Assembly (NCBI GenBank): GCA_016215105.1
Contig: JACRLJ010000031.1
Coordinates: 1-40,652, forward strand
Direction of reading: 5' to 3'
From: Candidatus Hydrogenedentota bacterium
GTDB lineage: Bacteria > Hydrogenedentota > Hydrogenedentia > Hydrogenedentales > SLHB01
DNA length: 40,652 nucleotides
In this document: one piece after another, positions 1-40,652 of the stretch
Numbering within the stretch: the first letter of the stretch is position 1
Layout of the letters: every line of letters begins with the position of its first letter
The notes under the pieces: model-generated
The model's input: only the letters and a program-made list of their open reading frames with translations
Database searches by the model: none
Told to the model about the DNA's origin: nothing
Position numbers and translations under genes: made by a program

Positions 1-135
1 GCGTGTCAGCATAGCGCGGCGCCGGCAGATGCGGACATGGTGACGAGTCTGTAGGCCCGGGAATCGCAACGTCCACAAACACAGGGGCGGCAGGGCGCCG
101 CCGGCGCGCGATGCAGTAGGAAAGGCAGTATCCGA
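1..135. other. Leader region before the first gene, with a GC hairpin
   Basis: No complete gene fits here. Two plus-strand frames are open from the window edge to stops at 52-54 and 41-43, so the tail of an upstream gene may be present, but I cannot choose between them. A perfect 6-bp GC stem (86-91 pairing with 97-102, 5-nt loop) lies just before the ribosome binding site AGGAAAGG (118-125) of the oxidoreductase gene. The hairpin could end an upstream transcript or sit in the leader. No T-run follows it. Confidence 0.3.
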
Positions 136-1158
136 ATGCTAAATGTTGGCCTGATAGGCTATGGCTACTGGGGACCGAACCTCGCGCGGAATTTCGACCG
201 GCGCGCGGAGTGCCGTTTGGCCCAGATATCCGATATGCGGGAGAACCGGCGCGCGCTCGCCAAAGCAGCGTTTCCGCACACGGAAGTGGTGGACGACGAG
301 CGCATCCTGGCGGCGCCGGATATCGACGTGATGGTTATCGCCACACCGGTGTTCACCCACTTTGACTTGGCGAAGAAAGCTCTGCTTAACGGGAAACACG
401 TCTGGATCGAGAAACCGATGACGTCGAATTCGGAGCAGGCGCGTGAATTGGTGGAACTCGCCGAGAGCAAGGGTTTGACGCTGATGGTCGACCACACATT
501 CCTGTTCACGGGCGCCGTGCAGAAGATGAAGGAACTGGTGGACTCCGGAGAACTCGGCGACCTCTACTACTACGATTCGGTGCGCATCAATCTGGGCCTG
601 TTCCAACACGACATCAACGTAATCTGGGACTTGGCGCCGCACGATCTGTCCATCATGGACTATCTGCTCGGACCGTCAGTCCGGGCGGTCTCCGCGCAAG
701 GCTCCGATCATTTCAAGACCGGCTTCGAGGATGTGGCTTACGTTAACGTCTTCTACGATAACAATCTCATGGCCCACTTCAGCTTGAACTGGCTGTCTCC
801 GGTGAAGATCCGGCGCACCATCGTTGGCGGCGCCAAGAAGATGCTCGTATGGGACGACGTCAGCCAGGAAGAGAAGATCAAGATCTACAATAAGGGGATG
901 GAAGTAACCACGCGCGAGGGCGTCTACCGAATCCTTGCCACGCCCCGCGTTGGCGACATGACGGCGCCCGTCATATCCAACACCGAGGCCCTCGCCACCG
1001 AGGTGGATTACTTCATCTCGTGTATTCGCGAGAAGAAGCGTCCAATCAACGATGGTCACGCGGGGCTCCGTGTCGTGTCGATTCTCGAGGCCACGGACCA
1101 GTCGCTTCGCGAAGGCGGCAAGATCATCGAACTTTCTTCGCGCCAGACGCGCTCATGA
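136..1158 (+). CDS. Gfo/Idh/MocA-family NAD(P)-dependent sugar oxidoreductase (WbpB/WlbA-like)
   Basis: A 340-residue cytoplasmic dehydrogenase. The N-terminus shows a Rossmann nucleotide-binding motif (GLIGYGYWG, residues 5-13), and the family's EKP signature is at residues 92-94 (WIEKPM). Length fits the family. AGGAAAGG lies about 10 nt before the ATG. The stop overlaps the start of an N-acetyltransferase (ATGA), which itself overlaps a DegT aminotransferase. In the Wbp/Wlb pathway these three enzymes oxidise the sugar C3, aminate it and acetylate it, giving 2,3-diacetamido sugars, so a UDP-sugar 3-dehydrogenase role is likely. The family assignment is firm; the exact substrate is inferred from neighbours only. 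A QdtC/FdtC-type 3-amino-6-deoxy sugar pathway is an alternative. Confidence 0.85.
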   Translation: MLNVGLIGYGYWGPNLARNFDRRAECRLAQISDMRENRRALAKAAFPHTEVVDDERILAAPDIDVMVIATPVFTHFDLAKKALLNGKHVWIEKPMTSNSEQARELVELAESKGLTLMVDHTFLFTGAVQKMKELVDSGELGDLYYYDSVRINLGLFQHDINVIWDLAPHDLSIMDYLLGPSVRAVSAQGSDHFKTGFEDVAYVNVFYDNNLMAHFSLNWLSPVKIRRTIVGGAKKMLVWDDVSQEEKIKIYNKGMEVTTREGVYRILATPRVGDMTAPVISNTEALATEVDYFISCIREKKRPINDGHAGLRVVSILEATDQSLREGGKIIELSSRQTRS

Positions 1159-1640
1159 CCATGGAAACCTATAACCGCATCGCCCCCGACGTAATACTGG
1201 GCAACGACGTACGGCTGGCGTGCTTCATTAACGCATACGGCTGCGCCATTGGCGACCGCACGAAGGTTGGCGCTTTTGTGGAGATACAAAAGGGTGTGAC
1301 GATTGGCGCGGACTGCAAAATATCGAGCCACAGCTTTCTATGCGAGGGGGTTACGGTCGAAGACGGGGTCTTCATAGGCCACAGCGTAACGTTCATTAAC
1401 GACAAGTACCCGAGGGCCACCAATACGGATGGATCGCTTCAGACCGAAGCGGATTGGCGTGTCAGCCCGACCCGTGTCGGCATCCGCGCGTCCATCGGCT
1501 CCGGAACAACAATACTGTGCGGGGTCACCATCGGCGCCGGCGCCATTATCGGCGCGGGAAGCGTGGTGACAAAGTCCGTCCCGCCGGGCGAGATCTGGGC
1601 CGGTAATCCGGCCCGTTTCTTCCGCAACGTGGAGGCGTGA
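1155..1640 (+). CDS. Left-handed beta-helix sugar N-acetyltransferase (WbpD/QdtC type)
   Basis: 161 residues from the ATG at 1155, which overlaps the previous stop by four bases. The frame is open further upstream, but those residues would be out-of-frame shadow of the oxidoreductase. The protein is built of hexapeptide turns (for example GVTIGADCKI and GVTIGAGAIIGAGSVV) typical of acyl-CoA-dependent left-handed beta-helix transferases. It carries the segment HSVTFINDKYPRA, which is typical of acetyltransferases acting on nucleotide-linked 3-amino sugars; its histidine is the likely base. It most likely acetylates the amino group installed by the following aminotransferase. The acyl-transferase fold is certain; the choice between UDP-3-amino-glucuronate and dTDP-3-amino-deoxyhexose is not resolved. 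Confidence 0.85.
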   Translation: MTMETYNRIAPDVILGNDVRLACFINAYGCAIGDRTKVGAFVEIQKGVTIGADCKISSHSFLCEGVTVEDGVFIGHSVTFINDKYPRATNTDGSLQTEADWRVSPTRVGIRASIGSGTTILCGVTIGAGAIIGAGSVVTKSVPPGEIWAGNPARFFRNVEA

Positions 1641-2746
1641 TGAACGTACCTTTCCTGGATCTCAAGGCGCAACATCGTCCGCTCAAAGAGGAGATTTTGG
1701 CGCTTTGGAGCGGAATACTCGATTCCGCCGGGTTCGTCGGCGGTGAGCACGTCACGGCGTTCGAGCAGGAATTCGCGGCCGCGTGCGGCGCGAAGCACGC
1801 TGTCGCCCTCGCGAGCGGCACCGACGCCCTCAGGTTTGCGCTCATCGCGCACGGGCTGAAACCCGGAGATGAGGTCATCACTGTACCCAACACGTTCATT
1901 GCGACCGTCGAGGCAATAAGCCAGGCGGGTGGAACGTCCGTATTTGTCGACATTGACCCAGCGACCTATAACCTCGACCCGGCCAAGATCGAGGCGGCCA
2001 TCACCTCGCGCACGAAGGGAATTGTGCCGGTCCACTTGTACGGACAGCCGGCGGACCTGGACCCCATCGAAGCCATCGCGAGAAAACACGGACTCTGGGT
2101 CGTCGAGGACGCCGCGCAAGCGCAACTCGCCGAGTACAGAGGCCAGAAGATTGGTTCCCGAAGCAACCTGGCCGAGTTCTCGTTCTATCCCGGGAAGAAC
2201 TTGGGCGCTTGCGGCGAAGCCGGGGCTGTGACAACTCAGGATGCCGATATCGCCGCCCGAATCCGGATGTTGCGCGACCACGGCCAAAGCAAGAAATATC
2301 ACCACGAGATCGAAGGCTACAACGGACGTTGCGATGCCCTCCAGGCGGCGGCGTTGCGGGTCAAGCTTCGTCACCTATCCGAGTGGAACAAATTGCGGCG
2401 CGCGCACGCGCAACGCTATATCGAGAGACTCAGCGGCGCAACCGGGATTGCCTTGCCGGCCACTGCGCCCCACTGTCTGCCGATTTGGCACCTTTTCGTG
2501 ATTCAGGTCGATAACCGGGACGCCGTGCAGAAGGCGCTGAAAGAAAGGGGTATTGATAGCGGACTTCACTATCCCGTTCCATTGCACCTGCAAAACGCCT
2601 ACCGGAGCATGGGCCTTGGACCCGGCGCCTTTCCGGTCGCCGAGAAGTGCGCGAGCCGGCTGCTTTCTCTTCCGATGTTCCCGGAACTGACTGGCGGCCA
2701 GATCGACTACGTGTGCGCCAGTCTGGCCGAGATTGTGCGCCAGTGA
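1640..2746 (+). CDS. DegT/DnrJ/EryC1 PLP-dependent sugar aminotransferase
   Basis: 368 residues, fold-type I aminotransferase. The internal aldimine lysine is K186 in FSFYPGKNLGA; VEDAAQA (155-161) holds the aspartate that contacts the PLP pyridine nitrogen, and SGTDAL (59-64) the phosphate-binding region. The chosen ATG (1640) overlaps the previous TGA and has GGAGG four bases before it; a GTG at 1637 is also possible. It transfers an amino group from glutamate to a keto-sugar nucleotide, here probably the 3-keto product of the first gene, before acetylation. The three genes form one translationally coupled unit. A second, related aminotransferase lies at 6.4 kb. Confidence 0.88.
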   Translation: MNVPFLDLKAQHRPLKEEILALWSGILDSAGFVGGEHVTAFEQEFAAACGAKHAVALASGTDALRFALIAHGLKPGDEVITVPNTFIATVEAISQAGGTSVFVDIDPATYNLDPAKIEAAITSRTKGIVPVHLYGQPADLDPIEAIARKHGLWVVEDAAQAQLAEYRGQKIGSRSNLAEFSFYPGKNLGACGEAGAVTTQDADIAARIRMLRDHGQSKKYHHEIEGYNGRCDALQAAALRVKLRHLSEWNKLRRAHAQRYIERLSGATGIALPATAPHCLPIWHLFVIQVDNRDAVQKALKERGIDSGLHYPVPLHLQNAYRSMGLGPGAFPVAEKCASRLLSLPMFPELTGGQIDYVCASLAEIVRQ

Positions 2747-2809
2747 TGTTCCATAGTCTGTTTGCCGGCTCTTGGCTGGGTCTTGATCGACGAATACACG
2801 GGGCGTTCT

Positions 2810-2839
2810 TTGTCCGGGCCTCCAAGGTTTTGTTATAGT
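2810..2839 (+). promoter_or_regulatory. Candidate extended -10 promoter for the Wzz-like gene
   Basis: TTGTCC (2810-2815) and TATAGT (2834-2839) are separated by 18 bases, and TG stands one base before the -10 box (2831-2832), the extended -10 arrangement. It is the best sigma-70-like match in the 193-bp gap between the aminotransferase and the Wzz-like gene and would give a leader of roughly 95 nt. Seen by eye only; no start site is known. Confidence 0.4.
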
Positions 2840-2939
2840 GTGAACGAGAATTCGAGATATCTGCTTCAGTTGTAGTGCGATGGCGTCACTGCGTTCCTGT
2901 TATGCTCCCAAGTAGTAGAAATAACGCCGAGGATACCGA

Positions 2940-4238
2940 ATGTTAAATGAGACCACACTCCAATACATCAGAGCGATTTACAGGCAACGAAAGCTTGTAA
3001 TAGCCGTCACGGCTCTGGCGTTTCTGGCGAGTCTGGGCAAAGAACTTCTCAAGGGCAATCAATACACTTCCGAGACCACACTCGTCGTCACTACCGTGCC
3101 GTTCAAGGAGGCAGAGCCCCGCGTTCCCGGCGCAATGAATCCCAAAGCCTATGAGTCGCTGGCCGAGTCGATGGATGTTATAGGGCAACTGCTGGCCCGT
3201 CTCGACAAGGAAAAAGCCTTTCCGGACGGGACGCCCGAGATTCGCGATTTCTTGAGGATGCTTAGGGCGACGACAATCACGGTCGATCCCACTACCCGCC
3301 CGGTCAACTACGCTCCACTGCTGGTGCTCGGCGCCACAGCTGAAAACGCCGTGTTGGCGCAGACTATCGCAAACGCGTGGGCGGACATCATGATTGATGT
3401 CGCGCATCGCGCCAACATGATGCAGATCTCCGCCGCCAAGGAAGTGCTTGGAAAACAGAAGGCCAGCCAGCAGGCGATTCTGGACACCATCTGGATCAAA
3501 CAAAGTGAAGAGGAATCCCTATGGGATGTGGACCTGATGAGACTCGAACTGGAGAAGCGGCAGGAGCTTATCGTCGATCAGGAGAAACAACTGGCGTCCA
3601 CCCAGGTGAGTTTGAAGGGGGCCGAGCAACAATTGGTGGCCGCCCAGGAGAAGCTCAAGACCGAGCCCGAAATCAAGGAGTTGTTCAAGTCTCCCGCGGA
3701 TACCGCGTGGTGGATTGTCACCAGCGAGAACAAGGGGGACGCGGTTAAGGCGGACTTGGAGAAGAAGGGGATGGTGTCTCAGGAGTTGAACCCCAACTAC
3801 GTCACGCTGACCGGCGAGATTAACAAGAATCTTCAACAGGTGGCAGGCTTCAAGGCTTCGCTTGACCAGTTGACCCTGGAGATCGAGAGACTCCGCAAAC
3901 AGCAGGCTGAAGTTCAGGCCAACTTGGCCAAACACGAACTAGCCCAGACTCGTCTGGATACCGAAGAAGAGTATATGAAGTCTTCGCTCGTGGAAATCGC
4001 TCAGTTGGATCTGTCGCTGGATGCAGGGAACAACATGGCTACCATCAAGTCAGACGCCGGCATCGCTCCGGTGGGCCTGAACCGGTTGAGCGATGAGACC
4101 TATGTTCCCGAACAGCCCGGAATGCTGGGGCGCAAGGGACGGGTGCTAGCGTCAACCGTTCTTGGTTTCCTGCTTGCGGTCGGATACGCCGTTAGCGGGA
4201 TAGTGATCGCGCCGGTTATGAAACTCGTCAAACAATAA
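2940..4238 (+). CDS. Wzz-like polysaccharide chain-length / co-polymerase membrane protein
   Basis: 432 residues with the layout of polysaccharide co-polymerases: a short cytoplasmic N-terminus, a first membrane helix at about 18-35, a long charged and largely coiled-coil external region (about 150-370, rich in Glu/Gln/Leu), and a second membrane helix at about 400-425. GAGGA six bases before the ATG supports the start. No Walker motif or tyrosine-kinase domain follows the second helix, so it is not a fused Wzc-type kinase. It probably sets glycan length or forms part of an export complex for the polysaccharide made by neighbouring genes. No Wzx or Wzy candidate is visible in the window. The primary sequence is diverged, so the call rests mainly on topology and context. 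Confidence 0.7.
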   Translation: MLNETTLQYIRAIYRQRKLVIAVTALAFLASLGKELLKGNQYTSETTLVVTTVPFKEAEPRVPGAMNPKAYESLAESMDVIGQLLARLDKEKAFPDGTPEIRDFLRMLRATTITVDPTTRPVNYAPLLVLGATAENAVLAQTIANAWADIMIDVAHRANMMQISAAKEVLGKQKASQQAILDTIWIKQSEEESLWDVDLMRLELEKRQELIVDQEKQLASTQVSLKGAEQQLVAAQEKLKTEPEIKELFKSPADTAWWIVTSENKGDAVKADLEKKGMVSQELNPNYVTLTGEINKNLQQVAGFKASLDQLTLEIERLRKQQAEVQANLAKHELAQTRLDTEEEYMKSSLVEIAQLDLSLDAGNNMATIKSDAGIAPVGLNRLSDETYVPEQPGMLGRKGRVLASTVLGFLLAVGYAVSGIVIAPVMKLVKQ

Positions 4239-4295
4239 CGCGCTCGCTTGCCCCGCAACTAGTCCTGAGCCGCCATCGAGATTGCGGACGGCGTT

Positions 4296-5351
4296 TCACT
4301 TCGGCGCGTTCGGGGTTTCGGCCGTCAATTCGAACAGGTTCAGCTTTTCCAGAGCAAGGCAAATGACCCCCAGCAACACCACCGGGGCCTCCAAAGCGAA
4401 GTAGGAGACCAACGCAAAGGCCTTGGCTTGCGTATCGGGCAACCCCGGAACCAACATGCTCAACGCCACCACAATGGGTACCTGATACTGGCCGAGCAGA
4501 CCCGGCGTACTCGGCACACTTATGCCCACTCCCAAAATCGCAATCTGCGCAAACGCAAAGAACCAGGGCGCTTGTATGTGAAAGGCGTATACGAGGCACT
4601 GCGTAGCAAGAAGGTAGGATGCCCACGTCACCAGGGTCATGGCCAACGCCATTGCCAACGCCCGCCCGGACTCGAAAACCATCAGGCCGCCAGCCGCCTG
4701 GGTCAGCAACCGGCAGGACCAATCAGCAAAGCGTCGGGAGATTCGCCCCACAATCGCCCGAATGACCTGTAGTGCGCGCGCCTGATTCAGATACAGCGCC
4801 GCCATGACCGGTATAGCCACTACCACCAGTCCGCCAGTGATTGCCGCGGCTGCGCGCACCTGAGCCGCCGAAAACACCACGTCCTTTGGCAAGCCCAACG
4901 TTTCGCGAGGCAATTCCAAGTCTGCGGTATTCCACATGGCAAACGCGGCGATGGCCATCACTATCGCCATCCCAAATAGGTCAGCCACGCGGTCCATAGC
5001 CGCCAGCGCGACCGCTTTCGCCACCGCGATTCCCGTCAAACGGGTCAGCGTCAGCGCCCGAACGATTTCTCCAAGACGAAACGGCAACACGAAGTTCGCG
5101 GTATATCCGATTTGAGTCGCGCTGAGCAGATGACGAAAGGAAACGGGTTGAACCGGACGGACGATATAGTCCCACCGCTGAACGCGAACCACAACGCCGA
5201 GCGCTACCGCGATCTGGCTCGCGAGCAGCCATCGGATGTCTTGCCTCCGCACCGCGTCCCAGAGTTCCGCAATAGTGGTGTTGCGGAAGAGCAGCCATAA
5301 AAGGCCCGCCGCAATGACGATACCCACACCTATCTTTGCTACTCGTCTCAC
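4296..5351 (-). CDS. Flippase-like integral membrane protein (LPG synthase TM / YbhN superfamily)
   Basis: 351 residues from GTG at 5351, chosen because AAGGG lies six bases upstream and the first membrane helix follows at once (VAKIGVGIVIAAGLLWLLF). A TTG at 5480 would add 43 residues with no recognisable character. Several further hydrophobic helices and a polar stretch with RWDYIVRP and LPFRLGEIVRA match the lysylphosphatidylglycerol-synthase TM / UPF0104 superfamily, whose members occur in glycan loci and are often called flippase-like. It lacks the soluble aminoacyl-transfer domain of MprF, so lipid lysylation is unlikely. It runs against the Wzz-like gene (57-base convergent gap). A role in lipid-linked sugar handling is inference. 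Confidence 0.75.
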   Translation of the reverse strand: MRRVAKIGVGIVIAAGLLWLLFRNTTIAELWDAVRRQDIRWLLASQIAVALGVVVRVQRWDYIVRPVQPVSFRHLLSATQIGYTANFVLPFRLGEIVRALTLTRLTGIAVAKAVALAAMDRVADLFGMAIVMAIAAFAMWNTADLELPRETLGLPKDVVFSAAQVRAAAAITGGLVVVAIPVMAALYLNQARALQVIRAIVGRISRRFADWSCRLLTQAAGGLMVFESGRALAMALAMTLVTWASYLLATQCLVYAFHIQAPWFFAFAQIAILGVGISVPSTPGLLGQYQVPIVVALSMLVPGLPDTQAKAFALVSYFALEAPVVLLGVICLALEKLNLFELTAETPNAPK

Positions 5352-5561
5352 ACTAATCCCTTGAGCCCGTGCGGCCTCGCTGCGGCTGAGCACCCACCCT
5401 ACCACAGCGGCACGAAGTGTTTCCAAGCCCGTAAACGCTCCGGACGCGCATCCAGAAAGCCAATCTGGCCGGATTCCCAAACTCTCAAAGCGTCCTGACC
5501 GGAACCCGGCGTATCAGCGGTGTGACCTCGTAGTCCGCGGCGCGTACCTTACTTGCGGAGA

Positions 5562-5589
5562 TGACCCCAATTACTAAACTATATATAAT
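5562..5589 (+). promoter_or_regulatory. Candidate promoter with a perfect TATAAT box before the GT2 gene
   Basis: TATAAT at 5584-5589 sits in an AT-rich pocket (ACTATATATAATG) of an otherwise GC-rich divergent gap. The best -35 with a workable 16-base spacer is the weak TGACCC at 5562-5567. It points to the glycosyltransferase starting at 5659, about 65 nt downstream. The -10 is convincing by eye, the -35 is not. Confidence 0.35.
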
Positions 5590-5658
5590 GCGCCCGCTTA
5601 CTCCGCCAGAGTCACGGTTGGAGCGCGTTTCGGATGAGGCGACTGGAGTGTCCATTGG

Positions 5659-6408
5659 ATGGCCAAGATGTCGGTGTCCATATTCTACCCGTGCTACAAC
5701 GACTGGGGCACTATTGGAAGCATGGTGTTGCTGACTATCGACACCGCCGAGCGGCTGGAGCTGGACTACGATCTGACGATCGTCGATGACGGCAGCAGAA
5801 GCAAGACGCTGGCGGTTCTGGATGAGATTGAAAAACAGTTTCCGCGGGTGCGCATTATCCGGCACGAGAAGAACCGGGGGTACGGCGGCGCGCTGCGCAC
5901 GGGTTTTGCCTCCGCGACGCGAGACTGGATTTTCTACACCGACGGTGACGCCCAATACGACGTGCGCGAGTTGGAGTTGCTCGTCGAAAAGGCGGGGCCC
6001 GGCGTAGATATCGTTCAAGGCTACACACTCCAACGGCACGATCCTCTGCACCGAATCATAATCGGACGCATTTACCACTGGACCGTGAAAGTCCTCTTTG
6101 GAATTCCGGTGCGCGATACGGACTGTGATTTCCGATTAATCCGCAGGGCGGTATTCGACCAGATTGAGTTGGTTCATAACAGCGGAATCATTTGCGCCGA
6201 GATGATGACCAAAATCTCGCGCGCCGGCTTCCGATTCGTCGAGGCGCCAGTCCACCACTACGAACGCACTTACGGAAAATCGCAGTTCTTCAATTTCTCG
6301 CGCTTAGTTCGAACCGCGATTGGACTGGGTAAACTGTGGCTCACCGAGGTCGTATTCTACCGGCTGCGTGGCCGCCGCGCGCCGGACGGAAAGAGCGCGA
6401 AGCCATGA
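5659..6408 (+). CDS. GT2 family glycosyltransferase (polyprenyl-phosphate sugar transferase-like)
   Basis: 249 residues, GT-A fold. SIFYPCYND at the N-terminus, TIVDDGS (nucleotide binding), [10 protein letters not shown], and the DGDAQYD metal-binding motif match the DPM1 / polyprenyl-phosphate glycosyltransferase branch of family 2. A later [11 protein letters not shown] segment fits the acceptor-side loop of the same branch. No membrane helices are seen, so it is a soluble or peripherally bound enzyme. It probably moves a sugar from a nucleotide donor to a lipid carrier or growing glycan at the inner face of the membrane. A second ATG at 5668 is possible. The stop overlaps the next gene's ATG (ATGA), so it is coupled to a sugar aminotransferase. 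Confidence 0.85.
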
Positions 6409-7502
6409 TCCCATTTGGCGAAATGACCACTCAGTTCCAAACCATCGAGCCGGAAATTCGCCGCGCAATTGACGAGGTGCTTGCCAGCGGCTGGTTCATC
6501 CTGGGCAAGCAGGTGCAGGCGTTTGAGGAGGAATTCGCCGCCTACGTCGGGGCGAAACACGCCGTGGGCGTCGGGTCGGGAACGGAGGCGCTGCACCTCG
6601 CGTTACGCGCCGTTGGCGTCGGCGCCGGTGACGAGGTCGTCACGGTCGCAAACACGTGCGTGCCCACCGTGAGCGGAATTGCGTTCAGCGGCGCGACGCC
6701 CGTTCTTGTAGACTGTCATCCATCCACGCTAACGATGGACCCAAACCGTCTGCACGACGCCATTACCACCCGAACCAAAGCCATTGTCCCCGTTCATCTC
6801 TACGGCCATCCCTGCGATATGGCGCCGATTCTGGCCGTCGCCAGCCGCCGGGGAATACCCGTTATCGAGGATTGCGCGCAGGCGCACGGGGCCGAGTACC
6901 GCGGCGCGCGGTGCGGCGCCTTCGGCGCGGCGGCCGCGTTCAGCTTCTACCCCAGCAAGAACCTCGGAGCCTACGGTGACGGCGGCGCCGTCGTGACAAA
7001 TGATCCGGCGTTGGCGCAGACCGTCCGCATGTTGCGCAACTATGGCGAGGAACGGCGCTACCATCACACCATCCAAGGATTCAACAGCCGGCTCGATGAA
7101 ATGCAGGCGGCCATTCTGCGGGTGAAGCTCAAGCATCTAGACGCCTGGAACGAGGCGCGCTGCAATCGGGCCGCCGCCTACACGAGGCAGCTAGCGGACG
7201 TCCCGCTCGTGTTGCCTGCGGAGGCGTCATGGGCCAAGGCCATCTATCACTTGTTCGTCGTGCGCTGCGACCGGCGCGATGCGCTACAGGAGCATCTCAA
7301 GCGGCGCGAGATTGGTACCCTGATTCACTACCCAATCCCGATTCACCTGCAGAAGGCCTACGCCCACCTGGGCCGATCTACTGGCGACTATCCCGTCGCC
7401 GAAACCGCGTGCCAGCAGGTTCTGTCCTTGCCCATGTATCCCGAGCTTCCGGACGCGTCCATCACGGCAATCGCGCAGGCGATTCGGGAGTTTTTCGGAT
7501 AG
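6405..7502 (+). CDS. DegT/DnrJ/EryC1 PLP-dependent sugar aminotransferase, second copy
   Basis: 365 residues from the ATG that overlaps the GT2 stop by four bases. K185 in [17 protein letters not shown] is the PLP lysine, and [10 protein letters not shown] supplies the cofactor aspartate. It closely resembles the enzyme at 1640-2746 along its length (shared SGT.AL, VPVHLYG, NLGA blocks) but is clearly diverged, so it likely aminates a different keto-sugar or position. Its coupling with a glycosyltransferase, rather than with a dehydrogenase, suggests that its substrate is made elsewhere, perhaps by the SDR and oxidoreductase encoded on the opposite strand just downstream. Family firm, substrate unknown. 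Confidence 0.88.
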
Positions 7503-7529
7503 ACGCGACAATCGGTACACGCTTCCCCC

Positions 7530-8531
7530 TCAGGAAAAATAGGCGTCCATGCGCGCCTCGAAGAACTCCTTTGTCTTCCGCAGTCCCGTCGAAATGTCGG
7601 TGCTGGGGGTCCATCCCAGGACGTCTCTTATCTTCGCATTGGAGACGACTGCATCGCCCACATCGAGATTGACCCAATCGGCCGGCCACGCCACGTGAGT
7701 AACACTGCCCTTCCCGACAGCGGCAACCGCCATTTCCGCAAATTCGTTGATGGAATACCCTTGGTCCGCGGAGGCGAAGAAGACCCCGCCCGGCGCCGTC
7801 TCATGAACCCCGGCCAGTATCAAGGCATCCACGCAATCGTCCACGTACAACACGTTCCTCGATTGGGTCCCCTCGCCGTAGATCGTCAGCGGCTTGTCCT
7901 GCAACGCCCGCCCGATGAAGTAGTTCAGCACGCCCGCGTCGGCGCTGGAGATCTTCGCGCGTGGTCCGAAAATATTCGCCAGGCGAATGACACTGGCCTT
8001 CACGCCATAGACGTTGTGATAGATGAGATGGTACTTTTCGGCCACACTCTTATTTGCCGAATAGATGTCGACAGGAAACTCGGGATGCAATTCGTCAATG
8101 GAATTGTGAACCATCCGGCCGCACTGCGTGCTCGTGCCGACATATACCACGCGCGCGCCGGGATTCCCGCGCCGCACCCCTTCCAGGATGTTCATGGCCC
8201 CCTTGCAATTGATGTCGATATCCAGATAGGGATCTTTAAGTGAATACGTGTGAGATGTATGGCCGGCGCAATTGAAGATGATGTCCTGCTCCGCCAGGAT
8301 AGGACTAAGCAGGTTCGCGTCGCGAATATCATTGATGATAACCCGTACGCTTTGCCGGAAACCGTCGAGGTTGGCAAGATTTCCGCCTCCTCGCGACATC
8401 AGCGAATCGTATACCGTCACGCGGGCGCCGAGTTCAACGCAGCGAACGGCGAGATTGCTTCCAATGAAGCCAAGTCCGCCAAGGACCAGCACCCTTGAAT
8501 CGCGATATGTACCGGCGCCGGGAATGTTCAC
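7530..8531 (-). CDS. Extended SDR nucleotide-sugar epimerase/dehydratase
   Basis: 333 residues from GTG at 8531 (AGAGAG seven bases upstream); TTG at 8549 would add six residues. The N-terminal NAD(P) motif is GGLGFIG, the catalytic pair is YSANK (Y157, K161 from this start), with GTST just before it. NCAGHTSH and RLANIFGP further match the UDP-glucose 4-epimerase / dTDP-glucose dehydratase group. It should act on a nucleotide sugar in the cytoplasm. It is last in a minus-strand run with a Gfo/Idh/MocA dehydrogenase (38-39 bases upstream) and a sugar isomerase-like gene. Whether it is an epimerase, dehydratase or reductase cannot be told from the motifs. Confidence 0.85.
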
Positions 8532-8570
8532 ACCGAAACTCTCTTTCAATCGTGCGGCGCAAACGCCGCG

Positions 8571-9530
8571 CTACGGTTTGACGGGCAAGCCGGATCGCAT
8601 GGATTCATTGGCCGCGCAGGTAACGGCAAATGTCTTTTGCGCGTCCGCAAACGAGGACTTTATTTTGGTCCGCTTGCCGGTGCGAACGGCCTCGATGAAC
8701 GCCCGATCCTCCTCGCCGTAGATGTTCACCTTTGGCGAGTATTCCGTTACCGTTCCGTCTTCGTGAACGGTCAACTTGCCAAAACGGATACTCACGGTGG
8801 CCTCCGGCGTGACGATCTCAAGACCGACGTCGCCGTGATGGCTCGCCACACACGACGAGGTAATCACGCCTGCCGCGCCGCTCTTCATCCGCAGGGTAAC
8901 GACGCTGCTGTCGTGGACGGTGTAGTTCTCGACGTGAGTCTGGCAGCCGGTCGCCCCCGCGGCGTATACCTCGGCGACGTCGCCGCACAGGTATCGCGCG
9001 AGGTCAAAAATGTGCGTGGTCTGCTCGTTCACCTGGCCCCCGCTCTTGTCCATGCGCCGCCACCACCACACGCCCGGCATGTCGCCGTTCCACGCGCCGC
9101 GTATCAGCGATACCGCTTTGCCTCGAAGGACTTCGCGCGCCTTGGCCACCGTGTCGTAGTAGCGCCAGCAGTACCCTACGCTGGTAATGATGTCCGCTCT
9201 CTTAATCGCGGCGCCGATCCGTTTCGCGGCCGTGCAGTCCCATCCGATAGGCTTCTCGATGAACAGGTGTATGCTCCGTGCGGCCGCAGCCTCTTCCATG
9301 CCGGAATGGGCAAAGGGCGGGACGCTAATATACACCGCATGAGGCTTCACTTTGTCGTACATGGCCTCGTAGTCGATGAAGGCGTCTCCCCCATACTGAT
9401 TCGCGGCGTCCTCGGCGCGCGCCCTGTCGATATCGCAATGTCCCACGAGTTTCACGTCGTGGATAGCGCTCAAGTGACGATAGTGCTCGTTCTGAATACC
9501 GCCACACCCCACTGCGGCTATCTTGATCAT
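8571..9530 (-). CDS. Gfo/Idh/MocA-family oxidoreductase
   Basis: 319 residues. The Rossmann motif AAVGCGGIQNEH (5-16) and the EKP signature (FIEKPIG, E92-P94) define the family; the substrate-domain HIFDLARYL block is also present. GGAGAG a few bases before the ATG supports the start. It is distinct from the Gfo/Idh/MocA genes at the left end and at 37 kb: there is no signal peptide, and it sits between a TIM-barrel sugar isomerase-like gene and an SDR. Such pairs with AP-endonuclease-2-type isomerases often oxidise and isomerise inositols or rare sugars, so it may be catabolic rather than part of glycan synthesis. Substrate unknown. Confidence 0.85.
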   Translation of the reverse strand: MIKIAAVGCGGIQNEHYRHLSAIHDVKLVGHCDIDRARAEDAANQYGGDAFIDYEAMYDKVKPHAVYISVPPFAHSGMEEAAAARSIHLFIEKPIGWDCTAAKRIGAAIKRADIITSVGYCWRYYDTVAKAREVLRGKAVSLIRGAWNGDMPGVWWWRRMDKSGGQVNEQTTHIFDLARYLCGDVAEVYAAGATGCQTHVENYTVHDSSVVTLRMKSGAAGVITSSCVASHHGDVGLEIVTPEATVSIRFGKLTVHEDGTVTEYSPKVNIYGEEDRAFIEAVRTGKRTKIKSSFADAQKTFAVTCAANESMRSGLPVKP

Positions 9531-9592
9531 GACGCTCTCCCGTTCCGCGTTCAGACCCGCGCATCAAGGTCCGCGTCCCCGTGAAAACTTGG

Positions 9593-10381
9593 CTAACGCA
9601 TTTGCTTTCGCATGAATTTCACGCACGCCGGCAGCGCCGTGGCTGCGGGCCCGCGCACGCCGCACTCGAGCGCCATGTATCCGCTGAAACCCGACTCCTT
9701 CAGCGCGCGGAATGCGCCGCGAAAATCGGTATGGCCTGTGCCGGGCTGCAGGCGCTGGCTGTCAGCCAGGTGTACGTGCCGGATAAGTTTGCCGGCGCCG
9801 CAGATCGCCGAGGAGAGGTCGTCCTCCTCGATACTCATGTGGAACAGGTCGGCCATGACCGCGAGCCCTTTGCGCTTGACCCGTTTGGCGACCGCAACAG
9901 CCTGCTCCAAGCGATTGATCATGTGCGTTTCGTAGCGATTCAGCGGCTCGAGCAAGAGCAGGCATTTCGATTTTTCCGCCGTGTCGGACAGGCGATCGAG
10001 CAGATCCGCCAGCAACTCATGCTCGAGGTCAATCGCGGTTCGATACGGAGACAAGTCGAGCAGCCGCGGGCCGCCGAACACCGGAACGAAGATCAGTCCG
10101 GTCGCGCCAATCCGTCCGCCCAATTGCAGGAGTTTCTCCATGTCGCCCACGGCTTTGTCGCGCTCGGCCTTGACGGGATCGAGCAGGCAGCCACGGTAGC
10201 CGGAACAGATAGAGGATACTTTCACCGGATGGTTCTCCAGGGCGCGTACCACCTCGTCGCCGTGTTCCAGGAGCCACCCGCCCCCCAGCTCAATTCCGTC
10301 AAATCCATACCGAGCCGCGTTATCGAGCTTCTCCGCCAGCGACCTGCCGGGCAATAGACCGTCCTGTACCGCGAGTTTCAT
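9593..10381 (-). CDS. Sugar phosphate isomerase/epimerase-like TIM barrel (AP endonuclease 2 fold)
   Basis: 262 residues with the xylose-isomerase-like TIM-barrel pattern. Likely metal ligands are E145 (LLLLEPLNRYETH), D178 (ADLFHMSIEE), H204 (HVHLADSQR) and E239 (ALEC), in the order and spacing usual for this superfamily. GGAGGGAG precedes the ATG. The members isomerise or epimerise small sugars and inososes in the cytoplasm. It is first in the minus-strand run with the Gfo/Idh/MocA gene (62 bases downstream) and the SDR. The enzyme class is reliable; the sugar is not known. Hydroxypyruvate isomerase is a related alternative. Confidence 0.82.
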   Translation of the reverse strand: MKLAVQDGLLPGRSLAEKLDNAARYGFDGIELGGGWLLEHGDEVVRALENHPVKVSSICSGYRGCLLDPVKAERDKAVGDMEKLLQLGGRIGATGLIFVPVFGGPRLLDLSPYRTAIDLEHELLADLLDRLSDTAEKSKCLLLLEPLNRYETHMINRLEQAVAVAKRVKRKGLAVMADLFHMSIEEDDLSSAICGAGKLIRHVHLADSQRLQPGTGHTDFRGAFRALKESGFSGYMALECGVRGPAATALPACVKFMRKQMR

Positions 10382-10508
10382 CGGAACTCCCTCCGCGTGT
10401 GGGCCAATGAAAACAAAACAGCCGTCATTCTAGCAAACAGGCGCCCAAAAGCAAATGACCATTTCCCGCAAAGTCTTGGACTACTATTCTTGGGCGCTCC
10501 CGCACGGA

Positions 10509-10712
10509 GCATTCTTTTTGGTGTCACTAACAAAACCTTGGGCAATAGCGCGGTTCCGTAGCGCCGGCGTCCTCGCCGGCAAGGTAAACGCGTCCCGAAG
10601 CATTCTTCTAAGTGTCACTAACGAGTCCTTGCGCGATGGCGCGATTCCGTAGCGCCGGCGTCCTCGCCGGCAAGGTAAACGCGTCCCGAAGCCGCCGGGA
10701 CGGCGGCGCTAC
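10509..10712. repeat. 91-bp tandem repeat with nested palindromes
   Basis: Two adjacent units start near 10509 and 10601. Within them, 47 bases (10554-10600 and 10645-10691) are identical, offset by 91; the rest is similar (shared AGTGTCACTAAC-type blocks). Each unit holds a perfect hairpin GCCGGCG-TCCT-CGCCGGC (10563-10580, 10654-10671). The second unit continues into GCCGCCG-GGA-CGGCGGC (10691-10707), and its outer ends GTAGCGCCG (10649) and CGGCGCTAC (10704-10712) are inverted copies. This fits a REP-like or MITE-like dispersed element. It fills most of the 352-bp gap between the isomerase start and the LytM gene; 10382-10508 shows nothing else. Confidence 0.8.
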
Positions 10713-10733
10713 AACATGCGTCAGGCAGTTTTG

Positions 10734-12668
10734 TTAGGGGCTCTCAGGAGGGATCTTCCGAAGCTCGTGTTTGAGCGTGGCCGCGTTACCTACCCGGTCC
10801 ACGGCCTTGAATACAACGGTGTGCGGCCCCGGAGCGATTTCCTCGTCTCGAGCCCACTCGGCCAAGTCACGTTCCGGATCGTATTCCATCAGCAGCCATT
10901 GCCTATCACACGTCGCAGAGACCTCCGCCACGCCGCTACCCGAATCGGTGACCTTGATATTGAGCGGCGGACGCGCGGAGTCCAGGTCCGCCGGATTGAC
11001 GGGCGCAACAAGCGAGATCGCGGGGGCCTGTCTGTCCTCCATGACCGCATATGTTCCGAATCGGCGCATGGAGATCGTTAACTGATCACCGGCGCGTTTC
11101 GTATCTTGGACCTCCCAGCCGTCGCTCGTGTTGCGATAGACTCGCAGCCGGTCAGCCTTCTGGGCGCCGGCAGGAGCGGGAAACGATACCTCGACGGGAG
11201 TGTCAATCGGCGAATCGTCCGGCCACAACCGATAACTCGTCCCTAGAGGAACAAGCCCGGCCGGCGCATCTGGGCGGGGCGTCGCATAGACCGTGAGAAA
11301 AAGGTTTCCGTACGGCGAATTCTTGTGGACGCGGGCCGTCACAGTATTGCGCGTCACCGAAGTATCCGCGGCGCCGCGTACGAAGACGTCGATGTGCTGC
11401 TCAACAGGCGCCATGCGAGGATGCGCGGTGCGCACCGTCACCTCGCGCGTAGCGTCACGGGGCAAAAATCCGGCGCGGAATGTGGTGGCGTTAACCCGGA
11501 AGAATGGACGCTGCTCGCTTTCCGAGGCGCCATCGATCCGAAGCGCGGGCAATTCCGGCTCGGGGGCCGAAAATTCCGCCGTGACCACCAGCCAGATTCC
11601 GAAACAGTCGACGCGCATGACACCATGTCCGCCGCCGGCGGAGTCCGGCGCGGGCGGCGTATCCGGCGCGCCCGGCTCGAGCGGCACGGTGACCACAACC
11701 TTGTTCAGTAGGAAGTCCACCGCCTCGATGCGCGCGTCGGCGTGAGTGCTGGGTACCGTGTACCAGCCATCCGACGGCGAGGGCTGGAAAATGTCGCACA
11801 CGTTCCCGGGCCACCGCCACTGAAGCAGAAAGCGCCCTTTGTCCAGGACGAAAGGGTGATACGCGACCGCGCCGTTGCCGATCGTGTCGTAACTCAGCCG
11901 GTCATGGACTATCCGGAATAATTCGTTCTCGTCCATTGAGGTACGAAGAATGTGGACGCCCAGTTGGTTGGAATTCTCGTTGGCGGGATCAATCACGTCC
12001 ACCCCGAATCCGACCCGGCCCTGCACGCGCACAGGTTCGGTTCGATAGACGCCGTCCACGGCACGGGCGCTGAGCGTCACGGGAAGAATGTCGCCGTTCA
12101 CCCGGTCGTCCGGAGTCGCCGGAACAACCAATACTTTGTGGATAACCGGAGGCGTCGTGTCGGGCCATGTGACGCCAAGCAAACGGGGATTGAGAGGACG
12201 CTCCTGGGGATCGCGAATCTCGTAATGAAGATGTGGCGGACCTGCTCCGGTTTCCCCGGACTTCGCGACGACCTGACCGCGCTTCACGGGGAACTCGTCC
12301 GGCCCTGGGGTCAGTTCGACGGAGTAGCTGTGCGCCGCATGCTGCGCCTTGTGAACGTAGTCGCGCAACGGGGGATAGAAATCGCTCAGATGGCCGTACA
12401 CGACGACGTTGCCGTCCTTCAACGTAATGTAGACGGCCTTGCCGTACCCCCAGGGCCCGCTGCGAACCCGCGAGACGAAGCCATCGTCCGCGGCATGGAC
12501 TTCCTTGCCGGGGTCGCCCGTACGGAGGTCGATTCCCGCGTGGAATTTGCGCGCGCGGTACTCACCAAAGCTCGAGGTGAGCGATTGAGGCAGGTCGAGC
12601 GGCCAGGCATAACCGCCGTTGGCCCCGCCCACGCACGCCATGAGCGCCAGCCCGGCCAAGCTAAGCAC
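10734..12668 (-). CDS. Secreted M23/LytM-domain protein with long C-terminal beta region
   Basis: 644 residues from GTG at 12668, two bases after the stop of the PPIase gene. A short signal sequence (about 1-19) is followed by an M23 domain at about 22-160. Zinc ligands H43 and D47 (FHAGIDLR) and catalytic/zinc histidines H146/H148 (PPHLHYEIRD) are all present, so it should be an active peptidoglycan endopeptidase rather than an EnvC-type degenerate form. The remaining ~480 residues look like repeated beta-sandwich or Ig-like segments (for example DRQAPAISLVAPVNPADLD near the end) of no family I can name. Its placement after a small membrane protein and a parvulin suggests an envelope-assembly cassette. 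Confidence 0.85.
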   Translation of the reverse strand: MLSLAGLALMACVGGANGGYAWPLDLPQSLTSSFGEYRARKFHAGIDLRTGDPGKEVHAADDGFVSRVRSGPWGYGKAVYITLKDGNVVVYGHLSDFYPPLRDYVHKAQHAAHSYSVELTPGPDEFPVKRGQVVAKSGETGAGPPHLHYEIRDPQERPLNPRLLGVTWPDTTPPVIHKVLVVPATPDDRVNGDILPVTLSARAVDGVYRTEPVRVQGRVGFGVDVIDPANENSNQLGVHILRTSMDENELFRIVHDRLSYDTIGNGAVAYHPFVLDKGRFLLQWRWPGNVCDIFQPSPSDGWYTVPSTHADARIEAVDFLLNKVVVTVPLEPGAPDTPPAPDSAGGGHGVMRVDCFGIWLVVTAEFSAPEPELPALRIDGASESEQRPFFRVNATTFRAGFLPRDATREVTVRTAHPRMAPVEQHIDVFVRGAADTSVTRNTVTARVHKNSPYGNLFLTVYATPRPDAPAGLVPLGTSYRLWPDDSPIDTPVEVSFPAPAGAQKADRLRVYRNTSDGWEVQDTKRAGDQLTISMRRFGTYAVMEDRQAPAISLVAPVNPADLDSARPPLNIKVTDSGSGVAEVSATCDRQWLLMEYDPERDLAEWARDEEIAPGPHTVVFKAVDRVGNAATLKHELRKIPPESP

Positions 12669-12670
12669 GA

Positions 12671-13762
12671 CTACTCGCCACTAAGCTTCAGTTCCGGGTG
12701 GAGCGAGAGCGTCTTGTTCAGATCCAGGTATACCTGCACGGCCTCGGGGGTCTTCGGGTTCTTCATGTAACTCTCACAGTACTCGCGGACAATCGCATCG
12801 CTCTTCTGAGCTGTCAGAATCCTCTTAATCTCCGGCGAGGCCTTCTCCAGCGTCAGATCTACGCCGGCCACGCTCTCAACCAACTTGACCACATGAAACC
12901 CGTATTCGCTCTCGATAACCCCGCTCACGTCGCCCGGCTGAAGCTTGCTCGCGGCGTCCACCAGGAACGGCGGCAACGCGCGTACCGGTCTCATCCCCAA
13001 GTCGCCCCCGTTTTCTTTCTCTTTTCCATCGGACATATTCTTGGCCACCGCCTCGAAGCTCTGTCCCGCCTTGATGCTCTTGAGAGCGGTTTCGGCCTTT
13101 TCCCTGGCTTTCTCTGGAGAAAGTCCTCCCGTGGCCCGGCCCTTATTGGCGCGAATGAAAATCTGCTTCATATGCATCTGGTCCGCGCGTCCCGCCCTGC
13201 TCTTGTTCGCCTCGAAGAATGCCGCGATCTCCTTATCGGTGACGGAGACCCCTTTTTCCTTCGCGATTTCCGCGCGCGCTTTTTCGATAAGCTGGGCCTT
13301 CTTCACCTCTTCCATGGCGGATTCCTTGCTCACGCCCGCCATCTTCAAAAGCTCGTCTTCGCTAGGGGCGGTCGTGGCGTCTTTTCCAAGCTGATTCTGT
13401 ATCAGCTTGACTTCCGCCTGCCAGCCCTTGGCCACATCTTCGTCGGACACCTTGAGTTTCCGCTTGAGCGCCTCTTGGTACACGATTTCGTTCTCGACAA
13501 TCATCCCCAGGCAATGGACCCCCAACTCGAGCCGCTCCCGATCCGTGAGCGGGGAGCGTTTCATCGCCTCTTGGCGTTTGAGTTCGCTCCGATACAGGTC
13601 CGTGAAGTCGGTTCGCGGAATTACAGCGCCGTTTACCTTGGCTATCGGACCATCGGGCACCGTCTTCAATACGATGTCCATCTGCTCCAGATTCGGCGCC
13701 TGGGCGCCGGCAAGGCCGGCCGCAAGCGCCAAAATAGCGGACAACACTACAACGCGATTCAT
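12671..13762 (-). CDS. Parvulin-type peptidyl-prolyl isomerase, SurA/PrsA-like
   Basis: 363 residues with an N-terminal signal peptide (about 1-20, cut near AGAQA). A SurA-like N-terminal helical chaperone region (about 40-190, with VNGAVIPRTDF and ENEIVYQEALKR) leads to a parvulin domain at about 195-310. The latter has MHMKQIFIRA, GGDLGMRPVRALPPFL and a GFHVVKLVE end, all standard for the fold. It should help fold exported proteins in the periplasm. GGGAGA precedes the ATG, which overlaps the stop of the upstream small membrane gene. No C-terminal anchor or second parvulin domain is seen. Confidence 0.88.
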   Translation of the reverse strand: MNRVVVLSAILALAAGLAGAQAPNLEQMDIVLKTVPDGPIAKVNGAVIPRTDFTDLYRSELKRQEAMKRSPLTDRERLELGVHCLGMIVENEIVYQEALKRKLKVSDEDVAKGWQAEVKLIQNQLGKDATTAPSEDELLKMAGVSKESAMEEVKKAQLIEKARAEIAKEKGVSVTDKEIAAFFEANKSRAGRADQMHMKQIFIRANKGRATGGLSPEKAREKAETALKSIKAGQSFEAVAKNMSDGKEKENGGDLGMRPVRALPPFLVDAASKLQPGDVSGVIESEYGFHVVKLVESVAGVDLTLEKASPEIKRILTAQKSDAIVREYCESYMKNPKTPEAVQVYLDLNKTLSLHPELKLSGE

Positions 13763-14058
13763 TCTTGATCTCCCATGTCTTTGGAATCCGCCTGACGGAT
13801 ACTGCGTCCGCCTTTACGGTCTGTCTTAGACTCGCCCGGCGCGATCGCCAAAAGTATGCGCACAAATACAAACGTAACCACGTATACGGCCACGAACGTG
13901 ACTGCGGTGCGGAACGCAACTTCCCAGCCGGAAAGCTGGGTGTAGAAGAAGCCTGCCGCCATCACCACGGTGGCGAATAATGCGCCAATAGCCACACCCA
14001 GCTTGTCGCTATCCATGGATATTACAGAACGTGGTTTTCTCATAAGGGCAAGTCCCAT
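13759..14058 (-). CDS. Small membrane protein with two predicted helices
   Basis: 99 residues, or 94 or 85 if internal ATGs at 14043 or 14016 are used; none has a strong ribosome binding site. Two hydrophobic helices are clear (about 21-42 and 48-73), with a basic/charged C-terminal tail on the cytoplasmic side. The last four bases overlap the start of the parvulin gene, so the two are translationally coupled. I recognise no family. The context suggests that it belongs with the periplasmic folding and peptidoglycan enzymes that follow. Confidence 0.7.
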   Translation of the reverse strand: MGLALMRKPRSVISMDSDKLGVAIGALFATVVMAAGFFYTQLSGWEVAFRTAVTFVAVYVVTFVFVRILLAIAPGESKTDRKGGRSIRQADSKDMGDQE

Positions 14059-14208
14059 TTCGCCCGAATGCTAACACAATCCGGCGGCATTTGGAAACGA
14101 GCAACTCATCCGCTTGTCTTCGCAAGGCGCGCGAATTACCATAGCGCCCTCATAGCGCAAAGCGTACCCGGCGCTACACGTTACTACCAATCTAAACGAG
14201 GTCTTTTC

Positions 14209-15183
14209 ATGCTTCAGGATACCAAGAGCGGCGCAGTCGTCCAGATTGACTGTCATTACGTGCATCCCGAGCGCGCTGCGGCGTATCTTCTCGCCAGCGG
14301 TGGCGCCGCGGCCTTTATCGACAACAACACTGAGTTCGCAGTTCCCCGCCTCTTGCAGGCGCTCGAACAGCAGGGACTGCGCCCCGAACAGGTCGCCTAT
14401 CTGATCATTACCCATGTGCACCTTGATCATTGCGGAGGAACCACCGAACTCCTCCAGCATTGCCCCAACGCAACCGTCCTGGCGCACCCGAGCGCGGTTC
14501 GTCATCTGTATGACCCCGCGCGCTTGGTCGCGGGCACGATTGCGGTGTACGGGGAGCACGCGTTCACCGCGTTGTACCGGGCAGTCAAGCCCGTGCCGGC
14601 TGGAAAGGTCCGCGCAATAGCGGACGGGGAACGGATCGATCTGGGAGGACGAACGCTAACCTTCGTTCATACGCGCGGCCACGCCAATCATCATATGGTC
14701 ATTCACGACTCTGAAACGAATGGCGTCTTCACCGGGGACACCTTTGGAATCGCGTATCCATGCCTGCAATACGGCTCCTCTCCAATGCTGGTCTCCTCGA
14801 GCACACCGACTGAATTCGACGCCAAGGAGGCCTTTATCAGCGCCGGCAAGATCATGGCGATGGCCCCCGAGCGGATCTACTTGTCGCACTACGGGATATT
14901 CACCGATCCCGCGAAGTGCGCCGCCCTATTGAGGGAGTCCATCGCTGCGTTGGAGTCCATTCTCGAGGACGGCGCCTCCGGCGGCATGGATGGCGATGCC
15001 CTGCAGACGTGGTGCGAGGATCGTGTCCGCGCCGATGTGTTCGATACCGCCCGGCGCTGCGGCTTGCGGATGACGCCCGACGAGGTCACCCTCTTGAACT
15101 ACGACGTCGTGATGAACGCGCGCGGGCTGGCCTACGCGGCCAACCGGCGGCGCAGGACCGTTGGATCTGGCCTCTCTCAGTAG
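14209..15183 (+). CDS. Metallo-beta-lactamase-fold hydrolase
   Basis: 324 residues from the ATG at 14209 (ACGAGG six bases upstream); the open frame continues upstream, but that part is low in similarity to anything and lacks a site. THVHLDHCGG (H69, H71, D73, H74) is the di-metal motif; HTRGHANHH, FTGDTFG and a late LSHYG provide the other ligands. There is no signal peptide. The family covers lactonases, glyoxalase II and other thioester or phosphodiester hydrolases, so the substrate cannot be given. Its last seven bases overlap the convergent hydroxyacid dehydrogenase gene. Confidence 0.85.
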   Translation: MLQDTKSGAVVQIDCHYVHPERAAAYLLASGGAAAFIDNNTEFAVPRLLQALEQQGLRPEQVAYLIITHVHLDHCGGTTELLQHCPNATVLAHPSAVRHLYDPARLVAGTIAVYGEHAFTALYRAVKPVPAGKVRAIADGERIDLGGRTLTFVHTRGHANHHMVIHDSETNGVFTGDTFGIAYPCLQYGSSPMLVSSSTPTEFDAKEAFISAGKIMAMAPERIYLSHYGIFTDPAKCAALLRESIAALESILEDGASGGMDGDALQTWCEDRVRADVFDTARRCGLRMTPDEVTLLNYDVVMNARGLAYAANRRRRTVGSGLSQ

Positions 15184-16136
15184 CCCTTGGCCTTGTCCAC
15201 CACGTTGAGCAGGGGTTGTCCGTCTCGATAGCGCCGCAAGTTCTCGATAAAGAGGTCGTACACGCGCGCGGCGGTACTGGGTACATCGCCAGATTGGTGG
15301 GGGGAGATGATCACGTTCGGCATTCTCCAAAGAGGACTGTCCGGCGCTAGAGGCTCCTGGGCAAATACGTCCAGACCGGCGCCCGCGATGCTCCCTTCCT
15401 GCAACGCGTTGACCAGAGCGGGTTCAGCGACCGTAGCGCCACGGCCCACATTGATGAAGATGGCGCTCCGTTTCATCCGACTGAATTGCTCCGCGCCCAT
15501 CAATCCGCGGGTCGCGGGCGTGTGCGGCAGAGTGTTCACCACGACGTCCGAAAGGGCGAGAAACTCGGAAAGGGCGCGGCCGGAGTATACGCTTTCAATG
15601 TGTATGGTCCGGTGTCCGGAGAGATTGAACCCAATCGTACGGCAGCCGAACGCCTGGCATAGCTTGGCAGTGAGGTCTCCGATGGTGCCGGTTCCCAGCA
15701 AGCCCACCGTCTTTCCTTCAAGCGTCGAGAACTGCTCGCGTGGTAACGGCGCCCACCGCGTCTCGTATTGCGCCTTCAACATCGCGGGCAAGTTACGGTA
15801 TAGCGCCAGCATCATCGCCTGAATGTGTTCCGCCATGGGCCGGCTGTGAATGCCTCGACTGTTGGTCATCACGACCTGACTGGCCACCATCTCCGGAAAG
15901 CACATTGACTCCACGCCGGCAACCGAAACGTGAACGAGCTCGAGCGCGCGCCCTAGCAGAAACTGGTCGCGCGTGACCCGCCCAAAGACCATGTGCGCAT
16001 CCACGATTTCCTCGCGAATGCGCTCGGCGTCTCCACCACAGATCACCAAGGTTACGCCGGGAAACTCGGCGCGAATGCGGCGTTCATATTCCTCGGGCAG
16101 CCGTCCCGCCACAACAATCTTCTTCGCCCAGTTCAT
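15177..16136 (-). CDS. D-2-hydroxyacid dehydrogenase, NAD-dependent
   Basis: 319 residues from the ATG at 16136 (GGAG six bases upstream). The NAD-binding motif GTGTIG is at 148-153; the catalytic trio R232 (NVGRGA), E261 (AQEPL) and H280 (SPHQSG) is complete. It reduces a 2-keto acid such as glyoxylate, hydroxypyruvate or phosphohydroxypyruvate, or oxidises the D-hydroxyacid. It resembles GhrA-type and phosphoglycerate-dehydrogenase-like members without the ACT domain. It is divergent from the GH172 gene across a 120-bp gap, so the two may share control. Confidence 0.88.
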   Translation of the reverse strand: MNWAKKIVVAGRLPEEYERRIRAEFPGVTLVICGGDAERIREEIVDAHMVFGRVTRDQFLLGRALELVHVSVAGVESMCFPEMVASQVVMTNSRGIHSRPMAEHIQAMMLALYRNLPAMLKAQYETRWAPLPREQFSTLEGKTVGLLGTGTIGDLTAKLCQAFGCRTIGFNLSGHRTIHIESVYSGRALSEFLALSDVVVNTLPHTPATRGLMGAEQFSRMKRSAIFINVGRGATVAEPALVNALQEGSIAGAGLDVFAQEPLAPDSPLWRMPNVIISPHQSGDVPSTAARVYDLFIENLRRYRDGQPLLNVVDKAKGY

Positions 16137-16256
16137 CAAAGCTCCGCCTTTCTCTCGCTGCCTTCGCCACGCACATCCGAACGACTTGCGCAGGACTGCG
16201 CCATTTTGCCATGCTGGCCTCCGCCGATCACAAAACAAACTCAGGGAGGCCTATTC

Positions 16257-17390
16257 ATGTACGAGCGTCTGACCAAATTGGGAAGTGGGAAGCCGGGGCG
16301 TTTCTCGTCGTGGGATACGACCGGACGCAACCGGGACGCGTGGTTCTTCAAGAAGGGCGAAACCCGGGTTCTGGCCGATATCAAGGGGCCGGGGCGAATC
16401 ACGCACATCTGGATGACGCAGCACCAGCATTACCGTGAATGCCTGTTGCGGTTCACCTGGGATAATGCGAAGCACCCCAGCGTACTCGTCCCGTTGGGGG
16501 ATTTCTTCGGACTGGGACACGGCATCGTCAATTCCTATCAGAGTTTTCTTTTCAGCGCGTCGACTCACCACAACAACAAATTCAACGACGGCTGCGCGCT
16601 CAACTGCTATGCCCAAATGCCTTTCCGCGAACGCGCGCTGATCGAGTTGATTAACGACAGCGGCGAGGAGCACGGCCAGTACTTCTACGTCGATTACGAG
16701 CGGTACGACAAGCCGCTGGCGGATGAGGAACTCTATTTCCACGCGGAGTTCCGGCGTGAAAATCCGTTCGGCGGATGGGGCCACGAAATACTCGCAAATC
16801 AACCGGAGGCCGATATCGTCAACAAAGAGAAGACGGCGTGGGACAACAACTACGTCATTCTCGATACCAAAGGCCGGGGCCACTACATCGGCTGCAACCT
16901 TAGCGTGACGAATTTCCAGGGCACGTGGTGGGGCGAAGGCGACGACATGATCTGGGTGGACGGCTATAAATGGCCGCCCGACTTGCACGGCACGGGTAGC
17001 GAGGATTACCTCAACCAGGCGTGGGGCATGCAGCCCAACGCGTTCATGCGCAACGGATCCTCGATTCACGAATCCAACACCGGCGGGTATCAAACCAGCT
17101 ACGTCCACCACATCGAGAATCCCGTCCGGTTTACCAAGTCCATCAAGGCCACTATCGAGCACGGCCACGGCAATCACCTCTGCAACGAAATGAGCAGCGT
17201 CGCCTATTGGTATGCGGCCGAGCCAGGCCGCGTGGCCAAGGTTCCCCCGGTTGCGAAGCGGTTGCCGGTCATGCGCGACGCGTTCACGCACAAATGGCAA
17301 ATGGACCCGAAGCGCCAAATGACTTCGCGCGCTATCACGCCAAACAAGGAAATGCTGGCCATGAAGGCCAAGTGGAAGAAGCGCAAGTAG
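16257..17390 (+). CDS. DUF2961 / glycoside hydrolase family 172 protein
   Basis: 377 residues from the ATG at 16257, with AGGGAGG seven bases before it. The two family hallmarks are present: WWGEGDDM (224-231, E227) and HGTGSEDY (244-251, E249), which are where the family's two catalytic glutamates lie as I recall, about 21 residues apart (22 here). HIENPVRF and IEHGHGN are the usual jelly-roll segments. GH172 members cut or rearrange alpha-D-fructofuranosides and D-arabinofuranosides. No signal peptide is visible, so the substrate would be intracellular, unlike many relatives. Such proteins normally form trimers or higher assemblies. Family firm, substrate open. Confidence 0.9.
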   Translation: MYERLTKLGSGKPGRFSSWDTTGRNRDAWFFKKGETRVLADIKGPGRITHIWMTQHQHYRECLLRFTWDNAKHPSVLVPLGDFFGLGHGIVNSYQSFLFSASTHHNNKFNDGCALNCYAQMPFRERALIELINDSGEEHGQYFYVDYERYDKPLADEELYFHAEFRRENPFGGWGHEILANQPEADIVNKEKTAWDNNYVILDTKGRGHYIGCNLSVTNFQGTWWGEGDDMIWVDGYKWPPDLHGTGSEDYLNQAWGMQPNAFMRNGSSIHESNTGGYQTSYVHHIENPVRFTKSIKATIEHGHGNHLCNEMSSVAYWYAAEPGRVAKVPPVAKRLPVMRDAFTHKWQMDPKRQMTSRAITPNKEMLAMKAKWKKRK

Positions 17391-17671
17391 ACGGGATGAG
17401 GTCGACCGATTGTGGACCAAATAATAGCTAATCCACCAAGTCTGCCGGTGAGAATCGAAGAGGTCCTGTCGGTTATCGCTGATTAGCCAGTGCTCATTCT
17501 CGGACATCCTCGGCGCCGGAATTGTCGCAGCAGAGCGATGAGGTTATCTGGTCGTCGACGGAGTAGCGCTTTTCAAGACTCCATCTTTGCCAAACACCCG
17601 TTACAGGATTGATCCCAAACGGATGGAAACTTCACGGGGCCACTTGGACATCAAAGGCCTGGGCTCGAGTT
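17391..17671. other. Non-coding stretch, nothing recognised
   Basis: No supported gene or RNA is seen between the GH172 stop and the following palindromic repeat. Minus-strand open frames here are shadows of the GH172 gene. I also saw no clear terminator hairpin. Confidence 0.5.
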
Positions 17672-17900
17672 CTGCTGCCCTGAAAGGGCGGCGCTATACC
17701 AGCCCAGGGCAGCGCCCTGGGAAATAACGTCGGAATCGTGTGAGCCTTGAAAGGGCGTACTATGGGGGGCTTCCGTGCTAGAATTCCTTGGGCGTGTAGA
17801 TGGCGCTGACGAAGTGATAGCGCGCCCTTTCAGGGCTGTCCGTGGGGCGGTAACGTGTTCCCAGGGCGATGCCCTAGGCTGCCATAGCAGGGCCGTAGGA
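17672..17900. repeat. Dispersed CCCTGAAAGGGC / CCCAGGGC palindromic repeat, two inverted copies
   Basis: The left copy (about 17675-17727) contains GCCCTGAAAGGGC and the palindrome CCCAGGGCAGCGCCCTGGG. The right copy (about 17818-17900) is the reverse complement pattern, with GCGCCCTTTCAGGGC and CCCAGGGCGATGCCCTAGG. A third partial block (CTTGAAAGGGC) lies between them at 17747-17757. This matches a kind of dispersed repeat found in planctomycete-like genomes, where it is often mistaken for small proteins with RPFRA and SQGDALG peptides, as in the open frame at 17775-17957. No transposase is nearby. Confidence 0.7.
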
Positions 17901-17957
17901 CGACACTCTCGTGGTGTGGTGGCGGCAAAGAAATGTCCGAGAGAACTCGCGGGGTAA

Positions 17958-18084
17958 CTAGAGGCGCGGCCAGAATGCCTCCGAATAGTAAAACTCCGTA
18001 CGAGTCGTCGCTGCTATTTAACAACTTACAGACGCTTTCTGGCCGCGCCGCGTCATAAAGCCGACTTTCTGGCCGAATTCCTAG
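17958..18084. repeat. 127-bp palindromic element, copy 1
   Basis: The element begins CTAGAGGCGCGGCCAGAA and ends CTGGCCGAATTCCTAG. GGCGCGGCCAGAA (17963-17975) and TTCTGGCCGCGCC (18037-18049) form a perfect 13-bp inverted repeat, and TTTCTGGCCG recurs near the right end (18066-18075). A second copy lies at 25263-25390. The ends are nearly identical between copies but the middle is not. CTAG is present at both outer ends here, which could be a target duplication or part of the element. The right end abuts the stop codon of the minus-strand gene, so the inverted repeat may also stop its transcript. A non-autonomous mobile element or a structured RNA are both possible. Confidence 0.75.
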
Positions 18085-20406
18085 CTATTGCTTTCCCTTG
18101 CGCTGGTCGGGCCCCAGTTGGAAACCATCGAAGGGGCCCGCGGAAAAACTGAGGATGTCGTTGAAGTTCGGCAAGGCCGGGTTTGTGCGCACGATACGGC
18201 ACACCTGAAGCGGGTCCGAGAAGGACACCCAGACTTCCCCGCCGACCGTTCGCGGAAAGTACGCCTCCACGTCCGCAAATCGTCCCGACGAGTCGGTCGT
18301 AGCGACGCCGGTGAATCGGCAATAGAGCAGGACTTCCACTTGGCCGGAGCTCTCAAAATTCTTGAAGTTCCACTGGCGGATCTGGCGTTCCATCCGGCAA
18401 GCGCCATACCGCTCGAAGAACCATTTGTAGGCGCGGACGACATACTGGAAGCGCCACCCCTGAGGATCTTCGTAGTCCGTGCTATACAAATCCAGCACGG
18501 CATCGAGGTCCTTACTCGAAAAGGCCTTGTCCCAGGCTTCGATGCGGGCCACGACGGCGGCCGCGGCTTGCTTGTACTTTTCGTCCACACCCGCATAGTT
18601 CGGCCACCACTCCTGATTCTTGGGCCGCGTGTCCGCCGGCGGCGTAACGGGCTGGCTTTTCGCCGCCTGGCTGAGCGGGCCGACGGTGACTTCCTCGGCC
18701 ACACGGCTTTCGACCGCGCTGAACACGAGGTAGTCGCCAAAATTGACCGTGCCCTCCATGGGCTCCTTTTCCGTGGTCAACGCGGTTACGGTGTACGTCA
18801 CGGTGTCGGTGGCGCTCACAGCGGTGTCGGGCCATTGCCGCTGATCCAGATCGTGCTTGACGACGGTGAACCGCGTCTCGGGCGCGACTCGACGATACAC
18901 GTTATAGGCGACGTCGCCTTCCCGGAAAGGCCACGACAGCGCCACTGCGGCGCCTTCCCACTTCGCCTCGATGTTGCGCACGGCGGCTGGCGCGGCGTCC
19001 ACGTGATACTTCTGCTCCTCGAACAAGTTCTCGTGGGACTGCATGACAAAGATCCCGCGAAGACCTTTTCCCGTATTAACGCTTGCGGTTCCCGAGGCCT
19101 TAGGGTCGTAGAAACGGTCCAGCAGCTCCTTCCAGGCTTGAGAAGAGGCCATGCTTCCCGGCTGGACAACCTTTCCGAACAACGCCAGGGTCTCTTGTGG
19201 CGCATGCGGCGACAAGACCGGGATCCAAAAGTAGCGCCCGTTGTTCGGAATTACTTCCGGAACCTGCCCGCGCCGTTCCACACCGTAGGCGGCGTGGATC
19301 AGGAAGCCGGCGTCGAACACTGCGTCAATGTCGCGTAAGTTTAGGTGAAAGTCTTGCGGCGTGCGTGAGAGCGCAAGCTGGTACGCAACGTGTATCTGGT
19401 CCTTCACCAGCAGTTCCTTGCGCGAGATGTAGCGTTTTTGCGCCAACTCCGCCAACAGCGGATAGAGCGTATTGTCCCAACTGGTGTGGACGGCGGCATA
19501 CCATAGATCGCCCGGCGAATCGAACGTGTATGCCGTGGCGCCGGTCATAACCCCGTTGAAAACAAGCGCGCGATAGAACGCAGGCGGCATGGACGGCGCG
19601 GTATCCGAGCCGCCGAATTCGCCCGGTTTCGTGAAGTGCGCGCTCGCGTACCAGCGCGAGTTTGCGGCGACTCCCCACTGCGCCGCGGCCCCTTCCAGCC
19701 ACAGCCCCAGCGTCGAGGAAATGCCGGGAATCGCATGCTGGCCTCCCGCTTCCGCGACGGGTATGACGTAGTTCGCGCAAGTTCGCATCTTGTCATACAG
19801 CGGTCTGCATCTCGGGTCCGACATCAGGCGCGGCCAGTTCAAATCATCCAACTGCACCGCGATAAAGCGTCCGTATTGCGCCGCCAGTTCGATCGCCCCG
19901 CCGAGCCACCGCGCAGGGGGAGGCTCTCCCGCCGGATCATCGGCGCCGAAGGCGTAATACTCGTTGAAGTTCAGACCGGTAGCCTGCAGTCCCTTGATGC
20001 AGGTAAATTCGCGCAGAAGCTCCTTGATCTGTTCCAGCGGATAGATTTGCCGCGGATCGGCGTCGGCTATCCGAATAACCACCGCAACGTCCGCCGCCTG
20101 AAGTTTGGTGAGTACGGCGCGAAGTTTGTCCCTGCGCGCCGACGGGTCCGCGCCTTTGACCGACAACTGCAACGCGCTCAGCGGACGCAGGTCCTCCGGC
20201 AATCCCGCCCATGCGGCCACGGTAGCCCCCGCATACGCTTCGGCGTCGCCCGAATCGGGTTCCGGACACGCAAAAATGAACAGGGGGTGGTCGGCGTTTA
20301 TCTCTACGCACAGCGGCGTATAGGCCGCTTCCGCGGCCACAGCGGCGCGGCCCAGCGACAAAGCCGCCAAAGCCACCACAATTCTCGCAATTCTCACTAG
20401 AGGCAT
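18085..20406 (-). CDS. Large secreted protein: TIM-barrel-like, Fn3-like, NTF2/SnoaL-like domains
   Basis: 773 residues from the ATG at 20406, chosen because a standard signal peptide follows (hydrophobic core IARIVVALAALSL, cut near VAAEA). The frame is open upstream to 20745, and an ATG at 20470 has AAAGGGAG immediately before it, but the spacing is too short. Residues about 30-470 look like an alpha/beta barrel of the glycosidase type, with no motif I can assign. About 474-550 is Fn3-like (WEGAAVALSWPF, AYNVYRR). About 605-770 resembles the NTF2/SnoaL fold (WDKAFSSKDLDAVLDLYS). Envelope or extracellular; function unknown. Nearly the whole gene has long antisense open frames typical of GC-rich coding DNA. 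Confidence 0.75.
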   Translation of the reverse strand: MPLVRIARIVVALAALSLGRAAVAAEAAYTPLCVEINADHPLFIFACPEPDSGDAEAYAGATVAAWAGLPEDLRPLSALQLSVKGADPSARRDKLRAVLTKLQAADVAVVIRIADADPRQIYPLEQIKELLREFTCIKGLQATGLNFNEYYAFGADDPAGEPPPARWLGGAIELAAQYGRFIAVQLDDLNWPRLMSDPRCRPLYDKMRTCANYVIPVAEAGGQHAIPGISSTLGLWLEGAAAQWGVAANSRWYASAHFTKPGEFGGSDTAPSMPPAFYRALVFNGVMTGATAYTFDSPGDLWYAAVHTSWDNTLYPLLAELAQKRYISRKELLVKDQIHVAYQLALSRTPQDFHLNLRDIDAVFDAGFLIHAAYGVERRGQVPEVIPNNGRYFWIPVLSPHAPQETLALFGKVVQPGSMASSQAWKELLDRFYDPKASGTASVNTGKGLRGIFVMQSHENLFEEQKYHVDAAPAAVRNIEAKWEGAAVALSWPFREGDVAYNVYRRVAPETRFTVVKHDLDQRQWPDTAVSATDTVTYTVTALTTEKEPMEGTVNFGDYLVFSAVESRVAEEVTVGPLSQAAKSQPVTPPADTRPKNQEWWPNYAGVDEKYKQAAAAVVARIEAWDKAFSSKDLDAVLDLYSTDYEDPQGWRFQYVVRAYKWFFERYGACRMERQIRQWNFKNFESSGQVEVLLYCRFTGVATTDSSGRFADVEAYFPRTVGGEVWVSFSDPLQVCRIVRTNPALPNFNDILSFSAGPFDGFQLGPDQRKGKQ

Positions 20407-20531
20407 GATTGCGGGGATTGTAAGGCAGTTTGCGGACTGATACAAACCTGTGCTGGTAAACGCTTTCATACTCCCTTTCCACAAGGACGGCCAAGAGCCA
20501 GCCTTGGAACCGGCGGGCGCGGCTTCGCTGC

Positions 20532-20566
20532 CAGCGCCAATCGGGCTTGTGCGTGCATTGGCGCTG
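20532..20566. promoter_or_regulatory. 10-bp inverted repeat in a divergent gap, candidate operator
   Basis: CAGCGCCAAT (20532-20541) and ATTGGCGCTG (20557-20566) form a perfect dyad with a 15-base centre. It lies in the 351-bp divergent gap (20407-20757) between the secreted-protein gene and the methyltransferase/exporter operon, where a regulator could act on either side. No regulator gene is adjacent, and I see no convincing promoter boxes in this gap. It could also be a repeat hairpin. Confidence 0.35.
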
Positions 20567-20757
20567 TCAAACAAGCTAACTCGTGTGTCTATTGATCCTT
20601 GACATGGCAATTCGGTTGCCTCGCCGTAGCTGCGATTGGCAATGGATTCGCCGGCTAGGGTAGGATAGGGCCTCGTGATCGCCCGGATCGTATGAATTCT
20701 CCAGGTTTGCGCGGCGCTTTTTCGCCCGTTTACGTTAGACTTCAACAGTAGGCCTGC

Positions 20758-21447
20758 ATGTACAAGAAGCCCGAACTACAGCTTGCGACAACTACACTTT
20801 GGGACTACCCGTCGCAGCACTATGGCCGGGAAATGCAAGGCGATCAGGAGTACGCGGGCGCCACGCCGTCGTATATAATCTGGAACCTTCTTCAACGCTA
20901 CACCCGGAAAAACGACCTCGTTGTGGACCCGATGTGCGGCAGCGGCACGACTCTCGACGTATGCCGCGATCTCGAGCGCCGCGCGCTGGGCTATGACATC
21001 GCACCGTACCGGCCCGATATCGTCCGCGCGGACGCCAGAAAGCTGCCGCTGGAAACGGGCGCGGCGGATTTTGTCTTTGTCGATCCGCCGTATTCCACCC
21101 ATATCGACTATTCGGACGATCCCGCCTGCATCGGAAAGCTGGACGCGGGCGGCCCCGAATACTATGAGGCCATGGCGCAGGTAATCGCGGAAATGGGCCG
21201 GATTCTCAAGCACCGCCGTCACCTCGCGCTGTACGTGTGCGACTCGTTCAAGAAGAAGAAACCATTCTGTCCGATCGGGATGCGGTTGTTTGCGATGCTC
21301 GAAGAGCGCTTCACTCCAATCGATATCGTGTGCGTGGTGCGGCATAACCGGACCATGAAGCGGCGGCATTGGCACACGGAAGCCGTATCGGGCAACTACT
21401 TTCTACGCGGCTTCAATTACTTGTTCATCATGAAGAAAGGGGCGTAA
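20758..21447 (+). CDS. Lone DPPY-motif SAM-dependent methyltransferase
   Basis: 229 residues. VVDPMCGSGTT is the SAM-binding motif I and FVDPPYSTHI the catalytic motif IV (DPPY), in the order I then IV, as in gamma-class N6/N4 DNA methylases and some RNA methylases. The C-terminal third (RHWHTEAVSGNYFLRGFNYLFIMKK) resembles DNA-methylase ends. There is no large target-recognition domain and no restriction gene nearby, so it is an orphan; DNA (epigenetic role) or RNA could be the substrate. AGTAGG lies before the ATG. The HlyD gene begins two bases after its stop, so it is the first gene of the exporter operon, an unusual partner. Confidence 0.8.
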   Translation: MYKKPELQLATTTLWDYPSQHYGREMQGDQEYAGATPSYIIWNLLQRYTRKNDLVVDPMCGSGTTLDVCRDLERRALGYDIAPYRPDIVRADARKLPLETGAADFVFVDPPYSTHIDYSDDPACIGKLDAGGPEYYEAMAQVIAEMGRILKHRRHLALYVCDSFKKKKPFCPIGMRLFAMLEERFTPIDIVCVVRHNRTMKRRHWHTEAVSGNYFLRGFNYLFIMKKGA

Positions 21448-21449
21448 TC

Positions 21450-22583
21450 GTGCGTTCCGCGTATGTGATTCTTGCGGCTATTTGCGTACTGACCGCGGCG
21501 GGATGCTACGCGCGCGGCGGTAACGGCATCTCCGTGACAGGCCAGATAGAAGGCGTCGGGATCGATGCCGGCTCGAAGGTGGGCGGACGCGTTCGCGAGG
21601 TCTTGGTCCAGGAGGGCGCGCGCGTGCAGGCTGGCGCCGTGATTGTCAAGCTCGAAGCCGACGAGACGGATGCGTTGGTGGCGGCGGCGAAAGCCAAGCT
21701 GGCCGGCGCGGAGGCGCTGCTCGAAAAACTGAAAACCGGAGCGCGCGAGGAAGAAAAGCGCCAGGCCGAGGCCGTGGCGCGCCAGGCCGAAGAACGGTTT
21801 CGTATGGCGGTGAAAGGGGCGCGCGCACAGGAAATCCAAGCGGCGCGGGCCACCGCGAACGCCGCAAAGGCGCAGCGGGATTCAGCCGAAGCGGAGTTCA
21901 AACGCATCGAGAAGTTGCGCGCCGGAAACGCCGCCTCGCAACAGGCGTTTGATGTCGCGCTGCACACGCGCGACGCAGCGGCGTCGCAGTTTCAAGCGGC
22001 GAGCGAGAAACTCGACCTCCTGATTCAGGGCACGCGTTCCGAGGAAGTTGCGATGGCCAAAGCCGCGGCCGATCAAACTGCGGCGGCCTACGAAGAGATA
22101 CGCAACGGCGCCCGCATCGAGGACGTTCAGGCGGCGCAGGCGGCGCGCGACTCCGCCGAGGCCGATGTGAAGCGGGCCGAGGCCAACGCCCGCGAAATGG
22201 TGGTCACCTCCCCGCTGGACGGCGTGATCGAATCCATGGATATCCATCCCGGCGACCTGGTGAAACCGGGCGCATTCGCGCGCATCGTGGACCCGGAAGA
22301 CCTCAAGCTCGTGGTGTACGTCAGCGCGGCCATGCTGGGGCGCCTGGGCGTGGGCCAAACCGTCACCCTGACTACCGACGCCCACGGCGCGGAGACGTTT
22401 CAAGGCACAATTCAGCAGATTGCGACGCAAGGCGAATACACTCCGCGCAATCTCCAGACCAAAGAAGAACGCGTCCAGCAGGTGTTCGGAATCAAGATCA
22501 AACTGAACTCCGCGAACGGTAAGCTGCGCGCCGGTATGACGGCAGTGGCCCATTTCTCCGCCGCCGGCGCGGAGACGCCGTAG
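21450..22583 (+). CDS. HlyD/MFP periplasmic adaptor, probable lipoprotein
   Basis: 377 residues from GTG at 21450 (AGAAAGGGG seven bases before). The N-terminus has a hydrophobic stretch ending in LTAAGC, a likely lipobox. The first lipoyl half (SKVGGRVREVLVQEGARVQAGAVI) leads to a long alanine- and charge-rich coiled-coil hairpin, then the second half (VVTSPLDGVIESMDIHPGDLV) and a beta-barrel end. This is the adaptor of a tripartite or ABC-driven efflux system of the YbhG/YhiI type. The next gene, an ABC ATPase, begins inside its stop codon. Substrate unknown. Confidence 0.88.
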   Translation: MRSAYVILAAICVLTAAGCYARGGNGISVTGQIEGVGIDAGSKVGGRVREVLVQEGARVQAGAVIVKLEADETDALVAAAKAKLAGAEALLEKLKTGAREEEKRQAEAVARQAEERFRMAVKGARAQEIQAARATANAAKAQRDSAEAEFKRIEKLRAGNAASQQAFDVALHTRDAAASQFQAASEKLDLLIQGTRSEEVAMAKAAADQTAAAYEEIRNGARIEDVQAAQAARDSAEADVKRAEANAREMVVTSPLDGVIESMDIHPGDLVKPGAFARIVDPEDLKLVVYVSAAMLGRLGVGQTVTLTTDAHGAETFQGTIQQIATQGEYTPRNLQTKEERVQQVFGIKIKLNSANGKLRAGMTAVAHFSAAGAETP

Positions 22584-23533
22584 TGTCCGTCGCAATCACA
22601 GCCTCGGGGCTGACGCGCCGATTCGGCCCGGTGCGGGCCGTGAGCGATCTCAGCCTTACCATAAATGAAGGAACCATATTCGGGTTCCTGGGCCCCAACG
22701 GCTCCGGCAAGTCCACCGTCATCCGCATGCTGTGCGGCCTGCTGAAACCTTCCGGCGGAACCGCGTCCGTGCTCGGGCTTGATGTCGTCCGCGAAAGCGA
22801 ACGCATCAAGGAAAGCATCGGGTACATGTCTCAGCAGTTCAGCCTGTATACGGATCTTACCGTCATGCAGAACTTGACGTTTTACGCGCGCATCTACGGC
22901 ATTCCGCGGCACGAGATCGCGGCGCGCATTGATGAAGTCATTTCCATCGTCGGAATCGGGGATTATCGAAAACGCCTCGCCAAACAACTATCCGGCGGCT
23001 GGAAACAACGGCTCGCGCTGGCCTGCGCCCTGGTTCACCGGCCGCGCTTGATGTTTCTCGACGAGCCAACCGCGGGAATCGACCCCGTGGCCCGGCGCGA
23101 ATTGTGGAACTTGCTGTTCGACTTGTCCGGGCAAGGCGTAACGTTCTTCGTAACCACGCACTACATGGACGAAGCCGAACGCTGTACCCACGTGGGGTAC
23201 ATCTACTTTTCAAGACTCATCGTGTGCGGAACTCCGGCGGAGTTGAAACAACTACCCGACATGGCGCCGGACGGGTGCGTCCGCCTCGAAGTGCGCTGTC
23301 CGAGGCTGGCTGCCGCAATGAAGCGACTCAACGCCGTGGATTACACGCGCGATGTCACCATCTTTGCCGACTCGCTCCACGTCCTCGCGGATGAAGGGTG
23401 CGAGCAACGTTTGGCGCGCGATCTCGAGGCCGCCGGGTTTGGCGCGCCCCAGATCGTCGAGATCCCCCCCACGCTCGAGGATGTGTTCGTGACCTTGACA
23501 CGCAACCGCGACGCCGAGCGCAATAATGTTTAG
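22583..23533 (+). CDS. ABC transporter ATP-binding protein (YbhF/CcmA-like)
   Basis: 316 residues from GTG that shares its first base with the upstream stop. Walker A is GPNGSGKST (37-45), the signature LSGGWKQ (136-142), Walker B LMFLDEP (156-162), and the H-loop H193 is intact, so it should hydrolyse ATP. The C-terminal ~80 residues are the extra region typical of ABC-2 exporter ATPases. A single nucleotide-binding domain implies a dimer. It works with the adaptor upstream and the permease downstream; its stop overlaps the permease start by eight bases. Confidence 0.92.
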   Translation: MSVAITASGLTRRFGPVRAVSDLSLTINEGTIFGFLGPNGSGKSTVIRMLCGLLKPSGGTASVLGLDVVRESERIKESIGYMSQQFSLYTDLTVMQNLTFYARIYGIPRHEIAARIDEVISIVGIGDYRKRLAKQLSGGWKQRLALACALVHRPRLMFLDEPTAGIDPVARRELWNLLFDLSGQGVTFFVTTHYMDEAERCTHVGYIYFSRLIVCGTPAELKQLPDMAPDGCVRLEVRCPRLAAAMKRLNAVDYTRDVTIFADSLHVLADEGCEQRLARDLEAAGFGAPQIVEIPPTLEDVFVTLTRNRDAERNNV

Positions 23534-24641
23534 AGGATTCACATCGATCGTCTACAAGGAATCCATTCACATCCTGCGCGATCCCCGCACGCTCTTTCTC
23601 ATGCTATTCATACCCGGACTTCAACTCACGATTTTCGGCTATGCCATTGACATGGACGTCAAACACATACCCACCGTCGTATACAACCTCGACGGCCGGG
23701 CGGACAGCCGCGCGCTGATCGACACCTTCCGCAACTCGGGTACCTTCGACATCGTAGGAACGGTGAACTCCGATTACGACATGATGCATTCCGTCATTCA
23801 GGCAAAGGCCAAGGTTGCCATCAAGATCCCGCCGGACTACACCGACCGATTGTTGACCGGCGCCCATACGGAGATACAGATTCTCATTGACGGAGGCGAC
23901 TCGACCGTCGCCATGAACGCGCTGAACGTGTCGAACGCGATTGCGTTGCGGAAGTCCCTCTCCGTACTCGCCAAATCCGTCGGTGTCGGACAGACTCCGC
24001 CGATCGAGGCGCGTCCGCGCATGCTGTTCAATCCCGATATGAAAACCGCGAACTTCATGGTGCCCGGGCTCGTGGGCATTGTGATGCAGGTCGTGACTAT
24101 GTTCCTGACCGCGTTCGCCATTGTGCGCGAAAAGGAAAACGGGACCTTTGAACAGCTCATGGTAACGCCCGTCTCGCGCCTCGGCCTGATGATGGGTAAG
24201 TTGATGCCCTATGCTTTCGTCGGAACGATCGAGACGACGTTCATCGTAATCATTATGCGTTACCTGTTTGGCGTTCACATTGCAGGAAGCCTGGCGCTAT
24301 TAGGCGGCCTGTCGCTGATCTTCCTGTTCACGGCGTTGGGCCTGGGGCTGCTCATCTCGACGCTGGCCACTACGCAAATGCAGGCCATTCAATTCTCATT
24401 TGTCATCATGCTTCCGTCAGTATTGCTCTCGGGGTTTGTCTTCCCCCAGGAGTCCATGCCATTGCCCATCTACGTGATAGGACAGCTCATCCCGGCCACC
24501 TACTTCATCCGCATCCTGCGCGGAATTATCCTGCGCGGAGCCGGAATCGAGGACCTGTGGGTCCAGGCGGTGATCCTGGCAGGGTTTGGCCTCGTAATAC
24601 TGACCCTCGGAACAAATCGCCTGCGCAAGACGATGGGATAG
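23526..24641 (+). CDS. ABC-2 type permease (YbhS/YbhR/YhhJ-like)
   Basis: 371 residues. A first membrane helix (about 22-44, LFLMLFIPGLQLTIFGYAI) is followed by a periplasmic domain of about 130 residues, then five more helices from about 178 to the end. KENGTFEQLMVTP is the conserved cytoplasmic loop seen in ABC-2 permeases. Only one permease is present, whereas YbhFSR uses two, so it may act as a homodimer. With the adaptor and ATPase it forms a drug-, lipid- or polymer-type exporter. A hairpin after the stop (24678-24697) may end the operon. Confidence 0.9.
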   Translation: MFRGFTSIVYKESIHILRDPRTLFLMLFIPGLQLTIFGYAIDMDVKHIPTVVYNLDGRADSRALIDTFRNSGTFDIVGTVNSDYDMMHSVIQAKAKVAIKIPPDYTDRLLTGAHTEIQILIDGGDSTVAMNALNVSNAIALRKSLSVLAKSVGVGQTPPIEARPRMLFNPDMKTANFMVPGLVGIVMQVVTMFLTAFAIVREKENGTFEQLMVTPVSRLGLMMGKLMPYAFVGTIETTFIVIIMRYLFGVHIAGSLALLGGLSLIFLFTALGLGLLISTLATTQMQAIQFSFVIMLPSVLLSGFVFPQESMPLPIYVIGQLIPATYFIRILRGIILRGAGIEDLWVQAVILAGFGLVILTLGTNRLRKTMG

Positions 24642-24677
24642 AACTCCCAACAGAACCTTCGTTTGTCCGAACGTGAG

Positions 24678-24697
24678 GGCGGTTGTCCCCAACCGCC
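24678..24697. terminator. Hairpin between convergent genes, possible terminator
   Basis: GGCGGTTG and CAACCGCC form a perfect 8-bp stem with a TCCC loop, 36 bases after the permease stop and facing the convergent gene that ends at 24744. No T-run follows on either strand, so classical termination is uncertain. The loop matches that of other hairpins in this window (10563, 10654, 37012), which instead suggests a dispersed hairpin family. Confidence 0.35.
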
Positions 24698-24743
24698 GGG
24701 TCCACGGCATACACTCTTGCCAAGCGCTCCAGGCGCCCCGTAG

Positions 24744-25217
24744 CTACGGATTGTTCGCACACCACTCGAACAGCGCGACCCATTCCCGGCGCTGCCGTTC
24801 GACCAATTCCTCCGGGCCGTCCTCATGCTTCGCCTCGACATCGTCAATGAACCGGTGCGCGTTGTAGTTCGTCATGACCGCCATTGCCGGATGCGCGCCA
24901 ACTCGGTGGAACCAATAGTGACTATTGCCAAAGTCCCCCTCGCGCCGGTGCATGATACCGTGCCAATACGACCCCGTGGGCGTCTCGATACCCTGGCTGA
25001 CCTTGTGACTCCGAGCCAAATCGTCCACGTAAAGCCACAGCGCCGCTGCCAACGGCTCGCACCCCGCCAACGCCGGCGCGCGCAAGACCGCCTCGACCAA
25101 CGCGTGCAATTCCTGCGTTGGCCCCTGCGTGACCACCAGCTGCGTCATCGCCTGCTCCGGCGGCAACGTATCAAATAGCGGCTGAACCGCTTCGGCTATC
25201 GGTGTGGGTATCTTCAT
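24744..25217 (-). CDS. Conserved-looking protein of unknown function
   Basis: 157 residues from the ATG at 25217; GTG at 25226 would add three. No signal peptide or membrane helix. The middle carries the striking segment WHGIMHRREGDFGNSHYWFH, with several histidines, an Arg-Arg-Glu-Gly-Asp core and aromatic residues; it looks like an active or binding site. I know similar hypothetical proteins with this block, but no function. It is convergent with the exporter operon, and the 127-bp repeat copy 2 lies right upstream of it. No clear ribosome binding site is seen. Confidence 0.65.
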   Translation of the reverse strand: MKIPTPIAEAVQPLFDTLPPEQAMTQLVVTQGPTQELHALVEAVLRAPALAGCEPLAAALWLYVDDLARSHKVSQGIETPTGSYWHGIMHRREGDFGNSHYWFHRVGAHPAMAVMTNYNAHRFIDDVEAKHEDGPEELVERQRREWVALFEWCANNP

Positions 25218-25262
25218 CGTAGACACGAGATTAGCATATTGCCGGAGCCGTCGCGAATGGCG

Positions 25263-25390
25263 CTAGAGGCGCGGCCAGAAGGCCTCCTCTTACCAAAGCC
25301 CGACAAGAGCAAGCGATGGTGTTAAAGAACTTACAAGTGCTTTCTGGCCGCGCCGCGTCAGTCAACCGGCTTTCTGGCCGAACTCCTAAG
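25263..25390. repeat. 127-bp palindromic element, copy 2
   Basis: Same structure as at 17958-18084: start CTAGAGGCGCGGCCAGAA, inverted 13-bp arms GGCGCGGCCAGAA (25268-25280) and TTCTGGCCGCGCC (25342-25354), a third TTTCTGGCCG at 25371-25380 and an end CTCCTAAG. GAACTTACA and GCGCCGCGTCA in the right half match copy 1; the left-centre does not. It stands directly upstream of the 157-residue unknown gene and could hold or disrupt its promoter. Confidence 0.75.
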
Positions 25391-25433
25391 TTAAGTCCAG
25401 CAGAGACCTGTGACCCTGAATTCGCCGTTGGCT

Positions 25434-25488
25434 GGGACTGACCCCGACTTTCGCACGGCGGTTTTGTGCGAAACTCGGGGTCTGTCCC
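25434..25488. repeat. Long palindrome with GGGACTGACCCC / GGGGTCTGTCCC arms
   Basis: Arms at 25434-25456 and 25466-25488 are complementary at 21 of 23 positions around a 9-base centre. The outer arms GGGACTGAC and GTCTGTCCC recur in three other palindromes at 35.2-35.5 kb with different inner parts. This is the look of REP elements tied to RAYT (IS200-like) transposases, though no transposase gene is in the window. A hairpin this strong could also affect transcription. Confidence 0.75.
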
Positions 25489-25658
25489 TCACCTCGACGG
25501 TGGGTATGTCATTTAACTCAGACGCTTGATCCGGAAGAAGTTCAATCGTCTTGCAACCTGCCAACTGCCGAATCTAGGGTGACGCATGAATGCATCCTTC
25601 TTCAGGGTGGCGCGATAGGAACGGCTCGGAGTCAACTATCCCGCACAGTGGCGCTCTT

Positions 25659-25730
25659 CTCGCTGAAGGCGAGACATATCACAGCCCTGGGTTGGCCGCC
25701 GAAGGCTTTGCGAAGGCGGCCTACCCAGGG
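25659..25730. repeat. Palindromic repeat module in a gene-free region
   Basis: A small hairpin CTCGC-TGAAG-GCGAG (25659-25673) is followed by a large one with arms CCCTGGGTTGGCCGCC (25685-25700) and GGCGGCCTACCCAGGG (25715-25730), one mismatch. It resembles in general layout the CCCTGAAAGGGC / CCCAGGGC repeat at 17.7 kb: a short CTGAA hairpin, then a CCCWGGG palindrome. Two short open frames covering it (25579-25874) are not convincing genes. Confidence 0.6.
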
Positions 25731-25740
25731 ATCGGAGCCC

Positions 25741-25977
25741 CAAACAGTGGATACTCTGAAAGAGTTACACAAGGAATGCCCCGCTACGAACAACTTCCAG
25801 ATGTGAAGGCTCTTGGCTTTATCGTAGTGCCATTCGGGACCGCCGCAATATTCACGATGCGGTTCCAGCGGTGAAGGCGCCCTGATTGGCGTGCGAGGAA
25901 GATCGTCTATTGGCGGAGCAAGAATCGGTTACGAGGGACACTGCCGACATTGCGGCGCGAAAGTCATAGAAATGTGA
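25741..25977. other. Gene-free stretch with a possible decayed zinc-knuckle sequence
   Basis: No intact gene is seen. One plus-strand frame ends with YEGHCRHCGAKVIEM and a stop at 25975-25977. A CxxC pair like this is seen in small zinc-ribbon proteins, but the frame has a stop at 25825-25827 and only a short stretch after it. It may be the remnant of a small gene. Confidence 0.3.
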
Positions 25978-26277
25978 TTACCCTTCGCTCTGCTCAGGCA
26001 TGTCCGGCTGTTTCGAGTCCCTCAGGGCCTCCAACGCTTCTGCGTCGGCTTTGCCTGGAACTCTTCCGGATGACGTCCGATTTCGGATCAGGTGAGTCAC
26101 ATGCCTTTGCAGTGGCGCATCAGGGTCGAAGTCTTTGGTTAGTGAGTACATTTCGACGGTTAGGGGCCACATGAGCGCGAGACGTTCCTCTGGCGTGCCG
26201 GGCACAAAGCTATCGTGTTGGCAGTCGCCAAGGCGTTTGAGGACCGTATGTGTTCTATCTAGCTTCCCGTGTTTCAT
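25978..26277 (-). CDS. Small protein, antitoxin-like in general character
   Basis: 99 residues. LDRTHTVLKRLGDCQHD is followed by TPEERLALMWPLTVEMYSL and LQRHVTHLIR. I recall small proteins with an EER(L/I)...VWPLT motif and a late RHV(x)RLI segment as common in planctomycete-like genomes, often next to a nucleotidyltransferase and thought to be toxin-antitoxin or mobile pairs. No such partner is in the window, so this may be an orphan. There is no strong ribosome binding site. The ATG at 26277 is the only clear start. Existence likely, function uncertain. Confidence 0.6.
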   Translation of the reverse strand: MKHGKLDRTHTVLKRLGDCQHDSFVPGTPEERLALMWPLTVEMYSLTKDFDPDAPLQRHVTHLIRNRTSSGRVPGKADAEALEALRDSKQPDMPEQSEG

Positions 26278-26404
26278 GGTATAAATCTAGCGCAATTCTG
26301 GTAGTTTTCCATACGCGATTGATAGGACACAGTGGTTACCGACAACCGCCCTACCGCTTCCACGCGTATGGGTTAATGGTTTCTGCGAGATTGAGGAGCA
26401 AGCT

Positions 26405-27331
26405 ATGGCGAGGAAGGCGCGGATTAGCGCGATTAAGTTTGGCGGGAGCCGTGAGCAGACGAATCACGTCGCGGCGAGTGTGGGGGAGGCGTGCGCGTTG
26501 ATTGATCAGGCGGCGTTGGACGAGCCGGACCTGATCGCGTTGCCGGAGTGTTTCTCGTTCCTCGGGTGGGACAACCACAAGATGGTGGATTCGGCGGAGC
26601 CGCTGGATGGTCCGACGGTCACCGCAATCGCTGCGAAGGCGCGCGAGCATCACGCGTACATCGTCTGCCCAATCGTGCTGGCGAAGGACGGGAAGTTCTA
26701 TAACGCGTCGATTCTGCTGGATCGCCGGGGCGAGGTCATGGGGGCGTATTACAAGATGTTTCCGACAACGTACGAGCTGGACGAAGGCATCACGCCCGGC
26801 GAAAAGGCGTGGGTGGCGCACACCGATTTCGGGAAGGTGGGCTTGGCAATTTGTTTTGATTTGAACTTCCGTCCGGTGGCGGAGTCGATCGCGGAGCAGG
26901 GGGCAGAGTTGGTGGTGTTTTCGTCGATGTACCGCGGGGGCATCTCGGCGCGGATATGGGCCTACGATTTCGGCTGGTACTTCGTCTCGTCGACGCCGTC
27001 GGAGATGAGCCATTTCTGCGACCCCTTCGGGCGGGTCCTGGGAGACCTATGGGACTATCAGCCGGTGATGACGCGGGAGATCAATCTCGATTTCCAGATC
27101 CTCCATATCGACACGAATTCGCAGCAATGGGAAGCCATCCGCCGCAAGTACGGACGAGGGGTGTCATTAGACATTGTGGGACCAGAAGGGGTATTCATGC
27201 TGACCTCGGAGTCTCCGGAGGTCTCGGCGATGGACATCGTGCGCGAGTTCGGGATGGAAACGCGGCGGGACTATTTTGCGCGCGCAACGCGGCGGAGAAA
27301 CGAGGCGCTCGCTCTAGGGTCTAGGGTCTAG
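26405..27331 (+). CDS. Carbon-nitrogen hydrolase (nitrilase superfamily)
   Basis: 308 residues with the full catalytic triad: E48 (ALPECFS), K117 (YYKMFPT) and C150 (GLAICFDLNF). There is no signal peptide, so it is cytoplasmic. The superfamily hydrolyses amides and nitriles or carries out N-acyl transfer; omega-amidase, N-carbamoyl-amino acid or polyamine amidases are the nearest possibilities, and this sequence does not decide. GAGGAG six bases before the ATG is a good site. The last residues (LGSRV) and the stop are written by a TCTAGGG tandem repeat, so the original C-terminus may have been longer or different. Confidence 0.87.
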   Translation: MARKARISAIKFGGSREQTNHVAASVGEACALIDQAALDEPDLIALPECFSFLGWDNHKMVDSAEPLDGPTVTAIAAKAREHHAYIVCPIVLAKDGKFYNASILLDRRGEVMGAYYKMFPTTYELDEGITPGEKAWVAHTDFGKVGLAICFDLNFRPVAESIAEQGAELVVFSSMYRGGISARIWAYDFGWYFVSSTPSEMSHFCDPFGRVLGDLWDYQPVMTREINLDFQILHIDTNSQQWEAIRRKYGRGVSLDIVGPEGVFMLTSESPEVSAMDIVREFGMETRRDYFARATRRRNEALALGSRV

Positions 27332-27368
27332 GATCTTGGGTCTAGGGTCTAGGGTCTAGGATCTTGGG
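27313..27368. repeat. Two copies of a 28-bp repeat made of TCTAGGG heptamers
   Basis: 27313-27340 and 27341-27368 are identical. Each contains two TCTAGGG heptamers, then TCTAGGA and TCTTGGG, so it is itself a four-fold heptamer array. It begins inside the nitrilase gene and supplies its stop codon. The run ends shortly before the AAACCCC array. Confidence 0.9.
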
Positions 27369-27407
27369 TTACTGGTCTCAGTACATATAGACGTAGTTAT
27401 ATATTAC

Positions 27408-27561
27408 AAACCCCAAACCCCAAACCCCAAACCCCAAACCCCAAACCCCAAAACCCCAAACCCCAAACCCAAAACCCAAAACCCAAAACCCAAAACCCAA
27501 ACCCCAAAACCCAAACCCCAAAACCCAAACCCCAAAACCCAAACCCCAACACCCAAACCCC
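27408..27561. repeat. Telomere-like AAACCCC / AAAACCC heptamer array, about 22 units
   Basis: About 22 C-rich heptamers, first AAACCCC repeated, then alternating AAAACCC and AAACCCC, with one AACACCC near the end. The minus strand is a series of GGGGTTT blocks, well suited to G-quadruplex formation. It lies in the gap between the nitrilase gene and a small membrane-protein gene whose start is only 18 bases further on. It is a simple-sequence array; open frames across it (Gly/Phe/Trp-rich on the minus strand) are artefacts. Confidence 0.95.
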
Positions 27562-27578
27562 TGCGCCTGAATGGCCGG

Positions 27579-28238
27579 GTGTACAAAATAGGCAGCACAA
27601 ACCGCCGAAAGACCTTGGCGACCTTTGCCGTCGTAATCGCCGCGATAGCGCTTTCTGCGTGGACCCTTATGCGCCAGGTGCGCGTTCTTGAGCCCCTGCC
27701 GCCCCCCCAAGCGCCTGCGGGGCCGCCGGCGCATACCCCAGAGAATTGTTTGGCGCTTCGGTACGCCCGTGCGGTACAGGACGGCAACTGCGAGATCGTC
27801 ATTCCCCACACGCACTGGATGCGGGAACGGCTCAAGGCGATCCTTGCCGGAGCCGAAAAGGGCGCGGAAGATCGGGTTCGGGGCGAGTTGTGTGATAAAA
27901 TACAGTATAGGCCCGCTGAAGGAAACCAGTTACGCAAGGAAGGCGCGGAAGATCAGTACGTATTCGCGCCGGGGGCAACCTTCGAGTGGGTAAGTGAAGA
28001 CGCCGGACGAACGGACCTCGATGCCCCGGTGCGGCGGCGGACCTGGATACGAGTTGTGTTTCCGGTGCGCAGCCGCGCATTATCGGACTTGAAGGGCAGG
28101 CCGATACGTTCTATGGTCGTGGGGGTGAACGTATCCGTCGGCGAGACTGTGCTCAAGGCAAGTGTGGTAGGGAATTTGGAGATAGACTACGGGTCGTTTA
28201 GGTACGACTGGCCTTCACCGCAGGCGATAGGAGGTTGA
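27579..28238 (+). CDS. Single-span membrane protein of unknown function
   Basis: 219 residues from GTG at 27579; no good ribosome binding site is seen, and the frame is open back into the heptamer array, so the true start is uncertain. A basic N-terminus and one membrane helix (about 12-32) are followed by a proline-rich stretch (PLPPPQAPAGPPA) and a soluble domain of about 165 residues, probably periplasmic. The sequence matches no family that I recognise. The following zinc/HTH gene starts three bases after the stop, behind a strong AGGAGG, which suggests coexpression. Confidence 0.65.
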   Translation: MYKIGSTNRRKTLATFAVVIAAIALSAWTLMRQVRVLEPLPPPQAPAGPPAHTPENCLALRYARAVQDGNCEIVIPHTHWMRERLKAILAGAEKGAEDRVRGELCDKIQYRPAEGNQLRKEGAEDQYVFAPGATFEWVSEDAGRTDLDAPVRRRTWIRVVFPVRSRALSDLKGRPIRSMVVGVNVSVGETVLKASVVGNLEIDYGSFRYDWPSPQAIGG

Positions 28239-28240
28239 AC

Positions 28241-28666
28241 ATGGCGTTGGCGAGTTGCCCGCGATGCAAGCAATTATTCACCAAGGTCCGGGTCGAGGTG
28301 TGTCCGAACTGCCAGGCTGACGAAGAAGCGGACTTCGAGAAGATACGCGCGTTTCTCGAGGAGAGTCCGAATAAGACGACGGATGAGGTCGCGAAAGCGA
28401 CGGGAGTATCCCGCGAATGCGTCATGCGGATGGTCGAGGACGGACGGATTCAGAACGTGGCCATGGCCGACCCCGTCAAGTGCGGACGCTGCGGGGCGCC
28501 GGCTATTAGCTTGAACAAGAAGCTATGTCAGGCGTGTCTGGATCAACTGAACATGGAGGTGATGAAGGCGCAATCAAAGGTCAAGCTGCCTCCAAGGAAA
28601 TCCGCAGGAACAGCGTCAGAACCCAACTCGGTTCACACGCTGATCGACGCCAAACGCCGGACGTAG
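28241..28666 (+). CDS. YvyF-like protein: two zinc ribbons around a helix-turn-helix
   Basis: 141 residues from the ATG at 28241 (AGGAGG six bases before). The first ribbon is CPRCK...CPNCQ (C6, C9, C21, C24), the second CGRCGA...CQAC (C81, C84, C96, C99), with a winged-helix/MerR-like turn between them (TTDEVAKATGVSRECVMRMVEDG). This order matches the flagellar-operon protein family YvyF (TIGR03826). No flagellar gene is in the window; the nearest motility gene is pilT. It may bind DNA or other proteins as a regulator. The C-terminal ~35 residues are charged and probably disordered. Confidence 0.75.
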   Translation: MALASCPRCKQLFTKVRVEVCPNCQADEEADFEKIRAFLEESPNKTTDEVAKATGVSRECVMRMVEDGRIQNVAMADPVKCGRCGAPAISLNKKLCQACLDQLNMEVMKAQSKVKLPPRKSAGTASEPNSVHTLIDAKRRT

Positions 28667-28751
28667 GGAGTCAAGATCAGCGGCTTTCGACACCGCCGGC
28701 GCACTCTACCTGACGCGAGCAGTTATCAGCGCCAGGAGAATTGATGGAACC

Positions 28752-28769
28752 CGCCGCGGGATCGCGGCG
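28752..28769. other. GC-rich hairpin in the gap before the small membrane gene
   Basis: CGCCGCG and CGCGGCG pair around a GGAT loop. It lies in the 173-base gap between the YvyF-like gene and the next small gene. Possible leader structure or transcript end; no T-run follows. Confidence 0.35.
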
Positions 28770-28839
28770 ATGAAGAGAGAGGCGTTCTTTACCGGCTGGC
28801 GGCTTCGCCGGCTTGCCGCTTGGCACGAGAGGGGTTGGC

Positions 28840-29010
28840 GTGACTACGCGTGACACGGTTGGAGCGGCAATCCTGGTCTGCCTTTTCGCGATCCTGATTG
28901 CAGTGCTGGCGTATACTACCCGCCGTCCGCCGGGAGAGTCCATCGATCCGAAAGACAGCCCGATTGTGCAACAGCGCATCCGAAATCTGCAGACGACCAC
29001 GGAGAAGTGA
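28840..29010 (+). CDS. Small single-span membrane protein
   Basis: 56 residues from GTG at 28840, chosen because GAGAGGGG lies five bases before. A membrane helix spans about residues 8-26 (GAAILVCLFAILIAVLAY), followed by a short polar tail (TRRPPGESIDPKD). The next gene, an amidase, starts seven bases after its stop, so the two should be cotranscribed. No family recognised. It could be an anchor or regulator for the peptidoglycan enzymes downstream. Confidence 0.65.
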   Translation: MTTRDTVGAAILVCLFAILIAVLAYTTRRPPGESIDPKDSPIVQQRIRNLQTTTEK

Positions 29011-29017
29011 AGATAGC

Positions 29018-30160
29018 ATGAGATTGAGCGGCGCTGGAGCGCTATTGCGGTTTACCGGTTTGGTATGGTTTCTTGTGACTGCGCTATCCGCGGCTGCGGC
29101 TGCCGCCACATTGACCTACGAAGCCACTGTAGGCGGCGAGACACGCGAAATCACCGTGTCCAGCCTCGACGTCGATGGCGTGCAATACTTCCCGTTACGT
29201 GTCGTCGCTTCCAAGCTCGGGGGAGGGTGTCAGGTTGTAGGCGGGCGCGCCCAGGTGGACCTGGTCAGTCAAACGGCCTGGATAGGAATCAATGACACGG
29301 CCGTCGACGGTTCCGTCAGCCGGTTTGCGCTGTCGCGTCCGATAGTACGCCAAGGCGATGAAGTCCTTATGGCCGTCAAGGACCTATTCTCGTTCTTCCG
29401 TCAGGCCTTCCACATCCAGTTTACAAGCAAGGGAACGACGCCGGCGGCCCCCGCCGATCCACCCAAAGCCGCAGAGCCGATCCTCCCCGCCGGCGACACC
29501 GAGCCCGCAACCGGTTCCGCAGGCGGTGTTGTGCGCCCGATCAGTGTCGTCATCATCGATCCCGGCCACGGCGGAGCCAACACCGGAACCGAGAATGACC
29601 GCGGATATAAGGAAAAGGACTTGACGTTGGCGATCGCGAAACAACTCAAGAAAGCGCTCGAACAGTCCCAATCCTTCAAAGTCCTCCTGACGCGCGACTC
29701 CGATATAGAAGTGCCCTTGCGCGATCGAGTCAATTTCGCCACGAAGAACAAAGGTGACCTCTACCTGAGCTTGCATGCTGGCGCTAGTCTCTCCACGTCG
29801 GTAAGCGGGCTGGCTCTTTTCATTCCGGCGCGAGGCGAAGCGGCCGCCGCGGAAGGACGCGCCGCGGCAAGTTCACCGCAACTTCAGCAAGATTATTCGG
29901 GGCCGAGTTTACGCATTGCCACCGAGGCCGCGGCAAGCCTGGGCGCCGCCACCTCAGCGCCGGTACTGGGTGTGCGGCCTCTGCGCACACGCGTGATGCG
30001 GGGTTTGGCCATGCCTTCCGTTCTCATCGAGGTGGGCTGCTTGACGAACGCCGACGAGGGAGCGCAGCTCCAAACCGAGGCGTATCAAGCAAAGATCGCG
30101 GCCGGATTGGCGGAGGCGGTACTCCGGTTCGCGGCGCCGCCCGCCGGAGGCGTCTCATGA
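29018..30160 (+). CDS. Exported N-acetylmuramoyl-L-alanine amidase (Amidase_3)
   Basis: 380 residues from the ATG at 29018. A signal peptide (about 1-30) leads to a domain like the copper-amine-oxidase N-terminal type (YFPLRVVASKLGGG, about 34-135), a proline/alanine-rich linker, and the Amidase_3 catalytic domain at about 175-375. Zinc ligands H184 (DPGHGG), E199 (KEKDLT) and H253 (LSLHAGAS), plus the catalytic E338 (LIEVGCLTN), are all in place. The family's usual SIHANA is SLHAGA here. It cuts the bond between MurNAc and the stem peptide in the periplasm. It overlaps the GerMN gene downstream. Confidence 0.9.
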   Translation: MRLSGAGALLRFTGLVWFLVTALSAAAAAATLTYEATVGGETREITVSSLDVDGVQYFPLRVVASKLGGGCQVVGGRAQVDLVSQTAWIGINDTAVDGSVSRFALSRPIVRQGDEVLMAVKDLFSFFRQAFHIQFTSKGTTPAAPADPPKAAEPILPAGDTEPATGSAGGVVRPISVVIIDPGHGGANTGTENDRGYKEKDLTLAIAKQLKKALEQSQSFKVLLTRDSDIEVPLRDRVNFATKNKGDLYLSLHAGASLSTSVSGLALFIPARGEAAAAEGRAAASSPQLQQDYSGPSLRIATEAAASLGAATSAPVLGVRPLRTRVMRGLAMPSVLIEVGCLTNADEGAQLQTEAYQAKIAAGLAEAVLRFAAPPAGGVS

Positions 30161-30867
30161 ATCCTGAAAGACGGCGGGATGCCGTCCGCCGCGCGCTGAC
30201 TGCGCTTTGGGCAATGGGCACCGTTGTGTTGGTGCTCGTAATCGTGTTACTCGTCTACACGATGATCGAGCAAGGCCAGAACCCGCTCGCGCTGACGGAC
30301 AAAATCAAACCGCCGCCCGCTGCCGATCACAGCACGGACCCCGCGCCAAGGCAACGCACAAAGGAAATCAAGCTGTTTTTCGCCGCGCCCGATGGGCGCC
30401 AGTTGCTTCCGGAGCCGCGGTCCATCGAATTCAGCGACGGGACAGTGGACAATTGCAGACGGGCCATCGAGGCGTTGATCCAGGGGCCGTCCGCGCCGGA
30501 CACGTTCTCGCCGATTCTTCCGGCGGAATCCAAAGTGCGCGCGCTGTACACGCTGGAAAATGGCGAGCTCGTGATTGATTTTTCCCAGTCGCAAATGAAA
30601 CAGCAAAAGTCGCTCTCCAGCGCCGCGGCCGAGGCATTACTGGTTTACGGCATTGTCAACACCGTCACCCAGCCGGCGCTCCAGGGATCCGCCGGAACTG
30701 TGGTGAAGGCGGTGCGTTTTCTGTTCGAAGGATTCGCGCCCCCGGAATCATTCCCAGGGCATGTGGACCTCGCGGCGCCGGTAACTCCCGATCCCTCGTG
30801 GAACGAACCGGCGGGCGCGGCGGCCCCCGAAACAAACGCGAAGGGAGCCGCGCGTGGCAGCACCTGA
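30157..30867 (+). CDS. GerMN-domain envelope protein
   Basis: 236 residues. One membrane helix near the N-terminus (about 16-38) anchors a GerMN domain (about 70-190; EIKLFFAAPDGRQLLPEPRSI, then VIDFSQS). A proline/alanine-rich tail follows. GerMN proteins are outside-facing or lipid-anchored and act in peptidoglycan or spore-germination processes in Firmicutes; in other bacteria the role is unclear. The gene overlaps the amidase before it (ATGA) and the glutamate racemase after it. The gerM-racE neighbourhood known from Bacillus supports a shared envelope function. Confidence 0.85.
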   Translation: MNPERRRDAVRRALTALWAMGTVVLVLVIVLLVYTMIEQGQNPLALTDKIKPPPAADHSTDPAPRQRTKEIKLFFAAPDGRQLLPEPRSIEFSDGTVDNCRRAIEALIQGPSAPDTFSPILPAESKVRALYTLENGELVIDFSQSQMKQQKSLSSAAAEALLVYGIVNTVTQPALQGSAGTVVKAVRFLFEGFAPPESFPGHVDLAAPVTPDPSWNEPAGAAAPETNAKGAARGST

Positions 30868-31657
30868 CCGTCCCGCTATTGGCATCTTCGACTCGGGCGT
30901 AGGCGGGCTTACGGTAGTGCGGCAGATCGCAGAGCGCCTGCCGGCGGAACGGATCGTCTACCTGGGCGACACCGCCCGTGTGCCCTACGGAACAAAGTCC
31001 GCGGAGACGGTAATTCGGTACGCCCGGGCATGCGCGAGCGTCTTGCTCAAACGCGGTATCAAAATGTTGGTCGTCGCCTGCAACACGGCGTCCGCCCACG
31101 CGCTGGCGGCGCTGCGTGACGAATTGGCGATCCCGGTACTCGGTGTCATTGAACCCGGGGCCCACCAGGCGGTTCAAACAACCAAGAGTGGCAGAATCGG
31201 GGTTATCGGAACGTCCGGAACCATAAGCAGCGGCGCCTACCAGAACGCTATCCACGCGCTCAACTCCGCCGCGCAGGTGTTTGTTCAGCCGTGTCCCTTG
31301 TTCGTGCCGTTAGTGGAGGAAGGATGGACGGAAGGCCCCATTCCAAAGCAAATCGCCAGCGCATATCTGGCGGGGCTTCTCGAACACAATATCGACACCT
31401 TGGTGCTGGGTTGCACGCACTACCCGTTATTGAAGAACGTTATCGGCGAAGTCGCCGGCCCGCGCGTCACATTGGTAGATAGCGCGGAATCCGTCGCAGA
31501 CGTCGTTGCGGAAACGCTGCAGTGCATGGGCGCGACCGCCGAAGGTTTGTCTTCCGGCAACACCTTCCTGGTAAGTGACGCCCCCGAAAGTTTTGACCGT
31601 GTTGGCGGGCGTTTCCTCGGACGCGGCATCGACAAAGTCGAGTGGGTGGATTTCTAG
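30854..31657 (+). CDS. murI: Glutamate racemase
   Basis: 267 residues from GTG at 30854 (AAGGGAG six bases before). IFDSGVGGLT, VVACNTAS (C76) and LGCTHYPL (C187) are the substrate and two-cysteine catalytic motifs, so the enzyme should be active. It interconverts L- and D-glutamate and supplies the D-Glu of peptidoglycan. It overlaps the GerMN gene by 14 bases, and the next gene begins on its last base. Placing it inside an amidase/GerMN/deacetylase operon ties precursor supply to wall remodelling. Confidence 0.95.
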   Translation: MAAPDRPAIGIFDSGVGGLTVVRQIAERLPAERIVYLGDTARVPYGTKSAETVIRYARACASVLLKRGIKMLVVACNTASAHALAALRDELAIPVLGVIEPGAHQAVQTTKSGRIGVIGTSGTISSGAYQNAIHALNSAAQVFVQPCPLFVPLVEEGWTEGPIPKQIASAYLAGLLEHNIDTLVLGCTHYPLLKNVIGEVAGPRVTLVDSAESVADVVAETLQCMGATAEGLSSGNTFLVSDAPESFDRVGGRFLGRGIDKVEWVDF

Positions 31658-33018
31658 TGGCGAGCGAAGACGATACGAAGACCAAACCGGGAAGCGAGCC
31701 CGACACGGCCAATGAAGGCCGGCAGGAGGACGCGGCGGCGGTTGCCTCGACGCCCCACTCCTGGTTCAGTATCGCGCTTGGATTTGGCGTTGTGCTGGCG
31801 GGCGCCCTGGTAGGCGCGGTGTTGGCCATTGACTTCTTTCAGTCGCGTACGTTGAATCTGGTCCGGGCGACTGAGGTTCTGGAGCGCGAACTGGAAGACG
31901 CGCTCGATCGCGGAAACGTACCCAGGCAATTCATCAACGCGCATCCGCCGGAGCGCCGGGAGGACGCCAAGGCGCGGTGGAACTTCTACCTGGTGGACTT
32001 CGAAGCCCCGCCCGCGCTGAGCCTGGATGGTGTCGAGAAGCTGATTCGCAGAGACATGGAACAAAAGCACGTCGCAATAAGCGGGAGTTTGACGGACCGC
32101 TCGATGGACGGCCTATCGCTGCAAATCGCAAGCCGCGAGTTTGCGTTGGTCCGCGCGACCCAGGCCGCGGCGGCCGCAAGTGAAAAAGTCTACATACCGC
32201 CCGCCACAGCTCCGGCGCCAGTCCTGGCCCCGCCGCGTCCGGAAGACCCGCCGGCGCTCGACATGATTCCCGACGAGCTTCCGCTGGACTCCGTTAACCT
32301 CGACGAGTCCGCCTTGGGCCAAGGACACGTTCCGCCGGGAGCGCCGCAGGGCGACCTCTCGCAGCCGCGCGGCGCCATCATCTTGGACGACGGCGGGTAC
32401 GGCGGAGCGGCGACAGAAGAAGTTTTCAAATTGGATACGAAACTCACGCTGGCGATTCTGCCGAACACGCCCCACGCGACAGAAACCGCCGAACGCGCCG
32501 AGAAGGCGGGGTTTGAAGTAATGCTTCATATGCCCATGGAAGCGCTGAGCGCGAAAGACAATTTCCCAGGGTATATCTCCGCGGATATGCGCGCCGAACA
32601 AATGCGCGCGTTGATCGACGCCGCGCTGGGACAAATCCCGGGCGCCGCGGGAATCAACAATCACACCGGGTCCAAGTTCACGGCGAGCGAACCCGCGATG
32701 AAAGCATTCATTGAAGGCTTGAAGGACCGGCCGCTGTACTTCGTCGACAGTCACACGACCTCCGGCTCGGTGGCGTATACCGTCGCCAAGGAGTCCGGCG
32801 TGAAAGCCGCCGCGAACAATATCTTCCTCGACAACAAATCCGACGCGGCGGCGATTCGCGCGCAGTTTGAGAAATTTGTGAACTTGTGCAAGACCCAGGG
32901 ACACGCCATTGCGATCGGCCATTTCCGGCCGCATACCGCCGCGGTCCTTGCCGAAGAAATACCGAAACTGGCTGCGGAGGGGATTACCCTGGTCCACGTA
33001 TCGGAGTTGGCGAAGTGA
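31657..33018 (+). CDS. Divergent polysaccharide deacetylase (YibQ family), membrane-anchored
   Basis: 453 residues from GTG at 31657, which overlaps the murI stop by one base. A short charged N-terminus, one membrane helix (about 37-60), a low-complexity segment with many Pro/Ala, and a C-terminal deacetylase-like domain (about 237-453). The domain has AIILDDGGYG, VMLHMPME, GINNHTGS and YFVDSHTTSGS, all family signatures. YibQ-type proteins are linked to envelope or peptidoglycan metabolism, activity unsettled. The stop overlaps the tsaD start (GTGA). Confidence 0.87.
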   Translation: MASEDDTKTKPGSEPDTANEGRQEDAAAVASTPHSWFSIALGFGVVLAGALVGAVLAIDFFQSRTLNLVRATEVLERELEDALDRGNVPRQFINAHPPERREDAKARWNFYLVDFEAPPALSLDGVEKLIRRDMEQKHVAISGSLTDRSMDGLSLQIASREFALVRATQAAAAASEKVYIPPATAPAPVLAPPRPEDPPALDMIPDELPLDSVNLDESALGQGHVPPGAPQGDLSQPRGAIILDDGGYGGAATEEVFKLDTKLTLAILPNTPHATETAERAEKAGFEVMLHMPMEALSAKDNFPGYISADMRAEQMRALIDAALGQIPGAAGINNHTGSKFTASEPAMKAFIEGLKDRPLYFVDSHTTSGSVAYTVAKESGVKAAANNIFLDNKSDAAAIRAQFEKFVNLCKTQGHAIAIGHFRPHTAAVLAEEIPKLAAEGITLVHVSELAK

Positions 33019-33989
33019 GCCGCGTCCTCGGAATCGAAACTTCTTGTGACGAAACCGGAATCGCCATCGTCGAAGACGGCGTCCGCGTCGCGGTGAACGA
33101 GGTCGCGTCGCAGATCGATGTCCACGCCAAGTACGGCGGCGTGGTGCCGGAAATCGCGTCGCGTCAACACACGAAGTGCATTTCGCAATTGCTCGCGCTC
33201 GCGCTCGAAACGTCGCCTGGTCCGCTCGACGCGATTGCCGTGACGTACGCTCCCGGCTTGATGGGGTCGTTGCTGGTGGGCGTAAATTTCGCAAAAGCCC
33301 TGGCGTATTCGTGGCGGCTGCCGCTCGTCCCCGTGCATCATCTCGAAGGCCACATCTTCTCGGCCTTTCTCAGTGAGACGCCGCCCGAGTTCCCGTTTCT
33401 CGCCCTAATCGTCAGCGGAGGCCACACGAGTCTGGTGTGGTGCGATAGACCTCATCATTACGAGCCGCTGGGGTCTACGCGGGACGACGCCGTGGGCGAG
33501 TCGTTCGATAAAGTAGCGCGTCTGCTGAATCTCCCGTATCCGGGAGGGCCGTCAATTCAACGCGCGGCGGAGAACGGCAATCCCTCGGCCGTGAAGTTTC
33601 CGCGCGGGCTTGGCAAGGCCGATTCGCTGGAATTCAGCTACAGCGGACTGAAGACCGCCGTGCTCTATCAACTCCAAAAAGACGAAGGGCACTCGGTTGC
33701 GGATCTCGCGGCCAGCTTTCAATATGCCGCAGTTGACCTTCTGCTGATCAAGACGAAGCTCGCCATTCAACGGACCGGCGCGCCCCGGCTCGTCCTCGCG
33801 GGCGGCGTCGCCGCCAACCGCATGCTCCGCGACCGGCTTCAATCCGAAGCCGGAATACCGGTCCATATGCCGTCAATCGCGCTTTGCATGGACAACGGCG
33901 CAATGATCGCCGCGGCCGGCGCATCGCGTTTCCGCCACGGCCTCGTGGGTGATTTGTCGCTTACCCCGCAGCCGAGTCTGCCGCTGTAA
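33015..33989 (+). CDS. tsaD: tRNA N6-threonylcarbamoyladenosine transferase TsaD
   Basis: 324 residues from GTG at 33015, which overlaps the previous stop. LGIETSCDETG, the metal pair HHLEGH (H109, H113), LIVSGGHTSL and VLAGGVAANRMLR are the classical motifs. It transfers the threonylcarbamoyl group to A37 of tRNAs that read ANN codons, working with TsaB/TsaE or similar (not in this window). An essential, widely conserved gene. It ends the overlapping series that started at the amidase. Confidence 0.95.
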   Translation: MSRVLGIETSCDETGIAIVEDGVRVAVNEVASQIDVHAKYGGVVPEIASRQHTKCISQLLALALETSPGPLDAIAVTYAPGLMGSLLVGVNFAKALAYSWRLPLVPVHHLEGHIFSAFLSETPPEFPFLALIVSGGHTSLVWCDRPHHYEPLGSTRDDAVGESFDKVARLLNLPYPGGPSIQRAAENGNPSAVKFPRGLGKADSLEFSYSGLKTAVLYQLQKDEGHSVADLAASFQYAAVDLLLIKTKLAIQRTGAPRLVLAGGVAANRMLRDRLQSEAGIPVHMPSIALCMDNGAMIAAAGASRFRHGLVGDLSLTPQPSLPL

Positions 33990-34102
33990 CAGCGGAGCGA
34001 CTCGCGGCGTACTTGCGCGCGGCGCGGTCATTTGAAACAATCGCGTGTGGCGCCGCGCCGGGTTCTGTTCCGGGTGGTGAGGACGCAATGGAGGATTCCG
34101 CA

Positions 34103-35179
34103 ATGATGACCATGGAAGAACTGATGCGCGGAGCGTTGGACCGTAACGCGTCCGATATTCATCTGAAGGTGGGAAATCCGCCCATCTACCGGATTGACGG
34201 TTCCCTGATTCGGTTGCCCGAGCAGCCGTTGACAGAAGAAGATCTGATGAAGCTTCTGTCCACTATCGCGCTGCCAATCGATATCGACAAGTTCAAGAAA
34301 GTCATGGAACTCGATATTTCGTACATCCTCGAAAGCATCGCCCGGTTTCGCGTCAATGTGTGTAAAGATGACGGCAACACGCGCATCGTTCTTCGACTCA
34401 TCCCGCTCGAGATCAAGAAGATCGGCGATTTGTCGCTCCCTCCTGTCCTCGGAAAGATCTGCATGCAGGCCAACGGCCTGGTGCTGGTGACGGGCCCAAC
34501 GGGAAGCGGTAAGTCCACAACGCTGGCCGCCATGATCGATGAGATTAACGAGAAGCGTCCGCTGCACGTGGTCACCATCGAGGACCCGTTGGAATTCGCC
34601 CACCGCGACAAGACCGCCATCATCACCCAGCGTGAGGTAGGCCACGACACCTTGTCGTTCGCCAACGCGTTGCGCGGCGCCCTGCGCCAGGATCCCGACG
34701 TGATTCTCATCGGTGAAATGCGCGACGCCGAGACGGTGCGGACGGCCCTGGCCTCGGCAGAGACCGGCCACCTCGTGTTTTCCACGCTGCACACGGTGGA
34801 CGCGGTCGAGACGTTGAACCGTATCATCGACTTCTTCGAGCCGCATCAGCAGCTTCAGATTCGCAAACAGTTGGCGAGCGTGCTCCGCGCGGTTATTTCG
34901 CAACGGCTCGTTCCTCTGAAGGAAGGCACAGGGCGCTGTTGCGCGGCGGAGATTCTGATCGGTAACCGAACCGTGCGCGATCACATCGATCAAGGGAAAA
35001 ACTTCAAGGAAATCTCCAAGCTGATCGAGGATGGCCACGAGCAATACGGTATGCAGAGCTTCGATCAGGCCTTGTATGACTTATTCAAGTCAGGGAGGAT
35101 ATCGGTCGAAGAAGCCCTGAAGAACGCGAGCAGCGCCAAAGACCTCAAGCTGCGAATTCAAGGCTTGCGCGTAAACTAG
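34103..35179 (+). CDS. pilT: Type IV pilus retraction ATPase PilT
   Basis: 358 residues from the ATG at 34103 (GGAGGA seven bases before); an ATG at 34088 with GAGGA four bases before would add five residues. Walker A is GPTGSGKST (131-139), Walker B DVILIGEMRD (200-208), with THTHD-like STLHTVD (227-233). The N-terminal SDIHLKVG and PPIYRIDG match PilT/PilU. The hexamer powers pilus retraction at the inner membrane. No other pilus genes are in the window. It follows tsaD by 113 bases without coupling. Confidence 0.92.
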   Translation: MMTMEELMRGALDRNASDIHLKVGNPPIYRIDGSLIRLPEQPLTEEDLMKLLSTIALPIDIDKFKKVMELDISYILESIARFRVNVCKDDGNTRIVLRLIPLEIKKIGDLSLPPVLGKICMQANGLVLVTGPTGSGKSTTLAAMIDEINEKRPLHVVTIEDPLEFAHRDKTAIITQREVGHDTLSFANALRGALRQDPDVILIGEMRDAETVRTALASAETGHLVFSTLHTVDAVETLNRIIDFFEPHQQLQIRKQLASVLRAVISQRLVPLKEGTGRCCAAEILIGNRTVRDHIDQGKNFKEISKLIEDGHEQYGMQSFDQALYDLFKSGRISVEEALKNASSAKDLKLRIQGLRVN

Positions 35180-35225
35180 ATTAGTGAATCAAAAGCGAAG
35201 CGCCTCAAATGAACACGGAGCCCAA

Positions 35226-35289
35226 GCGAAAAACAGGGACTGACTCGCTTTTCGGCAGTATGAAAAGCGTGTCTGTCCCTGCTTTTCGC
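35226..35289. repeat. GGGACTGAC palindrome 1 of the 35-kb cluster
   Basis: Arms 35226-35253 and 35262-35289 pair at 25 of 28 positions around an 8-base centre. They contain GGGACTGAC / GTCTGTCCC and GCGAAAA / TTTTCGC. Right-hand part plus CGGCATGCG is copied again at 35663-35699. Confidence 0.85.
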
Positions 35290-35318
35290 GGCATGCGGAA
35301 AATGTACACCGAGCCCAA

Positions 35319-35400
35319 GCGAAAAACAGGGACTGACTCACTTTTCGGCAGTTTGAAAAGGGTGTCTGTCCCTGCTTTTCGTGTCCCTGCTTTTCGCGGC
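35319..35400. repeat. GGGACTGAC palindrome 2, with an extra half-arm
   Basis: Arms 35319-35346 and 35355-35381 are very close to palindrome 1 (centre GGCAGTTT). A second TGTCCCTGCTTTTCGCGGC (35382-35400) follows immediately, a partial duplication of the right arm. Confidence 0.85.
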
Positions 35401-35426
35401 ATTCGCGCAACGCACACAGAACTCAA

Positions 35427-35480
35427 GCGAAAACCAGGGTCCGTCTCGCTTTTCCGCAGTTTGCAGAGCGTGTCTGTCCC
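35427..35480. repeat. GGGACTGAC palindrome 3, decayed
   Basis: A diverged copy: AGCGAAAA, then GGGTCCGTCTCGCTTTT, a shared CGCAGTTT centre, and GCGTGTCTGTCCC as right arm. It appears to be an older copy. Sequence between the three palindromes contains no gene. Confidence 0.7.
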
Positions 35481-35593
35481 GAATGACGCTAAGTTAAGCG
35501 CGGGAAGCGCCAAAGTAGAAGAGGCGTCCCCGCCGCTTCCGGTGGCCTTCTCACTGCGCTTCGACAGACCCAACCTTACTCTCCTACCGATCA

Positions 35594-35640
35594 AATCCGT
35601 CCAATCCGTCCACTGTGTCCACTTTGTCCACTTTGTCCAC
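35594..35640. repeat. Degenerate 9-bp tandem array
   Basis: Five 9-base units: AATCCGTCC twice, ACTGTGTCC once, ACTTTGTCC twice, then AC. Non-coding, between the palindrome cluster and its last half-arm. Confidence 0.85.
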
Positions 35641-35662
35641 AAGGCGCTTGGCCTTATCTCAG

Positions 35663-35699
35663 CGCAAAGCGTGTCTGTCCCTGCTTTTCGCGGCATGCG
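35663..35699. repeat. Isolated right half of the GGGACTGAC palindrome
   Basis: From about 35666 the sequence repeats 35264-35297 (AAAGCGTGTCTGTCCC, then the TGCTTTTCGCGGCATGCG part). No left arm is present. It ends 12 bases before the next gene's ATG and includes part of its leader. The 532-bp gap 35180-35711 consists mostly of these repeats. Confidence 0.8.
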
Positions 35700-35711
35700 C
35701 GTCCGGGAGCA

Positions 35712-36608
35712 ATGAGTCGGATTCTGCTTGTATTGGTCACGCTTTCGGGCGCCGCGGCAGCGGAAAACCTGCTCGCCAACCCCGGTTTCGAGGAACTCAA
35801 GGCCAGCCAACCGGCCCATTGGAGTGTGTTCGTTATGCCGCAAACCGGCTCCTGGGGCCGCCTCGACAGAGACACCGTACTTGCGGGCAAGTACTCGGTC
35901 TCCCTGCACATTGCCACCCCGTACGTTGTCGAACCCGCCAACAACTGGAGCCAGAACATCGTGGCTGACCTGCGAAAAGCGAGTCTTGTCGTGCGAGGCG
36001 CCATCAAGACCGACGAAGCCACCGAAGCCGCCATCTGGCTACAGTGCTTTCGGAAAACCCCACTCGCAACGTTGGCCGTGGTATCCACCAGCGACACAAC
36101 ACTCATTCATGGGACTCACGACTGGGCGGCGGTCGAGGCCAGGCTCACGGTTCCCGAGGGCACGGACTTTATCGTGTGCCGATGCGTACTGAAGGGAAGT
36201 GGAACCGCATGGTTCGACGATCTCTCCGTGGAGAAGTTGCCTGCAGACGCCAAGAGAGCGGACGCCCAAGACGCGGCTCCGATTCCGAATCCCAACCCTG
36301 TTCCCGTTCCGAAGCAAACCACGCCCGCGCCCAGCAGCGTCACTACTCCGTCGCAAACTGAAACGAAGGGAGCCGGAGGCGAAGAAACGCGCCGCGCTTT
36401 CAAAGAGTTGCTGGACGCGAACGCGGAACTGCGCAGGTCCAACAAAGACATGCAAGAGCAAATAAAACAATTGCGGGAAGAACTGCGCGATTTGCGCCGG
36501 GACATTCCGCGCGATACGCCGAAGCCGCCGCCGGCAATTCCGCCGCTACCGGAGCCTCCGGCCCCGCCTCTCGTTCCTCACGATTATTCCGCGGAGGGAA
36601 AACCCTGA
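35712..36608 (+). CDS. Secreted beta-sandwich (CBM-like) protein with coiled-coil tail
   Basis: 298 residues. A short signal peptide (1-17, cut at AAAAE) leads to a jelly-roll domain at about 18-177 that looks like a carbohydrate-binding module (NLLANPGFEE at its start, WFDDLSVEKL at its end). Then come a proline/threonine linker, a coiled coil at about 225-270 (NKDMQEQIKQLREELRDLRR) and a proline-rich tail. The layout suggests that it binds a glycan and oligomerises at the cell surface or in the periplasm. GGGAG precedes the ATG. Its stop overlaps the next small membrane gene (TGATG). Function unknown. Confidence 0.78.
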   Translation: MSRILLVLVTLSGAAAAENLLANPGFEELKASQPAHWSVFVMPQTGSWGRLDRDTVLAGKYSVSLHIATPYVVEPANNWSQNIVADLRKASLVVRGAIKTDEATEAAIWLQCFRKTPLATLAVVSTSDTTLIHGTHDWAAVEARLTVPEGTDFIVCRCVLKGSGTAWFDDLSVEKLPADAKRADAQDAAPIPNPNPVPVPKQTTPAPSSVTTPSQTETKGAGGEETRRAFKELLDANAELRRSNKDMQEQIKQLREELRDLRRDIPRDTPKPPPAIPPLPEPPAPPLVPHDYSAEGKP

Positions 36609-36793
36609 TGCAGTCGGGAAAGATTGTTATTATCGCGCTCATCGCCGGACTCGTGGGCGCTGGGTTCGTTTGGTTCTCATGGAGTCTTTTCGAGAACGTC
36701 CTGGCCGGGGTAAAGCGTAAGAAGCCGCCAAAGCCGGCGGACGCTCCCGGCGCCGCCGCCGAGTCGAAACCGTCAAAGCCCGATAAGAAGTAG
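36608..36793 (+). CDS. Small single-span membrane protein
   Basis: 61 residues; the ATG overlaps the previous stop. A membrane helix spans about 5-27 (GKIVIIALIAGLVGAGFVWF), and the rest is Lys/Pro/Ala-rich (KRKKPPKPAD...KPSKPDKK), probably cytoplasmic and disordered. No family recognised. The next ORF starts on the base after its stop, so all three small genes should be translated together. Confidence 0.7.
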   Translation: MQSGKIVIIALIAGLVGAGFVWFSWSLFENVLAGVKRKKPPKPADAPGAAAESKPSKPDKK

Positions 36794-36970
36794 ATGAAAC
36801 AGCGGCGGCCCTATATCGGAGTGCTCTTCAAGTGCTGCCACGTGTATGTGCGTGTCTGTCTCAACGCGGACGGCACGGCTTATACTGGAAACTGTCCGCG
36901 CTGCGCGGCACGGTTGGAAATTAAGACTGCCCCCGGCGGAAATCCGTCACGCTTTTGGACAACTGAATAA
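36794..36970 (+). CDS. 58-residue cysteine-rich (zinc-ribbon-like) protein
   Basis: Begins on the base after the stop of the small membrane gene. The peptide starts MKQRRPYIGVLFKCCHVYVR, has NADGTAYTGNCPRCAARLE in the middle and ends PGGNPSRFWTTE. Cysteines 14, 15 and 22, histidine 16, and CPRC at 34-37 could hold a zinc ion. I recall similar short proteins with PYIGV, CC.VY, GTAY.G.CPRC and a RF end as hypothetical genes in planctomycete- and verrucomicrobia-like genomes. It is easy to miss because of its length. Role unknown; the coupling with an envelope protein and a membrane protein is the best clue. Confidence 0.7.
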   Translation: MKQRRPYIGVLFKCCHVYVRVCLNADGTAYTGNCPRCAARLEIKTAPGGNPSRFWTTE

Positions 36971-37011
36971 ACTTGGACAGAAATACCAAATGGCGGCGCC
37001 GTGGCCGGGAG

Positions 37012-37031
37012 GGCGAATGTCCTCATTCGCC
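37012..37031. other. TCCT-loop hairpin upstream of the Tat oxidoreductase
   Basis: GGCGAATG and CATTCGCC form a perfect 8-bp stem around TCCT. It lies in the 158-base gap between the 58-residue ORF and the oxidoreductase gene. The loop is the same as at 10570 and near that at 24686, but the stem sequence is different. It may end the small-gene transcript or be one of a dispersed hairpin family. Confidence 0.5.
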
Positions 37032-37128
37032 GGTCGGGGCGCGTGGACCAGTACTGTGTGGTGCGCTATCTTGGGTTCGAGACCTCGGCCAGATGACACC
37101 CGCTATAGTTTCCGAAGGAGACAATGCC

Positions 37129-38403
37129 ATGAAAAAGAAATTCTTGTCGCGCCGCGCATTTCTCGCCCAATCCGCCGCGGCCGCTGCGGCCCCGCTGATT
37201 TTGCCCACCGGGGTATTGGCCGCGCACGGACGCCCGGGAGCGAACGATCGGGTCGTCACCGGACACATCGGAATCGGGGGCATGGGCAGCGGGCACCTTG
37301 GCGCGTTGAAGGATCAGGCCGGGGCGCTATGCGATGTCGACCAGAATCACCTGAAGCGCGCGCGTGAAATCGTCGGACGAGCCGTCGACACGTACACGGA
37401 CTATCGCCGCATATTGGATCGGCAAGATATTGATGCAGTGGTCATCGCTTCTCCTGACCACTGGCACGCGGTGCAGATGGTGCATGCGTGCGAGGCCGGC
37501 AAAGACGTGTACGTCGAGAAACCGGCGTGCAACACCATTGCCGAGGGGCAAGCGATGATGCGCGCGGCAAACCGCTTTGGCCGTGTTGTTCAAGTAGGGT
37601 CTCAGGGACGCTCCACCCCGGCGGCGCACGCGGCCTGCACGTACATTCGCAACGGCCAGCTTGGCCAGGTTCAACGCGTGGACTGCTGGCACTATGAGAA
37701 TCCGGTCGGCGGCCTCAAGCCGGACTGCGATCCGCCTCCTGAGTTGGATTGGGACATGTGGCTGGGGCCCGCGCGGTGGGTCCCCTACAACCCGGACCGC
37801 GTACACTTCAATTTCCGCTGGTTCCTGGATTTCGGCGGTGGCAACATCCGCGACCGGGGCGCGCACGTGTTCAGCGTCGTGCTGTGGTGTCTGAACTTGG
37901 ATCACGCCGGTCCCGTGCGCGTTTCCGCAACGGGTGAACCTCCGCACGAAGGCATCTGGGATTGCCCCACGAAAATGGATGTGACCTACGAGTTCAAGAA
38001 TCCGGATATCACGCTGACGTGGTCTCAGCCGGGCACGAAACCCGTTGACTCCGCGTTCGGAGCCGTATACACCGGGACGAAGGACAAGTTGATCGTCCTT
38101 GGCGGAGATGGTGGCTGCAAGACCGAGGATAAGGCGATGAACTACGCCCCCCCCGCGGACGGCCAGCGGGTCTTTAAGAGTCCTGGCCATCGCGAGAACT
38201 GGTTCGAGTGCATCAAGACGCGCCAGAAGCCGTTGATGAATATCGAAGCGGCCTACCGGGTCGCGGCGCTGTGTGTCCTGGGCAACGTGTCATACCGTCT
38301 GGGCCGCCCTCTCGAGTGGGACCCGGTAAAGGAGATTGTCGCGGGCGATGAACAGGCCAACCGCATGTTGAACAACCCCGGCCGCGGCCCGTGGCGCGTG
38401 TAA
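37129..38403 (+). CDS. Tat-exported Gfo/Idh/MocA-family oxidoreductase
   Basis: 424 residues from the ATG at 37129 (AAGGAG eight bases before). The N-terminus MKKKFLSRRAFLAQSA is a twin-arginine signal (SRRAFL) followed by a hydrophobic run, so the folded, cofactor-loaded enzyme is exported. The Rossmann motif is GIGGMGSGHLG; the EKP signature is in VYVEKPACN, and SPDHWHA is typical of this subgroup. The C-terminal half has the YTGTKDKLIV and HRENWFECIKTR segments seen in planctomycete-type homologues. It probably acts on sugars outside the cytoplasm. The HEAT-repeat protein begins 11 bases later. Confidence 0.9.
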   Translation: MKKKFLSRRAFLAQSAAAAAAPLILPTGVLAAHGRPGANDRVVTGHIGIGGMGSGHLGALKDQAGALCDVDQNHLKRAREIVGRAVDTYTDYRRILDRQDIDAVVIASPDHWHAVQMVHACEAGKDVYVEKPACNTIAEGQAMMRAANRFGRVVQVGSQGRSTPAAHAACTYIRNGQLGQVQRVDCWHYENPVGGLKPDCDPPPELDWDMWLGPARWVPYNPDRVHFNFRWFLDFGGGNIRDRGAHVFSVVLWCLNLDHAGPVRVSATGEPPHEGIWDCPTKMDVTYEFKNPDITLTWSQPGTKPVDSAFGAVYTGTKDKLIVLGGDGGCKTEDKAMNYAPPADGQRVFKSPGHRENWFECIKTRQKPLMNIEAAYRVAALCVLGNVSYRLGRPLEWDPVKEIVAGDEQANRMLNNPGRGPWRV

Positions 38404-38414
38404 TGGAGAACGTC

Positions 38415-40475
38415 ATGAATCCCCGTCTGTATACGATACGAATAGCCGCGCTCGCTTCGCTGGTCCTGGTGGCGATGGCCACGGAAGCCCGCGCCGCCGA
38501 TGCTCAGTCGTTGCTCGCCGGCGTCACCAACGCTTCTGCTGACGCGCGCGCGGAAGCGTGGAAGAGCGCGGGTCCCGTTGGGGCCGCGGCCATCGCGCCC
38601 CTGGGCAAACATCTTGCCGGCGCCGATCCGGGCGTTACGAAAGCGGCGCGCGCGGCCCTGGTCACAATCGTCGCATACGCAGGCCGGCCGGGCGCGGCGC
38701 CAACCGAAGGCGCCGCCGTGGCCGCCGAGTTGGCAAAGCTGCTCGATAAGAGTGTGCCGGACGCCGCGCGGCGTGAAGTTCTCAATCAACTATCGCTCAT
38801 CGCGAAAGATGCGGAGGTACCCGCCATTGCCGCCGTGTTGGACGAGCCAACGCTCGCCGAGGACGCGCGGATGGCGCTCGAGCGGATTCCGGGAGACGCC
38901 AGCGTCAACGCGCTGATTGCGGCGCTGGACAAGGCCCCCGAGCAACTGCGCGGGCCCATCGCCGCCTCCCTCGCGCAGCGCAATGCCGCCGGAGCCATAC
39001 CGAAGCTCACGGAACTGGCTCGAACGGGCGGCCATTCTGATGCGAGTTGGGAGTGCATTGACGCCCTGGCCCGGCTTGGCGTTCCCCCCATTCGAATCAT
39101 CCCCCGGCAGACCGGCTTTACCCAACCGGAATCACGGCGGTACATGAACGCTCTTCTCACCGCCGCCGAGGCGCTCGCCGCGAAAGGCGAGCGCGGCGAA
39201 GCGGAGCGCTATTTCGCTTCGGTCGCGGCATTCTACGACTTGCCCGCGCAGGCCTCCGTCGCGCTCAACGGGCTCGCGAAGATGGGCTCGGACAAGGTTA
39301 TCCCGCACGCAATGGGCAATTTGGATACCCCAGAACTGCGCCGCGTCGCCATTCAGGCGTTGATCGAGGCCAACGTACCCAAGATCGATGGTGTAGCCGC
39401 AAAATCCTTCGCGATCAGCAGTCCGTCGGGGCGCAGCGCCATCCTCGAGATCCTGGCGGGCAGGAAATCGGAACAATTAGCGGCCCTGCTGCCGGAGGCC
39501 GCCGCCGACAAATCCGCTGAAGTGCGCATCACCGCCGCGGCGGTGTCCGGCAAGACCCCGGCGGAGGCCGACCTGCTCGAAGTCGCCACCAAAGGCTACC
39601 CCTGGAGTTGGGAACCCGCGGCGGCTAAATACATCGAGATGGCGCAGAACAAACTCCAGGCCGGCGACAAAGAAGGGGCGCGGCAGATGTTTGAGAATGT
39701 GCTCAACGCCAAAATGCGTAGCCGCTATGCAACCGCCGCGCTGGACGCGCTTGGCCAGATCGCGAATCCCGCGTCGCGAGAACTGGTGAAGGGCCTCATG
39801 CCGGACGCGGATCTTGGTGTCGCGGCGGGCCGCGCCTTTGCCGAGATTACCGGCTCGTTGGACAACAAAGATCTGGCGAAGACCGAACTGCTCGCGCTAA
39901 CGGACCAGCCTGTTCCGGTCGAAGTCGTTTCCGCGGCGGTAAACCAATTGAAGAAACTCGGCCAGGACACCACGGTCATCGCCAAGAAGAAAGGTTTCAT
40001 CACAAAATGGCGCGTCGTGGGACCATTCCCGAACGACAAGGGAGCCGCGTTTGGTAAATCGTTCTTCCCCGAGGCGGCGGCCGATGGAAACAAGGCGGTG
40101 GATCTTGATGGCAAGAGCTACGCCTGGAAAGACGCCGCATCCGATCAGTACCCGGCCGCGATCGACCTGCGCGCGGCGTTTGACCCGCACGACAACGTGT
40201 GCGCCTACGGTTACGCGGAGTTGACGGCGGCCGCGGAAGTGCCCGTCTTGATCCAATTCGGCAGCGATGACGGATGCGAACTCTGGATCAACGGCGAAAA
40301 GAAATTCGAGGTCAACGGCGGACGGCCCATGATAATGGACGGCAACCGCGTTGAAGCCGTGCTGAAACCCGGAGTAAACAAGGTGCTCATCAAAGTGTTG
40401 CAGGGCGGCGGCACGTGGCAATATTGCCTTCGCGTAACAGATCGGGAAGGCAAGCCGCTGGTCATGGCGCCGTGA
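38415..40475 (+). CDS. Exported HEAT-repeat protein with C-terminal beta-sandwich
   Basis: 686 residues from the ATG at 38415 (GGAGAA four bases before); an ATG at 38403 is also open. A signal peptide (about 1-27, cut near ARAAD) is followed by many alanine-rich helical pairs of the HEAT/PBS-lyase type (for example AIAPLGKHLAGADPGVTKAA), to about residue 520. The last ~160 residues (WRVVGPFPNDKGAAFG..., FGSDDGCELWINGEKKF, PGVNKVLIKV) look like a PA14- or galactose-binding-type beta-sandwich. It probably works as a scaffold or glycan-binding partner of the exported oxidoreductase just upstream. Enzyme activity is not evident. Confidence 0.85.
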   Translation: MNPRLYTIRIAALASLVLVAMATEARAADAQSLLAGVTNASADARAEAWKSAGPVGAAAIAPLGKHLAGADPGVTKAARAALVTIVAYAGRPGAAPTEGAAVAAELAKLLDKSVPDAARREVLNQLSLIAKDAEVPAIAAVLDEPTLAEDARMALERIPGDASVNALIAALDKAPEQLRGPIAASLAQRNAAGAIPKLTELARTGGHSDASWECIDALARLGVPPIRIIPRQTGFTQPESRRYMNALLTAAEALAAKGERGEAERYFASVAAFYDLPAQASVALNGLAKMGSDKVIPHAMGNLDTPELRRVAIQALIEANVPKIDGVAAKSFAISSPSGRSAILEILAGRKSEQLAALLPEAAADKSAEVRITAAAVSGKTPAEADLLEVATKGYPWSWEPAAAKYIEMAQNKLQAGDKEGARQMFENVLNAKMRSRYATAALDALGQIANPASRELVKGLMPDADLGVAAGRAFAEITGSLDNKDLAKTELLALTDQPVPVEVVSAAVNQLKKLGQDTTVIAKKKGFITKWRVVGPFPNDKGAAFGKSFFPEAAADGNKAVDLDGKSYAWKDAASDQYPAAIDLRAAFDPHDNVCAYGYAELTAAAEVPVLIQFGSDDGCELWINGEKKFEVNGGRPMIMDGNRVEAVLKPGVNKVLIKVLQGGGTWQYCLRVTDREGKPLVMAP

Positions 40476-40531
40476 AGCGCCAACGGCAACCAAGTTCGGA
40501 GTTGCCCGGCGACGATCTTGGTTCCATGACT

Positions 40532-40652
40532 CCCATGACTCGCATAGGTCCCATGACTCGCATAGGTCCCATGACTCGCATAGGTCCCATGACTCGCGTA
40601 GGTCGCGTAGGTCGCGTAGGTCGCGTAGGTCGCGTAGGTCGCGTAGGTCGCG
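40532..40652. repeat. Tandem array: four 18-bp units, then 9-bp units to the window end
   Basis: CCCATGACTCGCATAGGT occurs three times (40532, 40550, 40568), a fourth (40586) ends CGCGTAGGT, and then CGCGTAGGT repeats five times (40604-40648) plus a partial copy at the window end. The 18-bp unit is thus two 9-base steps, and the second half has expanded alone. Non-coding as far as seen; true length unknown. Confidence 0.95.

Follow-up and report, generated by a model that had tools for sequence, protein, structure and literature searches.

A conserved three-gene cassette found mostly behind pilT in Hydrogenedentota, and its possible role as an accessory of a type IV pilus machine

The window analysed here, that is, the whole stretch of 40,652 nucleotides of contig JACRLJ010000031.1 from a Candidatus Hydrogenedentota bacterium (assembly GCA_016215105.1), harbors three adjacent genes, ORF1, ORF2 and ORF3 (Table 1), that are conserved and linked within the phylum and whose adjoining gene codes for a PilT. 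We tentatively favor the view that the trio forms a trans-envelope accessory to the type IV pilus machine that this PilT would serve. All parts belong to known kinds, namely a domain similar to carbohydrate-binding modules (CBM), a small transmembrane (TM) peptide, a small protein with four cysteines and a PilT. None of the three proteins matches a curated family of Pfam or NCBIfam over its cut-off, PHROGs and PADLOC gave weak rows only, and the accessible part of the open-licence literature gave no description of the cassette, of the ORF3 family or of the pili of Hydrogenedentota. The statement of an earlier note on this DNA that no function is known for the three genes is in line with this lack of a curated family and of a description in the literature consulted. 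A trio outside the curated families would now gain a testable class of function, that of a pilus or envelope accessory.

Table 1. Features of the cassette and its upstream neighbor (coordinates in the window)
Feature	Coordinates	Strand	Length	Start	Basis
pilT-family retraction ATPase	34013..35179	+			TIGR01420, E 3e-135, 450.9 bits vs cut-off 319.1
pilT-ORF1 intergenic stretch with genome-wide repeat	35180..35711	no strand			repeat matches
ORF1	35712..36608	+	298 aa	ATG	ORF list and translation
ORF2	36608..36793	+	61 aa	ATG	ORF list and translation
ORF3	36794..36970	+	58 aa	ATG	ORF list and translation

The three reading frames had been described as joined by a 1-base overlap or a zero gap, and this is borne out: ORF1 and ORF2 overlap in TGATG, ORF2 and ORF3 abut (TAG ATG), and by eye a GGAGG lies ahead of the ORF2 start and a GGGAG ahead of that of ORF1. 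Upstream of the cassette the window holds tsaD and the pilT-family ATPase, and the downstream neighbor is a Gfo/Idh/MocA-type oxidoreductase. Here pilT and ORF1 are 532 nt apart, and the gap bears a repeat with 51 matches in the genome, itself counted, and with three 99-nt direct copies inside the gap; we presume that it resembles a REP-type element. Scans for promoter-like sites (0 vs 0.4 in shuffles) and terminator-like sites (1 vs 3.8 in shuffles) were uninformative. Elsewhere in the window, positions 28235-28666 code for a protein of 143 aa whose two ends weakly match zinc ribbons and which also has a weak helix-turn-helix match, none of them reaching the Pfam cut-offs, and low-complexity repeats (GFGVWGLGF...) are present in a minus-strand reading at ~27380-27560.

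The first two genes accompany ORF3 almost everywhere in the phylum, a point that the earlier note had proposed to check: of the 34 genomes in which ORF3 is full-length, 31 have the three genes directly side by side. This count is made up of 27 of the 30 ORF3 loci inspected in a search of 60 genomes, where ORF1 and a small single-TM ORF2 lie ahead of ORF3, two loci cut by contig ends (L012 and L015) whose contigs also hold the C-terminus of ORF1 and ORF2, and two further genomes (G030 and G042). A true exception is L019 (genome G035), where the gene directly 5' of ORF3 encodes a longer protein with a hydrophobic stretch at its C-terminus. The block is split in G044 and G051, where one contig carries pilT and ORF1 and a second one a small TM ORF directly followed by ORF3. 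By position and hydropathy this small ORF looks like an ORF2-type gene, sequences so short and diverged being unsuited to a test of homology; if it is counted as such, 33 of the 34 genomes have an ORF2-type gene immediately 5' of ORF3. Because the two split genomes keep the TM ORF and ORF3 apart from pilT and ORF1, ORF2 looks like the hinge of the block.

Seen from ORF1, the pairing is similarly tight: ORF2 follows in 42 of the 44 ORF1 loci inspected (27/27, 11/13 in further genomes, 3/3 and 1/1), two genomes with a split or cut ORF1 (G012 and G019) being excluded. Twelve genomes carry ORF1 and ORF2 with no match to ORF3 (G005, G008, G009, G010, G021, G028, G029, G038, G041, G043, G049 and G052). 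A control of the region ahead of ORF3, restricted to loci with at least 250 nt upstream, searched for an ORF of 38-125 aa with a strong hydrophobic segment that ends just 5' of ORF3; it was positive at 21/23 Hydrogenedentota loci vs 0/55 loci of other phyla, and at the two loci missed (L052 and L064) ORF2 is present on the contig with another start choice.

ORF1 begins with a hydrophobic, signal-peptide-like N-terminus, in which neither a lipobox nor a prepilin motif was seen by eye in the alignment, and continues with a CBM-like jelly roll (residues ~17-179), a disordered linker, a helix or coiled coil (222-264) and a proline-rich tail. It is probably secreted. We aligned the window's protein with those of 19 of the 23 Hydrogenedentota-like loci from the best 80 of 182 ORF3 loci (four loci whose contigs lack all or part of ORF1, namely L035, L042, L045 and L062, were excluded, and the partial L046 was retained). 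NNWSQ, W138 and AWFD are invariant in the 20 aligned rows of the domain, and PPLVPH in the tail is exact in 8 of them, with variants in most others. An AF2 model built from this alignment (pLDDT 83.0; 188 residues at 90 or more) is closest to the hyaluronan-binding module 4d0q, which we take to be a CBM70 (Z 18.5, rmsd 2.1, 147 residues aligned), followed by CBM16 (Z 15.3-16.9) and CBM4 (Z ~16), and Foldseek gave CBM22 rows and E 6.7e-10 for CBM jelly rolls. A jelly-roll fold of CBM type is predicted with high confidence, in agreement with the original description of ORF1 as glycan-binding-like, and sugar binding would be the function that such a fold suggests. Phage tailspike, insecticidal-toxin and cyclase rows at Z 14-17 have this fold as well, and the match of a model to CBMs is by itself no demonstration of function. 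At the sequence level, the ORF1 profile gave in the PDB a weak match to an endoglucanase chain (8ag9, E 0.0036), rows for a phage fiber (E 0.012) and for a module of a hyaluronate lyase (E 0.16), and otherwise mostly coiled coils, and no CBM family appeared among the Pfam or NCBIfam rows at E up to 1. Profile matches at E<=1e-3 are present in 55 of the 68 Hydrogenedentota genomes; the counts given below retain the 46 genomes with a best E of 5.9e-16 or lower and drop nine weaker ones, eight of which match in open frames of more than 400 aa.

ORF2, noted before as a tiny membrane protein, indeed has a single hydrophobic segment by hydropathy, predicted to be transmembrane and located near the N-terminus, and a basic tail. 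Its length ranges from 42 to 87 aa, with a median of 63 (27 loci). Lys and Arg are more abundant on the C-side of the segment in 20/27 loci, equal in 4/27 and less abundant in 3/27, making an N-out/C-in orientation likely, if not uniform across loci.

ORF3 displays the pattern CC-x18-CPxC followed by a C-terminal SRFW motif (SRF[WF] in the whole family). Cysteines C14, C15, C34 and C37 are invariant in 80/80 rows of an alignment of the window with 79 of the best 80 loci (L062 left out), and in 30/30 rows of a second set; Y18, G32, P35 and G49 are likewise invariant (80/80). Position 16 varies (N, H, G, D and others), so that of the Cys/His pattern announced by the earlier note the cysteines stand but the histidine does not. 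Hydrogenedentota loci have W at position 55 (21 of 22), and the other loci have F there (56 of 57, the remaining one being a gap). In the best model (pLDDT 86.7, against 74-82 for the four others) the chain forms five short strands. This model gave no Foldseek match at E<=0.001, and its weak fold rows (VIA, best Z 3.2) include ZPR1, NrdR, Elf1 and S27e at Z 2.5-3.2, mixed with unrelated proteins. The ORF3 profile found a single chance row among PDB sequences (E 8.2), and no curated family of Pfam or NCBIfam was over its cut-off, the best Pfam rows scoring 18.6 vs 30.3 and 18.3 vs 24 bits. Binding of a metal, zinc, is plausible from the four cysteines. ORF3 belongs to a recurring hypothetical family, as had been supposed, with four conserved cysteines and no curated name in Pfam or NCBIfam.

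Homologs and coding selection, by which the earlier note had suggested that ORF3 be judged, were both found. ORF3 matches are present in 34 of the 60 genomes first searched, the window's own counted, and in 35 of the 68 Hydrogenedentota genomes, where 34 are full-length and one (G040) is an N-terminal half alone beside a contig end. By the Nei-Gojobori method (30 sequences, 435 pairs) the median pS is 0.704 and the median pN 0.279, with a highest pN/pS of 0.80 and values of 0.06-0.14 for the three least diverged of 12 listed pairs, whereas in the other two frames the median pN (0.40-0.41) exceeds pS (0.31-0.32). ORF3 is a real gene under purifying selection. It occurs in about one copy per genome. 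No match was obtained in 33 of the 68 genomes; many genomes are incomplete, yet 17 of the 38 best genomes also have none, suggesting that ORF3 is probably not essential in Hydrogenedentota.

The most frequent neighbor of the trio is pilT. Among the matches listed, 30 of the 46 ORF1 genomes, some of them without ORF3, have their best match to the window's pilT directly 5' of ORF1 in the same orientation, with a spacing of 5-535 nt and a median of 55.5 nt as measured between alignment ends. Adjacency refers here to the best-matching pilT among the matches listed, weaker paralogs not being entered, and orthologs were assigned by best match and not by a tree; identity to the window's pilT is 59-79% in the best-matching group. 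In the non-adjacent genomes, ORF1 stands at a contig end in seven (G005, G011, G014, G017, G019, G020 and G022), is split in G012, and is 2,250 nt from pilT in G002. The earlier note saw the trio as a small system of three genes; they are indeed linked, but the system is not free-standing, as ORF1 mostly follows one pilT, ORF1 and ORF2 occur without ORF3 in a dozen genomes, and ORF3 is broader and independent in other phyla (see below). When all ORFs within 6.5 kb of ORF3 were compared all against all (many loci being shorter per side), the only clusters with more than three Hydrogenedentota loci, among the 45 largest of at least five loci each and antisense or shadow ORFs aside, were ORF3, ORF1 (22 loci) and pilT (13 loci); ORF2, short and diverged as it is, escapes such a comparison. 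Apart from the block itself the surrounding gene order is not conserved, so the linkage to pilT is probably selective. In the window's genome, 10 ATPases of the PilT/PilU family exceed the curated cut-off, an apparent expansion, and several further ATPases are PilB-like but score below the cut-off for PilB. In ORF1 to ORF3, no type IV pilus family of Pfam or NCBIfam was found beyond weak coiled-coil rows, and no prepilin-type N-terminus was recognized by eye with a motif taken from general knowledge.

Several observations weigh against a pilus accessory. ORF1 has neighbors other than pilT, with room on the contig, in 7 of the 46 genomes, and pilT homologs (E<=1e-80) are present in all 68 genomes of the phylum, 22 of which have no strong ORF1 match. 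The lack of a pilus-family match in the trio beyond weak coiled-coil rows, the 532 nt with repeats between pilT and ORF1 in the window and the larger distance in G002 point the same way, as does the company that ORF3 keeps in other phyla (see below). A rather unlikely alternative, but the best of those considered, is an envelope polysaccharide scaffold independent of pili, in which a periplasmic ORF1 would bind the cell's own wall or exopolysaccharide, ORF2 would hold it at the inner membrane, and pilT would be there through inherited gene order. The CBM-type fold of ORF1 is consistent with such a scaffold, and so is the conservation of the genes away from pilT, the trio being kept in five of the seven genomes (G001, G003, G007, G030 and G031) and ORF1-ORF2 in two (G010 and G021); the weak profile matches in nine more genomes also indicate that related domains are common in the phylum. 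However, among the 45 largest clusters no other family of the neighborhood is retained beyond three Hydrogenedentota loci, which makes it unlikely that pilT alone was kept passively.

Outside the phylum, ORF3 is found in other company. A total of 182 loci were confirmed, and the counts by phylum concern the best-scoring 80 of them, of which 23 are Hydrogenedentota-like and the others belong to Planctomycetota, Zixibacteria, Nitrospinota, Myxococcota-related lineages and a few more. ORF3 thus defines a strongly conserved family of mini-proteins (CC-x18-CPxC, SRF[WF] tail) across several phyla, and the named Planctomycetota strains that carry it (Bythopirellula, Neorhodopirellula and Adhaeretor) are possible hosts for its study. 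One locus titled Nitrospiraceae (L038, JAACEL010000471.1) holds the Hydrogenedentota cassette with W55 and probably comes from a mislabelled genome. A mobile origin of ORF3 was considered and rejected, with no match in plasmid, phage or viral collections. In a poorly resolved ORF3 tree (57 columns), the Hydrogenedentota rows require 2 label changes vs 20.2 in shuffles and form one group in 3% of the bootstrap trees, which suggests a mostly vertical descent and not a proven clade. Full-length ORF1 was not found in 38 ORF3-bearing genomes of other phyla: at E<=1e-10, four of them match in parts of profile positions 21-205 only, within the jelly roll or slightly beyond it, and 34 have no match. 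The combination of ORF1, ORF2 and ORF3 occurs only in Hydrogenedentota among the genomes examined.

Among the best 80 of the 182 loci, an archaemetzincin-like ORF lies 3' of ORF3 in 16/16 Zixibacteria loci, all in one BLAST cluster; two were scanned, and both are over the Pfam M54 cut-off and just under that of NCBIfam. Compared with the archaemetzincin consensus given in the accessible part of PMC3427221, the Glu of HExxH is missing in 13 of the 16 (L044, L048, L053, L055 and 12 other Zixibacteria loci) and the cysteines are retained, so this is likely a non-proteolytic family, to judge from these residues. In Planctomycetota, a protein of ~160-180 aa is encoded 3' of ORF3 on the same strand in 14/31 loci, not always directly and sometimes within a longer frame, and one of ~300-440 aa is also found 3' of ORF3 in 13/31. 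The shorter protein reads FEFEVQRCTRHCAKTEREFRPGEIF..., an example locus being L057:8208-9750, and the neighbors scanned (both of L057 and the longer one of L075) have no Pfam or NCBIfam match. An ATPase related to the pilus type, presumably PilB/GspE-like, is located 2.6 kb 3' of ORF3 at 1 of 57 other-phylum loci (L058). In Planctomycetes bacterium CA13 (L054), ORF3 lies ~0.7 kb 5' of flagellar basal-body-like ORFs that we take, also by eye, to be flgB, flgC, fliE, fliF and fliG. ORF3 is a broad family whose tie to ORF2 arose in a single phylum, and as it is not linked to pili in the others, its own function need not concern pili.

This distribution also bears on a second alternative, which we regard as unlikely, whereby ORF3 would be a housekeeping mini zinc ribbon, with a task in RNA, ribosome or RNA polymerase function or in redox or metal handling, and would just be cotranscribed with a separate envelope pair, ORF1 and ORF2. 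The different neighbors of ORF3 in several phyla (archaemetzincin-like in Zixibacteria, the uncharacterized protein in nearly half of the Planctomycetota loci, assorted genes elsewhere), its near single copy per genome and the zinc-ribbon proteins among its weak fold rows, mixed with unrelated ones, are compatible with such a role. On the other hand, the pairing with an ORF2-type gene in all but one of 34 genomes, even when split from ORF1, and the 33 of 68 Hydrogenedentota genomes that gave no ORF3 match speak against it. Finally, small overlapping genes beside genomic repeats might recall a toxin-antitoxin, defense or mobile-element module, which is very improbable, as PADLOC gave only JetC (E 0.017, over the coiled coil), ORF3 is near single copy with mostly vertical descent, and ORF1 is predicted to be exported.

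The trans-envelope accessory of a PilT-served pilus machine, which we tentatively favor, fits the order of the genes, from pilT (motor) to ORF1 (exported), ORF2 (membrane) and ORF3 (cytosolic), with ORF2 as the hinge. The trio would be the distal part of the block. An exported ORF1 would present its carbohydrate-binding-type domain on a coiled-coil stalk, ORF2 would be a short bitopic peptide of the inner membrane with a probably cytoplasmic tail, and ORF3 a cytosolic mini-protein, its four cysteines probably holding zinc, that acts at the membrane with ORF2. The glycan-contacting part of ORF1 could anchor to, or sense, wall or surface polysaccharide, and ORF2 and ORF3 could relay this contact to the retraction motor, or scaffold the motor. 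If this link to the pilus is true, PilT machines gain a glycan-contacting and metal-linked control part. A bolder version, in our opinion quite improbable, would be a phylum-specific signaling device, in which the outer glycan-binding protein, a connection through the membrane and, inside the cell, a metal sensor with four cysteines would gate the retraction of a dedicated PilT on contact with polysaccharide, ORF3 having been recruited from a widespread family that is paired with other partners in other phyla, such as the archaemetzincin-like proteins of Zixibacteria, most of which lack the catalytic Glu.

Some known systems come close to the cassette in single parts or in the role proposed for it. 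ORF1 residues ~17-179 share their predicted fold with the beta-jelly-roll CBMs (4d0q, CBM16, CBM4, CBM22). Unlike these, ORF1 has no enzyme attached, carries a coiled coil and a Pro-rich tail after the domain, and is encoded beside pilT; its ligand site is putative. ORF3 resembles small zinc-ribbon proteins (NrdR, Elf1, S27e and ZPR1 domains) in its four invariant cysteines, its small predicted beta structure and a weak structural likeness. It differs from the two CxxC knuckles of zinc ribbons in that its first pair is an adjacent CC and its second a CPxC, and it has a conserved C-terminal SRF[WF] and no curated-family match at cut-off. As for the whole cassette, TsaP is a periplasmic scaffold of the secretin machine in type IV pili, and a similar role is proposed here. 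The same holds for the periplasmic scaffolds GspB/OutB of type II secretion systems (T2SS), as presented in the accessible part of PMC9239104, since the cassette may likewise connect a pilin-type machine with the glycan of the envelope and with the inner membrane. In contrast to GspB/OutB and TsaP, ORF1 matches no curated family of that kind and has a predicted CBM-type domain, and the membrane anchor and the periplasmic part of the cassette would be the products of separate genes, to which a Cys4 protein is added.
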